Part shown: piece by piece, positions 1-64,000 of the stretch
Numbering within the stretch: position 1 is the first letter of the stretch
Layout of the letters: each line of letters begins with the position of its first letter
DNA from: Pseudomonas kribbensis
GTDB taxonomy: Bacteria; Pseudomonadota; Gammaproteobacteria; Pseudomonadales; Pseudomonadaceae
Assembly: GCF_003352185.1 (NCBI RefSeq)
Contig: NZ_CP029608.1
Coordinates: forward strand, 5,002,501 to 5,066,500
Direction: 5' to 3'
Length of the DNA stretch: 64,000 bases
Notes under the pieces: generated by a model
Told to the model about the DNA's origin: nothing
Database searches by the model: none
Seen by the model: only the letters and a program-made list of their open reading frames with translations
Translations under genes and position numbers: made by a program

Positions 1-85
1 CTTCATATTGCTGGGGCTGTTGCTCGCCGCCCGTCAGGCCTGGACTCGCTCCGCCGCCCCTCCCGAGGAAACGCATCACCCATGA
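1..85 (+). CDS. rnfE: RnfE/RsxE electron transport complex subunit E, C-terminal end only
   Basis: An open frame enters from the left edge and encodes a hydrophobic segment (FILLGLLLAARQA) followed by a short hydrophilic tail ending ETHHP. Its TGA overlaps the ATG of nth by four bases (ATGA). The last helix fits RnfE, an integral membrane subunit of the Rnf/Rsx electron transport complex, and in Pseudomonas the rnf operon is commonly followed directly by nth. Only 27 codons are visible, so the call rests mainly on gene order. Confidence 0.6.
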   Translation, partial: FILLGLLLAARQAWTRSAAPPEETHHP

Positions 86-720
86 ATGCCGCAAAACGTC
101 TGGAGATCTTCCGCCGGTTTCACGAGGACAATCCCGAACCCAAGACCGAACTCGCCTACTCTTCGCCTTTCGAATTGTTGATCGCGGTGATTCTGTCCGC
201 GCAATCAACTGATGTCGGCGTAAACAAGGCGACGGCAAAGCTTTACCCGGTGGCCAACACACCGGCCGCCATTCATGCCTTGGGCGTCGAAGGTCTGTCC
301 GAGTACATCAAGACTATCGGCCTCTACAACAGCAAGGCCAAAAACGTGATCGAAACCTGTCGCATGCTGGTCGAGCTGCACAATGGTGAAGTCCCGCAGA
401 CGCGCGAAGAGCTGGAGGCTTTGCCCGGCGTAGGTCGCAAGACCGCCAACGTCGTGCTCAATACCGCGTTCCGACAGTTGACCATGGCGGTGGACACCCA
501 CATTTTCCGGGTCAGCAACCGCACCGGCATTGCCCCTGGCAAGAATGTGGTCGAAGTGGAAAACAAACTGATGAAGTTTGTGCCAAAGCAATACCTGCTC
601 GACTCACACCACTGGCTCATTCTTCACGGGCGCTACGTGTGCCTGGCCCGCAAGCCACGGTGCGGCAGCTGTCGGATCGAAGACTTGTGCGAATACAAGG
701 CCAAAACTTCGGACGATTGA
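82..720 (+). CDS. nth: Endonuclease III
   Basis: This is a bifunctional DNA glycosylase/AP lyase that removes oxidised pyrimidines in base excision repair. The 212-residue length is normal. It shows the helix-hairpin-helix LPGVGRKTANVV with the catalytic lysine, the catalytic aspartate in VDTHIFRV, and a C-terminal 4Fe-4S loop with cysteines spaced C-x6-C-x2-C-x5-C (CLARKPRCGSCRIEDLC). The start overlaps the stop of the upstream rnfE-like gene by ATGA, so the two are translationally coupled. Confidence 0.97.
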   Translation: MNAAKRLEIFRRFHEDNPEPKTELAYSSPFELLIAVILSAQSTDVGVNKATAKLYPVANTPAAIHALGVEGLSEYIKTIGLYNSKAKNVIETCRMLVELHNGEVPQTREELEALPGVGRKTANVVLNTAFRQLTMAVDTHIFRVSNRTGIAPGKNVVEVENKLMKFVPKQYLLDSHHWLILHGRYVCLARKPRCGSCRIEDLCEYKAKTSDD

Positions 721-827
721 GCGTCTATTGGAATTATTGATATTGCGATTGAAAAAATCTTTTTTACGATCTGCTGGAATGTCGATATAAGGAGCGCCAA
801 AGGCAGTCTTAGCCTGGAGTTAACCTT

Positions 828-1001
828 ATGAGCACCAGCAAAGAGCAAGTGGACGTAGAAGACGATTTCGTCGCGGATGCGGACGACGAACCGGTGGTTG
901 AGGTCGCCAAGACCAACCTGAGCAAACGCCGGACCATCGATAACATGCTTGAGGAACGCCGACTGCAAAAGCAATTGGCCGATTACGACTTTGATCTCTG
1001 A
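828..1001 (+). CDS. Small PA3496-family protein
   Basis: A 57-residue acidic-then-basic protein starting MSTSKEQVDVEDDF and ending LADYDFDL. It lies 107 bases after nth, with a purine-rich stretch (CTGGAG) about 8-13 bases before the ATG, and a strong terminator follows within 10 bases. Its position after nth matches the small gene PA3496 of P. aeruginosa, whose family is annotated as a putative regulatory or envelope integrity protein. No catalytic motif is visible and its function is not known to me. Confidence 0.8.
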   Translation: MSTSKEQVDVEDDFVADADDEPVVEVAKTNLSKRRTIDNMLEERRLQKQLADYDFDL

Positions 1002-1006
1002 CATTT

Positions 1007-1036
1007 AAAAGCCTCCGCAACGGAGGCTTTTTCGTT
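1007..1036 (+). terminator. Rho-independent terminator after PA3496-like gene
   Basis: A perfect seven-base stem GCCTCCG/CGGAGGC with a CAA loop (1011-1027) is flanked by A and T runs. It ends the rnf-nth transcript. Confidence 0.85.
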
Positions 1037-1088
1037 TCTGCTGCAAGCTGATGCCGATCTGCCCATGATCCGTCAGCATCTGAAGCGG

Positions 1089-1715
1089 TCAGACCAGACC
1101 ATTGCGCTGGGCCAGCTCGATCAGATCCACCAGCGAACGCGCGTTGAGCTTCAACAGCAACCGTGTCTTGTAGGTGCTGACGGTCTTGTTGCTGAGAAAC
1201 ATGCCATCGGCGATTTCCTTGTTGGTCTTGCCGCGTGCCAGCTGCTGCAACACCATCATCTCGCGCCCGGAAAGACGATCGACCATATCGGCTTCACTGG
1301 CGTTTCCCAGGCTGGTGCGTACGGTGTGCAACGCCTGATTCGGAAAATAACTGTACCCGGACAGCACAGCCTTGATAGCACTGAGCAGTTCGGTCAAATC
1401 CTGTTGTTTACAGACATATCCTGCTGCCCCCGACTGCATGCAACGCATGGAGAAATGCCCCGGAGCCTGGGATGTCAGTACCAGCACTTTCAAGGGCATC
1501 GCGCTGGTCGTAAGTCGCGCAATCACTTCCAGACCGTCAAGTTTCGGTATACCGATATCCAGAATGACAATATCGGGCATCTGGTCGCGAGCCAGTTGTA
1601 AGGCATCCACTCCGTTATCCGTTTCTGCAATGACTTCGTAGCCATGACGCTCCATCAGCATACGCACCGCAAGACGAATGACAGGATGATCATCCACGAT
1701 CAGCACTTTATTCAT
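1089..1715 (-). CDS. NarL/LuxR-type response regulator
   Basis: A 208-residue two-domain regulator. The receiver domain (about 1-120) has the acidic pair D8-D9, the likely phosphoacceptor D53 in LDIGIPKLDG and a conserved lysine near 103. A LuxR-type helix-turn-helix lies at about 143-200 (GKTNKEIADGMFLSNKTVS). I chose the ATG at 1715, which has a GGA about 8 bases upstream; an upstream in-frame start at 1757 would add 14 residues with no receiver-domain counterpart. No sensor kinase is adjacent, so it is an orphan here and its signal and targets are unknown. Confidence 0.88.
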   Translation of the reverse strand: MNKVLIVDDHPVIRLAVRMLMERHGYEVIAETDNGVDALQLARDQMPDIVILDIGIPKLDGLEVIARLTTSAMPLKVLVLTSQAPGHFSMRCMQSGAAGYVCKQQDLTELLSAIKAVLSGYSYFPNQALHTVRTSLGNASEADMVDRLSGREMMVLQQLARGKTNKEIADGMFLSNKTVSTYKTRLLLKLNARSLVDLIELAQRNGLV

Positions 1716-2050
1716 GGGCAAGTCCAGTTTCGCTGTTCGAATTTTTAGAACCGGCACAATAACGTAGTCATTTCACCCGTGGCATAGCAAAGTTCCCATG
1801 CACCCGTAGCGAGAGACGCTTCCTACAGGCAATAGAGATTTATCCTACAGAAAAGACTTATTTGCATGACTACTGGAAAGCGAACCGTGAAAAGATGTAC
1901 TCAACACGACAAAAAAACTGAAACAACATACTTATATCCATTCGATTTTTTTTACTATAAACACCAAATACCGGCGAGAAAAAGCCCTCCAATTACAACA
2001 ATTAAAACCACCCAACATAATGAGAAAGATCAAACTCATGAGTAAAGAAT
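1716..2050. other. AT-rich intergenic region
   Basis: About 335 bases between the divergent response regulator and the membrane protein gene. It is clearly richer in A/T than the surroundings, especially from 1850 onward. I find no convincing ORF, RNA gene or repeat. It presumably holds the promoters of both flanking genes. Confidence 0.6.
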
Positions 2051-2635
2051 ATGCTAAAGATCAACGGAAAAATCACCAACCCCATCAGTGTCATTGCCAT
2101 ATTCGCGTTTATCTCCGAAACGTCCGCAGCGGTGTCCTTGCCATTCCTTGACAACGACGAACGGGAAATCTACATCTGGTTTCTGATCAGCTTTCCATTC
2201 TATTTGTTATTCCTATTCTTCATTACATTGAACTTCAACTATCGTTCCCTTTACGCGCCCTCTGACTTTGGTAACGACAAGAACTTCCTCAAAGCTTTTA
2301 AAGATGACTCCCCTGACTGCCTCGGCGAGTCTACAGTTCAATCGAATACAGGACTGCACACCGTAAAACTATCAAAACCACTGAGCACACTGTGCATCAT
2401 TGATACTCGAGGACCGAATAGCGATTCAAAAATCGACACATTATTGAAAAAAATCCCACACTCAGGTAAGAACTTACCAAAAATACTCCTCGTTTTAACC
2501 GACGACATGTCGGATATTTTACCGAAAGAGAATTTCGCCAAAACGCTCAATCAAGGAAAAAAAACCATGGGAACGACGCATTGTATTATTTACGACGTCC
2601 ACTCGTTGAACATGACTGTATTGGGGAAAGTTTAA
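2051..2635 (+). CDS. Unrecognised two-helix membrane protein
   Basis: A 194-residue protein in AT-rich DNA with codon use unlike its neighbours. The first 65 residues contain two hydrophobic segments (about 12-30 and 42-60) joined by the charged turn LDNDEREIY, followed by a short conserved-looking stretch FNYRSLYAPSDFG. The rest looks cytosolic with alternating beta/alpha character (STLCIIDTRG, KILLVLTDDM, CIIYDVHSL). I recognise no catalytic motif. The composition suggests horizontal acquisition; a membrane-anchored sensor or effector is possible but not shown. Confidence 0.6.
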   Translation: MLKINGKITNPISVIAIFAFISETSAAVSLPFLDNDEREIYIWFLISFPFYLLFLFFITLNFNYRSLYAPSDFGNDKNFLKAFKDDSPDCLGESTVQSNTGLHTVKLSKPLSTLCIIDTRGPNSDSKIDTLLKKIPHSGKNLPKILLVLTDDMSDILPKENFAKTLNQGKKTMGTTHCIIYDVHSLNMTVLGKV

Positions 2636-2739
2636 ATTGAGGCGCGGATACACGAAGCGCATCAGTGCGATGCACAAAGTACCCATTGATACGGAAACGC
2701 TGATGGGCAACGATCAGGTAAACAGAAGGGTTTTCCAAC

Positions 2740-2772
2740 ATAGCGGCCTTGTCACAACGACAAGGCCGCTAT
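2740..2772. terminator. Hairpin terminator downstream of argG
   Basis: A perfect 14-base inverted repeat (ATAGCGGCCTTGTC, five-base loop, then its complement) lies between the convergent membrane protein gene and argG. T runs are short, but the position fits a bidirectional terminator. Confidence 0.7.
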
Positions 2773-2794
2773 TTCACATCAGGCCCGAGGGGGC

Positions 2795-4012
2795 TTAGAA
2801 CAGCTTGCGGCCCTTGTTGGCAGCAATACGCATACGCAGGGCATTGAGCTTGATGAAGCCCGCCGCGTCGGCCTGGTTGTAGGCGCCGCCGTCTTCTTCG
2901 AAGGTCGCGATGTTGGCGTCGAACAGCGAGTCGTCGGACTTGCGGCCGGTCACGATCACGTTGCCCTTGTACAGTTTCAGGCGCACGACGCCGTTCACGT
3001 TGACCTGGGATGCGTCGATCATCTGTTGCAGCATCAGACGCTCAGGGCTCCACCAGTAGCCGGTGTAGATCAGGCTAGCATACTTCGGCATCAACTCGTC
3101 TTTCAGGTGAGCGACTTCGCGGTCCAGGGTGATCGATTCAATGGCGCGGTGAGCACGCAGCATGATCGTGCCGCCCGGGGTTTCGTAGCAGCCACGGGAC
3201 TTCATGCCGACGTAACGGTTTTCAACGATGTCGAGACGGCCGATACCGTGTTGACCACCGATCTTGTTCAGGGTTGCCAGCACGGTGGCCGGGGTCATTT
3301 CGACGCCGTCCAGCGCGACGATGTCGCCGTTGCGGTAGGTCAGTTCCAGGTATTGCGGGGTGTCGGGAGCCTTCTCCGGGGAGACGGTCCAGCGCCACAT
3401 GTCTTCCTCGTGCTCGGTCCAGGTGTCTTCCAGCACGCCGCCTTCATAGGAGATGTGCAGCAGGTTGGCGTCCATCGAGTACGGGGATTTCTTCTTGCCA
3501 TGACGCTCGATCGGGATCGCGTGCTTCTCGGCGTAATCCATCAGCTTCTCGCGGGACAGCAGGTCCCACTCGCGCCAAGGGGCGATCACTTTCACGCCTG
3601 GCTTGAGCGCGTAGGCACCCAGCTCGAAACGTACCTGGTCGTTGCCCTTGCCCGTCGCGCCGTGGGAAATGGCGTCGGCGCCGGTTTCGTTGGCGATTTC
3701 GATCAGACGCTTGGCGATCAGCGGACGCGCGATGGAAGTACCCAGCAGGTACTCGCCTTCGTAAACGGTGTTGGCGCGGAACATCGGGAACACGAAGTCA
3801 CGCACGAATTCTTCGCGCAGGTCGTCGATGTAGATTTCTTTGACGCCCATGGCCTGAGCCTTGGCGCGAGCCGGCTCGACCTCTTCGCCCTGACCCAGGT
3901 CAGCGGTGAAGGTCACGACTTCACAGTTATAAGTATCCTGCAGCCACTTGAGGATCACCGAAGTGTCCAGGCCGCCGGAATACGCCAGAACGACCTTGTT
4001 TACGTCCGCCAT
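2795..4012 (-). CDS. argG: Argininosuccinate synthase
   Basis: Joins citrulline and aspartate using ATP, the penultimate step of arginine synthesis, in the cytosol. The 405-residue length is typical. The N-terminal PP-loop motif [11 protein letters not shown] binds ATP, and [15 protein letters not shown] is the family signature involved in substrate binding. It is monocistronic between terminators, and ArgR-like direct repeats lie 60-96 bases upstream of its ATG. Confidence 0.97.
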
Positions 4013-4071
4013 GCCATCACTCCACGGGGTTCTACGGAAAGCCGAGGAGTCTACCGCTCAAACGCGATAAT

Positions 4072-4108
4072 TTACAGAGGCGCGACAGCTTAAGACGACA
4101 AAGCGACA
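4072..4108 (-). promoter_or_regulatory. Candidate ArgR operator upstream of argG
   Basis: Read on the minus strand, two TGTCGC motifs are repeated exactly 21 bases apart (complements at 4103-4108 and 4082-4087), and the gene-proximal copy is followed after eight bases by AA. This fits the tandem TGTCGC-N8-AA half-site pattern known for Pseudomonas ArgR. It lies 60-96 bases before the argG start, where it could block or overlap the promoter. Confidence 0.55.
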
Positions 4109-4141
4109 GAATCTGTCGAGAGCGCGACGATGACCGACAGG

Positions 4142-5050
4142 TCAGGAAGTCGCCGCGGCGTTGGCTGGCGTACTGGCTTGAGGTGCTGGAGCGGTAACCG
4201 GTGCCACCCGGGCCAACTTCACGCTGACTCGCCGGTTTTTCGCCCGGTTGGCGGCGTTGGTGTTCGGTACCAGCGGGTATTGCTCGCCGTGGAAACGCAC
4301 GGTGATCTGCGATTCGGCGATGCCGTTGGCCTTGAAGAAATCGACCACCGCCAGCGCACGACGGCGCGACAACTCACGATTGGTCAGGCGATTGCCGCTG
4401 TTGTCGGAATAGCCATCGAGCTCAATGTGATTGACCGTCGGATCGGCCCTCATGAACTCGAGCATCACTTGCAGTTTGGCTTTCGCGGCGGCGTCCAGAT
4501 CGGTGCCTTCGCCCGGAAAACCGACCTGCGAGTTTTTGACCTGATCGAAATTCTGCGGGAGCAATTTCGCCACGCAGGTCTGATAGTCATTGAACGCCTT
4601 GCTGAACTTCACCGGCAGCAGACGCACTTCGGAAACCCGTCCATCGCCGGAGGCACGCCGCACCACCGGGCTGCGACCTTCCAGCAAACCGCTGATCAAC
4701 CCGCCGGCCTGCGATTGTGAACTGTTGAACAACACGTTGCCGGTGCCGATCCTGACGCTGCCCAGATTGATGTCATTGCGTCCCGGCTGCCAGGGCGCTG
4801 CCGCCGCCAGCAAAGTTGCTGAACCACCGCCCAGCATCGCGTTGTAGGCATTCAGGCGGAAGATCGCCTGCTCGCCGGCCTTGCGCACGAACTGGCCCGA
4901 GCCGAAATCGGTGATCGGCTGCGTCAGGCGGCATTCGAACTTGTCGCCTTCGACCGTCCACTCAATGTTCTCCAGACGGGTCTGGTAGGTCAGTGCCATC
5001 GCGGGAAGACTGGCAAACACACTGAGCAAGGCTAAATAACGCTGGCGCAC
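4142..5050 (-). CDS. motY: MotY-like OmpA-family flagellar stator protein
   Basis: A secreted periplasmic protein with an N-terminal signal peptide (RQRYLALLSVFASLPAMA), a MotY-type N-terminal domain (TYQTRLENIEWTVEGDKFECRL region) and a C-terminal OmpA-like peptidoglycan-binding domain (about 190-285; NHIELDGYSDNSG, NRELSRRRALAV, ANRAKNRRVSV). MotY helps anchor stators around the flagellar motor. I prefer the GTG at 5050, with GGAG seven to ten bases upstream, over the in-frame ATG at 5062. The gene order argG-motY-pyrC matches P. aeruginosa PA3525-PA3527. Confidence 0.85.
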   Translation of the reverse strand: MRQRYLALLSVFASLPAMALTYQTRLENIEWTVEGDKFECRLTQPITDFGSGQFVRKAGEQAIFRLNAYNAMLGGGSATLLAAAAPWQPGRNDINLGSVRIGTGNVLFNSSQSQAGGLISGLLEGRSPVVRRASGDGRVSEVRLLPVKFSKAFNDYQTCVAKLLPQNFDQVKNSQVGFPGEGTDLDAAAKAKLQVMLEFMRADPTVNHIELDGYSDNSGNRLTNRELSRRRALAVVDFFKANGIAESQITVRFHGEQYPLVPNTNAANRAKNRRVSVKLARVAPVTAPAPQASTPANAAATS

Positions 5051-5210
5051 GGGAGGCTCCATTGGCTTCTACAACAAAAAAGACCGATACATACATGTTT
5101 ACGGCATACCTATGGGATATCGGACGCTCGTCGCAAAACTTGATAGCGAGTGCCTGCAAGAGTCTTTTCCGGTAGCATTCGCCTCAGTTTGACCCGCCTG
5201 GAATCCCCTC

Positions 5211-6257
5211 ATGTCCGACCGCCTGACCCTGCTGCGTCCCGACGACTGGCACATTCATCTTCGCGATGGTGCCGTGTTGACCAATACCGTTGCAGATGTT
5301 GCGCGCACCTTTGGTCGCGCCATCATCATGCCTAACCTGGTACCTCCGGTGCGCAACGCCGCTGAAGCCGACGGCTATCGCCAGCGGATTCTCGCTGCCC
5401 GCCCGGCCGGCAGTCGTTTCGAGCCGTTGATGGTGCTGTACCTCACCGACCGTACCCAGCCCGAAGAAATTCGTGAAGCCAAGGCCAGCGGTTTTGTCCA
5501 CGCGGCCAAGTTGTACCCGGCCGGCGCCACCACCAACTCCGATTCCGGGGTCACCAGCATCGACAAGATCTTCCCGGCGCTGGAAGCCATGGCCGAAGTC
5601 GGCATGCCGCTGTTGATCCACGGCGAAGTCACCCGTGGCGACGTCGACGTGTTCGACCGCGAAAAAATCTTCATCGACGAGCACATGCGCCGCGTGGTCG
5701 AGCGTTTCCCGACGCTCAAGGTCGTGTTCGAACACATCACCACCGGCGATGCCGTGCAGTTCGTCAATGAGGCTTCGGCCAACGTCGGCGCGACCATCAC
5801 CGCGCATCACCTGCTGTACAACCGCAACCACATGCTGGTGGGCGGGATCCGGCCGCATTTCTACTGCCTGCCGATCCTCAAGCGTAATACGCATCAGGAA
5901 GCTCTGCTCGACGCGGCCACCAGCGGCAGCGCGAAGTTCTTCCTCGGCACCGACTCGGCGCCGCACGCCCAGCACGCCAAGGAAGCCGCCTGCGGCTGCG
6001 CCGGCTGCTACACCGCGTACGCTGCCATCGAGCTGTATGCCGAAGCCTTCGAGCAGCGCAATGCGCTGGACAAGCTCGAAGCCTTCGCCAGCCTCAACGG
6101 CCCGCGCTTCTACGATCTGCCGGCCAACACCGACCGTATCACCCTGGTTCGTGAAGAATGGACCGCCCCGACCAGCCTGCCTTTCGGCGAGCTGAACGTT
6201 ATCCCGCTGCGCGCCGGTGAAAAACTGCGCTGGCGCCTGCTGGAGGAACACGCGTGA
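5211..6257 (+). CDS. pyrC: Dihydroorotase
   Basis: Catalyses reversible cyclisation of carbamoyl aspartate to dihydroorotate in pyrimidine synthesis. The 348-residue length fits class II PyrC. Visible zinc ligands and motifs include HIHLRDG near the N-terminus, the carboxylated-lysine region [18 protein letters not shown] and the late LGTDSAPH aspartate. The stop overlaps the start of rnt by four bases, so the two are co-translated. Confidence 0.96.
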
Positions 6258-6928
6258 GTGAAGACCATTTCGACGACGAACTGGACGGTCAAGGTGGCGG
6301 CGGTTCGCGCCATCCGATGGCAGCACGCTTTCGCGGCTACCTGCCGGTTGTCGTCGACGTAGAGACCGGTGGCTTCAACTCGGCCACCGATGCGTTGCTG
6401 GAGATTGCCGCGACCACCATCGCCATGGATGAAAAGGGTTTCGTCTACCCGGATCACACCTACTTCTTCCGTGTCGAGCCGTTCGAAGGCGCCAACATCG
6501 AAGCGGCGGCGCTGGAGTTCACCGGGATCAAGCTCGATCACCCGTTGCGCATGGCGGTCAGTGAAGAAACGGCCCTGACCGACATCTTCCGAGGCGTGCG
6601 CAAGGCCTTGAAGGCCAACGGTTGCAAGCGGGCGATCCTGGTCGGCCACAACAGCAGCTTTGACCTGGGCTTCCTCAACGCTGCCGTCGCGCGGCTGGAC
6701 ATGAAGCGCAATCCGTTCCACCCGTTCTCCAGCTTCGACACCGCGACCCTCGCCGGTCTGGCGTATGGTCAGACCGTACTGGCCAAGGCCTGCCAGGCAG
6801 CCGACATCGATTTCGATGGCCGTGAAGCGCACTCCGCGCGTTACGACACCGAAAAGACCGCCGAGCTGTTCTGCGGTATCGTCAACCGCTGGAAACAGAT
6901 GGGCGGCTGGGAAGACTTCGACGACTGA
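6254..6928 (+). CDS. rnt: Ribonuclease T
   Basis: A DEDD-family 3'-5' exoribonuclease that matures the 3' ends of tRNA and other stable RNAs. The 224-residue protein has Exo [10 protein letters not shown], Exo [13 protein letters not shown] and Exo [14 protein letters not shown], the complete DEDDh set. GTG start overlapping the pyrC stop. A terminator follows 25 bases after the stop. Confidence 0.95.
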
Positions 6929-6953
6929 TGGTCGTCGGTTTTCTACCGAGCAT

Positions 6954-6983
6954 AAAAAACCGGCCACATGGGCCGGTTTTTTT
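6954..6983. terminator. Bidirectional terminator between rnt and the peroxiredoxin
   Basis: Stem AAACCGGCC/GGCCGGTTT with a five-base loop and a T run on the plus strand; the A run on the other side lets it serve the convergent peroxiredoxin gene too. Confidence 0.85.
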
Positions 6984-7001
6984 GTACCTCGACGTTGCGC
7001 C

Positions 7002-7604
7002 TTACAGGGCAGCAGCGTTCTCGGTCAGGTAAGCCGCAACGCCTTCCGGCGAAGCGTTCATGCCTTTGTCGCCTTTCTTCCAGTTGGCAGGGCAGACTTC
7101 GCCGTGCTCTTCGTGGAATTGCAGAGCGTCGACCAGACGGATCAGCTCTTCCATGTTACGGCCCAGCGGCAGGTCGTTGATGATCTGCGAGCGGACAACG
7201 CCTTTGTCGTCGATCAGGAACGCGCCACGGAAAGCCACGCCGCCTTCGGATTCAACGTCGTAGGCCTTGGCGATTTCGTGCTTCATGTCGGCAGCCATGG
7301 TGTATTTCACCTGGCCGATGCCGCCATTGTTGACCGGGGTGTTGCGCCAGGCGTTGTGGGTGAAGTGCGAGTCGATCGACACAGCGACCACTTCTACGTT
7401 GCGCGCCTTGAAGTCAGCCATGCGGTTGTCCAGAGCGATCAGCTCGGACGGGCAGACGAAGGTGAAGTCCAGCGGGTAGAAGAACACCAGGCCGTATTTG
7501 CCTTTGATGGCCGAGGACAGGGTGAAGCTGTCAACGATCTCGCCATTGCCGAGTACGGCCGGGACGGTGAAGTCAGGGGCTTGTTTGCCTACGAGTACGC
7601 TCAT
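7002..7604 (-). CDS. Typical 2-Cys peroxiredoxin (AhpC/TSA family)
   Basis: A 200-residue thiol peroxidase that reduces hydrogen peroxide and organic peroxides. The peroxidatic cysteine is in DFTFVCPSELIAL (about residue 51) and the resolving cysteine in HGEVCPANW (about 172), the typical 2-Cys arrangement. It corresponds by order to PA3529 of P. aeruginosa. It is read away from the Fur-box region, and its ATG is preceded by AGGAGA. Confidence 0.93.
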   Translation of the reverse strand: MSVLVGKQAPDFTVPAVLGNGEIVDSFTLSSAIKGKYGLVFFYPLDFTFVCPSELIALDNRMADFKARNVEVVAVSIDSHFTHNAWRNTPVNNGGIGQVKYTMAADMKHEIAKAYDVESEGGVAFRGAFLIDDKGVVRSQIINDLPLGRNMEELIRLVDALQFHEEHGEVCPANWKKGDKGMNASPEGVAAYLTENAAAL

Positions 7605-7828
7605 TGATATCTCCTGGTGTAGAAACTTGAAGTTCAGGGTCCGCGCCAGCCTGTCACCCTCAGGCGACAGCCCTGTGACACGAACCCCCTTCGCAAGGGC
7701 CGACCATCATACACTGCGTTTTTCGACTGTCCTCAAAGGTTTTTCGCGAAATCCCGGCTGGCATTCAGCCATGCACCACCGTTCGTCAGTCACAGCCGCT
7801 GGCGATGAAAACCGTTGGGAAAGCACTT

Positions 7829-7848
7829 TGACAATCATTCTCGTTAAC
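7829..7848. promoter_or_regulatory. Candidate Fur box upstream of bfd
   Basis: The sequence TGACAATCATTCTCGTTAAC resembles the Fur operator, with the ATCATTCTC core characteristic of Pseudomonas sites. It lies about 50 bases before the bfd ATG. Bfd is known to be induced by iron starvation, so repression by Fur-iron is expected. Confidence 0.65.
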
Positions 7849-7895
7849 ATTAAGATCCATCGCAATTGAGCCACAACCAGCGACGGTTCTCACTT

Positions 7896-8114
7896 ATGTA
7901 TGTTTGCCTCTGCACTGGCGTCACCGACGGACAGATCCGCGAAGCGATCTATGAAGGTTGCTGCAGCTATAAAGAAGTCCGTCAGGCCACCGGCGTAGCC
8001 AGCCAATGCGGCAAATGTGCCTGCCTCGCGAAGGAAGTGGTACGCGAAACCCTGACCAAGCTGCAAACCGCCCAGGCCGCGATCCCCTACCCTGTAGAAT
8101 TTACTGCCGCGTAA
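7896..8114 (+). CDS. bfd: Bacterioferritin-associated ferredoxin
   Basis: A 72-residue 2Fe-2S protein that docks on bacterioferritin and donates electrons to release stored iron. The BFD-like 2Fe-2S cluster ligands are visible: MYVCLCTGVT near the N-terminus and SQCGKCACL in the middle. The ATG at 7896 gives the standard N-terminus; a TTG at 7866 would add ten residues not seen in the family. A terminator separates it from bfr. Confidence 0.95.
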   Translation: MYVCLCTGVTDGQIREAIYEGCCSYKEVRQATGVASQCGKCACLAKEVVRETLTKLQTAQAAIPYPVEFTAA

Positions 8115-8131
8115 TTGCACCCAATTCGAAG

Positions 8132-8156
8132 AACCGGACTAATGTCCGGTTTTTTT
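8132..8156 (+). terminator. Terminator after bfd
   Basis: An eight-base perfect stem AACCGGAC/GTCCGGTT with a TAAT loop and a T run. It separates bfd (iron-starvation controlled) from bfr (iron-replete), so the two can be regulated oppositely. Confidence 0.85.
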
Positions 8157-8313
8157 ATGCCTGCAAATCAATTGCTTAGCGACTAGACGCGGAACACAAA
8201 CATTCTTATTCCGATTAATTTTCATATATTATTCAATAACTTAGGTTTGACACTTATAAATACCAAGCTCAAACTCTGCCGTATATACCGCTACTTAGGG
8301 CAGGACTCCCATC

Positions 8314-8790
8314 ATGAAAGGCGACGTAACAGTCATCCAGCATCTCAACAAGATCCTTGCCAATGAGCTGGTCGCGATCAATCAGTACTTCCTGCATGCG
8401 CGCATGTATGAAGATTGGGGCCTGAACAAGCTGGGCAAACACGAGTATCACGAATCCATCGACGAGATGAAGCACGCGGACAAGCTGATCAAGCGCATCC
8501 TGTTCCTCGAAGGTCTGCCGAACGTGCAGGACCTGGGCAAGCTGCACATCGGCGAGCACACCAAGGAAATGCTGGAGTGCGACCTGCGTATCGAGAAGAC
8601 CGGCCACGCCGATCTGAAGGCTGCCATCGCTCACTGCGAATCGGTTGGCGACTTCGGCAGCCGCGAACTGCTTGAAGACATTCTCGAATCCGAAGAAGAA
8701 CACATCGACTGGCTGGAAACCCAACTGGGCCTGATCGATAAAGTCGGTCTCGAGAACTATCTGCAATCGCAGATGGGCGACGACGAGTAA
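8314..8790 (+). CDS. bfr: Bacterioferritin (heme-binding, BfrB type)
   Basis: A 24-mer iron storage protein of 158 residues. Ferroxidase and heme residues are present: E18 in [13 protein letters not shown]51, M52 (heme ligand) and H54 in IDEMKHAD, and the late EEEHIDWLE with E127/H130. An AT-rich upstream region (8160-8313) should hold its promoter. Linkage to bfd and retention of Met52 point to the BfrB type that partners with Bfd. Confidence 0.96.
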
Positions 8791-8816
8791 TCAGCAAGCG
8801 CTGAACGCGAGACATT

Positions 8817-8853
8817 AAAAAGCCCCGCCCTCTTTCGAGAGGCGGGGCTTTTT
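8817..8853. terminator. Bidirectional terminator between bfr and grxD
   Basis: A long GC-rich hairpin (AAAAGCCCCGCC ... GGCGGGGCTTTT) with a one-base bulge lies between convergent genes and has T/A runs on both sides. Confidence 0.88.
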
Positions 8854-8896
8854 ATTGCCCGGACTTCAGACTCGCCGAAATCCGGGCTGAAACCAA

Positions 8897-9238
8897 TCAG
8901 GCTTCGGACTTGGCCGCAGCAGCCTTGGCGGATGCTTCCTTGACCAGAGTCTGCAGCTCACCATTGGCGAACATTTCAGCCATGATGTCGCTGCCGCCGA
9001 CCAGTTCACCGGCTACCCACAGCTGCGGGAAAGTTGGCCAGTTGGCGTACTTCGGCAGGTTGGCACGGATTTCCGGGTTCTGCAGGATGTCGACGTAGGC
9101 GAACTTTTCGCCACAGCCCATGACGGCCTGCGCAGCTTTCGCGGAGAAGCCACACTGCGGGGCATTCGGCGAGCCTTTCATGTAAAGCAGAATGGTGTTG
9201 TTGGCAATCTGCTCTTTAATCGTTTCGATGATATCCAT
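8897..9238 (-). CDS. grxD: Monothiol glutaredoxin Grx4 type
   Basis: A 113-residue CGFS glutaredoxin (PQCGFSAKA) that binds and transfers 2Fe-2S clusters. GSPNAPQCGFS and the later WPTFPQLWV and GGSDI motifs form the glutathione site. The ATG at 9238 has AGG upstream and gives the standard N-terminus MDIIETIKEQI. Its position next to bfr/bfd groups iron-handling functions. Confidence 0.95.
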   Translation of the reverse strand: MDIIETIKEQIANNTILLYMKGSPNAPQCGFSAKAAQAVMGCGEKFAYVDILQNPEIRANLPKYANWPTFPQLWVAGELVGGSDIMAEMFANGELQTLVKEASAKAAAAKSEA

Positions 9239-9335
9239 GGAGCACCTCGGCTGAACTTTCCGACTCATGGGTCGGCACGGTGGCGCATTGTAACGGAATC
9301 CCGAGCGCGCTGCTCGGTCTCCCCGACAGACATGC

Positions 9336-11441
9336 TCAAGCCGCCGCCACCGTCACCGGCACGCCGTTGAGCGCCGCATTGCCCGACAACTCGTCGAGCT
9401 GGCATTCATCGGTCAGATCGTTGGCGCTGGAACCCGGCTGGCCGCTGGCAATCGCCATTTGCACACCCGGGCGGGCATGGCCCCAGCCGTGGGGCAGGCT
9501 GACCACGCCCGGCATCATGTCCGCACTGCCGAGCACCTCGACCTCGATCTGGCCAACCCTGGAACTGACCCGTACAAGCTGACCATCAGTGAGCCCGCGA
9601 CTGGCGAGATCCTCCGGGTTCATCAACAACTGATGACGCGGCTTGCCCTTCACCAGTCGATGATAGTTGTGCATCCATGAGTTGTTGCTGCGCACATGAC
9701 GGCGACCGATCATCAACAGTTCACCGGCAGCCGGCGCCTGCATGGCAGAGAAACGCGCCAGGTCGGCAAGAATTTCCGGCGGTGCCGCCTGGACTCGTTG
9801 ATTGGCGGTCTTCAATCGCGGTGCCAGGTTGGGTTTCAGCGCCCCCAGATCAACGCCGTGGGGATGATCGAACAGCGTCGCCAGCGACAATTTGTTCTCG
9901 GACGCATCGCCGTACAAACCCATGCGCAGTCCCATGTCGATCATCTTCGCCGGCGGCATCGTCGGCTTCAGTTCCCTGTCGGTCTTCGCCGCAAAAGCCT
10001 TGGCCAGGCCGACGAAGATTTCCCAGTCATGCAACGCGCCCTCGGGCTTGGCGAGGATCGCCCGGTTGAAACGGGTGACGTTGCGCACCGCGAACAGATT
10101 GAAGGTGGTGTCGTAGTGATCGTTCTCCAGCGCCGAGGTGGACGGCAGAATCAGGTCGGCATAGCGCGTGGTTTCGTTGATGTACAGGTCGACGCTGACC
10201 ATGAACTCCAGCCCGTCCAGCGCCTGCTCCAGTTGCCGGCCGTTGGGCGTGGACAGCACCGGGTTGCCAGCGACGGTGATCAATGCGCGAATCTGCCCTT
10301 CACCTTCGGTGAGCATCTCTTCGGCCAGCGCCGAGACCGGCAGCTCGCCGCCGTACTCCGGGCGCCCCGAGACACGGCTTTGCCATTTATTGAAATGCCC
10401 GCCCGATGTCGACGCCACCAGATCTACCGCCGGCTCGGTGCACAGAGCGCCGCCCACCCGGTCGAGATTGCCGGTCACCAGGTTGATCAGTTGCACGACC
10501 CAATGGCATAGCGTACCGAAGGCCTGGGTGGAAACGCCCATCCGGCCGTAGCAGACGGCGCTTGGCGCAGCGGCGAAGTCCCGGGCCAATTGGCGGATCT
10601 GTTCGGCGGGAACGGCACACAACGGGCTCATGGCTTCGGCCGTGAACGCCGCCACCGCTGCGCGCACATCGTCGAGACCGTCCACTGGCAGATGGCTGTC
10701 CGAGGTCAAGCCTTCGCTGAACAGCGTATTGAGCACACCAAACAGCAATGCCGCATCGCCACCCGGACGCACGAACAGATGCTGATCGGCCATCGCCGCC
10801 GTCTCGCTGCGACGAGGATCGATCACTACCACTTTGCCGCCCCGGGCCTGAATCGCCTTCAGGCGCTTTTCCACATCCGGCACGGTCATGATGCTGCCGT
10901 TGGACGCCAGCGGGTTGCCGCCCAGGATCAGCATGAAGTCGGTGTGATCGATGTCCGGGATCGGCAGCAGCAAACCGTGGCCGTACATCAAGTAGCTGGT
11001 CAGGTGATGGGGCAGTTGGTCGACAGAAGTCGCCGAGTAACGATTGCGGGTTTTCAGCAGCCCCAGAAAGTAATTGCTGTGGGTCATCAGCCCGTAGTTG
11101 TGCACGCTCGGATTGCCCTGATACACGGCAACCGAGTTCTGCCCATGACGCGCTTGAATCGCCGACAGCTTTTCAGCCACCAGCTCAAAGGCCTCCTTCC
11201 ACTCGATCGGCAACCATTCACTGCCAACCCGGCGCATGGGCTGGCGCAGGCGATCCGGATCGTTCTGGATGTCTTGCAGCGCCACGGCCTTGGGGCAGAT
11301 GTGCCCGCGACTGAAGGTATCCAATGCATCACCCTTGATCGAGGTGATCTGCACCTGGCCGTCGGTTTCAGTGGTTTCGATGCTCAGACCGCAGATGGCT
11401 TCGCACAGGTGGCACGCACGGTGATGGAGAGTCTTGGTCAT
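9336..11441 (-). CDS. Single-subunit molybdopterin oxidoreductase (formate dehydrogenase-like)
   Basis: A 701-residue bis-MGD enzyme. The N-terminal Fe-S domain has four cysteines (C10-x2-C13-x3-C17, then GHICPKA), followed by the large Mo-pterin domains (about 60-520) and a C-terminal MGD-binding beta-barrel (about 580-700; NNSWMHNY, PHGWGH). I see no twin-arginine signal, so it is probably cytoplasmic. No electron-transfer partner or maturation gene is adjacent. The family includes assimilatory nitrate reductases and formate dehydrogenases; the substrate cannot be settled from sequence alone. Confidence 0.85.
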   Translation of the reverse strand: MTKTLHHRACHLCEAICGLSIETTETDGQVQITSIKGDALDTFSRGHICPKAVALQDIQNDPDRLRQPMRRVGSEWLPIEWKEAFELVAEKLSAIQARHGQNSVAVYQGNPSVHNYGLMTHSNYFLGLLKTRNRYSATSVDQLPHHLTSYLMYGHGLLLPIPDIDHTDFMLILGGNPLASNGSIMTVPDVEKRLKAIQARGGKVVVIDPRRSETAAMADQHLFVRPGGDAALLFGVLNTLFSEGLTSDSHLPVDGLDDVRAAVAAFTAEAMSPLCAVPAEQIRQLARDFAAAPSAVCYGRMGVSTQAFGTLCHWVVQLINLVTGNLDRVGGALCTEPAVDLVASTSGGHFNKWQSRVSGRPEYGGELPVSALAEEMLTEGEGQIRALITVAGNPVLSTPNGRQLEQALDGLEFMVSVDLYINETTRYADLILPSTSALENDHYDTTFNLFAVRNVTRFNRAILAKPEGALHDWEIFVGLAKAFAAKTDRELKPTMPPAKMIDMGLRMGLYGDASENKLSLATLFDHPHGVDLGALKPNLAPRLKTANQRVQAAPPEILADLARFSAMQAPAAGELLMIGRRHVRSNNSWMHNYHRLVKGKPRHQLLMNPEDLASRGLTDGQLVRVSSRVGQIEVEVLGSADMMPGVVSLPHGWGHARPGVQMAIASGQPGSSANDLTDECQLDELSGNAALNGVPVTVAAA

Positions 11442-11575
11442 GGCCAGTCTCTGTCTTGTTCTGGGCAGACAATAACGCCTGCGGGAACAAAACTATGGCG
11501 CGTGGCCGCGAGCGGCGCCAGCGACGTTCGTCTTGTGAATCGACGACCATCAGGCGTGCCGATAGACCGTCGAGA

Positions 11576-11866
11576 TCAACTGGAAGGCAACTGGGGCGGT
11601 GCGGCCAGCTGGATTTCCTGAATGGTTTCGATCTGTTCGTGAGCGACGTGCACGCCGGTAAGTTCGCCGATCAGTCGCCAGTGTTCGTCGAGTCCGGTGC
11701 TGATGGTCGCCATGCGATCGATCATGTGGCGGCCGGCGGTCTTGACCACTTCGTCTTCACTGCGCAGCAGCTCGAAGGACAGGGAGGTGACCGATGCGGT
11801 CAGATGAGTCAGTGAGCGTGCCGTGTGGCCCAGCAATTCCATTAACAGTTTTTCTTTCGATTCCAT
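11576..11866 (-). CDS. Small helical hypothetical protein
   Basis: A 96-residue protein (MESKEKLLMELLGH ...) with no cysteine or evident metal motif and a mostly alpha-helical, amphipathic pattern. It lies upstream of and in the same direction as the molybdopterin oxidoreductase, 134 bases away, so it may be co-transcribed. I do not recognise the family. The start ATG has a GGAAGCCTCCGC leader with GGA upstream. Confidence 0.65.
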   Translation of the reverse strand: MESKEKLLMELLGHTARSLTHLTASVTSLSFELLRSEDEVVKTAGRHMIDRMATISTGLDEHWRLIGELTGVHVAHEQIETIQEIQLAAPPQLPSS

Positions 11867-12255
11867 GCGGAGGCTTCCTGCGTCGCTCGTGAGTTATTTA
11901 TAACCCAGCACTTTGCTTTAGCAAATGTTTCAGGTCTGACATCCGACCAGCGATTCCATGGCCGACCGGTCGCAAACCGACCAGGCCTGCTCCATCCCCG
12001 CCCTGCCTGATTGCCAAGCCCGGCGGCGCCAGTGTACAAAGGTCTGGAATCCGGCTCAAAACCGGCACTTCGAGTGACCGCGTCACCCCCGCACAATCCG
12101 CAAAAATCGTAGCCTATTGGAAAAACGCGACATTTAGTGTCAATATCGCGCCTCCCCCTATTTCGTCGCCCCGTGCGGCTTACGCCGCAGGTCTCGCCCG
12201 TTGTTCCGATAAACAAGGCTTTGAGCATCTGCGGTTTGTAGCAAAAAGGTAGTCA
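11867..12255. other. Intergenic region between hypothetical protein and argF
   Basis: About 390 bases without a supportable gene. The right third should contain the argF promoter and the ArgR-like site noted separately. I see no clear RNA gene. A ribosome binding site AAAAAGG sits six bases before the argF ATG. Confidence 0.6.
12117..12153 (-). promoter_or_regulatory. Weak ArgR-like site upstream of argF
   Basis: On the minus strand, TGTCGC-N8-AA occurs exactly (12132 down to 12117), and 21 bases away a diverged AGGCGC copies four of six positions of a second half-site. It lies about 105-140 bases before argF. ArgR repression of argF is established in P. aeruginosa; this location is my inference. 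Confidence 0.35.
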
Positions 12256-13179
12256 ATGATGAGCGCAAGGCACTTTCTCTCCCTGATGGATTGCACGCCC
12301 GAAGAGCTGGTCAGCGTGATCCGTCGAGGCGTTGAGCTCAAGGACCTGCGTAACCGCGGCGTACTGTTCGAGCCTCTGAAAAACCGCGTCCTGGGGATGA
12401 TCTTCGAGAAATCCTCGACCCGCACCCGGATCTCCTTCGAGGCCGGCATGATCCAGCTCGGTGGCCAGGCGATCTTCCTTTCGCCGCGCGACACCCAGCT
12501 GGGCCGTGGCGAACCCATCGGCGACTGCGCCATCGTCATGTCGAGCATGCTCGATGCGGTGATGATCCGTACCTTTGCCCACAGCACCCTGACCGAATTC
12601 GCCGCCAACTCCCGCGTGCCGGTGATCAACGGCCTGTCCGATGACCTGCACCCGTGCCAGTTGCTGGCCGACATGCAGACCTTCCTCGAACACCGTGGCT
12701 CGATCCAGGGCAAGACCGTGGCCTGGATCGGCGACGGCAACAACATGTGCAACAGCTATATAGAAGCGGCGATCCAGTTCGACTTCCAGTTGCGCGTGGC
12801 TTGCCCGGAAGGCTACGAGCCGAATCCCGAGTTCGTGGCCAGGGCCGGTGACCGCGTGACCATCGTCCGCGACCCGAAGGACGCCGTGCGCGGCGCGCAT
12901 CTGGTGAGCACCGACGTCTGGACCTCCATGGGCCAGGAAGAGGAAACCGCCAAGCGTCTGCAGCTGTTCGCACCGTTCCAGGTAAATCGCGCCCTGCTCG
13001 ACCTGGCCGCCGAGGACGTGCTATTCATGCACTGCCTGCCCGCCCATCGCGGGGAGGAAATCAGCCTCGATCTGCTCGATGACCCGCGCTCCGTCGCCTG
13101 GGATCAGGCAGAAAACCGTCTCCACGCACAGAAGGCCCTGCTCGAGTTCCTCGTCGAACCGGCATATCACCACGCATGA
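12256..13179 (+). CDS. argF: Ornithine carbamoyltransferase (anabolic)
   Basis: Makes citrulline from ornithine and carbamoyl phosphate. The 307-residue protein has the carbamoyl phosphate motif [13 protein letters not shown] (about 134-137) and the ornithine-loop motif [12 protein letters not shown]. The length and N-terminus favour the anabolic enzyme over catabolic ArcB. The stop overlaps the start of the ABC ATPase gene by four bases. Confidence 0.96.
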
Positions 13180-14285
13180 GTCATGAATTACTGCTGAACC
13201 TGCGCAACCTCGCTTGCGGCTATCAAGATCAACGTGTGGTGCAGAACCTCAATCTGCACCTCAACGCCGGTGACATCGGTTGCCTGCTCGGCTCCTCCGG
13301 CTGCGGCAAGACCACCACCCTGCGCGCCATCGCCGGTTTCGAACCGGTGCATGAAGGGGAAATCCAGCTGGGTGGTGAGACCATCTCCAGCGCCGGTTTC
13401 ACCCTCGCCCCGGAAAAACGCCGGATCGGCATGGTGTTTCAGGACTACGCGCTGTTCCCGCACCTGAGCGTCGCGGACAACATCGCCTTCGGCATTCGCA
13501 AGCACCCGAACAAGGAGCGCGTCGTCGAAGAGTTACTGGAACTAGTCAACCTGAAGAATCTCGGCAAGCGCTTCCCCCACGAATTGTCCGGTGGCCAGCA
13601 GCAACGTGTCGCCCTCGCCCGCGCGCTGGCACCGGAGCCGCAACTGCTGCTGCTCGACGAACCGTTCTCCAACCTCGACGGAGAACTGCGACGCAAGCTC
13701 AGCCATGAGGTGCGCGACATTCTCAAGGCCCGTGGCACCAGCGCGATTCTGGTGACTCACGATCAGGAAGAAGCCTTCGCGGTCAGCGATCACGTCGGTG
13801 TGTTCAAGGAAGGCCGACTCGAGCAGTGGGATACGCCGTACAACCTCTACCACGAACCGGCGACGCCGTTTGTGGCCAGTTTCATCGGTCAGGGCTACTT
13901 CATCCGCGGCCAGCTCGGCAGCCCGGAGTCGGTGCACACCGAACTCGGCGAACTACGCGGCAACCGCGCCTACACCTGGCCGACCGGCGGTGCGGTGGAT
14001 GTGCTGTTGCGTCCGGACGACATTGTTTACGCCCCGGACAGCGGGTTGAAAGCACGGATCGTCGGCAAGACCTTCCTCGGGGCTTCGACCCTGTATCGCC
14101 TGCAACTGCCGACCGGCGCGCAGCTGGAATCGATCTTCCCGAGCCACGCAGACCATCAGGTTGGTGCGGATGTCGGGATTCGCGTGGCGGCGGAACATCT
14201 GGTGCTGTTCCAGGCGTCCGGCAGCACAGCCGCGCAGATTCCGGCCGTGGAAAACGGTGTTCGCCGGTATAGCACTGCCCACTGA
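13176..14285 (+). CDS. ABC transporter ATP-binding protein, iron/spermidine-type
   Basis: A 369-residue ATPase with Walker [11 protein letters not shown], signature [15 protein letters not shown], Walker [13 protein letters not shown] and the H-loop VTHDQEEA. The C-terminal 130 residues look like a TOBE domain, as in FbpC/PotA-type importers. It overlaps argF by ATGA, and the same pair occurs in P. aeruginosa (PA3537-PA3538). No permease or binding protein gene is nearby, so the substrate is undetermined. Confidence 0.88.
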
Positions 14286-14298
14286 CCGGCATAAAGAA

Positions 14299-14327
14299 GA
14301 GGGAGCCTGATGGCTCCCTTTTTTTGC
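14299..14327. terminator. Terminator between the ABC ATPase and the PhzF-like gene
   Basis: Stem GGGAGCC/GGCTCCC with a TGAT loop followed by a seven-base T run; it serves the plus-strand operon and may serve the convergent gene. Confidence 0.85.
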
Positions 14328-14328
14328 T

Positions 14329-15111
14329 TCAGCCCAGCATCAATGTGCCGCTCGCAACGAGCGTCGCATTCCCGCCGATCTTCACCCGCTCGCCTTCCAG
14401 CCGACAGAACAGCTCGCCGCCCCGTGCCGAACGCTGACATGCAGTGAGGCTGGATTTGCCCAAACGTTTGGACCAGTACGGAATCAGGCTGCAATGGGTC
14501 GAACCGGTCACCGGGTCTTCATTGATGCCGATGGCCGGAGCAAAGTAGCGCGAGACGAAATCATGCTGATTGCCCCGAGCCGTGACGATGGCGCCGAGCC
14601 AAGGAAGCTTGGCGAGAGCGACCATGTCCGGCGTGCAATCGAGCACCGCCTGCTCGGACTCCAGCACCACGAACAGCTCGTTGGAACTCAGAACATCCAC
14701 TGCCTGGACATTCAGCGCACGCTCGATCTCCACGGTGACGCCTTTCTCCACCGCTTCGATGGCCGGGAAATCCAGCCACAACCGGCCACCTTCGCGGCTG
14801 ACACTCAACGGACCGGACTTGCAGGTGAAGTCCAGACGCTCGGCTGTTTCCTTATAGATCTCGTACAACACATAGGCACTGGCCAGCGTCGCGTGACCGC
14901 ACAACGGCACCTCGGTGGTCGGCGTGAACCAGCGGATATGCCAGGCCTGGCCTTCGCGCACCAGAAACGCGGTTTCCGCCAGGTTGTGCTCGGCGGCGAT
15001 CTTCTGCATCAAATCGTCCGCGAGCCAGGCGTCGAGCCGATAGACCATCGCCGGGTTGCCACTGAACGGCCGATCACTGAACGCGTCGACCTGATGAAAC
15101 TCAAGCTGCAT
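14329..15111 (-). CDS. PhzF-family isomerase/epimerase
   Basis: A 260-residue member of the PhzF/DapF-fold superfamily. It has the family N-terminus (FHQVDAFSDRPFSGNPAMV), the catalytic glutamate in NLAETAFL, CGHATLASAYVL and the C-terminal DPVTGSTHC loop. A strong GGAGAAGG precedes the ATG. No other phenazine genes are present, so this is a stand-alone homologue acting on an unknown substrate, not evidence for phenazine production. Confidence 0.88.
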   Translation of the reverse strand: MQLEFHQVDAFSDRPFSGNPAMVYRLDAWLADDLMQKIAAEHNLAETAFLVREGQAWHIRWFTPTTEVPLCGHATLASAYVLYEIYKETAERLDFTCKSGPLSVSREGGRLWLDFPAIEAVEKGVTVEIERALNVQAVDVLSSNELFVVLESEQAVLDCTPDMVALAKLPWLGAIVTARGNQHDFVSRYFAPAIGINEDPVTGSTHCSLIPYWSKRLGKSSLTACQRSARGGELFCRLEGERVKIGGNATLVASGTLMLG

Positions 15112-15200
15112 AACCTTCTCCCTGTGTCAGTCGAAAGAGCATGCCCCTACGACTTGTTCATCGCCAGTGACAGAACCGGTCAATTTTTCTCATACAGAAC

Positions 15201-15671
15201 TCAGGCGCGACCAATGTCGGCGAACTTCGCCTGGGTGTGCTCGGCGAGAACGGCGGGCGCCAATTCGACTTCCAGGCCACGTCGACCGGCACTGACATAA
15301 ATGGTCGCAAAAGCCTGGGCGGAATTATCGATAAAGGTGCGCAGACGTTTTTTCTGCCCCAACGGGCTGATTCCGCCCAACAGGTAACCGGTGGAACGTT
15401 GCGCGGCGGCCGGGTCTGCCATTTCCACTTTCTTCACTCCGGCAGCGTGGGCCAGCCCTTTGAGGTCGAGACTTCCGACGACCGGCACCACCGCCACCAG
15501 CAATTCGCCTTTTTCACTGGCCGCCAGCAGCGTCTTGAACACCTGCGCCGGCTCCAGCCCCAGTTTTTCCGCGGCCTCCAGGCCGTAGGACGCGGCCTTG
15601 GGGTCATGTTCGTAACTGTGCACGCGATGTTCGGCACGAACTTTTTTCAACAAGTCCAACGCAGGGGTCAT
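15201..15671 (-). CDS. ybaK: YbaK/EbsC-type Cys-tRNA(Pro) deacylase
   Basis: A 156-residue trans-editing protein that hydrolyses mis-charged Cys-tRNA(Pro). The YbaK/ProX fold is indicated by [20 protein letters not shown], the conserved K in VFKTLLA and [13 protein letters not shown]. The ATG at 15671 has GGAG upstream; an in-frame start at 15734 lacks support. Confidence 0.88.
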
Positions 15672-16032
15672 GGCAGCTCCAGGCTCGGCAGTGGCAAAAA
15701 ATCCTGCGCCGGATTCTAGGCCATCGCCACGCAAAAGGCTCTACTGCGCGCCACGTTTCCCGGGGCTTGCAGGCTGACAGTGGGATTGCCCAACGGGTGC
15801 CCCGCAGGATCATTCACCTGACTGATAGTTTATTTGTGACCGATGGTTCACTTTCGACCTTTGACAGCTTTGTTTCTTGTCTATATTTTTTCGAATCTGA
15901 ATAATGTAAGAATTATCGTCACCGCAGCACCCAGCAGTAAACCGGGAACAGGATGGGGATCCTGCCCCGGCGAAAATCGCGCCTTGCCCTGTCGGCAAAC
16001 GCGCCAGACAACAACAAAAACCGAGGTTTTCA
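15672..16032. other. Intergenic region between ybaK and glpF
   Basis: About 360 bases holding the divergent promoters of ybaK and glpF. The middle (15840-15920) is AT-rich. I see no supportable gene. Confidence 0.6.
15885..15904. promoter_or_regulatory. Candidate GlpR operator upstream of glpF
   Basis: The stretch containing TTTTCGAATCTGAAT resembles motifs upstream of glpD in this window (GTTCGAATATTTTC). GlpR repressors recognise TTCG-containing sites, and GlpR is encoded in this cluster. The assignment rests on similarity between two upstream regions and is tentative. Confidence 0.3.
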
Positions 16033-16884
16033 ATGACAACTGCGTTACAGCAACCATCGCTCTCGAGCCAATGCCTGGCCGAGTTTCTGGGTACTGCACT
16101 TCTGATTTTCTTCGGTACGGGCTGCGTCGCCGCGCTCAAGGTCGCGGGCGCGAGTTTCGGCCTGTGGGAAATCAGCATCATCTGGGGCGTCGGCGTGAGC
16201 ATGGCGATCTACCTCACCGCCGGAGTTTCCGGTGCGCACCTGAACCCTGCCGTCAGTATCGCCCTGAGCATTTTCGCCGACTTCGAAAAGCGCAAACTGC
16301 CGTTCTACATTCTTTCCCAGATCGCCGGCGCATTCTGCGGCGCGCTGTTGGTTTACACGCTGTACAGCAACCTGTTCTTCGATTTCGAACAGGCTCACCA
16401 TATGGTTCGTGGCTCGGCCGCCAGCCTGGAACTGGCCTCGGTGTTCTCCACCTTCCCGAACCCTGCGCTGTCGACCGCTCAGGCGTTCCTGGTCGAGGTG
16501 ATCATCACGGCGATCCTGATGGGCGTGATCATGTCCCTGACCGATGACAATAACGGCCTGCCGAAAGGCCCGCTGGCACCGCTGCTGATCGGTCTGCTGA
16601 TTGCCGTGATCGGCAGTTCGATGGGCCCGCTGACCGGTTTCGCGATGAACCCGGCCCGTGACTTCGGTCCGAAACTGATGACTTTCTTCGCAGGCTGGGG
16701 TGAAATTTCCTTCACCGGCGCCCGTGAAATCCCGTACTTCCTGATTCCGATTTTTGCACCGATTGTCGGTGCCTGCCTCGGCGCTGCCGGGTATCGCGGG
16801 CTGATTGCCCGTCACCTGACCGGCGCCACACCTGCTACAAAGGACGCAGAACCGGCCATTGACGGCAAACCAAGAACTTCTTGA
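16033..16884 (+). CDS. glpF: Glycerol uptake facilitator
   Basis: An aquaglyceroporin of 283 residues with six membrane segments and two half-helices bearing NPA boxes: GAHLNPAVS and FAMNPARDFGPK. The aspartate after the second NPAR is typical of glycerol-conducting GlpF. The ATG is preceded by GAGG. glpK follows after 78 bases. Confidence 0.95.
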   Translation: MTTALQQPSLSSQCLAEFLGTALLIFFGTGCVAALKVAGASFGLWEISIIWGVGVSMAIYLTAGVSGAHLNPAVSIALSIFADFEKRKLPFYILSQIAGAFCGALLVYTLYSNLFFDFEQAHHMVRGSAASLELASVFSTFPNPALSTAQAFLVEVIITAILMGVIMSLTDDNNGLPKGPLAPLLIGLLIAVIGSSMGPLTGFAMNPARDFGPKLMTFFAGWGEISFTGAREIPYFLIPIFAPIVGACLGAAGYRGLIARHLTGATPATKDAEPAIDGKPRTS

Positions 16885-18465
<1,581 letters not shown>

Positions 18466-18560
18466 GCCAGTCTGAGGACTGGTAACGGCATGTAACTGGT
18501 CGGGAGCGGATTCCTGCGGCATCATGGGCAAATTTTGCACGGCAGCCCAAAGGAAGCCCC

Positions 18561-19316
18561 ATGAATCTGCCTCCCCGTCAGCAGCAAATCCTCGAGCTGG
18601 TCCGCGAACGCGGCTATGTGAGCATCGAGGAAATGGCCACGCTGTTCGTTGTTACCCCGCAAACCATCCGCCGCGATATCAATCAACTGGCGGAAGCCAA
18701 TCTGCTGCGTCGCTACCACGGCGGCGCCGCCTATGATTCCAGCGTCGAAAACACCGCCTATGCGATGCGCGCCGACCAGATGCGCGATGAAAAACAACGC
18801 ATCGGTGAAGCCATCGCCGCGCAGATCCCCGATCACGCCTCGTTGTTCATCAACATCGGCACTACCACCGAATCCATCGCCCGCGCCCTGCTCAATCACA
18901 GTCACCTGAAAATCATCACCAACAACCTGCACGTCGCCTCGATGCTCAGTGCCAAGGATGATTTCGATGTGCTGCTCACCGGCGGCAATGTCCGTCGCGA
19001 CGGCGGCGTGGTGGGTCAGGCGAGCGTGGACTTCATCAATCAGTTCAAGGTCGACTTTGCGCTGGTGGGCATCAGTGGCATCGACGAAGACGGCAGCCTG
19101 CTCGACTTCGATTACCAGGAAGTGCGGGTGTCCCAGGCGATCATCGCCAATGCCCGGCAGGTGATCCTGGCGGCGGACTCCAGCAAGTTCGGCCGTAACG
19201 CGATGATTCGCCTCGGTCCGATCAGCCTGATCGATTGCCTGGTCACCGACCAGCAGCCGGTGCCAGCCCTGGCGCAACTGCTGAGCCAGAACAAGATTCG
19301 TCTGGAAGTCGTTTAA
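18561..19316 (+). CDS. glpR: Glycerol-3-phosphate regulon repressor (DeoR family)
   Basis: A 251-residue repressor with an N-terminal DeoR helix-turn-helix ([29 protein letters not shown]) and a C-terminal sugar-phosphate sensing domain (about 75-240, [16 protein letters not shown]). It should sense glycerol-3-phosphate and control glpFK and glpD. It lies 95 bases after glpK. Confidence 0.94.
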
Positions 19317-19325
19317 CCCTTCTCA

Positions 19326-19357
19326 CGCATAAGGCGCCTTCATGGGCGCCTTATGCG
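19326..19357. terminator. Hairpin after glpR
   Basis: A perfect 13-base inverted repeat (CGCATAAGGCGCC, six-base loop, complement) directly after the glpR stop. It lacks a long T tract, so termination may be weak, allowing some read-through to glpD. Confidence 0.55.
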
Positions 19358-19362
19358 CATCT

Positions 19363-19473
19363 GATGTTCGAATATTTTCTTTTAGCCGCCCTTCGATGAG
19401 TTTTTTCAATCGAAGTCGACTGGCTGCGCGCGTCTTTATGGGCTACCATTTTCGCAAATGAACATTCATGTTC
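19363..19473. promoter_or_regulatory. glpD upstream control region
   Basis: Three features cluster here: TGTTCGAATATTTTC near 19365, an inverted repeat CTTCGAT-N11-ATCGAAG at 19391-19415, and a near-palindrome GAACATTCATGTTC at 19460-19473 about 45 bases before the glpD start. All carry TTCG/CGAA cores compatible with GlpR binding. Which is the true operator cannot be decided by eye. Confidence 0.4.
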
Positions 19474-19514
19474 GATTTCCAAGACAGAAAATCAAAAGAG
19501 CCCGAGGCCAGCCG

Positions 19515-21053
19515 ATGTCCACCTCTACCTTGCGTACGCCCCCTATCTCCGAGATCTACGATATCGCCGTCATTGGCGGCGGGATCAATGGCGTGGGGAT
19601 CGCAGCGGATGCCGCCGGTCGCGGTCTTTCGGTGTTCCTTTGCGAAAAGGACGACCTGGCCAGCCACACCTCGTCGGCCAGCAGCAAGCTGATCCACGGT
19701 GGTCTGCGCTACCTCGAGCATTATGAATTCCGTCTGGTGCGCGAAGCCCTGGCCGAACGCGAAGTGCTGCTGGCCAAGGCCCCGCACATCGTCAAGCCGA
19801 TGCGTTTCGTGCTGCCGCACCGTCCGCACCTGCGTCCGGCGTGGATGATCCGCGCCGGCCTGTTCCTGTATGACAACCTCGGCAAGCGCGAAAAGCTCGC
19901 AGGCTCCAAAAGCCTGAAGTTCGGTGCCGACAGCGCACTGAAAAGCGAAATCACCAAAGGTTTCGAATACTCCGACTGCTGGGTCGATGACGCCCGCCTC
20001 GTGGTACTGAACGCCATGGCCGCCCGTGAAAAAGGCGCGCATGTGCACACCCAGACCCGTTGCGTCAGCGCCCGCCGCGCCAAAGGCCTGTGGCACCTGA
20101 ACCTGGAACGCGCCGATGGCAGCCTGTTCTCGATCACCGCCAAGGCACTGGTGAACGCCGCCGGCCCGTGGGTCGCCAAGTTCATCCGTGACGACCTGAA
20201 GATGGAGTCGCCGTACGGCATCCGCCTGATCCAGGGTAGCCACATCATCGTGCCGAAACTGTACGAAGGCGATCACGCGCACATCCTGCAAAACGAAGAT
20301 CAGCGCATCGTTTTCACCATTCCGTACCTGAACAACCTGACGCTGATCGGCACCACCGACCGCGAGTACACCGGCGACCCGGCCAAAGTGGCGATCACCG
20401 ACGGCGAAACCGATTACCTGCTTAAAGTGGTCAACGCCCACTTCAAGAAGCAGATCAGCCGTGACGACATCCTGCACACCTACTCGGGCGTCCGTCCGCT
20501 GTGCAACGACGAATCCGACAATCCTTCGGCCGTGACCCGCGACTACACCCTGGCGCTGTCCGGCAGCACCGAAGAAGCCCCGTTGCTGTCGGTGTTCGGC
20601 GGCAAGCTGACCACCTACCGCAAACTCGCCGAGTCGGCGATGGCACAACTGATGCCGTTCTTCACCCAGATGCGCCCAAGCTGGACCGCCAGCGCCACGC
20701 TGCCGGGCGGTGAAGACATGACCACGCCACAGGCCTTGAGCGCGCTGATCCGCGACAAGTTCGACTTCGTGCCAAGCGAAATCGCCCGCCGCTGGGCCAC
20801 CACCTACGGCAGCCGCACCTGGCGCATGCTCGAAGGCGTGGACAGCCTGGCCGACATGGGCGAACACATCGGCGGCGGTCTCTACACCCGTGAAGTCGAC
20901 TACCTGTGCGCCGAAGAGTGGGCGACCACCGCTCACGACATCCTGTGGCGCCGCAGCAAGCTGGGGCTATTCACCACCCCGGCCGAACAGGAAAAACTGG
21001 CGGCGTACCTGAACAAGGTCGAGCAGAACCGCAGCAAGATCGAAGCGGCCTGA
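19515..21053 (+). CDS. glpD: Aerobic glycerol-3-phosphate dehydrogenase
   Basis: An FAD-dependent membrane-associated enzyme that oxidises glycerol-3-phosphate to dihydroxyacetone phosphate and feeds electrons to quinone. The 512-residue protein has the dinucleotide fold DIAVIGGGINGVGIAADAAGRG, SSASSKLIHGGLRYLEHYEF and the GVRPL region. I chose ATG 19515 (with GAGG upstream); an ATG at 19458 would add 19 residues that overlap the operator-like palindrome. Confidence 0.96.
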   Translation: MSTSTLRTPPISEIYDIAVIGGGINGVGIAADAAGRGLSVFLCEKDDLASHTSSASSKLIHGGLRYLEHYEFRLVREALAEREVLLAKAPHIVKPMRFVLPHRPHLRPAWMIRAGLFLYDNLGKREKLAGSKSLKFGADSALKSEITKGFEYSDCWVDDARLVVLNAMAAREKGAHVHTQTRCVSARRAKGLWHLNLERADGSLFSITAKALVNAAGPWVAKFIRDDLKMESPYGIRLIQGSHIIVPKLYEGDHAHILQNEDQRIVFTIPYLNNLTLIGTTDREYTGDPAKVAITDGETDYLLKVVNAHFKKQISRDDILHTYSGVRPLCNDESDNPSAVTRDYTLALSGSTEEAPLLSVFGGKLTTYRKLAESAMAQLMPFFTQMRPSWTASATLPGGEDMTTPQALSALIRDKFDFVPSEIARRWATTYGSRTWRMLEGVDSLADMGEHIGGGLYTREVDYLCAEEWATTAHDILWRRSKLGLFTTPAEQEKLAAYLNKVEQNRSKIEAA

Positions 21054-21072
21054 TCTTCGAGCCGCGTTGACG

Positions 21073-21106
21073 AAAGCCCCTGAATCTCGCGATTCAGGGG
21101 CTTTTT
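21073..21106. terminator. Bidirectional terminator after glpD
   Basis: A perfect 14-base stem AAAGCCCCTGAATC/GATTCAGGGGCTTT with a TCGC loop and T run, between glpD and the convergent lysR gene. Confidence 0.9.
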
Positions 21107-21109
21107 GCG

Positions 21110-22012
21110 TTACTGCGCCAGATGCAGCAGGAGGAAATCGATAAACGCCCGCGACTTGTGCGGCAGATGCGCGGTATTGGGAAATACGACGTTGATCGAC
21201 TGAGAAGGCAACGTATACGCCGGCAACAGGCGAACCAGCCGTCCGCTGACGATATCGTCCTCGACCACCCAGCCCGGCAACACCGAGACACCGAGCGACG
21301 ACAAGGTCATCGAGCGAATCGCCGTGGAGGAATTGGATTCGAAATGGCTGGTGCCATTGACCTCCACCGTACTCCCCCGATCATCGCGCAGTACCCATTG
21401 CGTGGGTGCCTGCAAATTGCTGTTGGCAATCCATGGCACACCGTTCAGGTCCTGCGGCTGCGCCACCGGGTGACGCTCGACAAACGCCGGAGTCGCCACC
21501 AGCACGATTTGATAATCCGCCAGCTTGCGGCTCTTGAAGGCGGAATCCGCCAGATTGCCCAGACGCACCACCAGATCCAGTTTTTCCGCCACCAGATCAT
21601 TCAGCGATGAATTGAAGTTGTAGCACAGGCGAATTTCCGGATAACGCTCGCTGAACAATGGAATCAACGGAAGAATGAACTTCTCGCCGTATTCACTGGT
21701 TGAACTAATTCGTAACTTTCCAGAAACCCGGTTATTACCCTTCAGTACATTATCAAAGGCATTATCGATGTCCGCGACAATCCCCTTGAACTCTTCATAA
21801 AAGTCCTGACCAATTTCAGTCAACGATATATTCCGGGTATTGCGGATCAGCAACGTCGCCGAAAGAACTTCTTCCAGCGCCTTGACATGCAGGCTGGCCA
21901 TGGCTTTGCTGATACTCAGGTAGTTCGCGGCCTTGGTGTAAGAGCCGAAGTCGACCACGGCGAGAAATGTCTGAACCCGATTCAGATGAGAATGCATGGC
22001 GGTAGCGTTCAC
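21110..22012 (-). CDS. LysR-type regulator of the adjacent oxygenase/indole cluster
   Basis: A 300-residue LysR protein. The N-terminal winged helix-turn-helix (about 10-70: VQTFLAVVDFGSYTKAANYLSISKAMASLHVKALE in pieces) is slightly unusual in having SISKAMASLHV at the recognition helix. A periplasmic-binding-like effector domain follows (about 95-295). It is divergent from the MFS-led operon with a 91-base gap, the classic arrangement for a LysR regulator of that operon. The inducer is unknown; an indole compound is my guess. Confidence 0.88.
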   Translation of the reverse strand: MNATAMHSHLNRVQTFLAVVDFGSYTKAANYLSISKAMASLHVKALEEVLSATLLIRNTRNISLTEIGQDFYEEFKGIVADIDNAFDNVLKGNNRVSGKLRISSTSEYGEKFILPLIPLFSERYPEIRLCYNFNSSLNDLVAEKLDLVVRLGNLADSAFKSRKLADYQIVLVATPAFVERHPVAQPQDLNGVPWIANSNLQAPTQWVLRDDRGSTVEVNGTSHFESNSSTAIRSMTLSSLGVSVLPGWVVEDDIVSGRLVRLLPAYTLPSQSINVVFPNTAHLPHKSRAFIDFLLLHLAQ

Positions 22013-22020
22013 TGTTTAAT

Positions 22021-22042
22021 CCTTTCAAACATTGTTTCAAGG
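22021..22042. promoter_or_regulatory. Candidate LysR operator
   Basis: An imperfect palindrome CCTTTCAAAC-AT-TGTTTCAAGG centred between the divergent lysR and MFS genes, with an AAAC-ATT-GTTT core and a T-N11-A pattern. Its location fits an activator/autorepressor site. Confidence 0.4.
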
Positions 22043-22103
22043 ATAGTCGTATCGACACTCCAAGTCCATCGCCCCTATGCTTTGCGACAAAGAGGAAACA
22101 ACA

Positions 22104-23471
22104 ATGAACTATCGCTACAAGATCGCGCTGATCTTTCTGATCGGCTTTTTTATTGACTGCATAAACATATTCATGTCCGCCGTGGCATTACCCAGCATAT
22201 CGTCGACATTGCAAGTAAGCAGTTCTTCGGTGGCCTGGGTGGCGAATGCCTATATCCTCGGCCTGACCCTGATCATTCCTGTCAGCACCTGGCTTGCCGG
22301 GCGTTTCGGCAGCCGCGAGATTCTCACCGCTTCGATGCTGGTGTTTACCGGCTCTGTATGGATGTGCGGCCTGGCCGACAGTTTCCATGAGCTGGTGATC
22401 TGGCGCTTCGTCCAGGGCATCGGTGGCGGGTTGTTGATTCCTGTGGGTCAGGCGTTGACCTTCAACCTGTTCCAGGGCGAGCAACGGGCGAAAATCTCCA
22501 CACTGGTGATGGCCGTGGCCCTGATCGCCCCGGCCATTTCGCCGACCGTCGGCGGCATCATCGTCGACAGCAGTTCGTGGCGCTGGGTGTTCTACAGCAA
22601 CATTCCGTTTTCGCTGATCGCTGCCGGATTATCCTGGTTCTGGATTCGCGAAAGCCGACCGACCAGCCTGGCGCGCCCGGACATCCTCGGCCTGCTGCTG
22701 GTCAGTGCCGCGCTGGGCAGCCTGCTGATGGGCATGTCGCTGTACGGCGGCGACTATCCTGCCATCGAGGCCATTGCCTGTGTCGCGGCGGGCCTGATGT
22801 TCGTGGCGCTGTACCTGCTGCATTACCGTCGCAAGCGCGACGCGATCATTGACCTGAGCCTGCTCAAGAGCAAAAAGCTCAGCACCTCGATCTTCATCTA
22901 TTACGCGATTCCCGGCGTGTTCACCGGGGTCAACCTGATGAGCATCTTCTTTCTGCAGAACACCCTGCACTTCAGCGCCCGCCTCACTGGCATGTTCATG
23001 ATCCTCTACGCCACCGGCGCATTTATCGCGATGCTCACCTGCGGCCGGGTCTACAACAAAATCGGCGCCCGGCGCCTCTTCACCCTCGGCATGCTGATCC
23101 ACAGCGCCGGCATCGCCACCCTGATGCTGGTGGCTGCGCCGACCGATATCGGGGTGATCGTGATCGCCTACAGCCTGATGGGCATCGGCGGCGGGATCGG
23201 CGCCAACACCGCGCAAACCACCTCGCTGATGGACTTCAAGGGCAGCGAAACCCACAAGGCCAGTGTGATCTGGAACATCAACCGGCAGATGTCGTTCAGC
23301 GTCGGCGCGGCCCTGTTCCTGATGATCTACAACCTGCTGCTCAAACAGTTCGACTCGACGCCGGCCTATCACGCCACGTTCGCGATTGCTGCGCTGGTCG
23401 GACTGTTCCCGCTGTTTCAAATGAGCCAACTGAACCCTCCAAAGGAATGCCATGAACAACAACCCGGTTGA
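22104..23471 (+). CDS. MFS transporter, DHA2/EmrB-type drug exporter
   Basis: A 455-residue, strongly hydrophobic protein with about 14 membrane segments. It carries the DHA motif C-like region (LIAPAISPTVGGIIVD) and FVQGIGGGLLIPVGQA. The ATG at 22104 has AGAGGA upstream. It is the first gene of the presumed operon and overlaps the next gene by 20 bases. As EmrB-type carriers usually export, it may secrete the product of the cluster. Confidence 0.85.
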   Translation: MNYRYKIALIFLIGFFIDCINIFMSAVALPSISSTLQVSSSSVAWVANAYILGLTLIIPVSTWLAGRFGSREILTASMLVFTGSVWMCGLADSFHELVIWRFVQGIGGGLLIPVGQALTFNLFQGEQRAKISTLVMAVALIAPAISPTVGGIIVDSSSWRWVFYSNIPFSLIAAGLSWFWIRESRPTSLARPDILGLLLVSAALGSLLMGMSLYGGDYPAIEAIACVAAGLMFVALYLLHYRRKRDAIIDLSLLKSKKLSTSIFIYYAIPGVFTGVNLMSIFFLQNTLHFSARLTGMFMILYATGAFIAMLTCGRVYNKIGARRLFTLGMLIHSAGIATLMLVAAPTDIGVIVIAYSLMGIGGGIGANTAQTTSLMDFKGSETHKASVIWNINRQMSFSVGAALFLMIYNLLLKQFDSTPAYHATFAIAALVGLFPLFQMSQLNPPKECHEQQPG

Positions 23472-23868
23472 ACTAGCCCGCCACAGCATCCACCACGTGC
23501 ATGAACTGATTCATCGTGTCTTCACCAATGCCGACGGCGCCGGCGAAGCCGCCATCGCGCCACTGATGGATGTCTTCAGCGAAGACTTCAGCATGGTCAC
23601 CACCTCGGCCGCCGTGGTCGGGCGGGCCCAGGTCGAGCAACTGTTCAAAGGTGCGGTCGGTGCCCGTCCGGGCCTGGAGATCGACATCAGCGACCTGCAC
23701 ACGATCTGGCACGAAGGCCCGACCGTCGCCCTGCGCTACAAGGAAACCCATCGCCAGAACCAGCGCGAGACTTCGCGCATTTCCGTGGCGATCCTGCGCG
23801 TGCATCAGCACAGCACCCGCTGGCTGTACCTGCACGAAACGCCGCTGGCCCAGGAAAACCCGGCATGA
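23452..23868 (+). CDS. NTF2-like (SnoaL/DUF4440-type) protein
   Basis: A 138-residue protein of the cone-shaped NTF2-like fold judged by pattern: N-terminal helices (ELIHRVFTNADG), PLMDVFSEDFSMVT, VVGRAQVEQLF, and beta strands to the end. Such proteins act as small isomerases/hydrolases or as auxiliary subunits. It starts inside the MFS gene (AAAGGA before the ATG) and overlaps the reductase gene by ATGA. Dioxygenase beta subunits share this fold, so it may be a paralogous accessory. Confidence 0.7.
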   Translation: MNNNPVELARHSIHHVHELIHRVFTNADGAGEAAIAPLMDVFSEDFSMVTTSAAVVGRAQVEQLFKGAVGARPGLEIDISDLHTIWHEGPTVALRYKETHRQNQRETSRISVAILRVHQHSTRWLYLHETPLAQENPA

Positions 23869-24797
23869 ATTACACCGTTACCCATTGCCGGATGCTGTCG
23901 GCATCGATCAAGGAAATCACCGTCACCGGCGCTCCCGCCGCCCCGCAATCAGCCCATGCCGGTGCGCACTTCAAATGGCTGATAGCGCCCTCGGGCGAAT
24001 GGCGTCATTACTCCACCGTGGAACTGGGCGACAGCGCCGAAGGTCGTTTCACCTTCGCCATTCGCCTCAGTGACGACTCCCCCAGCAGCCAGTACCTGCG
24101 CTCGCTGGCGGCCGGCGATCAGGTGCAGCTCGAAGGCCCGTTCAACACCTTCAACTACCCGCTCGACACCCGGACCGGTCGCGACATCGCGATTGCCGGC
24201 GGCATCGGCATCACTCCGCTGACCGGCATCCTGCGGCATCTGACAGCGCTGGAGCGTTCGGCGCATCTGCATTACTTCGCCCGAAGCGTCGACGATGCGG
24301 CCTACGCCGAAGATCTGCGCTCACTGCTGCAAGACCGCATGAACCTGCATCTGTCCGGCCAGCGCCCGGCGATTCACCAGGTACTCGCTGACCTGTGCGC
24401 CGAAGACCGGCTCTATGTCTGCGGTCCGGCGGCGATGCTCAGCGACATCCTGAGCCACGCCGAATCCGCCGGGCTGCCCCGCGATCGCATTCATCTGGAG
24501 GTGTTTAACGTCGCCCGGGATGAAGGCGCCCGGGGTTTCACCGTCGAGGCGGCAGATTCCGCCGTGAGCATCGAGGTCGGTCCCGACCAGACCTTGCTCG
24601 AAGCCCTGGAGGCCGCGGGTCTGGACCCGATCTCTGACTGCCGTCGCGGCGAGTGCGGCGTCTGCGCGCTGGACGTGCTGGAAGGCGACGTCGAGCACCG
24701 GGATTTCATCATGAGCGAACAAGAAGCGGCCTGCAGCGCACGGATCTATCCCTGCGTTTCCCGGGCGAAAAGCCCACGCCTGAAGCTGGCGATCTGA
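23865..24797 (+). CDS. Flavin/2Fe-2S reductase for the Rieske oxygenase (VanB/phthalate dioxygenase reductase type)
   Basis: A 310-residue reductase passing electrons from NAD(P)H to the oxygenase. Order of domains: flavin-binding barrel with RHYSTVEL (about 45-52), NAD-binding domain with IAGGIGITPLTGIL and YVCGPAAMLSDIL, then a C-terminal plant-type 2Fe-2S domain with CRRGECGVC and a later cysteine in IYPCVSRA. This FMN-NAD-Fe-S order is that of VanB/PDR. It overlaps the gene before it and lies 13 bases before the alpha subunit. Confidence 0.9.
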   Translation: MNYTVTHCRMLSASIKEITVTGAPAAPQSAHAGAHFKWLIAPSGEWRHYSTVELGDSAEGRFTFAIRLSDDSPSSQYLRSLAAGDQVQLEGPFNTFNYPLDTRTGRDIAIAGGIGITPLTGILRHLTALERSAHLHYFARSVDDAAYAEDLRSLLQDRMNLHLSGQRPAIHQVLADLCAEDRLYVCGPAAMLSDILSHAESAGLPRDRIHLEVFNVARDEGARGFTVEAADSAVSIEVGPDQTLLEALEAAGLDPISDCRRGECGVCALDVLEGDVEHRDFIMSEQEAACSARIYPCVSRAKSPRLKLAI

Positions 24798-24810
24798 AGA
24801 GGACACCCCG

Positions 24811-26112
24811 TTGGACAACTATTTCAATGGCAGAGAAGTGCACAAGTCTCTGTTCCTTGATCAACAACTGTTCGAGCAGGAACAGCAACGCGTGTTTGCC
24901 GCAAGCTGGTGCTACCTGGGCCACGACAGCCTGATCCCCGAAACCGGCGATTACTTCACCGCCACCCTCGCCGCCCAGCCGCTGGCCATGGTGCGCCAGA
25001 AGAACGGCGACATCGTGGTGCTGCACAACCGTTGCCCGCACAAGGGCGTGAAAGTGCTGGCCGAAGCGCGTGGCAACGTGGGCCGCTTCATGCGCTGCCC
25101 CTATCACGCCTGGACGTTCAAGACCGACGGCGAGCTGCTGAGCATCCCGGTGAAAAAGGAATACGACGACTGCGACCTGAGCAGTTGCTCGGCCCACAAG
25201 GGCATGCAGCCGGTCGCGGCGGTGCGCAACTATCGCGGCTTCGTGTTCGTGCGCCTGAGTGAGACCGGCATGGGGTTCGACGAGTTCTTCGGCGAGTCGC
25301 TGTCAACGCTGGACAACATGGTCATGCGCTCCCCGCAAGGCAAGCTGCGCGTGGTCGGTCAGCCGCTGCTGCACAAGCATCGCTGCAACTGGAAGATGGT
25401 CGTCGACAACCAGACCGATACCTGCCACCCGATGATCGCCCACGAGTCCTCGGCCGGCGAAGCCATTCGCCTGTGGAAGGAAACCGGTGACCAGAGCCAG
25501 CCTGCGCCGATGGCCGTGGAACTGTTCTCGCCGTTCATGGCCTCGTACGAATTCTTCGCCGGCATGGGCATCCGCGTCTGGCCCAACGGCCACGGACACA
25601 CCGGGGTCAGCAACTCGATCCACAAGGCCTACACGGGCATTCCCGGTTACTGGGAGCTGATGGTGGAAAGCTACGGCGAGGACCAGGCCCGGGCCATTCT
25701 CGACGACACCCGGCATAACACCGTGTATTTCCCCAACCTGATGGTCAAGGGCCCGATCCAGACACTGCGGGTGATTCGCCCGGTGAGTGCGCAGGAAACC
25801 ATCGTCGAGTCGTGGATCTTCGAACTGCAGGGCGCCCCGGTGCAGCTGCTGGAGCGAACCGTGCAGTACAACAACCTGATCAACTCGCCGTGCTCGATGG
25901 TCGCCCATGACGACGTTGAGATGTACGAGCGCGCCATGGAAGGCCTGCACAGCGACGCCAACGAATGGGTCAACGTTGCCCGCCTGTTCGAACCGGGCGA
26001 GACCTACGACCAGACCCGCGTGGTGTCCGGCACCAGTGAACTGGCGATGCGCAACTTCTACGACAACTGGCAAAACCTGATGCGGGACGACCATGCACCA
26101 CGATCAAACTGA
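24811..26112 (+). CDS. Rieske ring-hydroxylating oxygenase, alpha subunit
   Basis: A 433-residue terminal oxygenase subunit. The Rieske cluster ligands are C75-x-H77 (RCPHKG) and C96-x2-H99 (CPYHAW). The mononuclear iron site is visible as DNQTDTCHPMIAH (D-x2-H-x4-H). The start is a TTG with AGAGGA upstream. The beta subunit gene overlaps its end. Substrate unknown; the linked iaaM/iaaH-like genes suggest an indole compound such as indole-3-acetate, by analogy with the Rieske components of iac/iad indoleacetate catabolism clusters. Confidence 0.9.
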   Translation: MDNYFNGREVHKSLFLDQQLFEQEQQRVFAASWCYLGHDSLIPETGDYFTATLAAQPLAMVRQKNGDIVVLHNRCPHKGVKVLAEARGNVGRFMRCPYHAWTFKTDGELLSIPVKKEYDDCDLSSCSAHKGMQPVAAVRNYRGFVFVRLSETGMGFDEFFGESLSTLDNMVMRSPQGKLRVVGQPLLHKHRCNWKMVVDNQTDTCHPMIAHESSAGEAIRLWKETGDQSQPAPMAVELFSPFMASYEFFAGMGIRVWPNGHGHTGVSNSIHKAYTGIPGYWELMVESYGEDQARAILDDTRHNTVYFPNLMVKGPIQTLRVIRPVSAQETIVESWIFELQGAPVQLLERTVQYNNLINSPCSMVAHDDVEMYERAMEGLHSDANEWVNVARLFEPGETYDQTRVVSGTSELAMRNFYDNWQNLMRDDHAPRSN

Positions 26113-26575
26113 ACGGGCCATCGAGCGTTTGCTCGAGACCGAAATGCACCTGCTCGATCAACAGGACTTCGACGCCTGGCAGCAATTGCTGAGCGATGAC
26201 TACACCTACTGGATTCCGATGACCCGCGAACAGCGCAGCCCGCTGCACGAATCCTCGCTGGTGTATGAAGACCGCTTCCTGACCACCCTGCGCATCAACC
26301 GCCTGGCCAATGCCCGCAACTTTTCCCAACAGCCGAAAAGCCGTTGCCTGCACATTGCCCAGCGCCCCCGGATCACGATTGAAGAGCCGACCTGCAGCGC
26401 CGTCGCCAGCAGCAATCTGCTGTATTGCGAGGCCCGTGGCGAGCGCGAATGGCATTACCCCGCCACCGTCGAACATCGCCTGATCAACCTCGACGGCGAG
26501 TGGAAAATCCAGGGCAAGAAGATCCTGTTGCTCAACCCCGGCCGCGCCCTCGAAAGCCTGCAGCTCATCATCTGA
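26093..26575 (+). CDS. Ring-hydroxylating oxygenase, beta subunit
   Basis: A 160-residue small subunit of the alpha/beta Rieske oxygenases with the typical N-terminus (AIERLLETEMHLLDQQDFDAW in part) followed by LLSDDYTYWIPMTRE and a C-terminal WKIQGKKILLLN. It is structural and has no cofactor. It begins 20 bases before the alpha stop. Confidence 0.9.
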   Translation: MHHDQTERAIERLLETEMHLLDQQDFDAWQQLLSDDYTYWIPMTREQRSPLHESSLVYEDRFLTTLRINRLANARNFSQQPKSRCLHIAQRPRITIEEPTCSAVASSNLLYCEARGEREWHYPATVEHRLINLDGEWKIQGKKILLLNPGRALESLQLII

Positions 26576-26594
26576 CCGACCGAGAATTACCCCT

Positions 26595-28304
26595 GTGAAC
26601 TCCATGAACCATCCTGCCAGCCAGGATACCGCGTGCCTGTCTTTCCCCTATGTCGACCTGCTCTACGATTACGGTCAGTTCCTGCGCAACGCCGACCAGG
26701 CCATCGGAAACCTGCCGGCTCACACGGCGGAAAAACACATCGGCATCGTCGGCGCCGGCCTGACCGGGCTGGTGGCGGCCTATGAACTGCTGCGTGCCGG
26801 TGCCCGTCGCGTGACCCTGTTCGAGGCTGAAGAAAGCCACATCGGCGGTCGCCTGTTGACTCAATGCTTCGATGAAGAACAACCGCAGTTCATCGCAGAA
26901 ATGGGCGCCATGCGCTTTCCACCGAGCGAGGTCGGGCTGTTCCATTACCTCAACAAGTTCGGCATCCAGACCACCGAAGCCTTTCCCGATCCGGGGGTGG
27001 TCGATACCGAACTGCATTATCGTGGCGAGGCCCATCACTGGGCCGCGATGCAACCGCCGCCGGCGCTGTTCAGCACCGTGCATCAGGGCTGGAATGCGTT
27101 TCTGCGCGAAGGCGCGGTACTGGACGACGGCACCAGCCTTGCCCCGCCGCTGCTGCTGACCGAACTGCTCAAGCAGCACAATTACTGCGAAGTGCAGCCG
27201 GAATGGCAACGCTATCTGGACTGCTTCGGTGACAGCTCTTTCTATTCGGCGATGGTGCGCATCTTCACCAGCAAGAACCCGCCGGGCGGCAAGGTCTGGC
27301 GCAAACCGGAAGACTTCCACCTGTTCGGCTCGCTGGGCATCGGTTCCGGTGGTTTCCAGTCGGTCTATCGCGCCTCGTTCACCGAGATTCTGCGGCTGGT
27401 GGTCAACGCGCTGGAGGTCAATCAGCGGCTGGTGCCGAACGGCATCTCCTCGCTGGCAGAGCTGATCGCCGAGACCCGGTTCAACGGCATGCAACTGCGC
27501 GACATGATCTGCCGTACCCGCATCGAATCGATAAACAAGGGCCCCGACGGACAGATCCTGCTGGCCGGCAGCAACGGCGAAACCTACGCCTGCGACCGGG
27601 TGATCACCACCACCACGACCCGCGCCTTGCAGGTCAACCTCAAGCTCACCCAGAACCAGGCGTTCGTGAATCGCGACGTGGCCCGGGCCATCAACGAAAC
27701 CCACATGGTCGGGTCCTCCAAGCTGTTCATCCTGACCAGGGACAAGTTCTGGCTCAAACACGGCCTGGCGCAGAACATCCAGACCGACACCCTGGTCAAG
27801 GGCGTGTACTGCCTGGACTACGCGCCACAAGACCCGGACTCCTGGGGCGTGGTGCTGATCAGTTACACCTGGGAAGACGATTCGCACAAGATGGTTTCCA
27901 TGACCGACAAAGTGCAGCGCTGCCTGCGCCTGGTGGACGAGCTGGCGATGAGCGCGCCGGAATTCGCCCGCCACCTGATCCCGCTCAACGGCGACTACCA
28001 GCGCTACGTGCTCGAATACGACTGGCTGACCGACAAGCATGCCCTCGGCGCCTTCAAACTGAATTTCCCCGGCGACGACATCTATTCCGAGCGCCTGTTC
28101 TATCAGTTCCGCACCGCTCTCGATCCGCGTCAGGACACCGGTCTTTACCTGGCGGGCTGCGGCGCTTCGTTCACCGGCGGCTGGGCCGAAGGTTCGATCC
28201 AGACGGCCCTGAACGCCGCCTGCTCGGTCATCAGCAGCCTGGGTGGCGACCTGATCGACGGCAATCCACTCGACGGGCTGGTTCCGCAGTACCGCTACTG
28301 CTGA
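26595..28304 (+). CDS. Tryptophan 2-monooxygenase-like flavoprotein (IaaM type)
   Basis: A 569-residue flavin amine oxidase. It has the FAD Rossmann motif GIVGAGLTGLVAAYELL (about 49-65), FEAEESHIGGR, and EMGAMRFPPSE, which closely resembles the corresponding motif of IaaM, and a C-terminal FAD segment LAGCGASFTGGWAEGS. IaaM converts tryptophan to indole-3-acetamide; P. savastanoi IaaM is about 557 residues, so length fits. The start is GTG 26595, or ATG 26604. The amidase gene follows after 31 bases. Phenylalanine monooxygenase is an alternative. Confidence 0.82.
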   Translation: MNSMNHPASQDTACLSFPYVDLLYDYGQFLRNADQAIGNLPAHTAEKHIGIVGAGLTGLVAAYELLRAGARRVTLFEAEESHIGGRLLTQCFDEEQPQFIAEMGAMRFPPSEVGLFHYLNKFGIQTTEAFPDPGVVDTELHYRGEAHHWAAMQPPPALFSTVHQGWNAFLREGAVLDDGTSLAPPLLLTELLKQHNYCEVQPEWQRYLDCFGDSSFYSAMVRIFTSKNPPGGKVWRKPEDFHLFGSLGIGSGGFQSVYRASFTEILRLVVNALEVNQRLVPNGISSLAELIAETRFNGMQLRDMICRTRIESINKGPDGQILLAGSNGETYACDRVITTTTTRALQVNLKLTQNQAFVNRDVARAINETHMVGSSKLFILTRDKFWLKHGLAQNIQTDTLVKGVYCLDYAPQDPDSWGVVLISYTWEDDSHKMVSMTDKVQRCLRLVDELAMSAPEFARHLIPLNGDYQRYVLEYDWLTDKHALGAFKLNFPGDDIYSERLFYQFRTALDPRQDTGLYLAGCGASFTGGWAEGSIQTALNAACSVISSLGGDLIDGNPLDGLVPQYRYC

Positions 28305-28335
28305 TTGCGTCCCTTTCTTTTCGCCGAGACTTTCC

Positions 28336-29673
28336 ATGTACAGACAGTTTTCCATCGAACAGCTCGTCAACGGATTTCGCCGTGGCGAGCTCTGCCTCGA
28401 CACCTGGCAGCAGGCCCTGCGCGAGCGCCATGACCGGGCGCAGCATCTGCACAGTTTCATCACGTTCGACCCCGCGACGTTCGCCTACACGCCGGACGCG
28501 GATCGCCTGGCGCCGCTGTACGGGCTGCCGGTGTCCTTCAAGGACAACATCAATGTCAGCGGCATGCCGACCACTGCCGGCACCCCCGGCCTCGCCGATT
28601 ACCGGCCGCAGCACGACGCCGGTATCGTGGCGCGCTTCAAGCAACTGGGCGCGCGGGTGGTGGGCAAGAACAACATGCACGAACTGTCGTTCGGCGTGAC
28701 GTCGGCCAACCACACCTATGGCGCGGTCATCAACCCGGCCAACGAGCTGCATGGCGCCGGTGGCAGCAGCGGTGGCTGTGCCGCCGCTGTCGCCGCCGGG
28801 CTGGTGCCGTGTGCGGTAGGCACAGATACCGGCGGCTCGGTGCGCATCCCGGCGGCGTTTTGCGGCGTCGTCGGCCTGCGCCCGACGACCGGCGAATACC
28901 CGGCCGACGGCATCGTCCCGGTCTCGCAGACCAAGGACACACCAGGCCTGCTGACGCGCACGGTGGAAGACTGCCGGTTCGTCCACGGCCACCTGACCGG
29001 CCGGCACCTGCCGGCACTGCCCGACGATCGTGCGCTGCGCATCGGAATTCCCGAGCGCTTCCTCTGGGCCGATCTGGACAACAACGTCAGCCGCGACTGC
29101 CGTGCCGCCATCGACGCGCTCGCCAGCGCCGGCATGGAAATCGTTGCGGTCGACGATACGGTGATCGGCGAGATCAACGAGTGCATCCAATTCCCGCTGC
29201 CGATCTACGAATTCTTCATCGACTTTCCACGGTTCCTGATGAAGGAAGGGCGCGGCGCAGAATTCCTCGACATCCTGGCGCGGATCGGCGATCCCGGGAT
29301 CAAGAAAATCCTCACTGCACAGCTGGAAAGCCCGGCGATTTCCTATACCGACTATGTGCAGGCCTTGATGGGCAAAGTCCGGCTGGAGCAGGAGTACCGG
29401 CAACTGTTCAGTCGCCACCAGCTGGACTTGATGGCCTACCCGACAGTCAGTTGCAGTGCGCCGTTGCTGGCTGATTGTGCGGATGAAAGCCATTTCGAGC
29501 GGTTCGTGCGCAACACCGATCCGGCCAGCAACCTGGCAGCGCCGAGCATGACCGTGCCGGTGGCGGCCAAGGGTTCGCTGCCGGTGGGCCTGTCGTTCGA
29601 TGCATTGCCGGGGCAGGACGGATTTCTGTTGCAGGCAGTGAGCCGGTTGTCCCCCCTGCTGAACATCCGATGA
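28336..29673 (+). CDS. Indoleacetamide hydrolase-like amidase (IaaH type)
   Basis: A 445-residue amidase-signature enzyme with the Lys-cisSer-Ser triad: K in VSFKDNINVSG, the two serines in HGAGGSSGGCAAAV and GTDTGGSVRIPAAFCG. The segments GKNNMHELSFGVTS and LPVGLSFDAL agree closely with IaaH of P. savastanoi as I remember it. It should hydrolyse indole-3-acetamide to indole-3-acetate. Following the IaaM-like gene it completes the indole-3-acetamide route. Confidence 0.82.
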   Translation: MYRQFSIEQLVNGFRRGELCLDTWQQALRERHDRAQHLHSFITFDPATFAYTPDADRLAPLYGLPVSFKDNINVSGMPTTAGTPGLADYRPQHDAGIVARFKQLGARVVGKNNMHELSFGVTSANHTYGAVINPANELHGAGGSSGGCAAAVAAGLVPCAVGTDTGGSVRIPAAFCGVVGLRPTTGEYPADGIVPVSQTKDTPGLLTRTVEDCRFVHGHLTGRHLPALPDDRALRIGIPERFLWADLDNNVSRDCRAAIDALASAGMEIVAVDDTVIGEINECIQFPLPIYEFFIDFPRFLMKEGRGAEFLDILARIGDPGIKKILTAQLESPAISYTDYVQALMGKVRLEQEYRQLFSRHQLDLMAYPTVSCSAPLLADCADESHFERFVRNTDPASNLAAPSMTVPVAAKGSLPVGLSFDALPGQDGFLLQAVSRLSPLLNIR

Positions 29674-29676
29674 GTA

Positions 29677-29703
29677 CGGCTCGCCCCGACAAGGGGCGAG
29701 CCG
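29677..29703 (+). repeat. Intercistronic hairpin between amidase and permease genes
   Basis: A perfect 11-base inverted repeat CGGCTCGCCCC/GGGGCGAGCCG with a five-base loop immediately after the amidase stop. Without a T run it is more likely to stabilise mRNA or attenuate than to terminate fully. Confidence 0.6.
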
Positions 29704-29742
29704 GATCGAACCTTCCATAACAAAATCAATGCAGGCCCAGCC

Positions 29743-31011
29743 ATGCGTGCCACGTCACTTGCTTCATCCCCTTCCCCCGCCGCACTCGAACGCTCGCCCT
29801 CGGTCCTGGGCGGCGCCATGATCATCGGCGGAACCATCGTCGGCGCCGGAATGTTTTCCCTGCCGGTGGTCATGTCCGGGTTATGGTTTTACGGGTCGGT
29901 CGCCGTGTTGGTGTTTGCCTGGTTCTGCACCTTGCATTCGGGCCTGATGATTCTCGAGGCCAACCTCAACTACCACGAAGGCGCGAGCTTCTCGACCATC
30001 ACCCGTGATCTGCTGGGTCGTACCTGGAACCGGATCAACGGTCTGAGCATCGTCTTCGTGCTCTATACGCTGACCTACGCCTACATTTCCGCCAGCGGTT
30101 CAGTGATCCATCACACCCTGCAGTCCATGGGCGTCTCGCTGTCACCGCGTGCCGGCGGGCTGGGTTTCACCGTGCTGGTAGCGTTCATCGTCTGGCTCAG
30201 CACCTCGGCGGTGAGCCGGATGACCACCGTAGTGTTCGGCGCGAAGATCCTGGCATTCTTTCTGACCTTCGGCGGCCTGCTCGGCCATGTACAACCGGCC
30301 ACGCTGTTCGATCTGAACAGCGGCACCACCAGCTACTGGCCCTATCTGCTGGTAACCCTGCCCTTCTGCCTGACTTCGTTCGGGTTCCACGGCAACGTGC
30401 CGAGCCTGATGAAGCATTTCGGCAAGGACCCGAAGCGCATCCGTGCCTGCCTGCTGGGCGGCACGTTGATCGCACTGGGCCTGTATCTGGTGTGGATGCT
30501 GTGCAGCATGGGCAACATTGAGCGCGAAGCCTTCAAGGGCATCGCCCAGCGTGGCGGCAACATCGACGTGCTGATCAGCGCTCTGGGCTCACGCCTGGAC
30601 AGCGCCAATGTCGACCTTCTGCTGAATTTCTTCTCCAACTTCGCCGTGGCCTGCTCGTTTCTCGGCGTAACCCTGGGCCTGTTCGACTATCTGGCCGACG
30701 TGCTCGGTTTCGACGACCGGCCCATGGGCCGTCTGCGAACCGCTGCCGCGACTTTCCTGCCACCGATGCTCTGCGGGTTTCTCTGGCCGGAAGGCTTCAT
30801 TCACGCCATCGGTTTCGCCGGGCTGGCCGCCACACTTTGGGCCGTCATCACCCCGGCACTGCTGGCCCGGGCCTCGCGCAAACGCTTTGGCAGCCCGCTC
30901 TATCGGGTCTGGGGCGGTACGCCAATGATCGCTCTGGTGCTGTTTTTCGGCGTGATCTGCGCGGTCGCGCACCTGCTGTTCAACCTGGACCTGCTGCCGG
31001 TCTGGCGCTGA
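29743..31011 (+). CDS. Aromatic amino acid permease (Mtr/TnaB/TyrP family)
   Basis: A 422-residue permease with about 11 membrane segments. [20 protein letters not shown] near the N-terminus and [22 protein letters not shown] are hallmarks of the hydroxy/aromatic amino acid permease family. It would import tryptophan (or tyrosine) by proton symport. Its position after the IaaM/IaaH-like genes supports tryptophan as the substrate feeding that pathway. Confidence 0.88.
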
Positions 31012-31021
31012 ATCGCCAGCA

Positions 31022-31066
31022 TTCGGTTTTCCGAACGCGACCTGTCGGTCGGTTCGGATAACCGGA
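31022..31066. promoter_or_regulatory. Two candidate AauR binding sites upstream of aatJ
   Basis: TTCGGTTTTCCGAA (31022-31035) is a perfect inverted repeat, and TTCGGATAACCGGA (31053-31066) is a near-copy with one mismatch. Their centres are 31 bases apart, three helical turns, about 85-115 bases upstream of the -24 element. The pattern matches the TTCGG-N4-CCGAA repeat I recall for AauR in P. putida. Confidence 0.65.
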
Positions 31067-31142
31067 TCAGAAATGCTGAAAAACGCCATCACAAAACTTT
31101 AATCACCAGCAAAATCAACCAGTTAACTTGTTGCAACTGGTC

Positions 31143-31158
31143 TGGCACGACTCATGCT
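31143..31158 (+). promoter_or_regulatory. Sigma-54 promoter of the aat operon
   Basis: TGGCACGACTCATGCT has GG and GC spaced as in the -24/-12 consensus TGGCAC-N5-TTGCW. Transcription would start near 31168, about 107 bases before the aatJ ATG. This agrees with control by the NtrC-type regulator encoded downstream. Confidence 0.75.
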
Positions 31159-31274
31159 CTACACTCCTTCGACGAATGCCTGTTGCGCCAGCACAACAGG
31201 AGCCGTCAGGCATTCGAAGTACAAAGGGCCCGCTCAACCGGCTCCATAAAAAAAACAATGTCGAGGAAAATTTG

Positions 31275-32201
31275 ATGCGCATCGTTCCCCATATCCTGGG
31301 CGCAGCCATTGCTGCCGCTCTGATCAGCACACCAGTTTTCGCTGCCGAGCTCACCGGCACCCTTAAGAAGATCAACGACTCGGGCACCATCACCCTCGGG
31401 CATCGTGACAGCTCCATTCCTTTCTCCTACATCGCCGATGCTTCGGGCAAACCTGTGGGCTACTCCCACGACATTCAGGTCGCTATCGTCGAAGCCCTGA
31501 AAAAAGACCTGAACAAGCCTGACCTGAACGCCAAGTACAACCTGGTCACCTCGCAAACCCGTATTCCGCTGGTGCAGAACGGCACCGTGGACATCGAGTG
31601 CGGCTCCACCACCAACAACGCCGAACGCGCCCAGCAAGTCGACTTCACCGTCAACATCTTCGAAATCGGCACCCGCCTGCTGGTCAAGAAAGACAAGGAA
31701 GGCAAGCCGTCCTACGCCGACTTTGCCGACCTGAAAGGCAAGAACGTCGTGACCACCGCCGGCACCACCTCCGAGCGCATCATCAAGGCGATGAACGCTG
31801 ACAAGCAGATGGGCATGAACGTCATCTCCGCCAAGGACCACGGCGAATCCTTCCAGATGCTGGAAAGCGGCCGTGCCGTTGCCTTCATGATGGACGACGC
31901 CCTGCTGGCCGGCGAAGAAGCCAAAGCCAAGAAGCCGGATGACTGGGTCATCACCGGTACTCCACAGTCCTTCGAAGCCTACGCGTGCATGGTTCGTAAA
32001 GACGATCCGGCCTTCAAGAAGGCTGTAGACGACGCCATCGTCGCGCTCTACAAGTCCGGCGAGATCAACAAGATCTACAGCAAGTGGTTCGAGAGCCCGA
32101 TCCCGCCGAAGGGTCTGAACCTGAACTTCCCGATGAGCGAAAAGGTTAAAGAGCTGATCGCCAATCCGAGCGACAAGCCTGCGCCAGACGTAAAAATCTG
32201 A
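31275..32201 (+). CDS. aatJ: Glutamate/aspartate ABC transporter, periplasmic binding protein
   Basis: A 308-residue secreted binding protein with signal peptide (MRIVPHILGAAIAAALISTPVFA, cleavage after the AxA). The SBP family 3 fold is shown by GTITLGHRDSSIPFSY, GYSHDI and the ligand residues in ECGSTTNNAER. It is GltI/AatJ-like and binds acidic amino acids. ATG 31275 has GAGG upstream. Gene order aatJQMP then aauSR corresponds to P. aeruginosa PA1342-PA1339 with PA1336-PA1335. Confidence 0.93.
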   Translation: MRIVPHILGAAIAAALISTPVFAAELTGTLKKINDSGTITLGHRDSSIPFSYIADASGKPVGYSHDIQVAIVEALKKDLNKPDLNAKYNLVTSQTRIPLVQNGTVDIECGSTTNNAERAQQVDFTVNIFEIGTRLLVKKDKEGKPSYADFADLKGKNVVTTAGTTSERIIKAMNADKQMGMNVISAKDHGESFQMLESGRAVAFMMDDALLAGEEAKAKKPDDWVITGTPQSFEAYACMVRKDDPAFKKAVDDAIVALYKSGEINKIYSKWFESPIPPKGLNLNFPMSEKVKELIANPSDKPAPDVKI

Positions 32202-32216
32202 CACTGATCTAACCTT

Positions 32217-32250
32217 GTCACCTGAGGGAGCCAACCCTCCCTCGGGCGAC
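32217..32250 (+). repeat. Intercistronic hairpin between aatJ and aatQ
   Basis: GAGGGAG/CTCCCTC with extended flanking pairs (GTCACCT ... GGGCGAC) forms a stable stem just after aatJ. Such hairpins commonly protect the binding-protein message and give excess binding protein over permease. Confidence 0.6.
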
Positions 32251-32393
32251 AGTAAATACCTGCTGGTTTCAACTGGAACACTCGACCTGGTGGTTTTCGA
32301 GCCGATCGCGTGTGCCTGACGTTCAACGTCAGACGGGAAAGGATTTTCCCCAGGCGGGCACTTGTACATCGATCGAATCGAGGGGAGACCCTA

Positions 32394-33140
32394 ATGAATT
32401 ACAACTGGGACTGGGGCGTGTTCTTCAAGTCCACCGGCGTGGGCAGCGAGACCTATCTCGACTGGTTCATCTCCGGCCTGGGCTGGACCATCGCCATCGC
32501 CGTCGTGGCCTGGATCATCGCCCTGTTGCTGGGCTCGCTGCTGGGCATCATGCGCACCGTGCCGAACCGCATCGTGGCGGGCATCGCGACCTGCTACGTC
32601 GAACTGTTCCGCAACGTGCCGCTGCTGGTTCAGCTGTTCATCTGGTACTTCCTGGTACCCGACATGCTGCCGCAGAACCTGCAGGACTGGTACAAACAGG
32701 ACCTGAACCCGACCACCTCGGCCTACCTGAGCGTTGTCGTGTGCCTGGGCCTGTTCACCGCCGCCCGGGTCTGCGAACAGGTTCGCACCGGTATCCAGGC
32801 GCTGCCGCGTGGCCAGGAATCCGCCGCCCGCGCCATGGGTTTCAAGCTGCCGCAGATCTACTGGAACGTGCTGCTGCCCCAGGCCTACCGGATCATCATT
32901 CCGCCGCTCACCTCGGAATTTTTGAACGTGTTCAAGAACTCCTCCGTGGCCTCGCTGATCGGTCTGATGGAACTGCTGGCGCAAACCAAACAGACCGCCG
33001 AGTTCTCCGCCAACCTGTTTGAAGCCTTCACCCTGGCGACCCTGATCTATTTCACCCTGAACATGAGCCTGATGCTGCTGATGCGCATGGTCGAGAAGAA
33101 AGTCTCCGTGCCCGGCCTGATCTCCGTGGGGGGTAAATGA
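32394..33140 (+). CDS. aatQ: Glutamate/aspartate ABC transporter permease GltJ type
   Basis: A 248-residue HisM-type inner membrane permease with about five helices and the EAA loop GQESAARAMGFKLPQIYWNVLLPQ (visible around 145-170). ATG 32394 has GAGGGGAG upstream. Its stop overlaps the next permease start (ATGA). Confidence 0.92.
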   Translation: MNYNWDWGVFFKSTGVGSETYLDWFISGLGWTIAIAVVAWIIALLLGSLLGIMRTVPNRIVAGIATCYVELFRNVPLLVQLFIWYFLVPDMLPQNLQDWYKQDLNPTTSAYLSVVVCLGLFTAARVCEQVRTGIQALPRGQESAARAMGFKLPQIYWNVLLPQAYRIIIPPLTSEFLNVFKNSSVASLIGLMELLAQTKQTAEFSANLFEAFTLATLIYFTLNMSLMLLMRMVEKKVSVPGLISVGGK

Positions 33141-33811
33141 TGGAATTCGATTTCAGTGGCATCGTCCCGGCCATTCCCGGCCTGTGGAACGGCATGCTGA
33201 TGACCCTCAAGCTGATGGCGCTGGGCGTGGTCGGCGGGATCATCCTCGGTACCATTCTTGCGTTGTGCCGTCTGTCCCACAGCAAACTGCTGTCGAACCT
33301 CGCCGGCGCCTACGTCAACTATTTCCGTTCGATCCCGCTGCTGCTGGTGATCACCTGGTTCTACCTGGCGGTGCCGTTCGTGCTGCGCTGGATCACCGGC
33401 GAAGACACCCCGATCGGCGCGTTCACCTCGTGCATCGTGGCCTTCATGATGTTCGAAGCGGCGTACTTCTGCGAAATCGTCCGGGCCGGCGTGCAGTCGA
33501 TTCCCAAGGGCCAGATGGGCGCCGCCCAGGCACTGGGCATGACCTACGGCCAGATGATGCGCCTGATCATCCTGCCCCAGGCGTTCCGCAAGATGACCCC
33601 GCTGCTGCTGCAGCAGAGCATCATCCTGTTCCAGGACACCTCGCTGGTCTACACCGTGGGCCTGGTGGACTTCCTCAACTCCGCCCGCTCCAGCGGCGAC
33701 ATCATCGGACGCTCCAATGAGTTCCTGATCTTTGCCGGTGTCGTCTACTTCATCATCAGCTTTGCCGCCTCGCAGCTGGTCAAGCGTCTGCAAAAAAGGT
33801 TCGCCGTATGA
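33137..33811 (+). CDS. aatM: Glutamate/aspartate ABC transporter permease GltK type
   Basis: A 224-residue HisM-type permease with the EAA loop around [16 protein letters not shown]. It pairs with aatQ to form the heterodimeric channel. Overlaps both neighbours by four bases. The start may be the first or second of two tandem ATGs. Confidence 0.92.
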
Positions 33812-34542
33812 TCTCTATCAAGAACATCAACAAGTGGTATGGGGACTTCCAGGTGCTGACCGATTGCAGCACCGAGGTCAAAAAGGGTGAAGTGATCGTG
33901 GTCTGCGGTCCGTCCGGTTCTGGCAAGTCGACCCTGATCAAGTGCGTCAACGCGCTGGAGCCGTTCCAGAAAGGCGACATCGTGGTCGACGGCACCTCGA
34001 TTGCCGATCCGAAGACCAACCTGCCGAAACTGCGCTCGCGCGTCGGCATGGTGTTCCAGCATTTCGAGCTGTTCCCGCACCTGACCATCACCGAAAACCT
34101 GACCATCGCGCAGATCAAGGTGCTGGGCCGCAGCAAGGAAGAGGCGACCAAGAAAGGCCTGCAGCTGCTTGATCGTGTCGGCCTGTCGGCTCACGCCCAC
34201 AAGCACCCGGGCCAACTGTCCGGCGGCCAGCAACAGCGTGTGGCGATTGCCCGTGCGCTGGCGATGGACCCGATCGTCATGCTGTTCGACGAACCGACCT
34301 CGGCGCTGGACCCGGAAATGGTCAACGAAGTGCTCGACGTGATGGTGCAGCTGGCCCACGAAGGCATGACCATGATGTGCGTGACCCACGAAATGGGCTT
34401 CGCCCGCAAAGTGGCCGACCGCGTGATTTTCATGGATGCCGGCAAGATCATCGAAGACTGCAAGAAGGAAGAGTTCTTCGGCGACATCAGCCAGCGCTCC
34501 GAACGCGCGCAGCATTTCCTCGAGAAAATCCTGCAGCACTAA
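33808..34542 (+). CDS. aatP: Glutamate/aspartate ABC transporter ATPase
   Basis: A 244-residue ATPase with Walker [10 protein letters not shown], signature [15 protein letters not shown], Walker [16 protein letters not shown] and H-loop VTHEMGFA, typical of GlnQ/GltL polar amino acid importers. It is the last transport gene, with a REP pair behind it. Confidence 0.94.
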
Positions 34543-34570
34543 GCAATACCTTCGCCGGAGCAACTCCAAT

Positions 34571-34668
34571 CCCTTGTGGGAGCGAGCCTGCTCGCGATGA
34601 GGCCATTACAGTCAACATTGATGTTGAATGTCAGTCCGCCATCGCGAGCAGGCTCGCTCCCACAAGGG
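34571..34668. repeat. REP doublet (REPIN-like) between aatP and aauS
   Basis: Two inverted copies of a Pseudomonas REP sequence (TGTGGGAGCGAGCCTGCTCG at left, complement at right) lie about 40 bases apart. Each copy has an internal short palindrome GAGCCTGCTC. This is the REP-pair arrangement mobilised by RAYT transposases; no RAYT gene is in the window. Confidence 0.88.
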
Positions 34669-34715
34669 GCCGGCGATAGCCCTCAAGCAAGTGTTGTGGT
34701 TGACCCAAGGCATCT

Positions 34716-36632
34716 GTGATGAAATGCGACCCCAATCTCTATCGCGCAACCACGCCATCACTTGCCGTGAAACCCCGTCTGATCCGCCATTTGTTCCTGC
34801 CGCCGCTGATCATCATCCTGATGGTCGGACTGGGTTACGCCGGCTTCTGGATCAGTGAACGCTTCGGCATCCGCAGCCTCAGCGAAAACGGCCAGCGCCA
34901 GCTCGAACTGAACGCCCGCGCCGTCGAAAGCGAAATCAGCAAATACACCTACCTGCCCAGCCTGCTGGAACTCGAATCGAGCGTTTCGCAGTTGCTTGGC
35001 GACCCGACCCCGGAACACCGGCAAACGGTCAACGATTACCTGGAAGGCCTGAACCGGCGCAGCCGCAGTCGGGCCATCTATGTCATGGACACCACCGGCC
35101 GGGTCATGGCCACCAGCAACTGGCGCGACGTCGACAGTTACCTCGGCGAAGACCTGTCCTTCCGCGCCTACTTCCAGAAAGCCGTGCGTGGCGAACCCGG
35201 ACGTTTCTACGGGATCGGCAGCACCAATGGCGAGCCCGGCTATTACCTGGCCCACGGCCTGGAAGAACACGGCAAGATCATCGGCGTCGCGGTGGTCAAG
35301 GTGCGCATGGAAGCCATGGAAGAGCGCTGGCAACGGGCGCGCCTGGAAGCCTTCGTCAGTGATGAGAACGGCATCATCATTCTCTCCAGCGACCCGGCCC
35401 GACGTTTGAAATCCGTAGTGCCGCTGAGCGACGAGACCAAGGAAAAACTCGCCCGCAGCCTGCAGTACTACTGGTTCCCGCTCAACGAGCTGCAACCGCT
35501 CGCCCGGGAAACCCTGGCCGAAGGCGTGGAGAAACTCACGTTCCCGGCCAACAGCGAAGTCCTGCCGCAACAGGACCGCGACGAAGAGAACATCAGTTAC
35601 TTGGCACAGACCCGGCCATTGAGCGACACGCCGTGGAATTTCACCCTGCTCACGCCGTTGCAGGATCTGCGGCGCGAAGCGATCAATCAGGGGATTCTGG
35701 TGGCCGTGGCCTTTGCGTTGGTGGCGTTCCTGCTGATTGCCTGGAACGAGCGGCGCAAGGTCATCGCCACCCGCCTCGCCGCCCGGGAAGCCTTGCAGGA
35801 AGCCAACAATCAGCTGGAGCGTCGGATTACCGAACGCACCGCCGACCTGCGTGCCAGCAACGAACGGCTCAAGAGTCAGATCCGCGAACGCCGTCAGGCC
35901 GAAGAAACCCTGCGCCGGGCCCAGGACGAACTGGTGCAGGCCGGCAAACTTGCGGCCATCGGCCAGATGTCCACCAGCATCGCCCACGAACTGAATCAGC
36001 CATTGGCGGCGATGCGCACGCTGTCGGGCAATACCGTACGCTTTCTGGAGCGCGGCCAGCTGGATGTCGCCAGCACCAACCTCAAGACCATCAACGACCT
36101 GATCGACCGCATGGGCCGGATCACCGCCAGCCTGCGCTCGTTCGCCCGGCGCGGTGACGACAAGGGCCGCGCCAGCCTCGGCAAAGCGGTGGACGCGGCA
36201 CTGCAAGTGCTCGGCGCCCGAGTCGAGCACGCATCCCTGCAAGTGCATCGTCAGTTCATTGATGAGCAAGTGCAGATCGACCAGACGCGACTGGAGCAGA
36301 TTCTGGTCAACCTGATCGGCAACGCCCTCGACGCCATGCAGGCGCAACCGCTGCCGGAGCTGTGGCTGGAAGGCGAAGAATTCGACGGCAAATATCGCCT
36401 GCGGGTGCGCGACAACGGTCACGGTATCGACGCCGAAGCGCGCAAGCATCTGTTCGAACCGTTCTTCACCACCAAACCCGGCGAACAGGGTCTGGGCCTC
36501 GGCCTGACTCTTTCCGCCAGCCTGGCCGCCGCTACCGGCGGGCACCTGGGTGTCGAACACCCGGCCAGCGGTGGTACCACCTTCGTCCTCAGTTTACCGT
36601 TGGTAAGCCCTACTCCTGCCGAGCCAATATGA
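34716..36632 (+). CDS. aauS: Acidic amino acid sensor histidine kinase (DctB type)
   Basis: A 638-residue kinase. One N-terminal membrane helix (about 24-46), a periplasmic double-Cache sensor (about 50-305), a second helix (about 325-345, ILVAVAFALVAFLLIAW), a coiled coil, then the H-box SIAHELNQPLAAM with H424, N-box LVNLIGNALDAM and G-boxes DNGHGI and GLGLGLTLS. It should sense glutamate/aspartate and phosphorylate AauR. Four-base overlap with aauR. Confidence 0.9.
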   Translation: MMKCDPNLYRATTPSLAVKPRLIRHLFLPPLIIILMVGLGYAGFWISERFGIRSLSENGQRQLELNARAVESEISKYTYLPSLLELESSVSQLLGDPTPEHRQTVNDYLEGLNRRSRSRAIYVMDTTGRVMATSNWRDVDSYLGEDLSFRAYFQKAVRGEPGRFYGIGSTNGEPGYYLAHGLEEHGKIIGVAVVKVRMEAMEERWQRARLEAFVSDENGIIILSSDPARRLKSVVPLSDETKEKLARSLQYYWFPLNELQPLARETLAEGVEKLTFPANSEVLPQQDRDEENISYLAQTRPLSDTPWNFTLLTPLQDLRREAINQGILVAVAFALVAFLLIAWNERRKVIATRLAAREALQEANNQLERRITERTADLRASNERLKSQIRERRQAEETLRRAQDELVQAGKLAAIGQMSTSIAHELNQPLAAMRTLSGNTVRFLERGQLDVASTNLKTINDLIDRMGRITASLRSFARRGDDKGRASLGKAVDAALQVLGARVEHASLQVHRQFIDEQVQIDQTRLEQILVNLIGNALDAMQAQPLPELWLEGEEFDGKYRLRVRDNGHGIDAEARKHLFEPFFTTKPGEQGLGLGLTLSASLAAATGGHLGVEHPASGGTTFVLSLPLVSPTPAEPI

Positions 36633-37957
36633 ACAACGACCTTAGTGTGCTGATCGTCGAAGACGATCCCCATGTGCTGCTCGGCTGCCAGCAGGCACTG
36701 ACCCTGGAAGACATTCCCTGCATCGGCGTCGGCAGTGCCGAAGAAGCTCTGGATCGGGTCGGCGACAATTTCGCCGGCATCGTCATCAGCGACATCCGCC
36801 TGCCCGGCATCGATGGCCTGGAACTGCTGACCCGTCTCAAGCAACGGGACCGCAGCCTGCCGGTGGTCTTGATTACCGGTCACGGCGACATTTCCATGGC
36901 GGTCGGCGCGATGCAGAAAGGCGCCTACGACTTCATGGAAAAACCGTTCTCTCCCGAGCGGTTGGTGGACGTGGCCCGGCGTGCACTGGAGCAACGCAGC
37001 CTGGCCCGCGAAGTCTCGTCCCTGCGCCGGCAACTGGCCGAACGAGATTCCCTTGAAGGACGGATCATCGGACGCTCGCCGGCCATGCAGAACCTGCGCG
37101 AACTGATCGCCAACGTCGCCGATACCTCGGCCAACGTGTTGATCGAAGGCGAAACCGGGACCGGCAAGGAATTGGTTGCCCGTTGCCTGCATGACTTCAG
37201 CCGCCGCCACACCAAACAGTTCGTCGCGCTGAACTGCGGCGGCCTGCCGGAAAACCTGTTCGAAAGCGAAATTTTCGGCCACGAGGCCAACGCCTTCACC
37301 GGCGCCGGCAAGCGGCGCATCGGCAAGATCGAACACGCCGACGGCGGCACGCTGTTCCTCGATGAGGTGGAAAGCATGCCGCTGCCGTTGCAGATCAAAC
37401 TGCTGCGGGTATTGCAGGAACGCACCCTCGAACGCCTCGGTTCGAACCAGAGCGTGGCGGTGGATTGCCGGGTGATCGCGGCGACCAAATCCGACCTCGA
37501 CGAATCGAGCAAGGCCGGGGAATTTCGCAGCGACTTGTACTACCGCCTCAACGTGGTGACGCTGGAGCTGCCGCCCCTGCGCGAGCGCCGCGAAGACATC
37601 CTGCAACTGTTCGAACACTTCACCCAGCAATCGGCCCTGCGCTTCGACCGCGCACTGCCGGAGCTGGACAACCAGACCCTGTCCAGCCTGATGAGCCACG
37701 ACTGGCCGGGCAACGTGCGCGAATTGCGCAACGTCGCCGAGCGCTTCGCCCTCGGTTTGCCGGCGTTCAAGAAGTCCGGCGCCGGCAGCGGCGGCCAGGG
37801 CCTGGCGTTCGCCGAAGCGGTGGAAGCCTTCGAACGCAACCTGCTCAGCGATGCCCTGCAGCGCAGCGGCGGCAACCTGACCCAGGCCAGCCTGGAGCTG
37901 GGCATGGCCAAGACCACGCTGTTCGACAAAGTGAAAAAATACGGCCTGAGCCATTAA
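36629..37957 (+). CDS. aauR: Sigma-54-dependent response regulator AauR (DctD type)
   Basis: A 442-residue NtrC-family activator. Receiver domain (1-120; VLIVEDDPHVLLG, phosphosite in VISDIRLPGIDG), AAA+ domain with Walker A GETGTGKE and Walker B GGTLFLDE, and a C-terminal Fis-type helix-turn-helix (LTQASLELGMAKTTL). The sigma-54 contact loop reads NAFTGA where GAFTGA is usual (N221). Predicted to activate the sigma-54 promoter before aatJ. ATG 36629 overlaps the aauS stop. Confidence 0.92.
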   Translation: MNNDLSVLIVEDDPHVLLGCQQALTLEDIPCIGVGSAEEALDRVGDNFAGIVISDIRLPGIDGLELLTRLKQRDRSLPVVLITGHGDISMAVGAMQKGAYDFMEKPFSPERLVDVARRALEQRSLAREVSSLRRQLAERDSLEGRIIGRSPAMQNLRELIANVADTSANVLIEGETGTGKELVARCLHDFSRRHTKQFVALNCGGLPENLFESEIFGHEANAFTGAGKRRIGKIEHADGGTLFLDEVESMPLPLQIKLLRVLQERTLERLGSNQSVAVDCRVIAATKSDLDESSKAGEFRSDLYYRLNVVTLELPPLRERREDILQLFEHFTQQSALRFDRALPELDNQTLSSLMSHDWPGNVRELRNVAERFALGLPAFKKSGAGSGGQGLAFAEAVEAFERNLLSDALQRSGGNLTQASLELGMAKTTLFDKVKKYGLSH

Positions 37958-37968
37958 GCGAGAACGAC

Positions 37969-38307
37969 GTGGATCTGATTTTCAAAGCCTTTCTGGGTGC
38001 GGCGGTGGTGGTGATCCTCGCCATGCTGGCCAAGACCAAAAACTATTACATCGCCGGTCTGGTGCCGCTGTTTCCGACTTTCGCCCTGATCGCCCACTAC
38101 ATCGTCGGCAAGGGCCGTTCGGTCGATGACCTGAAGACCACCATCGTGTTCGGCATGTGGTCGATCATTCCCTACTTCGTTTATCTGGCGACGCTGTATG
38201 TGATGGTCGACCGGATGCGCCTCGAAGCTTCGCTGGCCGTGGCAGCTGTCGCGTGGCTGATGGCGGCGACGGTGCTGGTCAGCGTCTGGGTCCGCCTGCA
38301 CGCCTGA
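37969..38307 (+). CDS. glpM: GlpM-like membrane protein
   Basis: A 112-residue protein with four hydrophobic segments and the central motif YIAGLVPLFPTFALIAHYIVG. It matches GlpM of P. aeruginosa, a membrane protein reported to affect alginate production, as I recall it. The start is GTG 37969, with GAGAACGA upstream. It begins 11 bases after aauR and may be co-transcribed, although in P. aeruginosa glpM lies by the glp genes. Confidence 0.75.
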   Translation: MDLIFKAFLGAAVVVILAMLAKTKNYYIAGLVPLFPTFALIAHYIVGKGRSVDDLKTTIVFGMWSIIPYFVYLATLYVMVDRMRLEASLAVAAVAWLMAATVLVSVWVRLHA

Positions 38308-38428
38308 GCTGCCGTGCGGGAGAGGGGCTGGCCCGTCCCTTGCATTTACCCCCGAAAGCCCGCCCGGCCGGCGCTCATGTTCGATGAGGCCGGTGTCTGG
38401 GAGGGTCTGCCAAGGGTGAATTGCGACC

Positions 38429-39349
38429 TTGAATATTTTAGATCTCGACCACAGCCTGACCGGTCAGGCGTCCATCGCGCGGCTGCTCGACAGCGGCCGT
38501 GCCCGGCGCCTGGACCTGCTCGACCTCGGCCCGAAATTGCGGCTCTGGTCCAGCGAACGCACCTTCCGCCGGTTTGCCGAACGCCTGCGTGAACGGCCCC
38601 GGCACAATGGCCCGGCACCGGAAATCTTCTTCGTCGGCTCCGGCGACTATCACCATCTGACCCCGGCCTTCCTGACTGATCTGCCGGAGCCGGTGAGCCT
38701 GATCCATTTCGACAATCATCCTGACTGGGTGCACTTCGCGCCCCGCCGGCATTGCGGTTCGTGGGTCAATCAGGCGCTGAAACTGCCGAACATCGAACGC
38801 ATCGTCACCCTCGGGCCGTGCAGCGACGACCTGCAAAATCCGCAGATCAAGGGTGGCAATCTCGGTGCCCTGAAACGCGGGGTGTTGCAGCTGTTCCCTT
38901 GGCAGCATCCGCCGTCGAAAGTCTGGGGCCGGGTCGGTGACGGCGCCGGCCACCAGCAACAGGAGAACCTGCTGCACTGGAACAACCTGGCCGATCAGGA
39001 CTGGACGGCGTTTCTCGACCGGATGATCGCCAGCCTTCCGACCCAAGCCGTGTGGATCACCATCGACAAGGACGTGCTGGCCAGCGAAGACGCCGCGACC
39101 AATTGGGATCAGGGCCAGATGCGCCTCAGCCATTTGCTCCAGGCCATCCGCAGCCTCGCCGCCAGCAAGCGCGTGATCGGCATCGACATCTGCGGCGAGT
39201 TCGCCCGCCCGGCCTTCAGCAACGCGTTCAAACGCTGGGAAGCCAAGTCCGACCAGCCGCCGGCCGAGCGCTGGAGCGAGACCGATCTGCTGCGCAACTC
39301 GGCGACCAATCAGGCGCTGATCGAGTTGTTCGAGGAGCTGTTCCCATGA
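38429..39349 (+). CDS. Arginase/agmatinase-fold protein
   Basis: A 306-residue protein of the arginase/deacetylase-like ureohydrolase fold. Metal motifs are IHFDNHPDWVH (about 90-100) and WITIDKDVL (about 208-216), analogous to DAHxD and SxDxDxxDP of arginase, though not identical. The start is probably TTG 38429, since an in-frame stop lies just upstream at 38417. It overlaps the next transporter gene by ATGA. The substrate is unknown; a guanidino or amide compound is plausible. Confidence 0.7.
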   Translation: MNILDLDHSLTGQASIARLLDSGRARRLDLLDLGPKLRLWSSERTFRRFAERLRERPRHNGPAPEIFFVGSGDYHHLTPAFLTDLPEPVSLIHFDNHPDWVHFAPRRHCGSWVNQALKLPNIERIVTLGPCSDDLQNPQIKGGNLGALKRGVLQLFPWQHPPSKVWGRVGDGAGHQQQENLLHWNNLADQDWTAFLDRMIASLPTQAVWITIDKDVLASEDAATNWDQGQMRLSHLLQAIRSLAASKRVIGIDICGEFARPAFSNAFKRWEAKSDQPPAERWSETDLLRNSATNQALIELFEELFP

Positions 39350-39720
39350 CCTTGACCGTGATTCTGCTGGTGGCGTTTTCCATCGTGCTCGACGTGATCG
39401 GCCAGCTCTGCTTCAAGCTTGGCCTGGACCGTTTGCCGGAACTGGAAGGTGGTTTTCGGCTCGGTGCGTTCTGGGGCCAGGTGTTCAACGCACCGCTGCT
39501 GTGGTGCGGCATCGGCGCCTACGTGATCGAGTTTTTCGTCTGGCTCGAAGCCTTGTCCCGGGCGCCGCTGAGCCTGTTGTTCCCCGCCGCCGCGCTGGCG
39601 TATTGCGGCGTGGTGCTGGCTGGCAAACTGTTCCTTGGCGAGACCGTCAGCCGCCGTCGCTGGATGGGCACACTGGTGATTACGGCGGGCGTGATGCTCG
39701 TGTGTGTCGGCCATGCCTGA
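39346..39720 (+). CDS. Half-size EamA/SMR-like transporter, first of pair
   Basis: A 124-residue protein with four membrane segments. Features such as LDVIGQLCFKLGLD near the N-terminus, FFVWLEALSRAPLSLLFPAAAL and a C-terminal LGETVSRRRWMGTLVITAGV are typical of ArnE/ArnF and small EamA-type subunits. Such proteins work as dimers; the neighbouring homologous gene suggests a heterodimer. Confidence 0.75.
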   Translation: MTLTVILLVAFSIVLDVIGQLCFKLGLDRLPELEGGFRLGAFWGQVFNAPLLWCGIGAYVIEFFVWLEALSRAPLSLLFPAAALAYCGVVLAGKLFLGETVSRRRWMGTLVITAGVMLVCVGHA

Positions 39721-39751
39721 TTCTCAACTGATACTCAAAAGGAATGGCTCG

Positions 39752-40135
39752 ATGGATTGGCTGCACGGCCGCCTCGGCACCGTGGTGCTCTGGGCGTTGT
39801 TGATCATTCTGGAAAGTGGCGGGCAGATCGCGACCAAGGTCGGCGGCGATCAACTGGGGCAGATGGACTTCACCCTGCAATGGCTGCTCAGCGTCGCCCA
39901 GGCACCGGGTGTGCTGGTGGCGATTGCCTGCTACATCGGTGCGTTCTTTGTCTGGATGCTGATTCTGCGGCGCAGCAGCCTGTCCCTGGCATTTCCGCTC
40001 AGTTCGCTGGTGTTCGTCGGGGTGTTGCTGGGATCGTGGCTGGGGCTCGGTGAAGAGATCAGCCTGCTGCACTGGGTGGGTGTGGCCGTGATCATGGGCG
40101 GCATTGCGCTGCTGGCCGAGGGCGAGGAAAACTGA
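39752..40135 (+). CDS. Half-size EamA/SMR-like transporter, second of pair
   Basis: A 127-residue protein with four membrane segments that mirrors its upstream neighbour: LESGGQIATKVGGDQ, FFVWMLILRRSSLSLAFPLSSL, LGLGEEISLLHWVGVAVIMGG. ATG 39752 has AAAGGA nine bases away; ATG 39713 and GTG 39704 are in-frame alternatives overlapping the previous stop. Together the pair could export a small cation or lipid-linked substrate. Confidence 0.72.
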   Translation: MDWLHGRLGTVVLWALLIILESGGQIATKVGGDQLGQMDFTLQWLLSVAQAPGVLVAIACYIGAFFVWMLILRRSSLSLAFPLSSLVFVGVLLGSWLGLGEEISLLHWVGVAVIMGGIALLAEGEEN

Positions 40136-40146
40136 GGTGAACGGTC

Positions 40147-40174
40147 GTGGGAGCCTGCGGGCTCCCACTTTTTT
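40147..40174. terminator. Terminator after the transporter pair
   Basis: Stem GTGGGAGCC/GGCTCCCAC with a TGCG loop and six T residues, just before the convergent desaturase gene. Confidence 0.88.
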
Positions 40175-40179
40175 ACGGT

Positions 40180-41046
40180 TCAATCCTTGCGATGCGCCAC
40201 CAGAAATCCGAGGCCATGGGCCACCGGAATATCCTTCACCCCCGCCTCCCGCTGTTGCCCGGCGATGTCCCGGTGAAACGCCTTGACCCGGGTCCAGTGC
40301 ATTTTCGGCCGGTAGTGATGCTCGGCATGGTAGCCGTTGTTCATCCATAGCAGGTTGTAGAGCGGGCTGTAGGCGCTGACGCCCCAGGCGATGGGCGAAT
40401 CCGGGTTGCCGCCGAAATGCTCGTAGTAACCGTTGAGCGAAGACAGCGCCTGACCCAGATACCAGAACGGCAACAGCACCAGCACCGCCCGCCAGTCACA
40501 GATCGCCAGCCCCAGATAGAACGCCACTGTCACACCGATCTCCACCTTGACCCAGCGCGCATCCGCGGGACGCTTGCGCTGCATCTCGTCGTAGATCGGC
40601 TTGGGGTCGTCGCGAAAGAAGCTCAGGAAGGTGTAGGCCCAGGGATTCTCGGGTTGACCATCCTTGCCGCGCTGATAGATCGACAACGGATCGATGGTCT
40701 TGCCATCCGCCCCCGGCCGGTCCGAGTTGCCCCGGTGATGGCGGTTGTGGATATCGCGGTAGAGGGTCTGGGAGAAACCGATGGTCACCGACAGCAACAA
40801 GTCAAAGGCGCGGTTGAGCCATGCCGGGGTGAAGTAGGCATTGTGGATCTGGTTGTGGGAAATGCTGTTGATGCTCCATGACAGGCTCACCGCATACACC
40901 AGCGCCAGCGGCAGCAGTGCCCACCAGGACAACGCATGAAAGGCCAGGACCAGCCACACCACGAAGGCGAAATGGGCCAGTCCGAGGGCCACGGGAATCA
41001 GGTCCCACAACGAATGGGCCAGCAAACGGTAAGCAGGGCGAGCCAT
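40180..41046 (-). CDS. Membrane fatty acid desaturase
   Basis: A 288-residue di-iron membrane desaturase/hydroxylase. The histidine boxes are HNQIH (about 64-68), HNRHH (about 100-104) and HAEHH (about 240-244), with about four membrane helices. I chose ATG 41046, with AGGA upstream; an ATG nine bases earlier lacks a good ribosome site. It would modify acyl chains in the membrane, but the position specificity is not readable. Confidence 0.85.
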   Translation of the reverse strand: MARPAYRLLAHSLWDLIPVALGLAHFAFVVWLVLAFHALSWWALLPLALVYAVSLSWSINSISHNQIHNAYFTPAWLNRAFDLLLSVTIGFSQTLYRDIHNRHHRGNSDRPGADGKTIDPLSIYQRGKDGQPENPWAYTFLSFFRDDPKPIYDEMQRKRPADARWVKVEIGVTVAFYLGLAICDWRAVLVLLPFWYLGQALSSLNGYYEHFGGNPDSPIAWGVSAYSPLYNLLWMNNGYHAEHHYRPKMHWTRVKAFHRDIAGQQREAGVKDIPVAHGLGFLVAHRKD

Positions 41047-41113
41047 GAAGAACATCCTGAAACAATGGGTTCGTCACGGCTGTCTGCAAAGGCCAGACCA
41101 GTTCCCGTCGGGC

Positions 41114-41875
41114 TTACTTGAATTTATAGGCGATTGCCATCTGCACCTCGCCCTGATTGGTATCGCCGACGCTCTTGACGATGCTGCTGTCGGCTGCCGA
41201 ACCGGTCAGGTGAATCCAGCTCGCGCTGGTCACCAGCGACCATTGCGGCCCGAGCGGGAACTCGAAGCTCTGGGTCAGCGCGATGTTCTGCAGGCCACCG
41301 CCGGCGTTGTAGGCACGGATGCCGGACGCCAGGGCTTCCTTGTCGCTGACACCAAAGAACGTGTTGTTCTGCCGGGCATTGGCGAAATGCGCGGTCAGAT
41401 TGCTGCTGCCGATCACGCCGCCGCCCAGTGGATAACCGATCTCGCCACCGACCCGACCGAGCACGCCGCCCTGCCCGCCATTGCCGCCGATGGCCTGGCC
41501 GACGGAGGCGAACACCCGCCAGAAGTCGGCCGGCGCGTACTGCACGAAGCCACCGGCCTCGGCCATGTCGGGCACATCGCGCAAGCCGCGCAGTTCGCCG
41601 TTGGACGTGCGGCCCGGCAGGTAATTCACATAAGGGCCGGCGCTGAAGCCGTTGGTCTTCAAGGCGCTCCAGGTCAGGCCGTCGTCGGTACTGAGGCTGA
41701 CGTCGCCCCAGTCCAGATCCAGATACGGTATCGGCCGTGTTTCATAACGGCTGCCACTCGGGTCGTGAGGCTGATAACCCAGGCCCAAGCCCGCCTCCCC
41801 GGTGATGCCATCCGCCATGGCGCTGACTGAGAAAGCGCCCAGCGCTGCGAATAAAAACAGTGTCTTCCTCATCAT
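41114..41875 (-). CDS. MipA/OmpV-family outer membrane protein
   Basis: A 253-residue secreted beta-barrel protein: signal peptide (MRKTLFLFAALGAFSVSAMA), then alternating strands with GLGLGYQPHDP, PYLDLDWGDV, GPYVNYLPGR and a C-terminal aromatic/basic FK ending, as in the MipA/OmpV family. It lies 67 bases upstream of the desaturase in the same direction and may be co-transcribed. The ligand or role is unknown. Confidence 0.82.
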   Translation of the reverse strand: MMRKTLFLFAALGAFSVSAMADGITGEAGLGLGYQPHDPSGSRYETRPIPYLDLDWGDVSLSTDDGLTWSALKTNGFSAGPYVNYLPGRTSNGELRGLRDVPDMAEAGGFVQYAPADFWRVFASVGQAIGGNGGQGGVLGRVGGEIGYPLGGGVIGSSNLTAHFANARQNNTFFGVSDKEALASGIRAYNAGGGLQNIALTQSFEFPLGPQWSLVTSASWIHLTGSAADSSIVKSVGDTNQGEVQMAIAYKFK

Positions 41876-41947
41876 GAGGCCATTCCTTTAATTGAACATG
41901 CGCGCATCAATCCCCGGATGCCACCCACCGCGCAAGCACTCATGTTG

Positions 41948-41976
41948 TTTGTAGCAAGCTACAAAAATTGTAGCTT
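41948..41976. promoter_or_regulatory. Palindromic upstream activator candidate
   Basis: TTTGTAGCAAGCTACAAA is a perfect palindrome with an AA centre, followed three bases later by another TTGTAGC half. It lies about 72 bases upstream of the sigma-54 -24 element, the usual distance for an NtrC-type activator site. The activator could be the regulator at the end of the downstream operon. Confidence 0.55.
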
Positions 41977-42027
41977 CAAATTGCCAAAGCACCTCATCGG
42001 CCCCGCCGGCAAGGGGCTGATGGCACT

Positions 42028-42043
42028 TGGCACAGTCCCTGCT
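42028..42043 (+). promoter_or_regulatory. Sigma-54 promoter of the aminotransferase operon
   Basis: TGGCACAGTCCCTGCT matches the -24/-12 pattern with GG and GC 12 bases apart. Start of transcription would be near 42053, about 40 bases before the first gene. A second TGGCAC at 42021 has no matching -12 element. Confidence 0.7.
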
Positions 42044-42093
42044 CTACCCCTCGGCAAGCGCACACAACGCGCTCTGACCAATAGGTAATGCAG

Positions 42094-42807
42094 ATGATTG
42101 ACTGGCATATCGTGTGTGATTTCGACGGGACCATCACCCGCACCGACGTGATCGACAGCATTCTCGAACGCTTCGCCGACCCGAGTTGGGAAACGATCGA
42201 AAACCAGTGGCTGGCCGGTGAAATCGGTTCCCGTGAATGCCTCAGCCGCCAGCTCTCGCTGGTCAAGGCCACGCCCGGCCAATTGCTGGACTTCTTCGAC
42301 AGCATCGAGATCGATCCGGACTTCCCCGACTTCGTCGACCACGCCATCGGCCTGGGCGCTTCGTTCGAAGTGGTCAGCGACGGCATCGAGCAAGGCATCG
42401 CGCGGATCCTGTCGCGCAACTACGTGACCCTGCTGCCGATCCTCGCCAACCGCCTGCGACAGCTCGATCACGAAAGCTGGCGCATCGACTTCCCGCACTC
42501 CAGCGACGCCTGCCGTGCGGCCTCCGGCAACTGCAAATGCAAATCCACGCCGGGCAACAAACGCGTGCTGGTGATCGGCGACGGCCAGTCCGACATGTGC
42601 GTGTCGTCCACCGCCGACTTCGTCTTCGCCAAGGGCCGCCTCGCCGAGTACTGCGAACGCAACGCGATCCCTTACGCCCGCTTCGACAGCTTTGCCGAAC
42701 TCCCGGCGCTGCTGGCCCTGCTGCCAAAAGCCAGCGCCGCCAACGCCACCGCTTTCAATTCCGACACCTTCAATACCGAAACCCAGGAACTCTTCCACCA
42801 TGTCTGA
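42094..42807 (+). CDS. MtnX-like HAD-IB phosphatase
   Basis: A 237-residue HAD hydrolase with motif I DFDGTITRTD, motif II serine in EVVSDGI and motif IV VIGDGQSDM. A cysteine-rich insert (CRAASGNCKCKS) may bind metal. It resembles MtnX but no methionine salvage genes are nearby. ATG 42094 has AGG eight bases upstream; ATG 42088 is in frame too. The next gene overlaps by eight bases. Confidence 0.85.
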   Translation: MIDWHIVCDFDGTITRTDVIDSILERFADPSWETIENQWLAGEIGSRECLSRQLSLVKATPGQLLDFFDSIEIDPDFPDFVDHAIGLGASFEVVSDGIEQGIARILSRNYVTLLPILANRLRQLDHESWRIDFPHSSDACRAASGNCKCKSTPGNKRVLVIGDGQSDMCVSSTADFVFAKGRLAEYCERNAIPYARFDSFAELPALLALLPKASAANATAFNSDTFNTETQELFHHV

Positions 42808-44194
42808 TATTCGAATCGCTACCCAGGAAGACCAGATCCTTCTGGAAAAAGAAGCCAAGTACTGCTCCTACGGCGACACCGTTCACTACATCGAACCGCC
42901 GCGCATTTTCAGCCGCTGCGAAGGTTCCTATGTCTGGGACACCGAAGACCAGGCCTACCTCGACCTGCAAATGTGGTACTCGGCGGTCAACTTCGGTTAC
43001 GCCAACCCGCGCCTGAACAACGCACTGAAACAGCAGATCGACACCCTGCCGCAAATCGCCAGCCAATACCTGCACAAAGGCAAGATCGAGCTGTCGGAAA
43101 TGATCGCCGTGGACGCCAAGAAGAAGTTCGGCCTCGACGGTCGCGTGCACTTCAACGTCGGTGGTTCGCAGTCCATCGAGGACTCGCTGAAAGTCGTGCG
43201 TAACGCCAGCAACGGCAAGAGCCTGATGTTCGCCTTCGAGGGCGGCTACCACGGTCGTACCCTCGGCGCTTCGTCGATCACTTCCAGCTACCGCTATCGC
43301 CGCCGCTACGGTCACTTCGGCGAGCGCGCCAATTTCATCCCGTTCCCGTACCACTTCCGCGGCCCGAAAGGCATGACCAAGGAAGAATACGGCAGCCACT
43401 GCGTGCAGCAATTCGCCCGTCTGTTCGAGACCGAATACAACGGTGTCTGGGATCCGAAGGTCGGCGCCAGTGAATACGCCGCGTTCTACGTCGAGCCGAT
43501 CCAGGGCACCGGCGGCTACGTGATTCCGCCGATGAACTTCTACAGCGAACTCAAGCATGTGCTGGACCAGCACGGCATCCTGATGGTGGTCGACGAAATC
43601 CAGATGGGCTTCTATCGCACCGGCAAGCTGTGGTCGATCGAGCACTTCGACGTCAAACCGGACGTGATCGTCTTCGGCAAGGCGCTGACCAACGGCCTCA
43701 ACCCGCTGGGCGGCATCTGGGCCAAGGAAGAACTGATCAACCCGAAAGTCTTCCCGCCAGGTTCGACCCACTCCACCTTCGCCTCCAACCCGCTGGGCAC
43801 CGCCGTGGGCCTGGAAATGTTCAAGATGACCAGCGAAGTCGACTACGGCGCGATGGTCATGGCCAAGGGCAAATACTTCCTCGAAGGCCTGCAGGATCTG
43901 CAGAAACGCTACCCGATCATCGGCGACGTCGATGGCCTGGGCCTGGCCCTGCGTTGCGAAATCTGCGCCCCGGACGGCTTCACCCCGGACAAGGCCACCC
44001 TGGACTTCATGGTCGAGGAAGGCATGAAGGGCGACATCGAGATCGACGGCCGCAAACTGGGCCTGATCCTCGACGTGGGCGGTTACTACAAGAACGTGAT
44101 CACCCTCGCGCCGTCGCTGGAAATCAGCTACCCGGAAATCGACCTGGGCATCGCCCTGCTCGACCGTCTGCTGGCCCGGGCGATGAAACGATGA
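42800..44194 (+). CDS. Class III PLP-dependent aminotransferase
   Basis: A 464-residue aminotransferase of the ornithine/GABA type. Key motifs: GGSQSIEDSLKVVRNASNG, FEGGYHGRTLG, the PLP aspartate in VVDEIQMGFYRTG, and the Schiff-base lysine in VIVFGKALTNG. It overlaps both neighbours. The donor and acceptor are unknown; with the phosphatase and acyltransferase it could build an amino-containing small molecule or lipid headgroup. Confidence 0.88.
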   Translation: MSDIRIATQEDQILLEKEAKYCSYGDTVHYIEPPRIFSRCEGSYVWDTEDQAYLDLQMWYSAVNFGYANPRLNNALKQQIDTLPQIASQYLHKGKIELSEMIAVDAKKKFGLDGRVHFNVGGSQSIEDSLKVVRNASNGKSLMFAFEGGYHGRTLGASSITSSYRYRRRYGHFGERANFIPFPYHFRGPKGMTKEEYGSHCVQQFARLFETEYNGVWDPKVGASEYAAFYVEPIQGTGGYVIPPMNFYSELKHVLDQHGILMVVDEIQMGFYRTGKLWSIEHFDVKPDVIVFGKALTNGLNPLGGIWAKEELINPKVFPPGSTHSTFASNPLGTAVGLEMFKMTSEVDYGAMVMAKGKYFLEGLQDLQKRYPIIGDVDGLGLALRCEICAPDGFTPDKATLDFMVEEGMKGDIEIDGRKLGLILDVGGYYKNVITLAPSLEISYPEIDLGIALLDRLLARAMKR

Positions 44195-45072
44195 ACGCGG
44201 CCGGGATCGATCTGGGCGAAGGCGACGCCGGTTTCGTTCTCGGCACAGGGGAGGTCGCGGTGTTGTTGATCCACGGCCTCACCGGCACCCCGACGGAGTT
44301 GCGTCGGGTCGCCGTGGGACTGGCCAAGGCCGGTTGCACGGTGTACGTGCCGACCCTGGCCGGGCACTGTGGCGGCAATGCCGATTTGCAGGCCACCGGC
44401 TGGCGCGACTGGTACGAAGGTGTGCGCAAGACCTTCGTCGGCATCCGTCGCCAGCACAGCAAAGTGTTTGTCGGCGGCCTGTCGATGGGTGCGGTGATGT
44501 CGATGTACGTGGCGTCCGAACACCCGGGCCAGGTGGCCGGATTACTGATGTATTCCACGACTTTGAAGTACGACGGCTGGAGCATCAACAAACTGGCGTT
44601 CCTCACGCCGTTGCTGATGAAAATCCCGTTCGGCGTGCACATCTGCAAGTTCGAAGAGAAACCGCCCTACGGCATCAAGAACGAGCGCCTGCGGGCCATC
44701 GTCGAACGGCAGATGAAGGAAGGCCACAGCAGTGAGGCCGGCCTGTTGACCATGGAAGGCGTGACCGTGCGCGAACTGCACCGGATGAACGCCGTGGTGC
44801 GCAAGCGCATGCCTTCGATCACCGTGCCGGCGCTGGTGTTGCATTCCATCGAGGACGACATCACCAGCCGCTGGAATGCCGACTACGTGGAACGCAAGCT
44901 CGGCGGCGAAGTGGTGAAGATTCTGCTGGACGACTGCTATCACATGATCACCGTCGACCTGCAGTACCGACGCGTCGTGGAACTGAGCGTGCAGTTCATC
45001 AACAACCATCGCACCGACCTTGCGCCCTCCGCTCATTCCCTGCCAACCGAGGAATACCGGCAGCGAGCGTGA
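44191..45072 (+). CDS. Alpha/beta hydrolase (carboxylesterase/lysophospholipase-like)
   Basis: A 293-residue hydrolase with the oxyanion region LLIHGLTGTPTE, nucleophile elbow GGLSMGAVMS, the acid in LHSIEDDI and the histidine in CYHMITVDL. The form is that of Est30-type carboxylesterases. No signal peptide is seen, so it acts in the cytosol. Overlaps the aminotransferase gene by four bases. Confidence 0.85.
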   Translation: MNAAGIDLGEGDAGFVLGTGEVAVLLIHGLTGTPTELRRVAVGLAKAGCTVYVPTLAGHCGGNADLQATGWRDWYEGVRKTFVGIRRQHSKVFVGGLSMGAVMSMYVASEHPGQVAGLLMYSTTLKYDGWSINKLAFLTPLLMKIPFGVHICKFEEKPPYGIKNERLRAIVERQMKEGHSSEAGLLTMEGVTVRELHRMNAVVRKRMPSITVPALVLHSIEDDITSRWNADYVERKLGGEVVKILLDDCYHMITVDLQYRRVVELSVQFINNHRTDLAPSAHSLPTEEYRQRA

Positions 45073-45114
45073 AGCGCCTGCAAAACGACATGCCATGCCG
45101 GTTAAGGAAACGAC

Positions 45115-64000: not shown

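Follow-up and report, generated by a model that had tools for sequence, protein, structure and literature searches.

An operon of Pseudomonas kribbensis (NZ_CP029608.1) places predicted genes for making the auxin indole-3-acetic acid (IAA) from tryptophan in one packed run with those of a Rieske oxygenase resembling an IAA oxygenase, and our favoured interpretation, held with somewhat more conviction than doubt, is that it directs the biosynthesis of a small, exported, oxidised-IAA compound, accompanied by a trio of genes for sensing, export and self-protection. Three observations are new. The unit recurs across Pseudomonas and on Pantoea plasmids, and in shortened form, with an added O-methyltransferase, in Xenorhabdus; its 16 loci lack iadF-I, whereas of the other iad loci (those with at least 7 kb downstream, among the best 80 of 421 loci) 57 of 60 have the complete iadF-J set; and the lysR-mfs-ntf2 trio exists apart from the enzymes in 33 Pseudomonas, 12 of them with it at the same chromosomal site and one with an iadC remnant. 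No description of the iaaM and iadD combination was found in the open-licence literature. Strains carrying iaaM and iaaH have been counted as auxin makers (for example in PMC8719888); if the auxin is oxidised by the same operon, such strains would be mis-scored, since what they release may be an inactive indole or one of quite another kind. A biosynthetic third type of locus, with the trio standing alone in other species, would, if true, hint at indole natural products of a new class.

Gene order and predicted functions

The nine open reading frames, none with an internal stop, occupy positions 21110-31011 of the window, by which we mean the whole 64,000-nt stretch of DNA that was analysed (Table 1). 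Their layout is that described in the first-pass annotation, packed with overlaps or short gaps: mfs and ntf2 overlap by 20 bases, ntf2 and the reductase gene by 4, and the alpha and beta genes by 20, with 13 bases between reductase and alpha, 19 between beta and flavoprotein, 31 between flavoprotein and amidase, and 69 between amidase and permease. A survey of synteny found the same nine-gene order at 10 of the 10 other Pseudomonas loci fetched, so the arrangement is not a matter of chance. Recent arrival as foreign DNA was set aside on composition, the operon having a GC content of 61.4% and the window 61.0%. Cross-species alignment and codons make 22104, not 22077, the most likely start of mfs, and 21997, not 22012, that of lysR. 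The divergent promoter between them is credible solely because of cross-species conservation (ATCGAC, within it, is identical in 17 of 17 aligned rows) and not because of the sigma-70 promoter scan, which performed at chance (2 found, 1.8 expected).

Table 1. Features of the operon and the matches on which their names rest; positions are counted within the window.
Feature	Position	Strand	Basis
lysR, LysR-type regulator, divergent	21110..21997	-	Pfam LysR_substrate 6e-38 + HTH_1; alternative GTG start 22012
divergent promoter region	21998..22103	.	promoter-like TCGACA-18-TATGCT at 22052-22081
mfs, DHA2-type (EmrB-like) efflux transporter, 455 aa	22104..23471	+	Pfam MFS_1 4e-54
ntf2, SnoaL/NTF2-like protein, 138 aa	23452..23868	+	SnoaL_2; solved relative PA1314 (1tp6)
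iadC-like reductase (flavin, NAD, C-terminal 2Fe-2S), 310 aa	23865..24797	+	best solved relative 7ylr
iadD-like Rieske oxygenase alpha subunit, 433 aa, TTG start	24811..26112	+	9o71, 7yls/8h2t
iadE-like beta subunit, 160 aa	26093..26575	+	7yls_A
iaaM, predicted tryptophan 2-monooxygenase, 569 aa, GTG start	26595..28304	+	4iv9 + tree
iaaH, predicted indoleacetamide hydrolase, amidase-signature, 445 aa	28336..29673	+	NCBIfam PRK07488
mtr, predicted tryptophan permease, 422 aa	29743..31011	+	NCBIfam PRK10483

Pfam domains in the other operon genes comprise Fer2 with FAD- and NAD-binding domains, Rieske with Ring_hydroxyl_A, Ring_hydroxyl_B, Amino_oxidase, Amidase and Trp_Tyr_perm. The flavoprotein, likened to IaaM at first reading, is by homology a tryptophan 2-monooxygenase: its score to the solved enzyme of that name, 4iv9 (E 8.3e-213, 711 bits), is the ground on which a phenylalanine oxidase (2yr4, 69 bits) and a protein of the 3we0 type (197 bits) were set aside, and in the tree it groups with, not outside, proteins named tryptophan 2-monooxygenase. 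Its R107, K376, Y424 and W477 match R98, K365, Y413 and W466 of the P. savastanoi enzyme, which we take to be important residues there, and the four are the same in 19 of 19 rows, except that the broken copy of Pantoea wallisii has a gap at the first position. Homology likewise points to an indoleacetamide hydrolase in the amidase, which scores 436.7 bits to PRK07488 (below the curated cut-off of 532; next family 217 bits) and contains the Lys-Ser-Ser amidase motifs SFKDN, GGSSGG and TDTGGSVR; Mtr scores 692 bits to the tryptophan permease family PRK10483, above its cut-off of 515.

Among solved structures, the oxygenase and its reductase are by homology closest to the IadD/IadE/IadC type. The best relatives of the alpha subunit are 9o71 (E 2e-149) and 7yls/8h2t (E 3e-147), with the next at 1.4e-34; that of the beta subunit is 7yls_A, identical in sequence in 9o71 (E 5e-26; next 3.7e-7); and that of the reductase is 7ylr (181 bits, E 3.9e-52, ahead of 6kbh at 120 bits), an entry titled Ferredoxin that is presumably Variovorax IadC. 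Structure 9O71 is IadDE (PMC12633357). On its closeness to IadD the alpha subunit is assigned to the iad type, and an iac-type oxygenase was set aside. The metal ligands seen at first reading, like the amidase motifs, are present (Rieske C75/H77/C96/H99; iron H206/H211/D368), and eight of the nine IAA-pocket residues reported for IadD in PMC10374108 are as in Variovorax IadD, with all nine identical to those of the 69 other iad-type alphas (69/69). At the differing position the window and the iad-type rows have Q, and Variovorax IadD and 22 of 22 more distant alphas have L; among these 22, two of the nine positions differ in 19 rows and a third in 22. The suggested link between the Rieske oxygenase and auxin thereby stands, and an unrelated aromatic acid is not indicated. 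The same pocket identity also fits plain inactivation of auxin.

The operon alphas fall into a single, long-stemmed clade (100/100) in a tree of selected rows, with 25 of the 69 iad-type alphas and five database alphas without known gene context, and no other alpha of the P. kribbensis genome matches the operon alpha at E 1e-60. Operon-borne IaaMs, by contrast, are scattered over their tree (4 changes), which leaves descent of the entire unit from one ancestor undemonstrated; that tree, too, is of selected rows and includes database IaaMs without known gene context, some of them, unlabelled, perhaps operon-borne (one is identical to a Pantoea copy).

The pathway first proposed from these genes, in which tryptophan is imported, converted through indoleacetamide to IAA and then oxygenated, is well supported by homology. 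Judged by characterised relatives, Mtr would import tryptophan, IaaM would convert it into indole-3-acetamide, IaaH would hydrolyse this to IAA, and IadDE, with electrons from IadC, would add one oxygen at C2/C3 of the indole. With an activity like that of Variovorax IadCDE, the product would be C10H9NO3, and here the reports conflict, the Variovorax product being given as oxIAA in PMC10374108 and as a C10H9NO3 distinct from oxIAA in PMC12633357. With no iadF-J genes beside the operon, the product would escape further degradation. As already suggested for the MFS protein, the DHA2 transporter may export it; either this compound or its precursor may be the signal sensed by the LysR protein, and a reactive product may be reshaped or neutralised by the NTF2-like protein.

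Distribution of the unit and of the trio alone

The full unit, in the same order, is found in 11 of 398 Pseudomonas genomes, in all 11 of which the window-type IaaM adjoins an IadD, and the order is kept on the Pantoea plasmids. Both Xenorhabdus copies hold the O-methyltransferase within the unit, its closest relatives being the Photorhabdus Plu489x methyltransferases. With the Xenorhabdus alpha as query, 369 genomes across the class yielded the P. kribbensis genome and three with relatives of 35-46%, and an order-level search of 390 genomes returned the P. kribbensis genome alone at E 1e-120; on these results the unit looks rare outside the three named genera. Loci from the genome survey and from contig retrieval overlap (some are of the same strain), and their counts are not additive.

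Trio and enzymes stand together in 16 of 16 full loci from three families, and a lysR match is present in all of these (broken in Pantoea wallisii) as well as in 33 of 33 trio-only loci. The latter come from 34 fetched non-producer loci in the 398 genomes, the remaining one (L249) yielding neither lysR nor mfs; the ten weakest of the 44 non-producer ntf2 matches (36-44% identity) were left out of the fetched loci. The shared site of the 12 trio-only loci is glpD/aatJ, and the locus with the iadC fragments continues into a transposase gene. Trio genes in non-producer loci have dN/dS values of 0.06-0.69 (27 gene pairs). The family scores of two trio proteins lie below their cut-offs, at 218.7 bits to NCBIfam efflux_EmrB for the MFS protein (cut-off 230.2) and 25.1 bits to SnoaL_2 for the NTF2-like protein (cut-off 27), of which PA1314 was the sole solved relative found. 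Anti-phage defence, for which the NTF2-like protein, alpha subunit and flavoprotein were searched, was set aside: the first two had no match, and those of the flavoprotein (a desaturase-like model at 71 bits and one other weak match) are read as a shared flavoprotein fold.

The pattern of presence is observed and the function proposed: if the trio is the sensing, export and self-protection half of the system, strains without the producer half, whether it was lost or was never there, could retain the trio by itself. Rather unlikely, in our judgement, is that the trio arose earlier as an efflux module for aromatic compounds of plants or microbes and merely happens to share a promoter with the auxin genes, as the deep-branching MFS lineages among trio-only copies and the 21 of 33 not seen at the glpD/aatJ site would suggest, since its constant company with the enzymes in full loci, the at least seven changes between full and trio-only states in the MFS tree (five forced by starred branches) and the iadC remnant all speak against it. 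The trio might also handle a plant compound, and the deep-branching trio-only lineages fit an older, separate role.

Biosynthesis with self-protection can be carried further, into a plausible but tentative proposal that we would hesitate to back: that the operon makes an exported and so far undescribed 2,3-oxidised IAA derivative acting on competitors or hosts, that the trio confers immunity to it and is retained by itself in some three times as many Pseudomonas genomes as could make the compound (33 against 11 of 398), and that this is a third, biosynthetic kind of IadCDE locus, spread among Pseudomonas, Pantoea plasmids and Xenorhabdus. Examples of such a derivative are a 2,3-epoxide/3-hydroxyindolenine or the lactone 3a-hydroxyfuroindolinone, C10H9NO3.

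Fate of the auxin

IAA could itself be the effective product, with IadCDE inactivating the surplus to give a low or pulsed auxin level. Such a role would suit the unchanged IAA pocket and the reports in PMC10374108 and PMC12633357 that IadCDE alone removes IAA and abolishes its effect on roots, but it would put producer and destroyer, as known from the genes alone, in one tightly packed run. The joint presence of IaaM and IadCDE in 16 of 16 loci and the methyltransferase added in Xenorhabdus also count against it, as does the regulator, which is LysR-type: Pfam found no MarR-family match among the nine operon genes, and no MarR-type regulator is listed beside two Pantoea plasmid copies. We regard this reading as improbable.

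The unit of Xenorhabdus stockiae lacks iaaH and mtr, and with poor iaaH matches elsewhere in the draft genome IAA is probably not made there by this route; its alpha is also the sole copy among 16 in which F239 and F242 (the pocket Phe) are changed. Both features are what one would expect if the oxygenase acted on indole-3-acetamide, or another amide or acid made by IaaM, with IaaH working later or on part of the flux and an oxidised indole amide as the product. Yet this is one genome in draft assembly, iaaH is present in 15 of 16 copies and the pocket Lys and Arg are kept in 16 of 16, and we hold the amide to be quite an improbable substrate.

Beyond the missing iadF-I, the 16 operon loci gave one distant SDR match to iadJ (31%); of the 80 best loci, 66 are without iaaM, 29 of these being titled Achromobacter, and a number of those 66 come from short records. 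The P. kribbensis genome itself has no IadI match (with tblastn, a different tool, the same query does recover IadI, from 60 of 68 loci), its best matches to IadF (28%, 131 bits) and IadJ (33%, 82 bits) lie among dozens of generic relatives, and its three other Rieske alphas, the one component covered by the iac search, score best as glycine betaine oxygenase, over the cut-off in one and under it in two. That tryptophan is imported and degraded via IAA, with later steps encoded elsewhere in the genome, is therefore very improbable, even though IadCDE is the first step of iad degradation (PMC12633357) and the operon has a dedicated permease; the efflux-type transporter in the operon also counts against it.

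Relation to known auxin loci

Production of an exported oxidised-IAA compound would set the operon apart from the systems that it resembles in part. With the P. savastanoi-type iaaMH it shares IaaM and IaaH homologues in the same order; around the two classic Pseudomonas iaaMH copies sampled (G094, G384), iaaMH are the only ones of the operon genes within 19 kb, and the operon IaaM, about 56% identical to theirs, lies on the opposite side of a supported split. The Pseudomonas lysR-MFS-NTF2 trio (NTF2 relative PA1314) has the same three genes in the same divergent layout, but the biosynthetic genes are absent. The iac operon of Pseudomonas putida 1290 also carries an amidase, and it degrades IAA to catechol, whereas the Rieske pair of the window is of the iad type. 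The iac operon likewise has a Rieske alpha/beta pair in an auxin locus, the types being those of an auxin-oxygenase survey that distinguishes two degradative kinds of locus, iac-like and iad-like (PMC9613470). The Variovorax iad operon has homologous alpha, beta and reductase genes in the order C-D-E, together with iadF-J and a MarR repressor; the operon described here shares the IAA-pocket residues of the iad-type alphas but is without both of the latter and, unlike the Variovorax operon, has IaaM, IaaH, Mtr, a DHA2 exporter, an NTF2-like protein and a LysR regulator.

Locus organisation and predicted pathway

The host genome of the window is a single 6.32-Mb contig. Among named relatives that carry the unit, Pseudomonas botevensis and P. 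bananamidigenes are nearest to the window. The nine-gene arrangement noted in the first-pass annotation was confirmed, with no internal stops in any gene and gaps of -20 to 69 bases within the eight-gene plus-strand run. The unit (GC 61.4% vs 61.0% in the window) is flanked by genes that, from their sequences, we take to be glpR-glpD and aatJ-aatQ. The divergent lysR/mfs region is conserved across Pseudomonas, Pantoea and Xenorhabdus, with an ATCGAC motif invariant in 17 of 17 aligned rows.

Features of the unit, in window coordinates
Feature	Strand	Position	Remark
Whole unit		21110-31011	
LysR gene (lysR)	minus		divergent from the eight plus-strand genes
DHA2-type MFS exporter (mfs)	plus		first of eight
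NTF2/SnoaL-like protein (ntf2)	plus		second
Reductase (iadC-like)	plus		third
Rieske alpha (iadD-like)	plus		fourth
Rieske beta (iadE-like)	plus		fifth
IaaM	plus		sixth
IaaH	plus		seventh
Mtr-type tryptophan permease (mtr)	plus		eighth
Promoter-like TCGACA-18-TATGCT		22052-22081	overlapped by the invariant ATCGAC

The flavoprotein scores 711 bits against tryptophan 2-monooxygenase 4iv9 (presumably from P. savastanoi) vs 197 for the next family, represented by the L-amino acid oxidase/monooxygenase 3we0; the amidase scores 437 bits to the indoleacetamide hydrolase model (curated cut-off 532; runner-up model 217), and the permease exceeds the cut-off of the tryptophan permease family model. Homology supports the pathway already proposed from the first reading, in which tryptophan would be taken up and converted to indoleacetamide, then indole-3-acetate (IAA), then oxygenated IAA.

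Among solved structures, 9o71 (E 2e-149) and 7yls (3e-147) are the best matches to the Rieske alpha, with the next at 1.4e-34. Their beta chain is likewise the nearest match to the window's beta subunit (5e-26); the reductase most resembles 7ylr (4e-52), an entry titled Ferredoxin that we take to be IadC. 9O71 is IadDE of Variovorax (PMC12633357), which is reported to bind IAA and, together with IadC, to convert it to oxIAA (PMC10374108). A preprint instead reports a different C10H9NO3 product in which all seven deuteriums are retained and for which a 2,3-epoxide is proposed (PMC12633357). Nine IAA-pocket residues named in PMC10374108 were aligned across iad-type alphas: eight of nine in the window alpha equal those of Variovorax, and all nine equal those of 69/69 other iad-type alphas, among which Achromobacter is well represented, a genus in which strains with iad-like operons have been confirmed as IAA degraders (PMC11630574). 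As a control, 22 more distant rows (19 Pseudomonas, three other) were compared; two pocket positions differ in 19 of them, and a third is Leu, as in Variovorax, in all 22. The window oxygenase can be pinned, on sequence grounds, to the IadCDE type, which is a new point.

Absence of the catabolic half

Annotated iad loci run MarR, iadC, D, E, F, G, H, I, J, with the MarR gene listed in two of the three plasmid iad records opened. Plasmids of the Alphaproteobacteria Sulfitobacter, Ruegeria and Roseibium bear an iad auxin-degradation operon, adjoined in two of three by TRAP transporters. With Roseibium proteins as queries, and counting iad loci only where at least 7 kb lay downstream, all of iadF-J were present in 57 of 60 other iad loci, the remaining three having 3 or 4 of the 5. 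The same queries found iadF-I in 0/16 window-type loci, one of which held an SDR match at 31% identity, distant from the unit. Across the window's own genome IadI had no match, IadF and IadJ retrieved 44 (best 28%) and 40 (best 33%) generic relatives, and the other three Rieske alphas have glycine betaine oxygenase as top family, one above the cut-off and two under. Judged by its iad gene content, the unit is without the catabolic half and is probably not a degradation locus; this absence, too, is new.

Distribution and descent

The unit proved to be widespread but rare, again a new point. The alpha occurs at 85% identity or more in 11/398 Pseudomonas genomes, its own included, and window-type IaaM in those very 11; classic IaaM (56% identity) is found in two further genomes, where iaaH adjoins and the other unit genes are absent. 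At E 1e-60, 34/398 genomes pass the alpha search, 23 of them only via a 36-38% relative. Alphas at this identity occur in 24/398 genomes, including G049, a Pseudomonas whose second Rieske system (L045 6600-14600; reductase, alpha and beta 33-37% identical to the window's) neighbours proteins that by eye are LysR, cysteine-hydrolase-like, SDR and dienelactone-hydrolase-like.

Gene order is kept in 10/10 Pseudomonas copies besides the window, nine at the glpD|aatJ site. Within the best 80 of 421 contig loci, iaaM adjoins alpha in 14, namely 11 Pseudomonas (seven at glpD|aatJ), Pantoea wallisii, Xenorhabdus szentirmaii and X. stockiae; iaaM and iaaH had no match in the other 66, betaproteobacterial by title and including some short records. 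A plasmid search gave 29 records with an alpha relative; among those opened, two from Pantoea carry the unit and three others are iad degradation loci. One Pantoea plasmid has its MFS gene missing from the distributed gene table and recovered by tblastn, and iaaM is full length in both, unlike the P. wallisii draft contig, where lysR and iaaM frames are broken.

Both Xenorhabdus copies lack mtr and have an O-methyltransferase inserted between ntf2 and iadC, whose closest solved relatives are Photorhabdus Plu4890-4892, 4894 and 4895, methyltransferases of natural-product tailoring. The X. stockiae copy also lacks iaaH (matches elsewhere in the draft assembly are poor, one at 31% and another at 42% over a short stretch), and its alpha is the sole carrier of F239L and F242L among 16, F242 being a pocket position; in this single case the substrate may have switched to the amide, or the copy may be decaying.

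In a tree of 57 selected rows, the unit's alphas form one clade (support 100/100, stem 0.74 changes per column) that also holds five database proteins. P0126, a Marinomonas spartinae alpha 69% identical to the window's, lies inside it. IaaMs labelled operon-borne are not monophyletic among 41 selected rows. The tree requires four changes, a count made uncertain by unlabelled database rows that may also come from operons; one of these rows matches a Pantoea operon copy exactly.

A separable trio and the proposed product

The trio lysR-mfs-ntf2 is separable from the enzymes, a further new point. In 12 other Pseudomonas relatives, aatJ follows glpD, with no unit genes between, in seven; four show no aatJ in the 1.5 kb seen, and in the last glpD is followed by the trio (lysR, mfs and ntf2) with the enzymes absent. 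The NTF2-like protein has matches in 55/398 genomes, 11 of which carry the full unit. Loci were fetched for 34 of the other 44: divergent lysR and mfs immediately precede ntf2 in 33/34, 12 trio loci sit at glpD|aatJ, and the fetched stretches contain no iadC-E, iaaM, iaaH or mtr, save for a remnant in one Pseudomonas (G299, L228). Here an intact trio is followed by two iadC fragments and then by a gene encoding transposase and integrase-core domains, a pattern that probably reflects loss of the enzymes and retention of the trio. In 20 loci whose ORFs 3' of ntf2 were listed, these ORFs are of several kinds, judged only by the first part of each translated sequence.

An MFS tree of 22 full and 33 trio-only rows requires at least seven state changes, five forced by well-supported branches. 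For trio-only pairs (nine per gene), dN/dS ranges from 0.07 to 0.17 in lysR, from 0.06 to 0.32 in mfs and from 0.11 to 0.69 in ntf2, so purifying selection predominates on the trio genes. PA1314 (1tp6, E 5e-12) is the NTF2-like protein's sole solved relative, and its gene in P. aeruginosa presumably also lies next to an MFS gene and a regulator.

The missing catabolic half, the exporter, the Xenorhabdus methyltransferase and the separable trio together argue for a biosynthetic reading. Oxygenated IAA would be the end point, leaving through the MFS exporter, sensed by LysR and acted upon by the NTF2-like protein. By chemical reasoning alone, our guess is a C10H9NO3 compound that would retain the seven deuteriums, either a hydroxyindolenine or the corresponding furoindolinone lactone. 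The trio looks like an immunity module. No description of the unit's gene combination was found in the open-licence papers searched; each of its proteins belongs to a known family.
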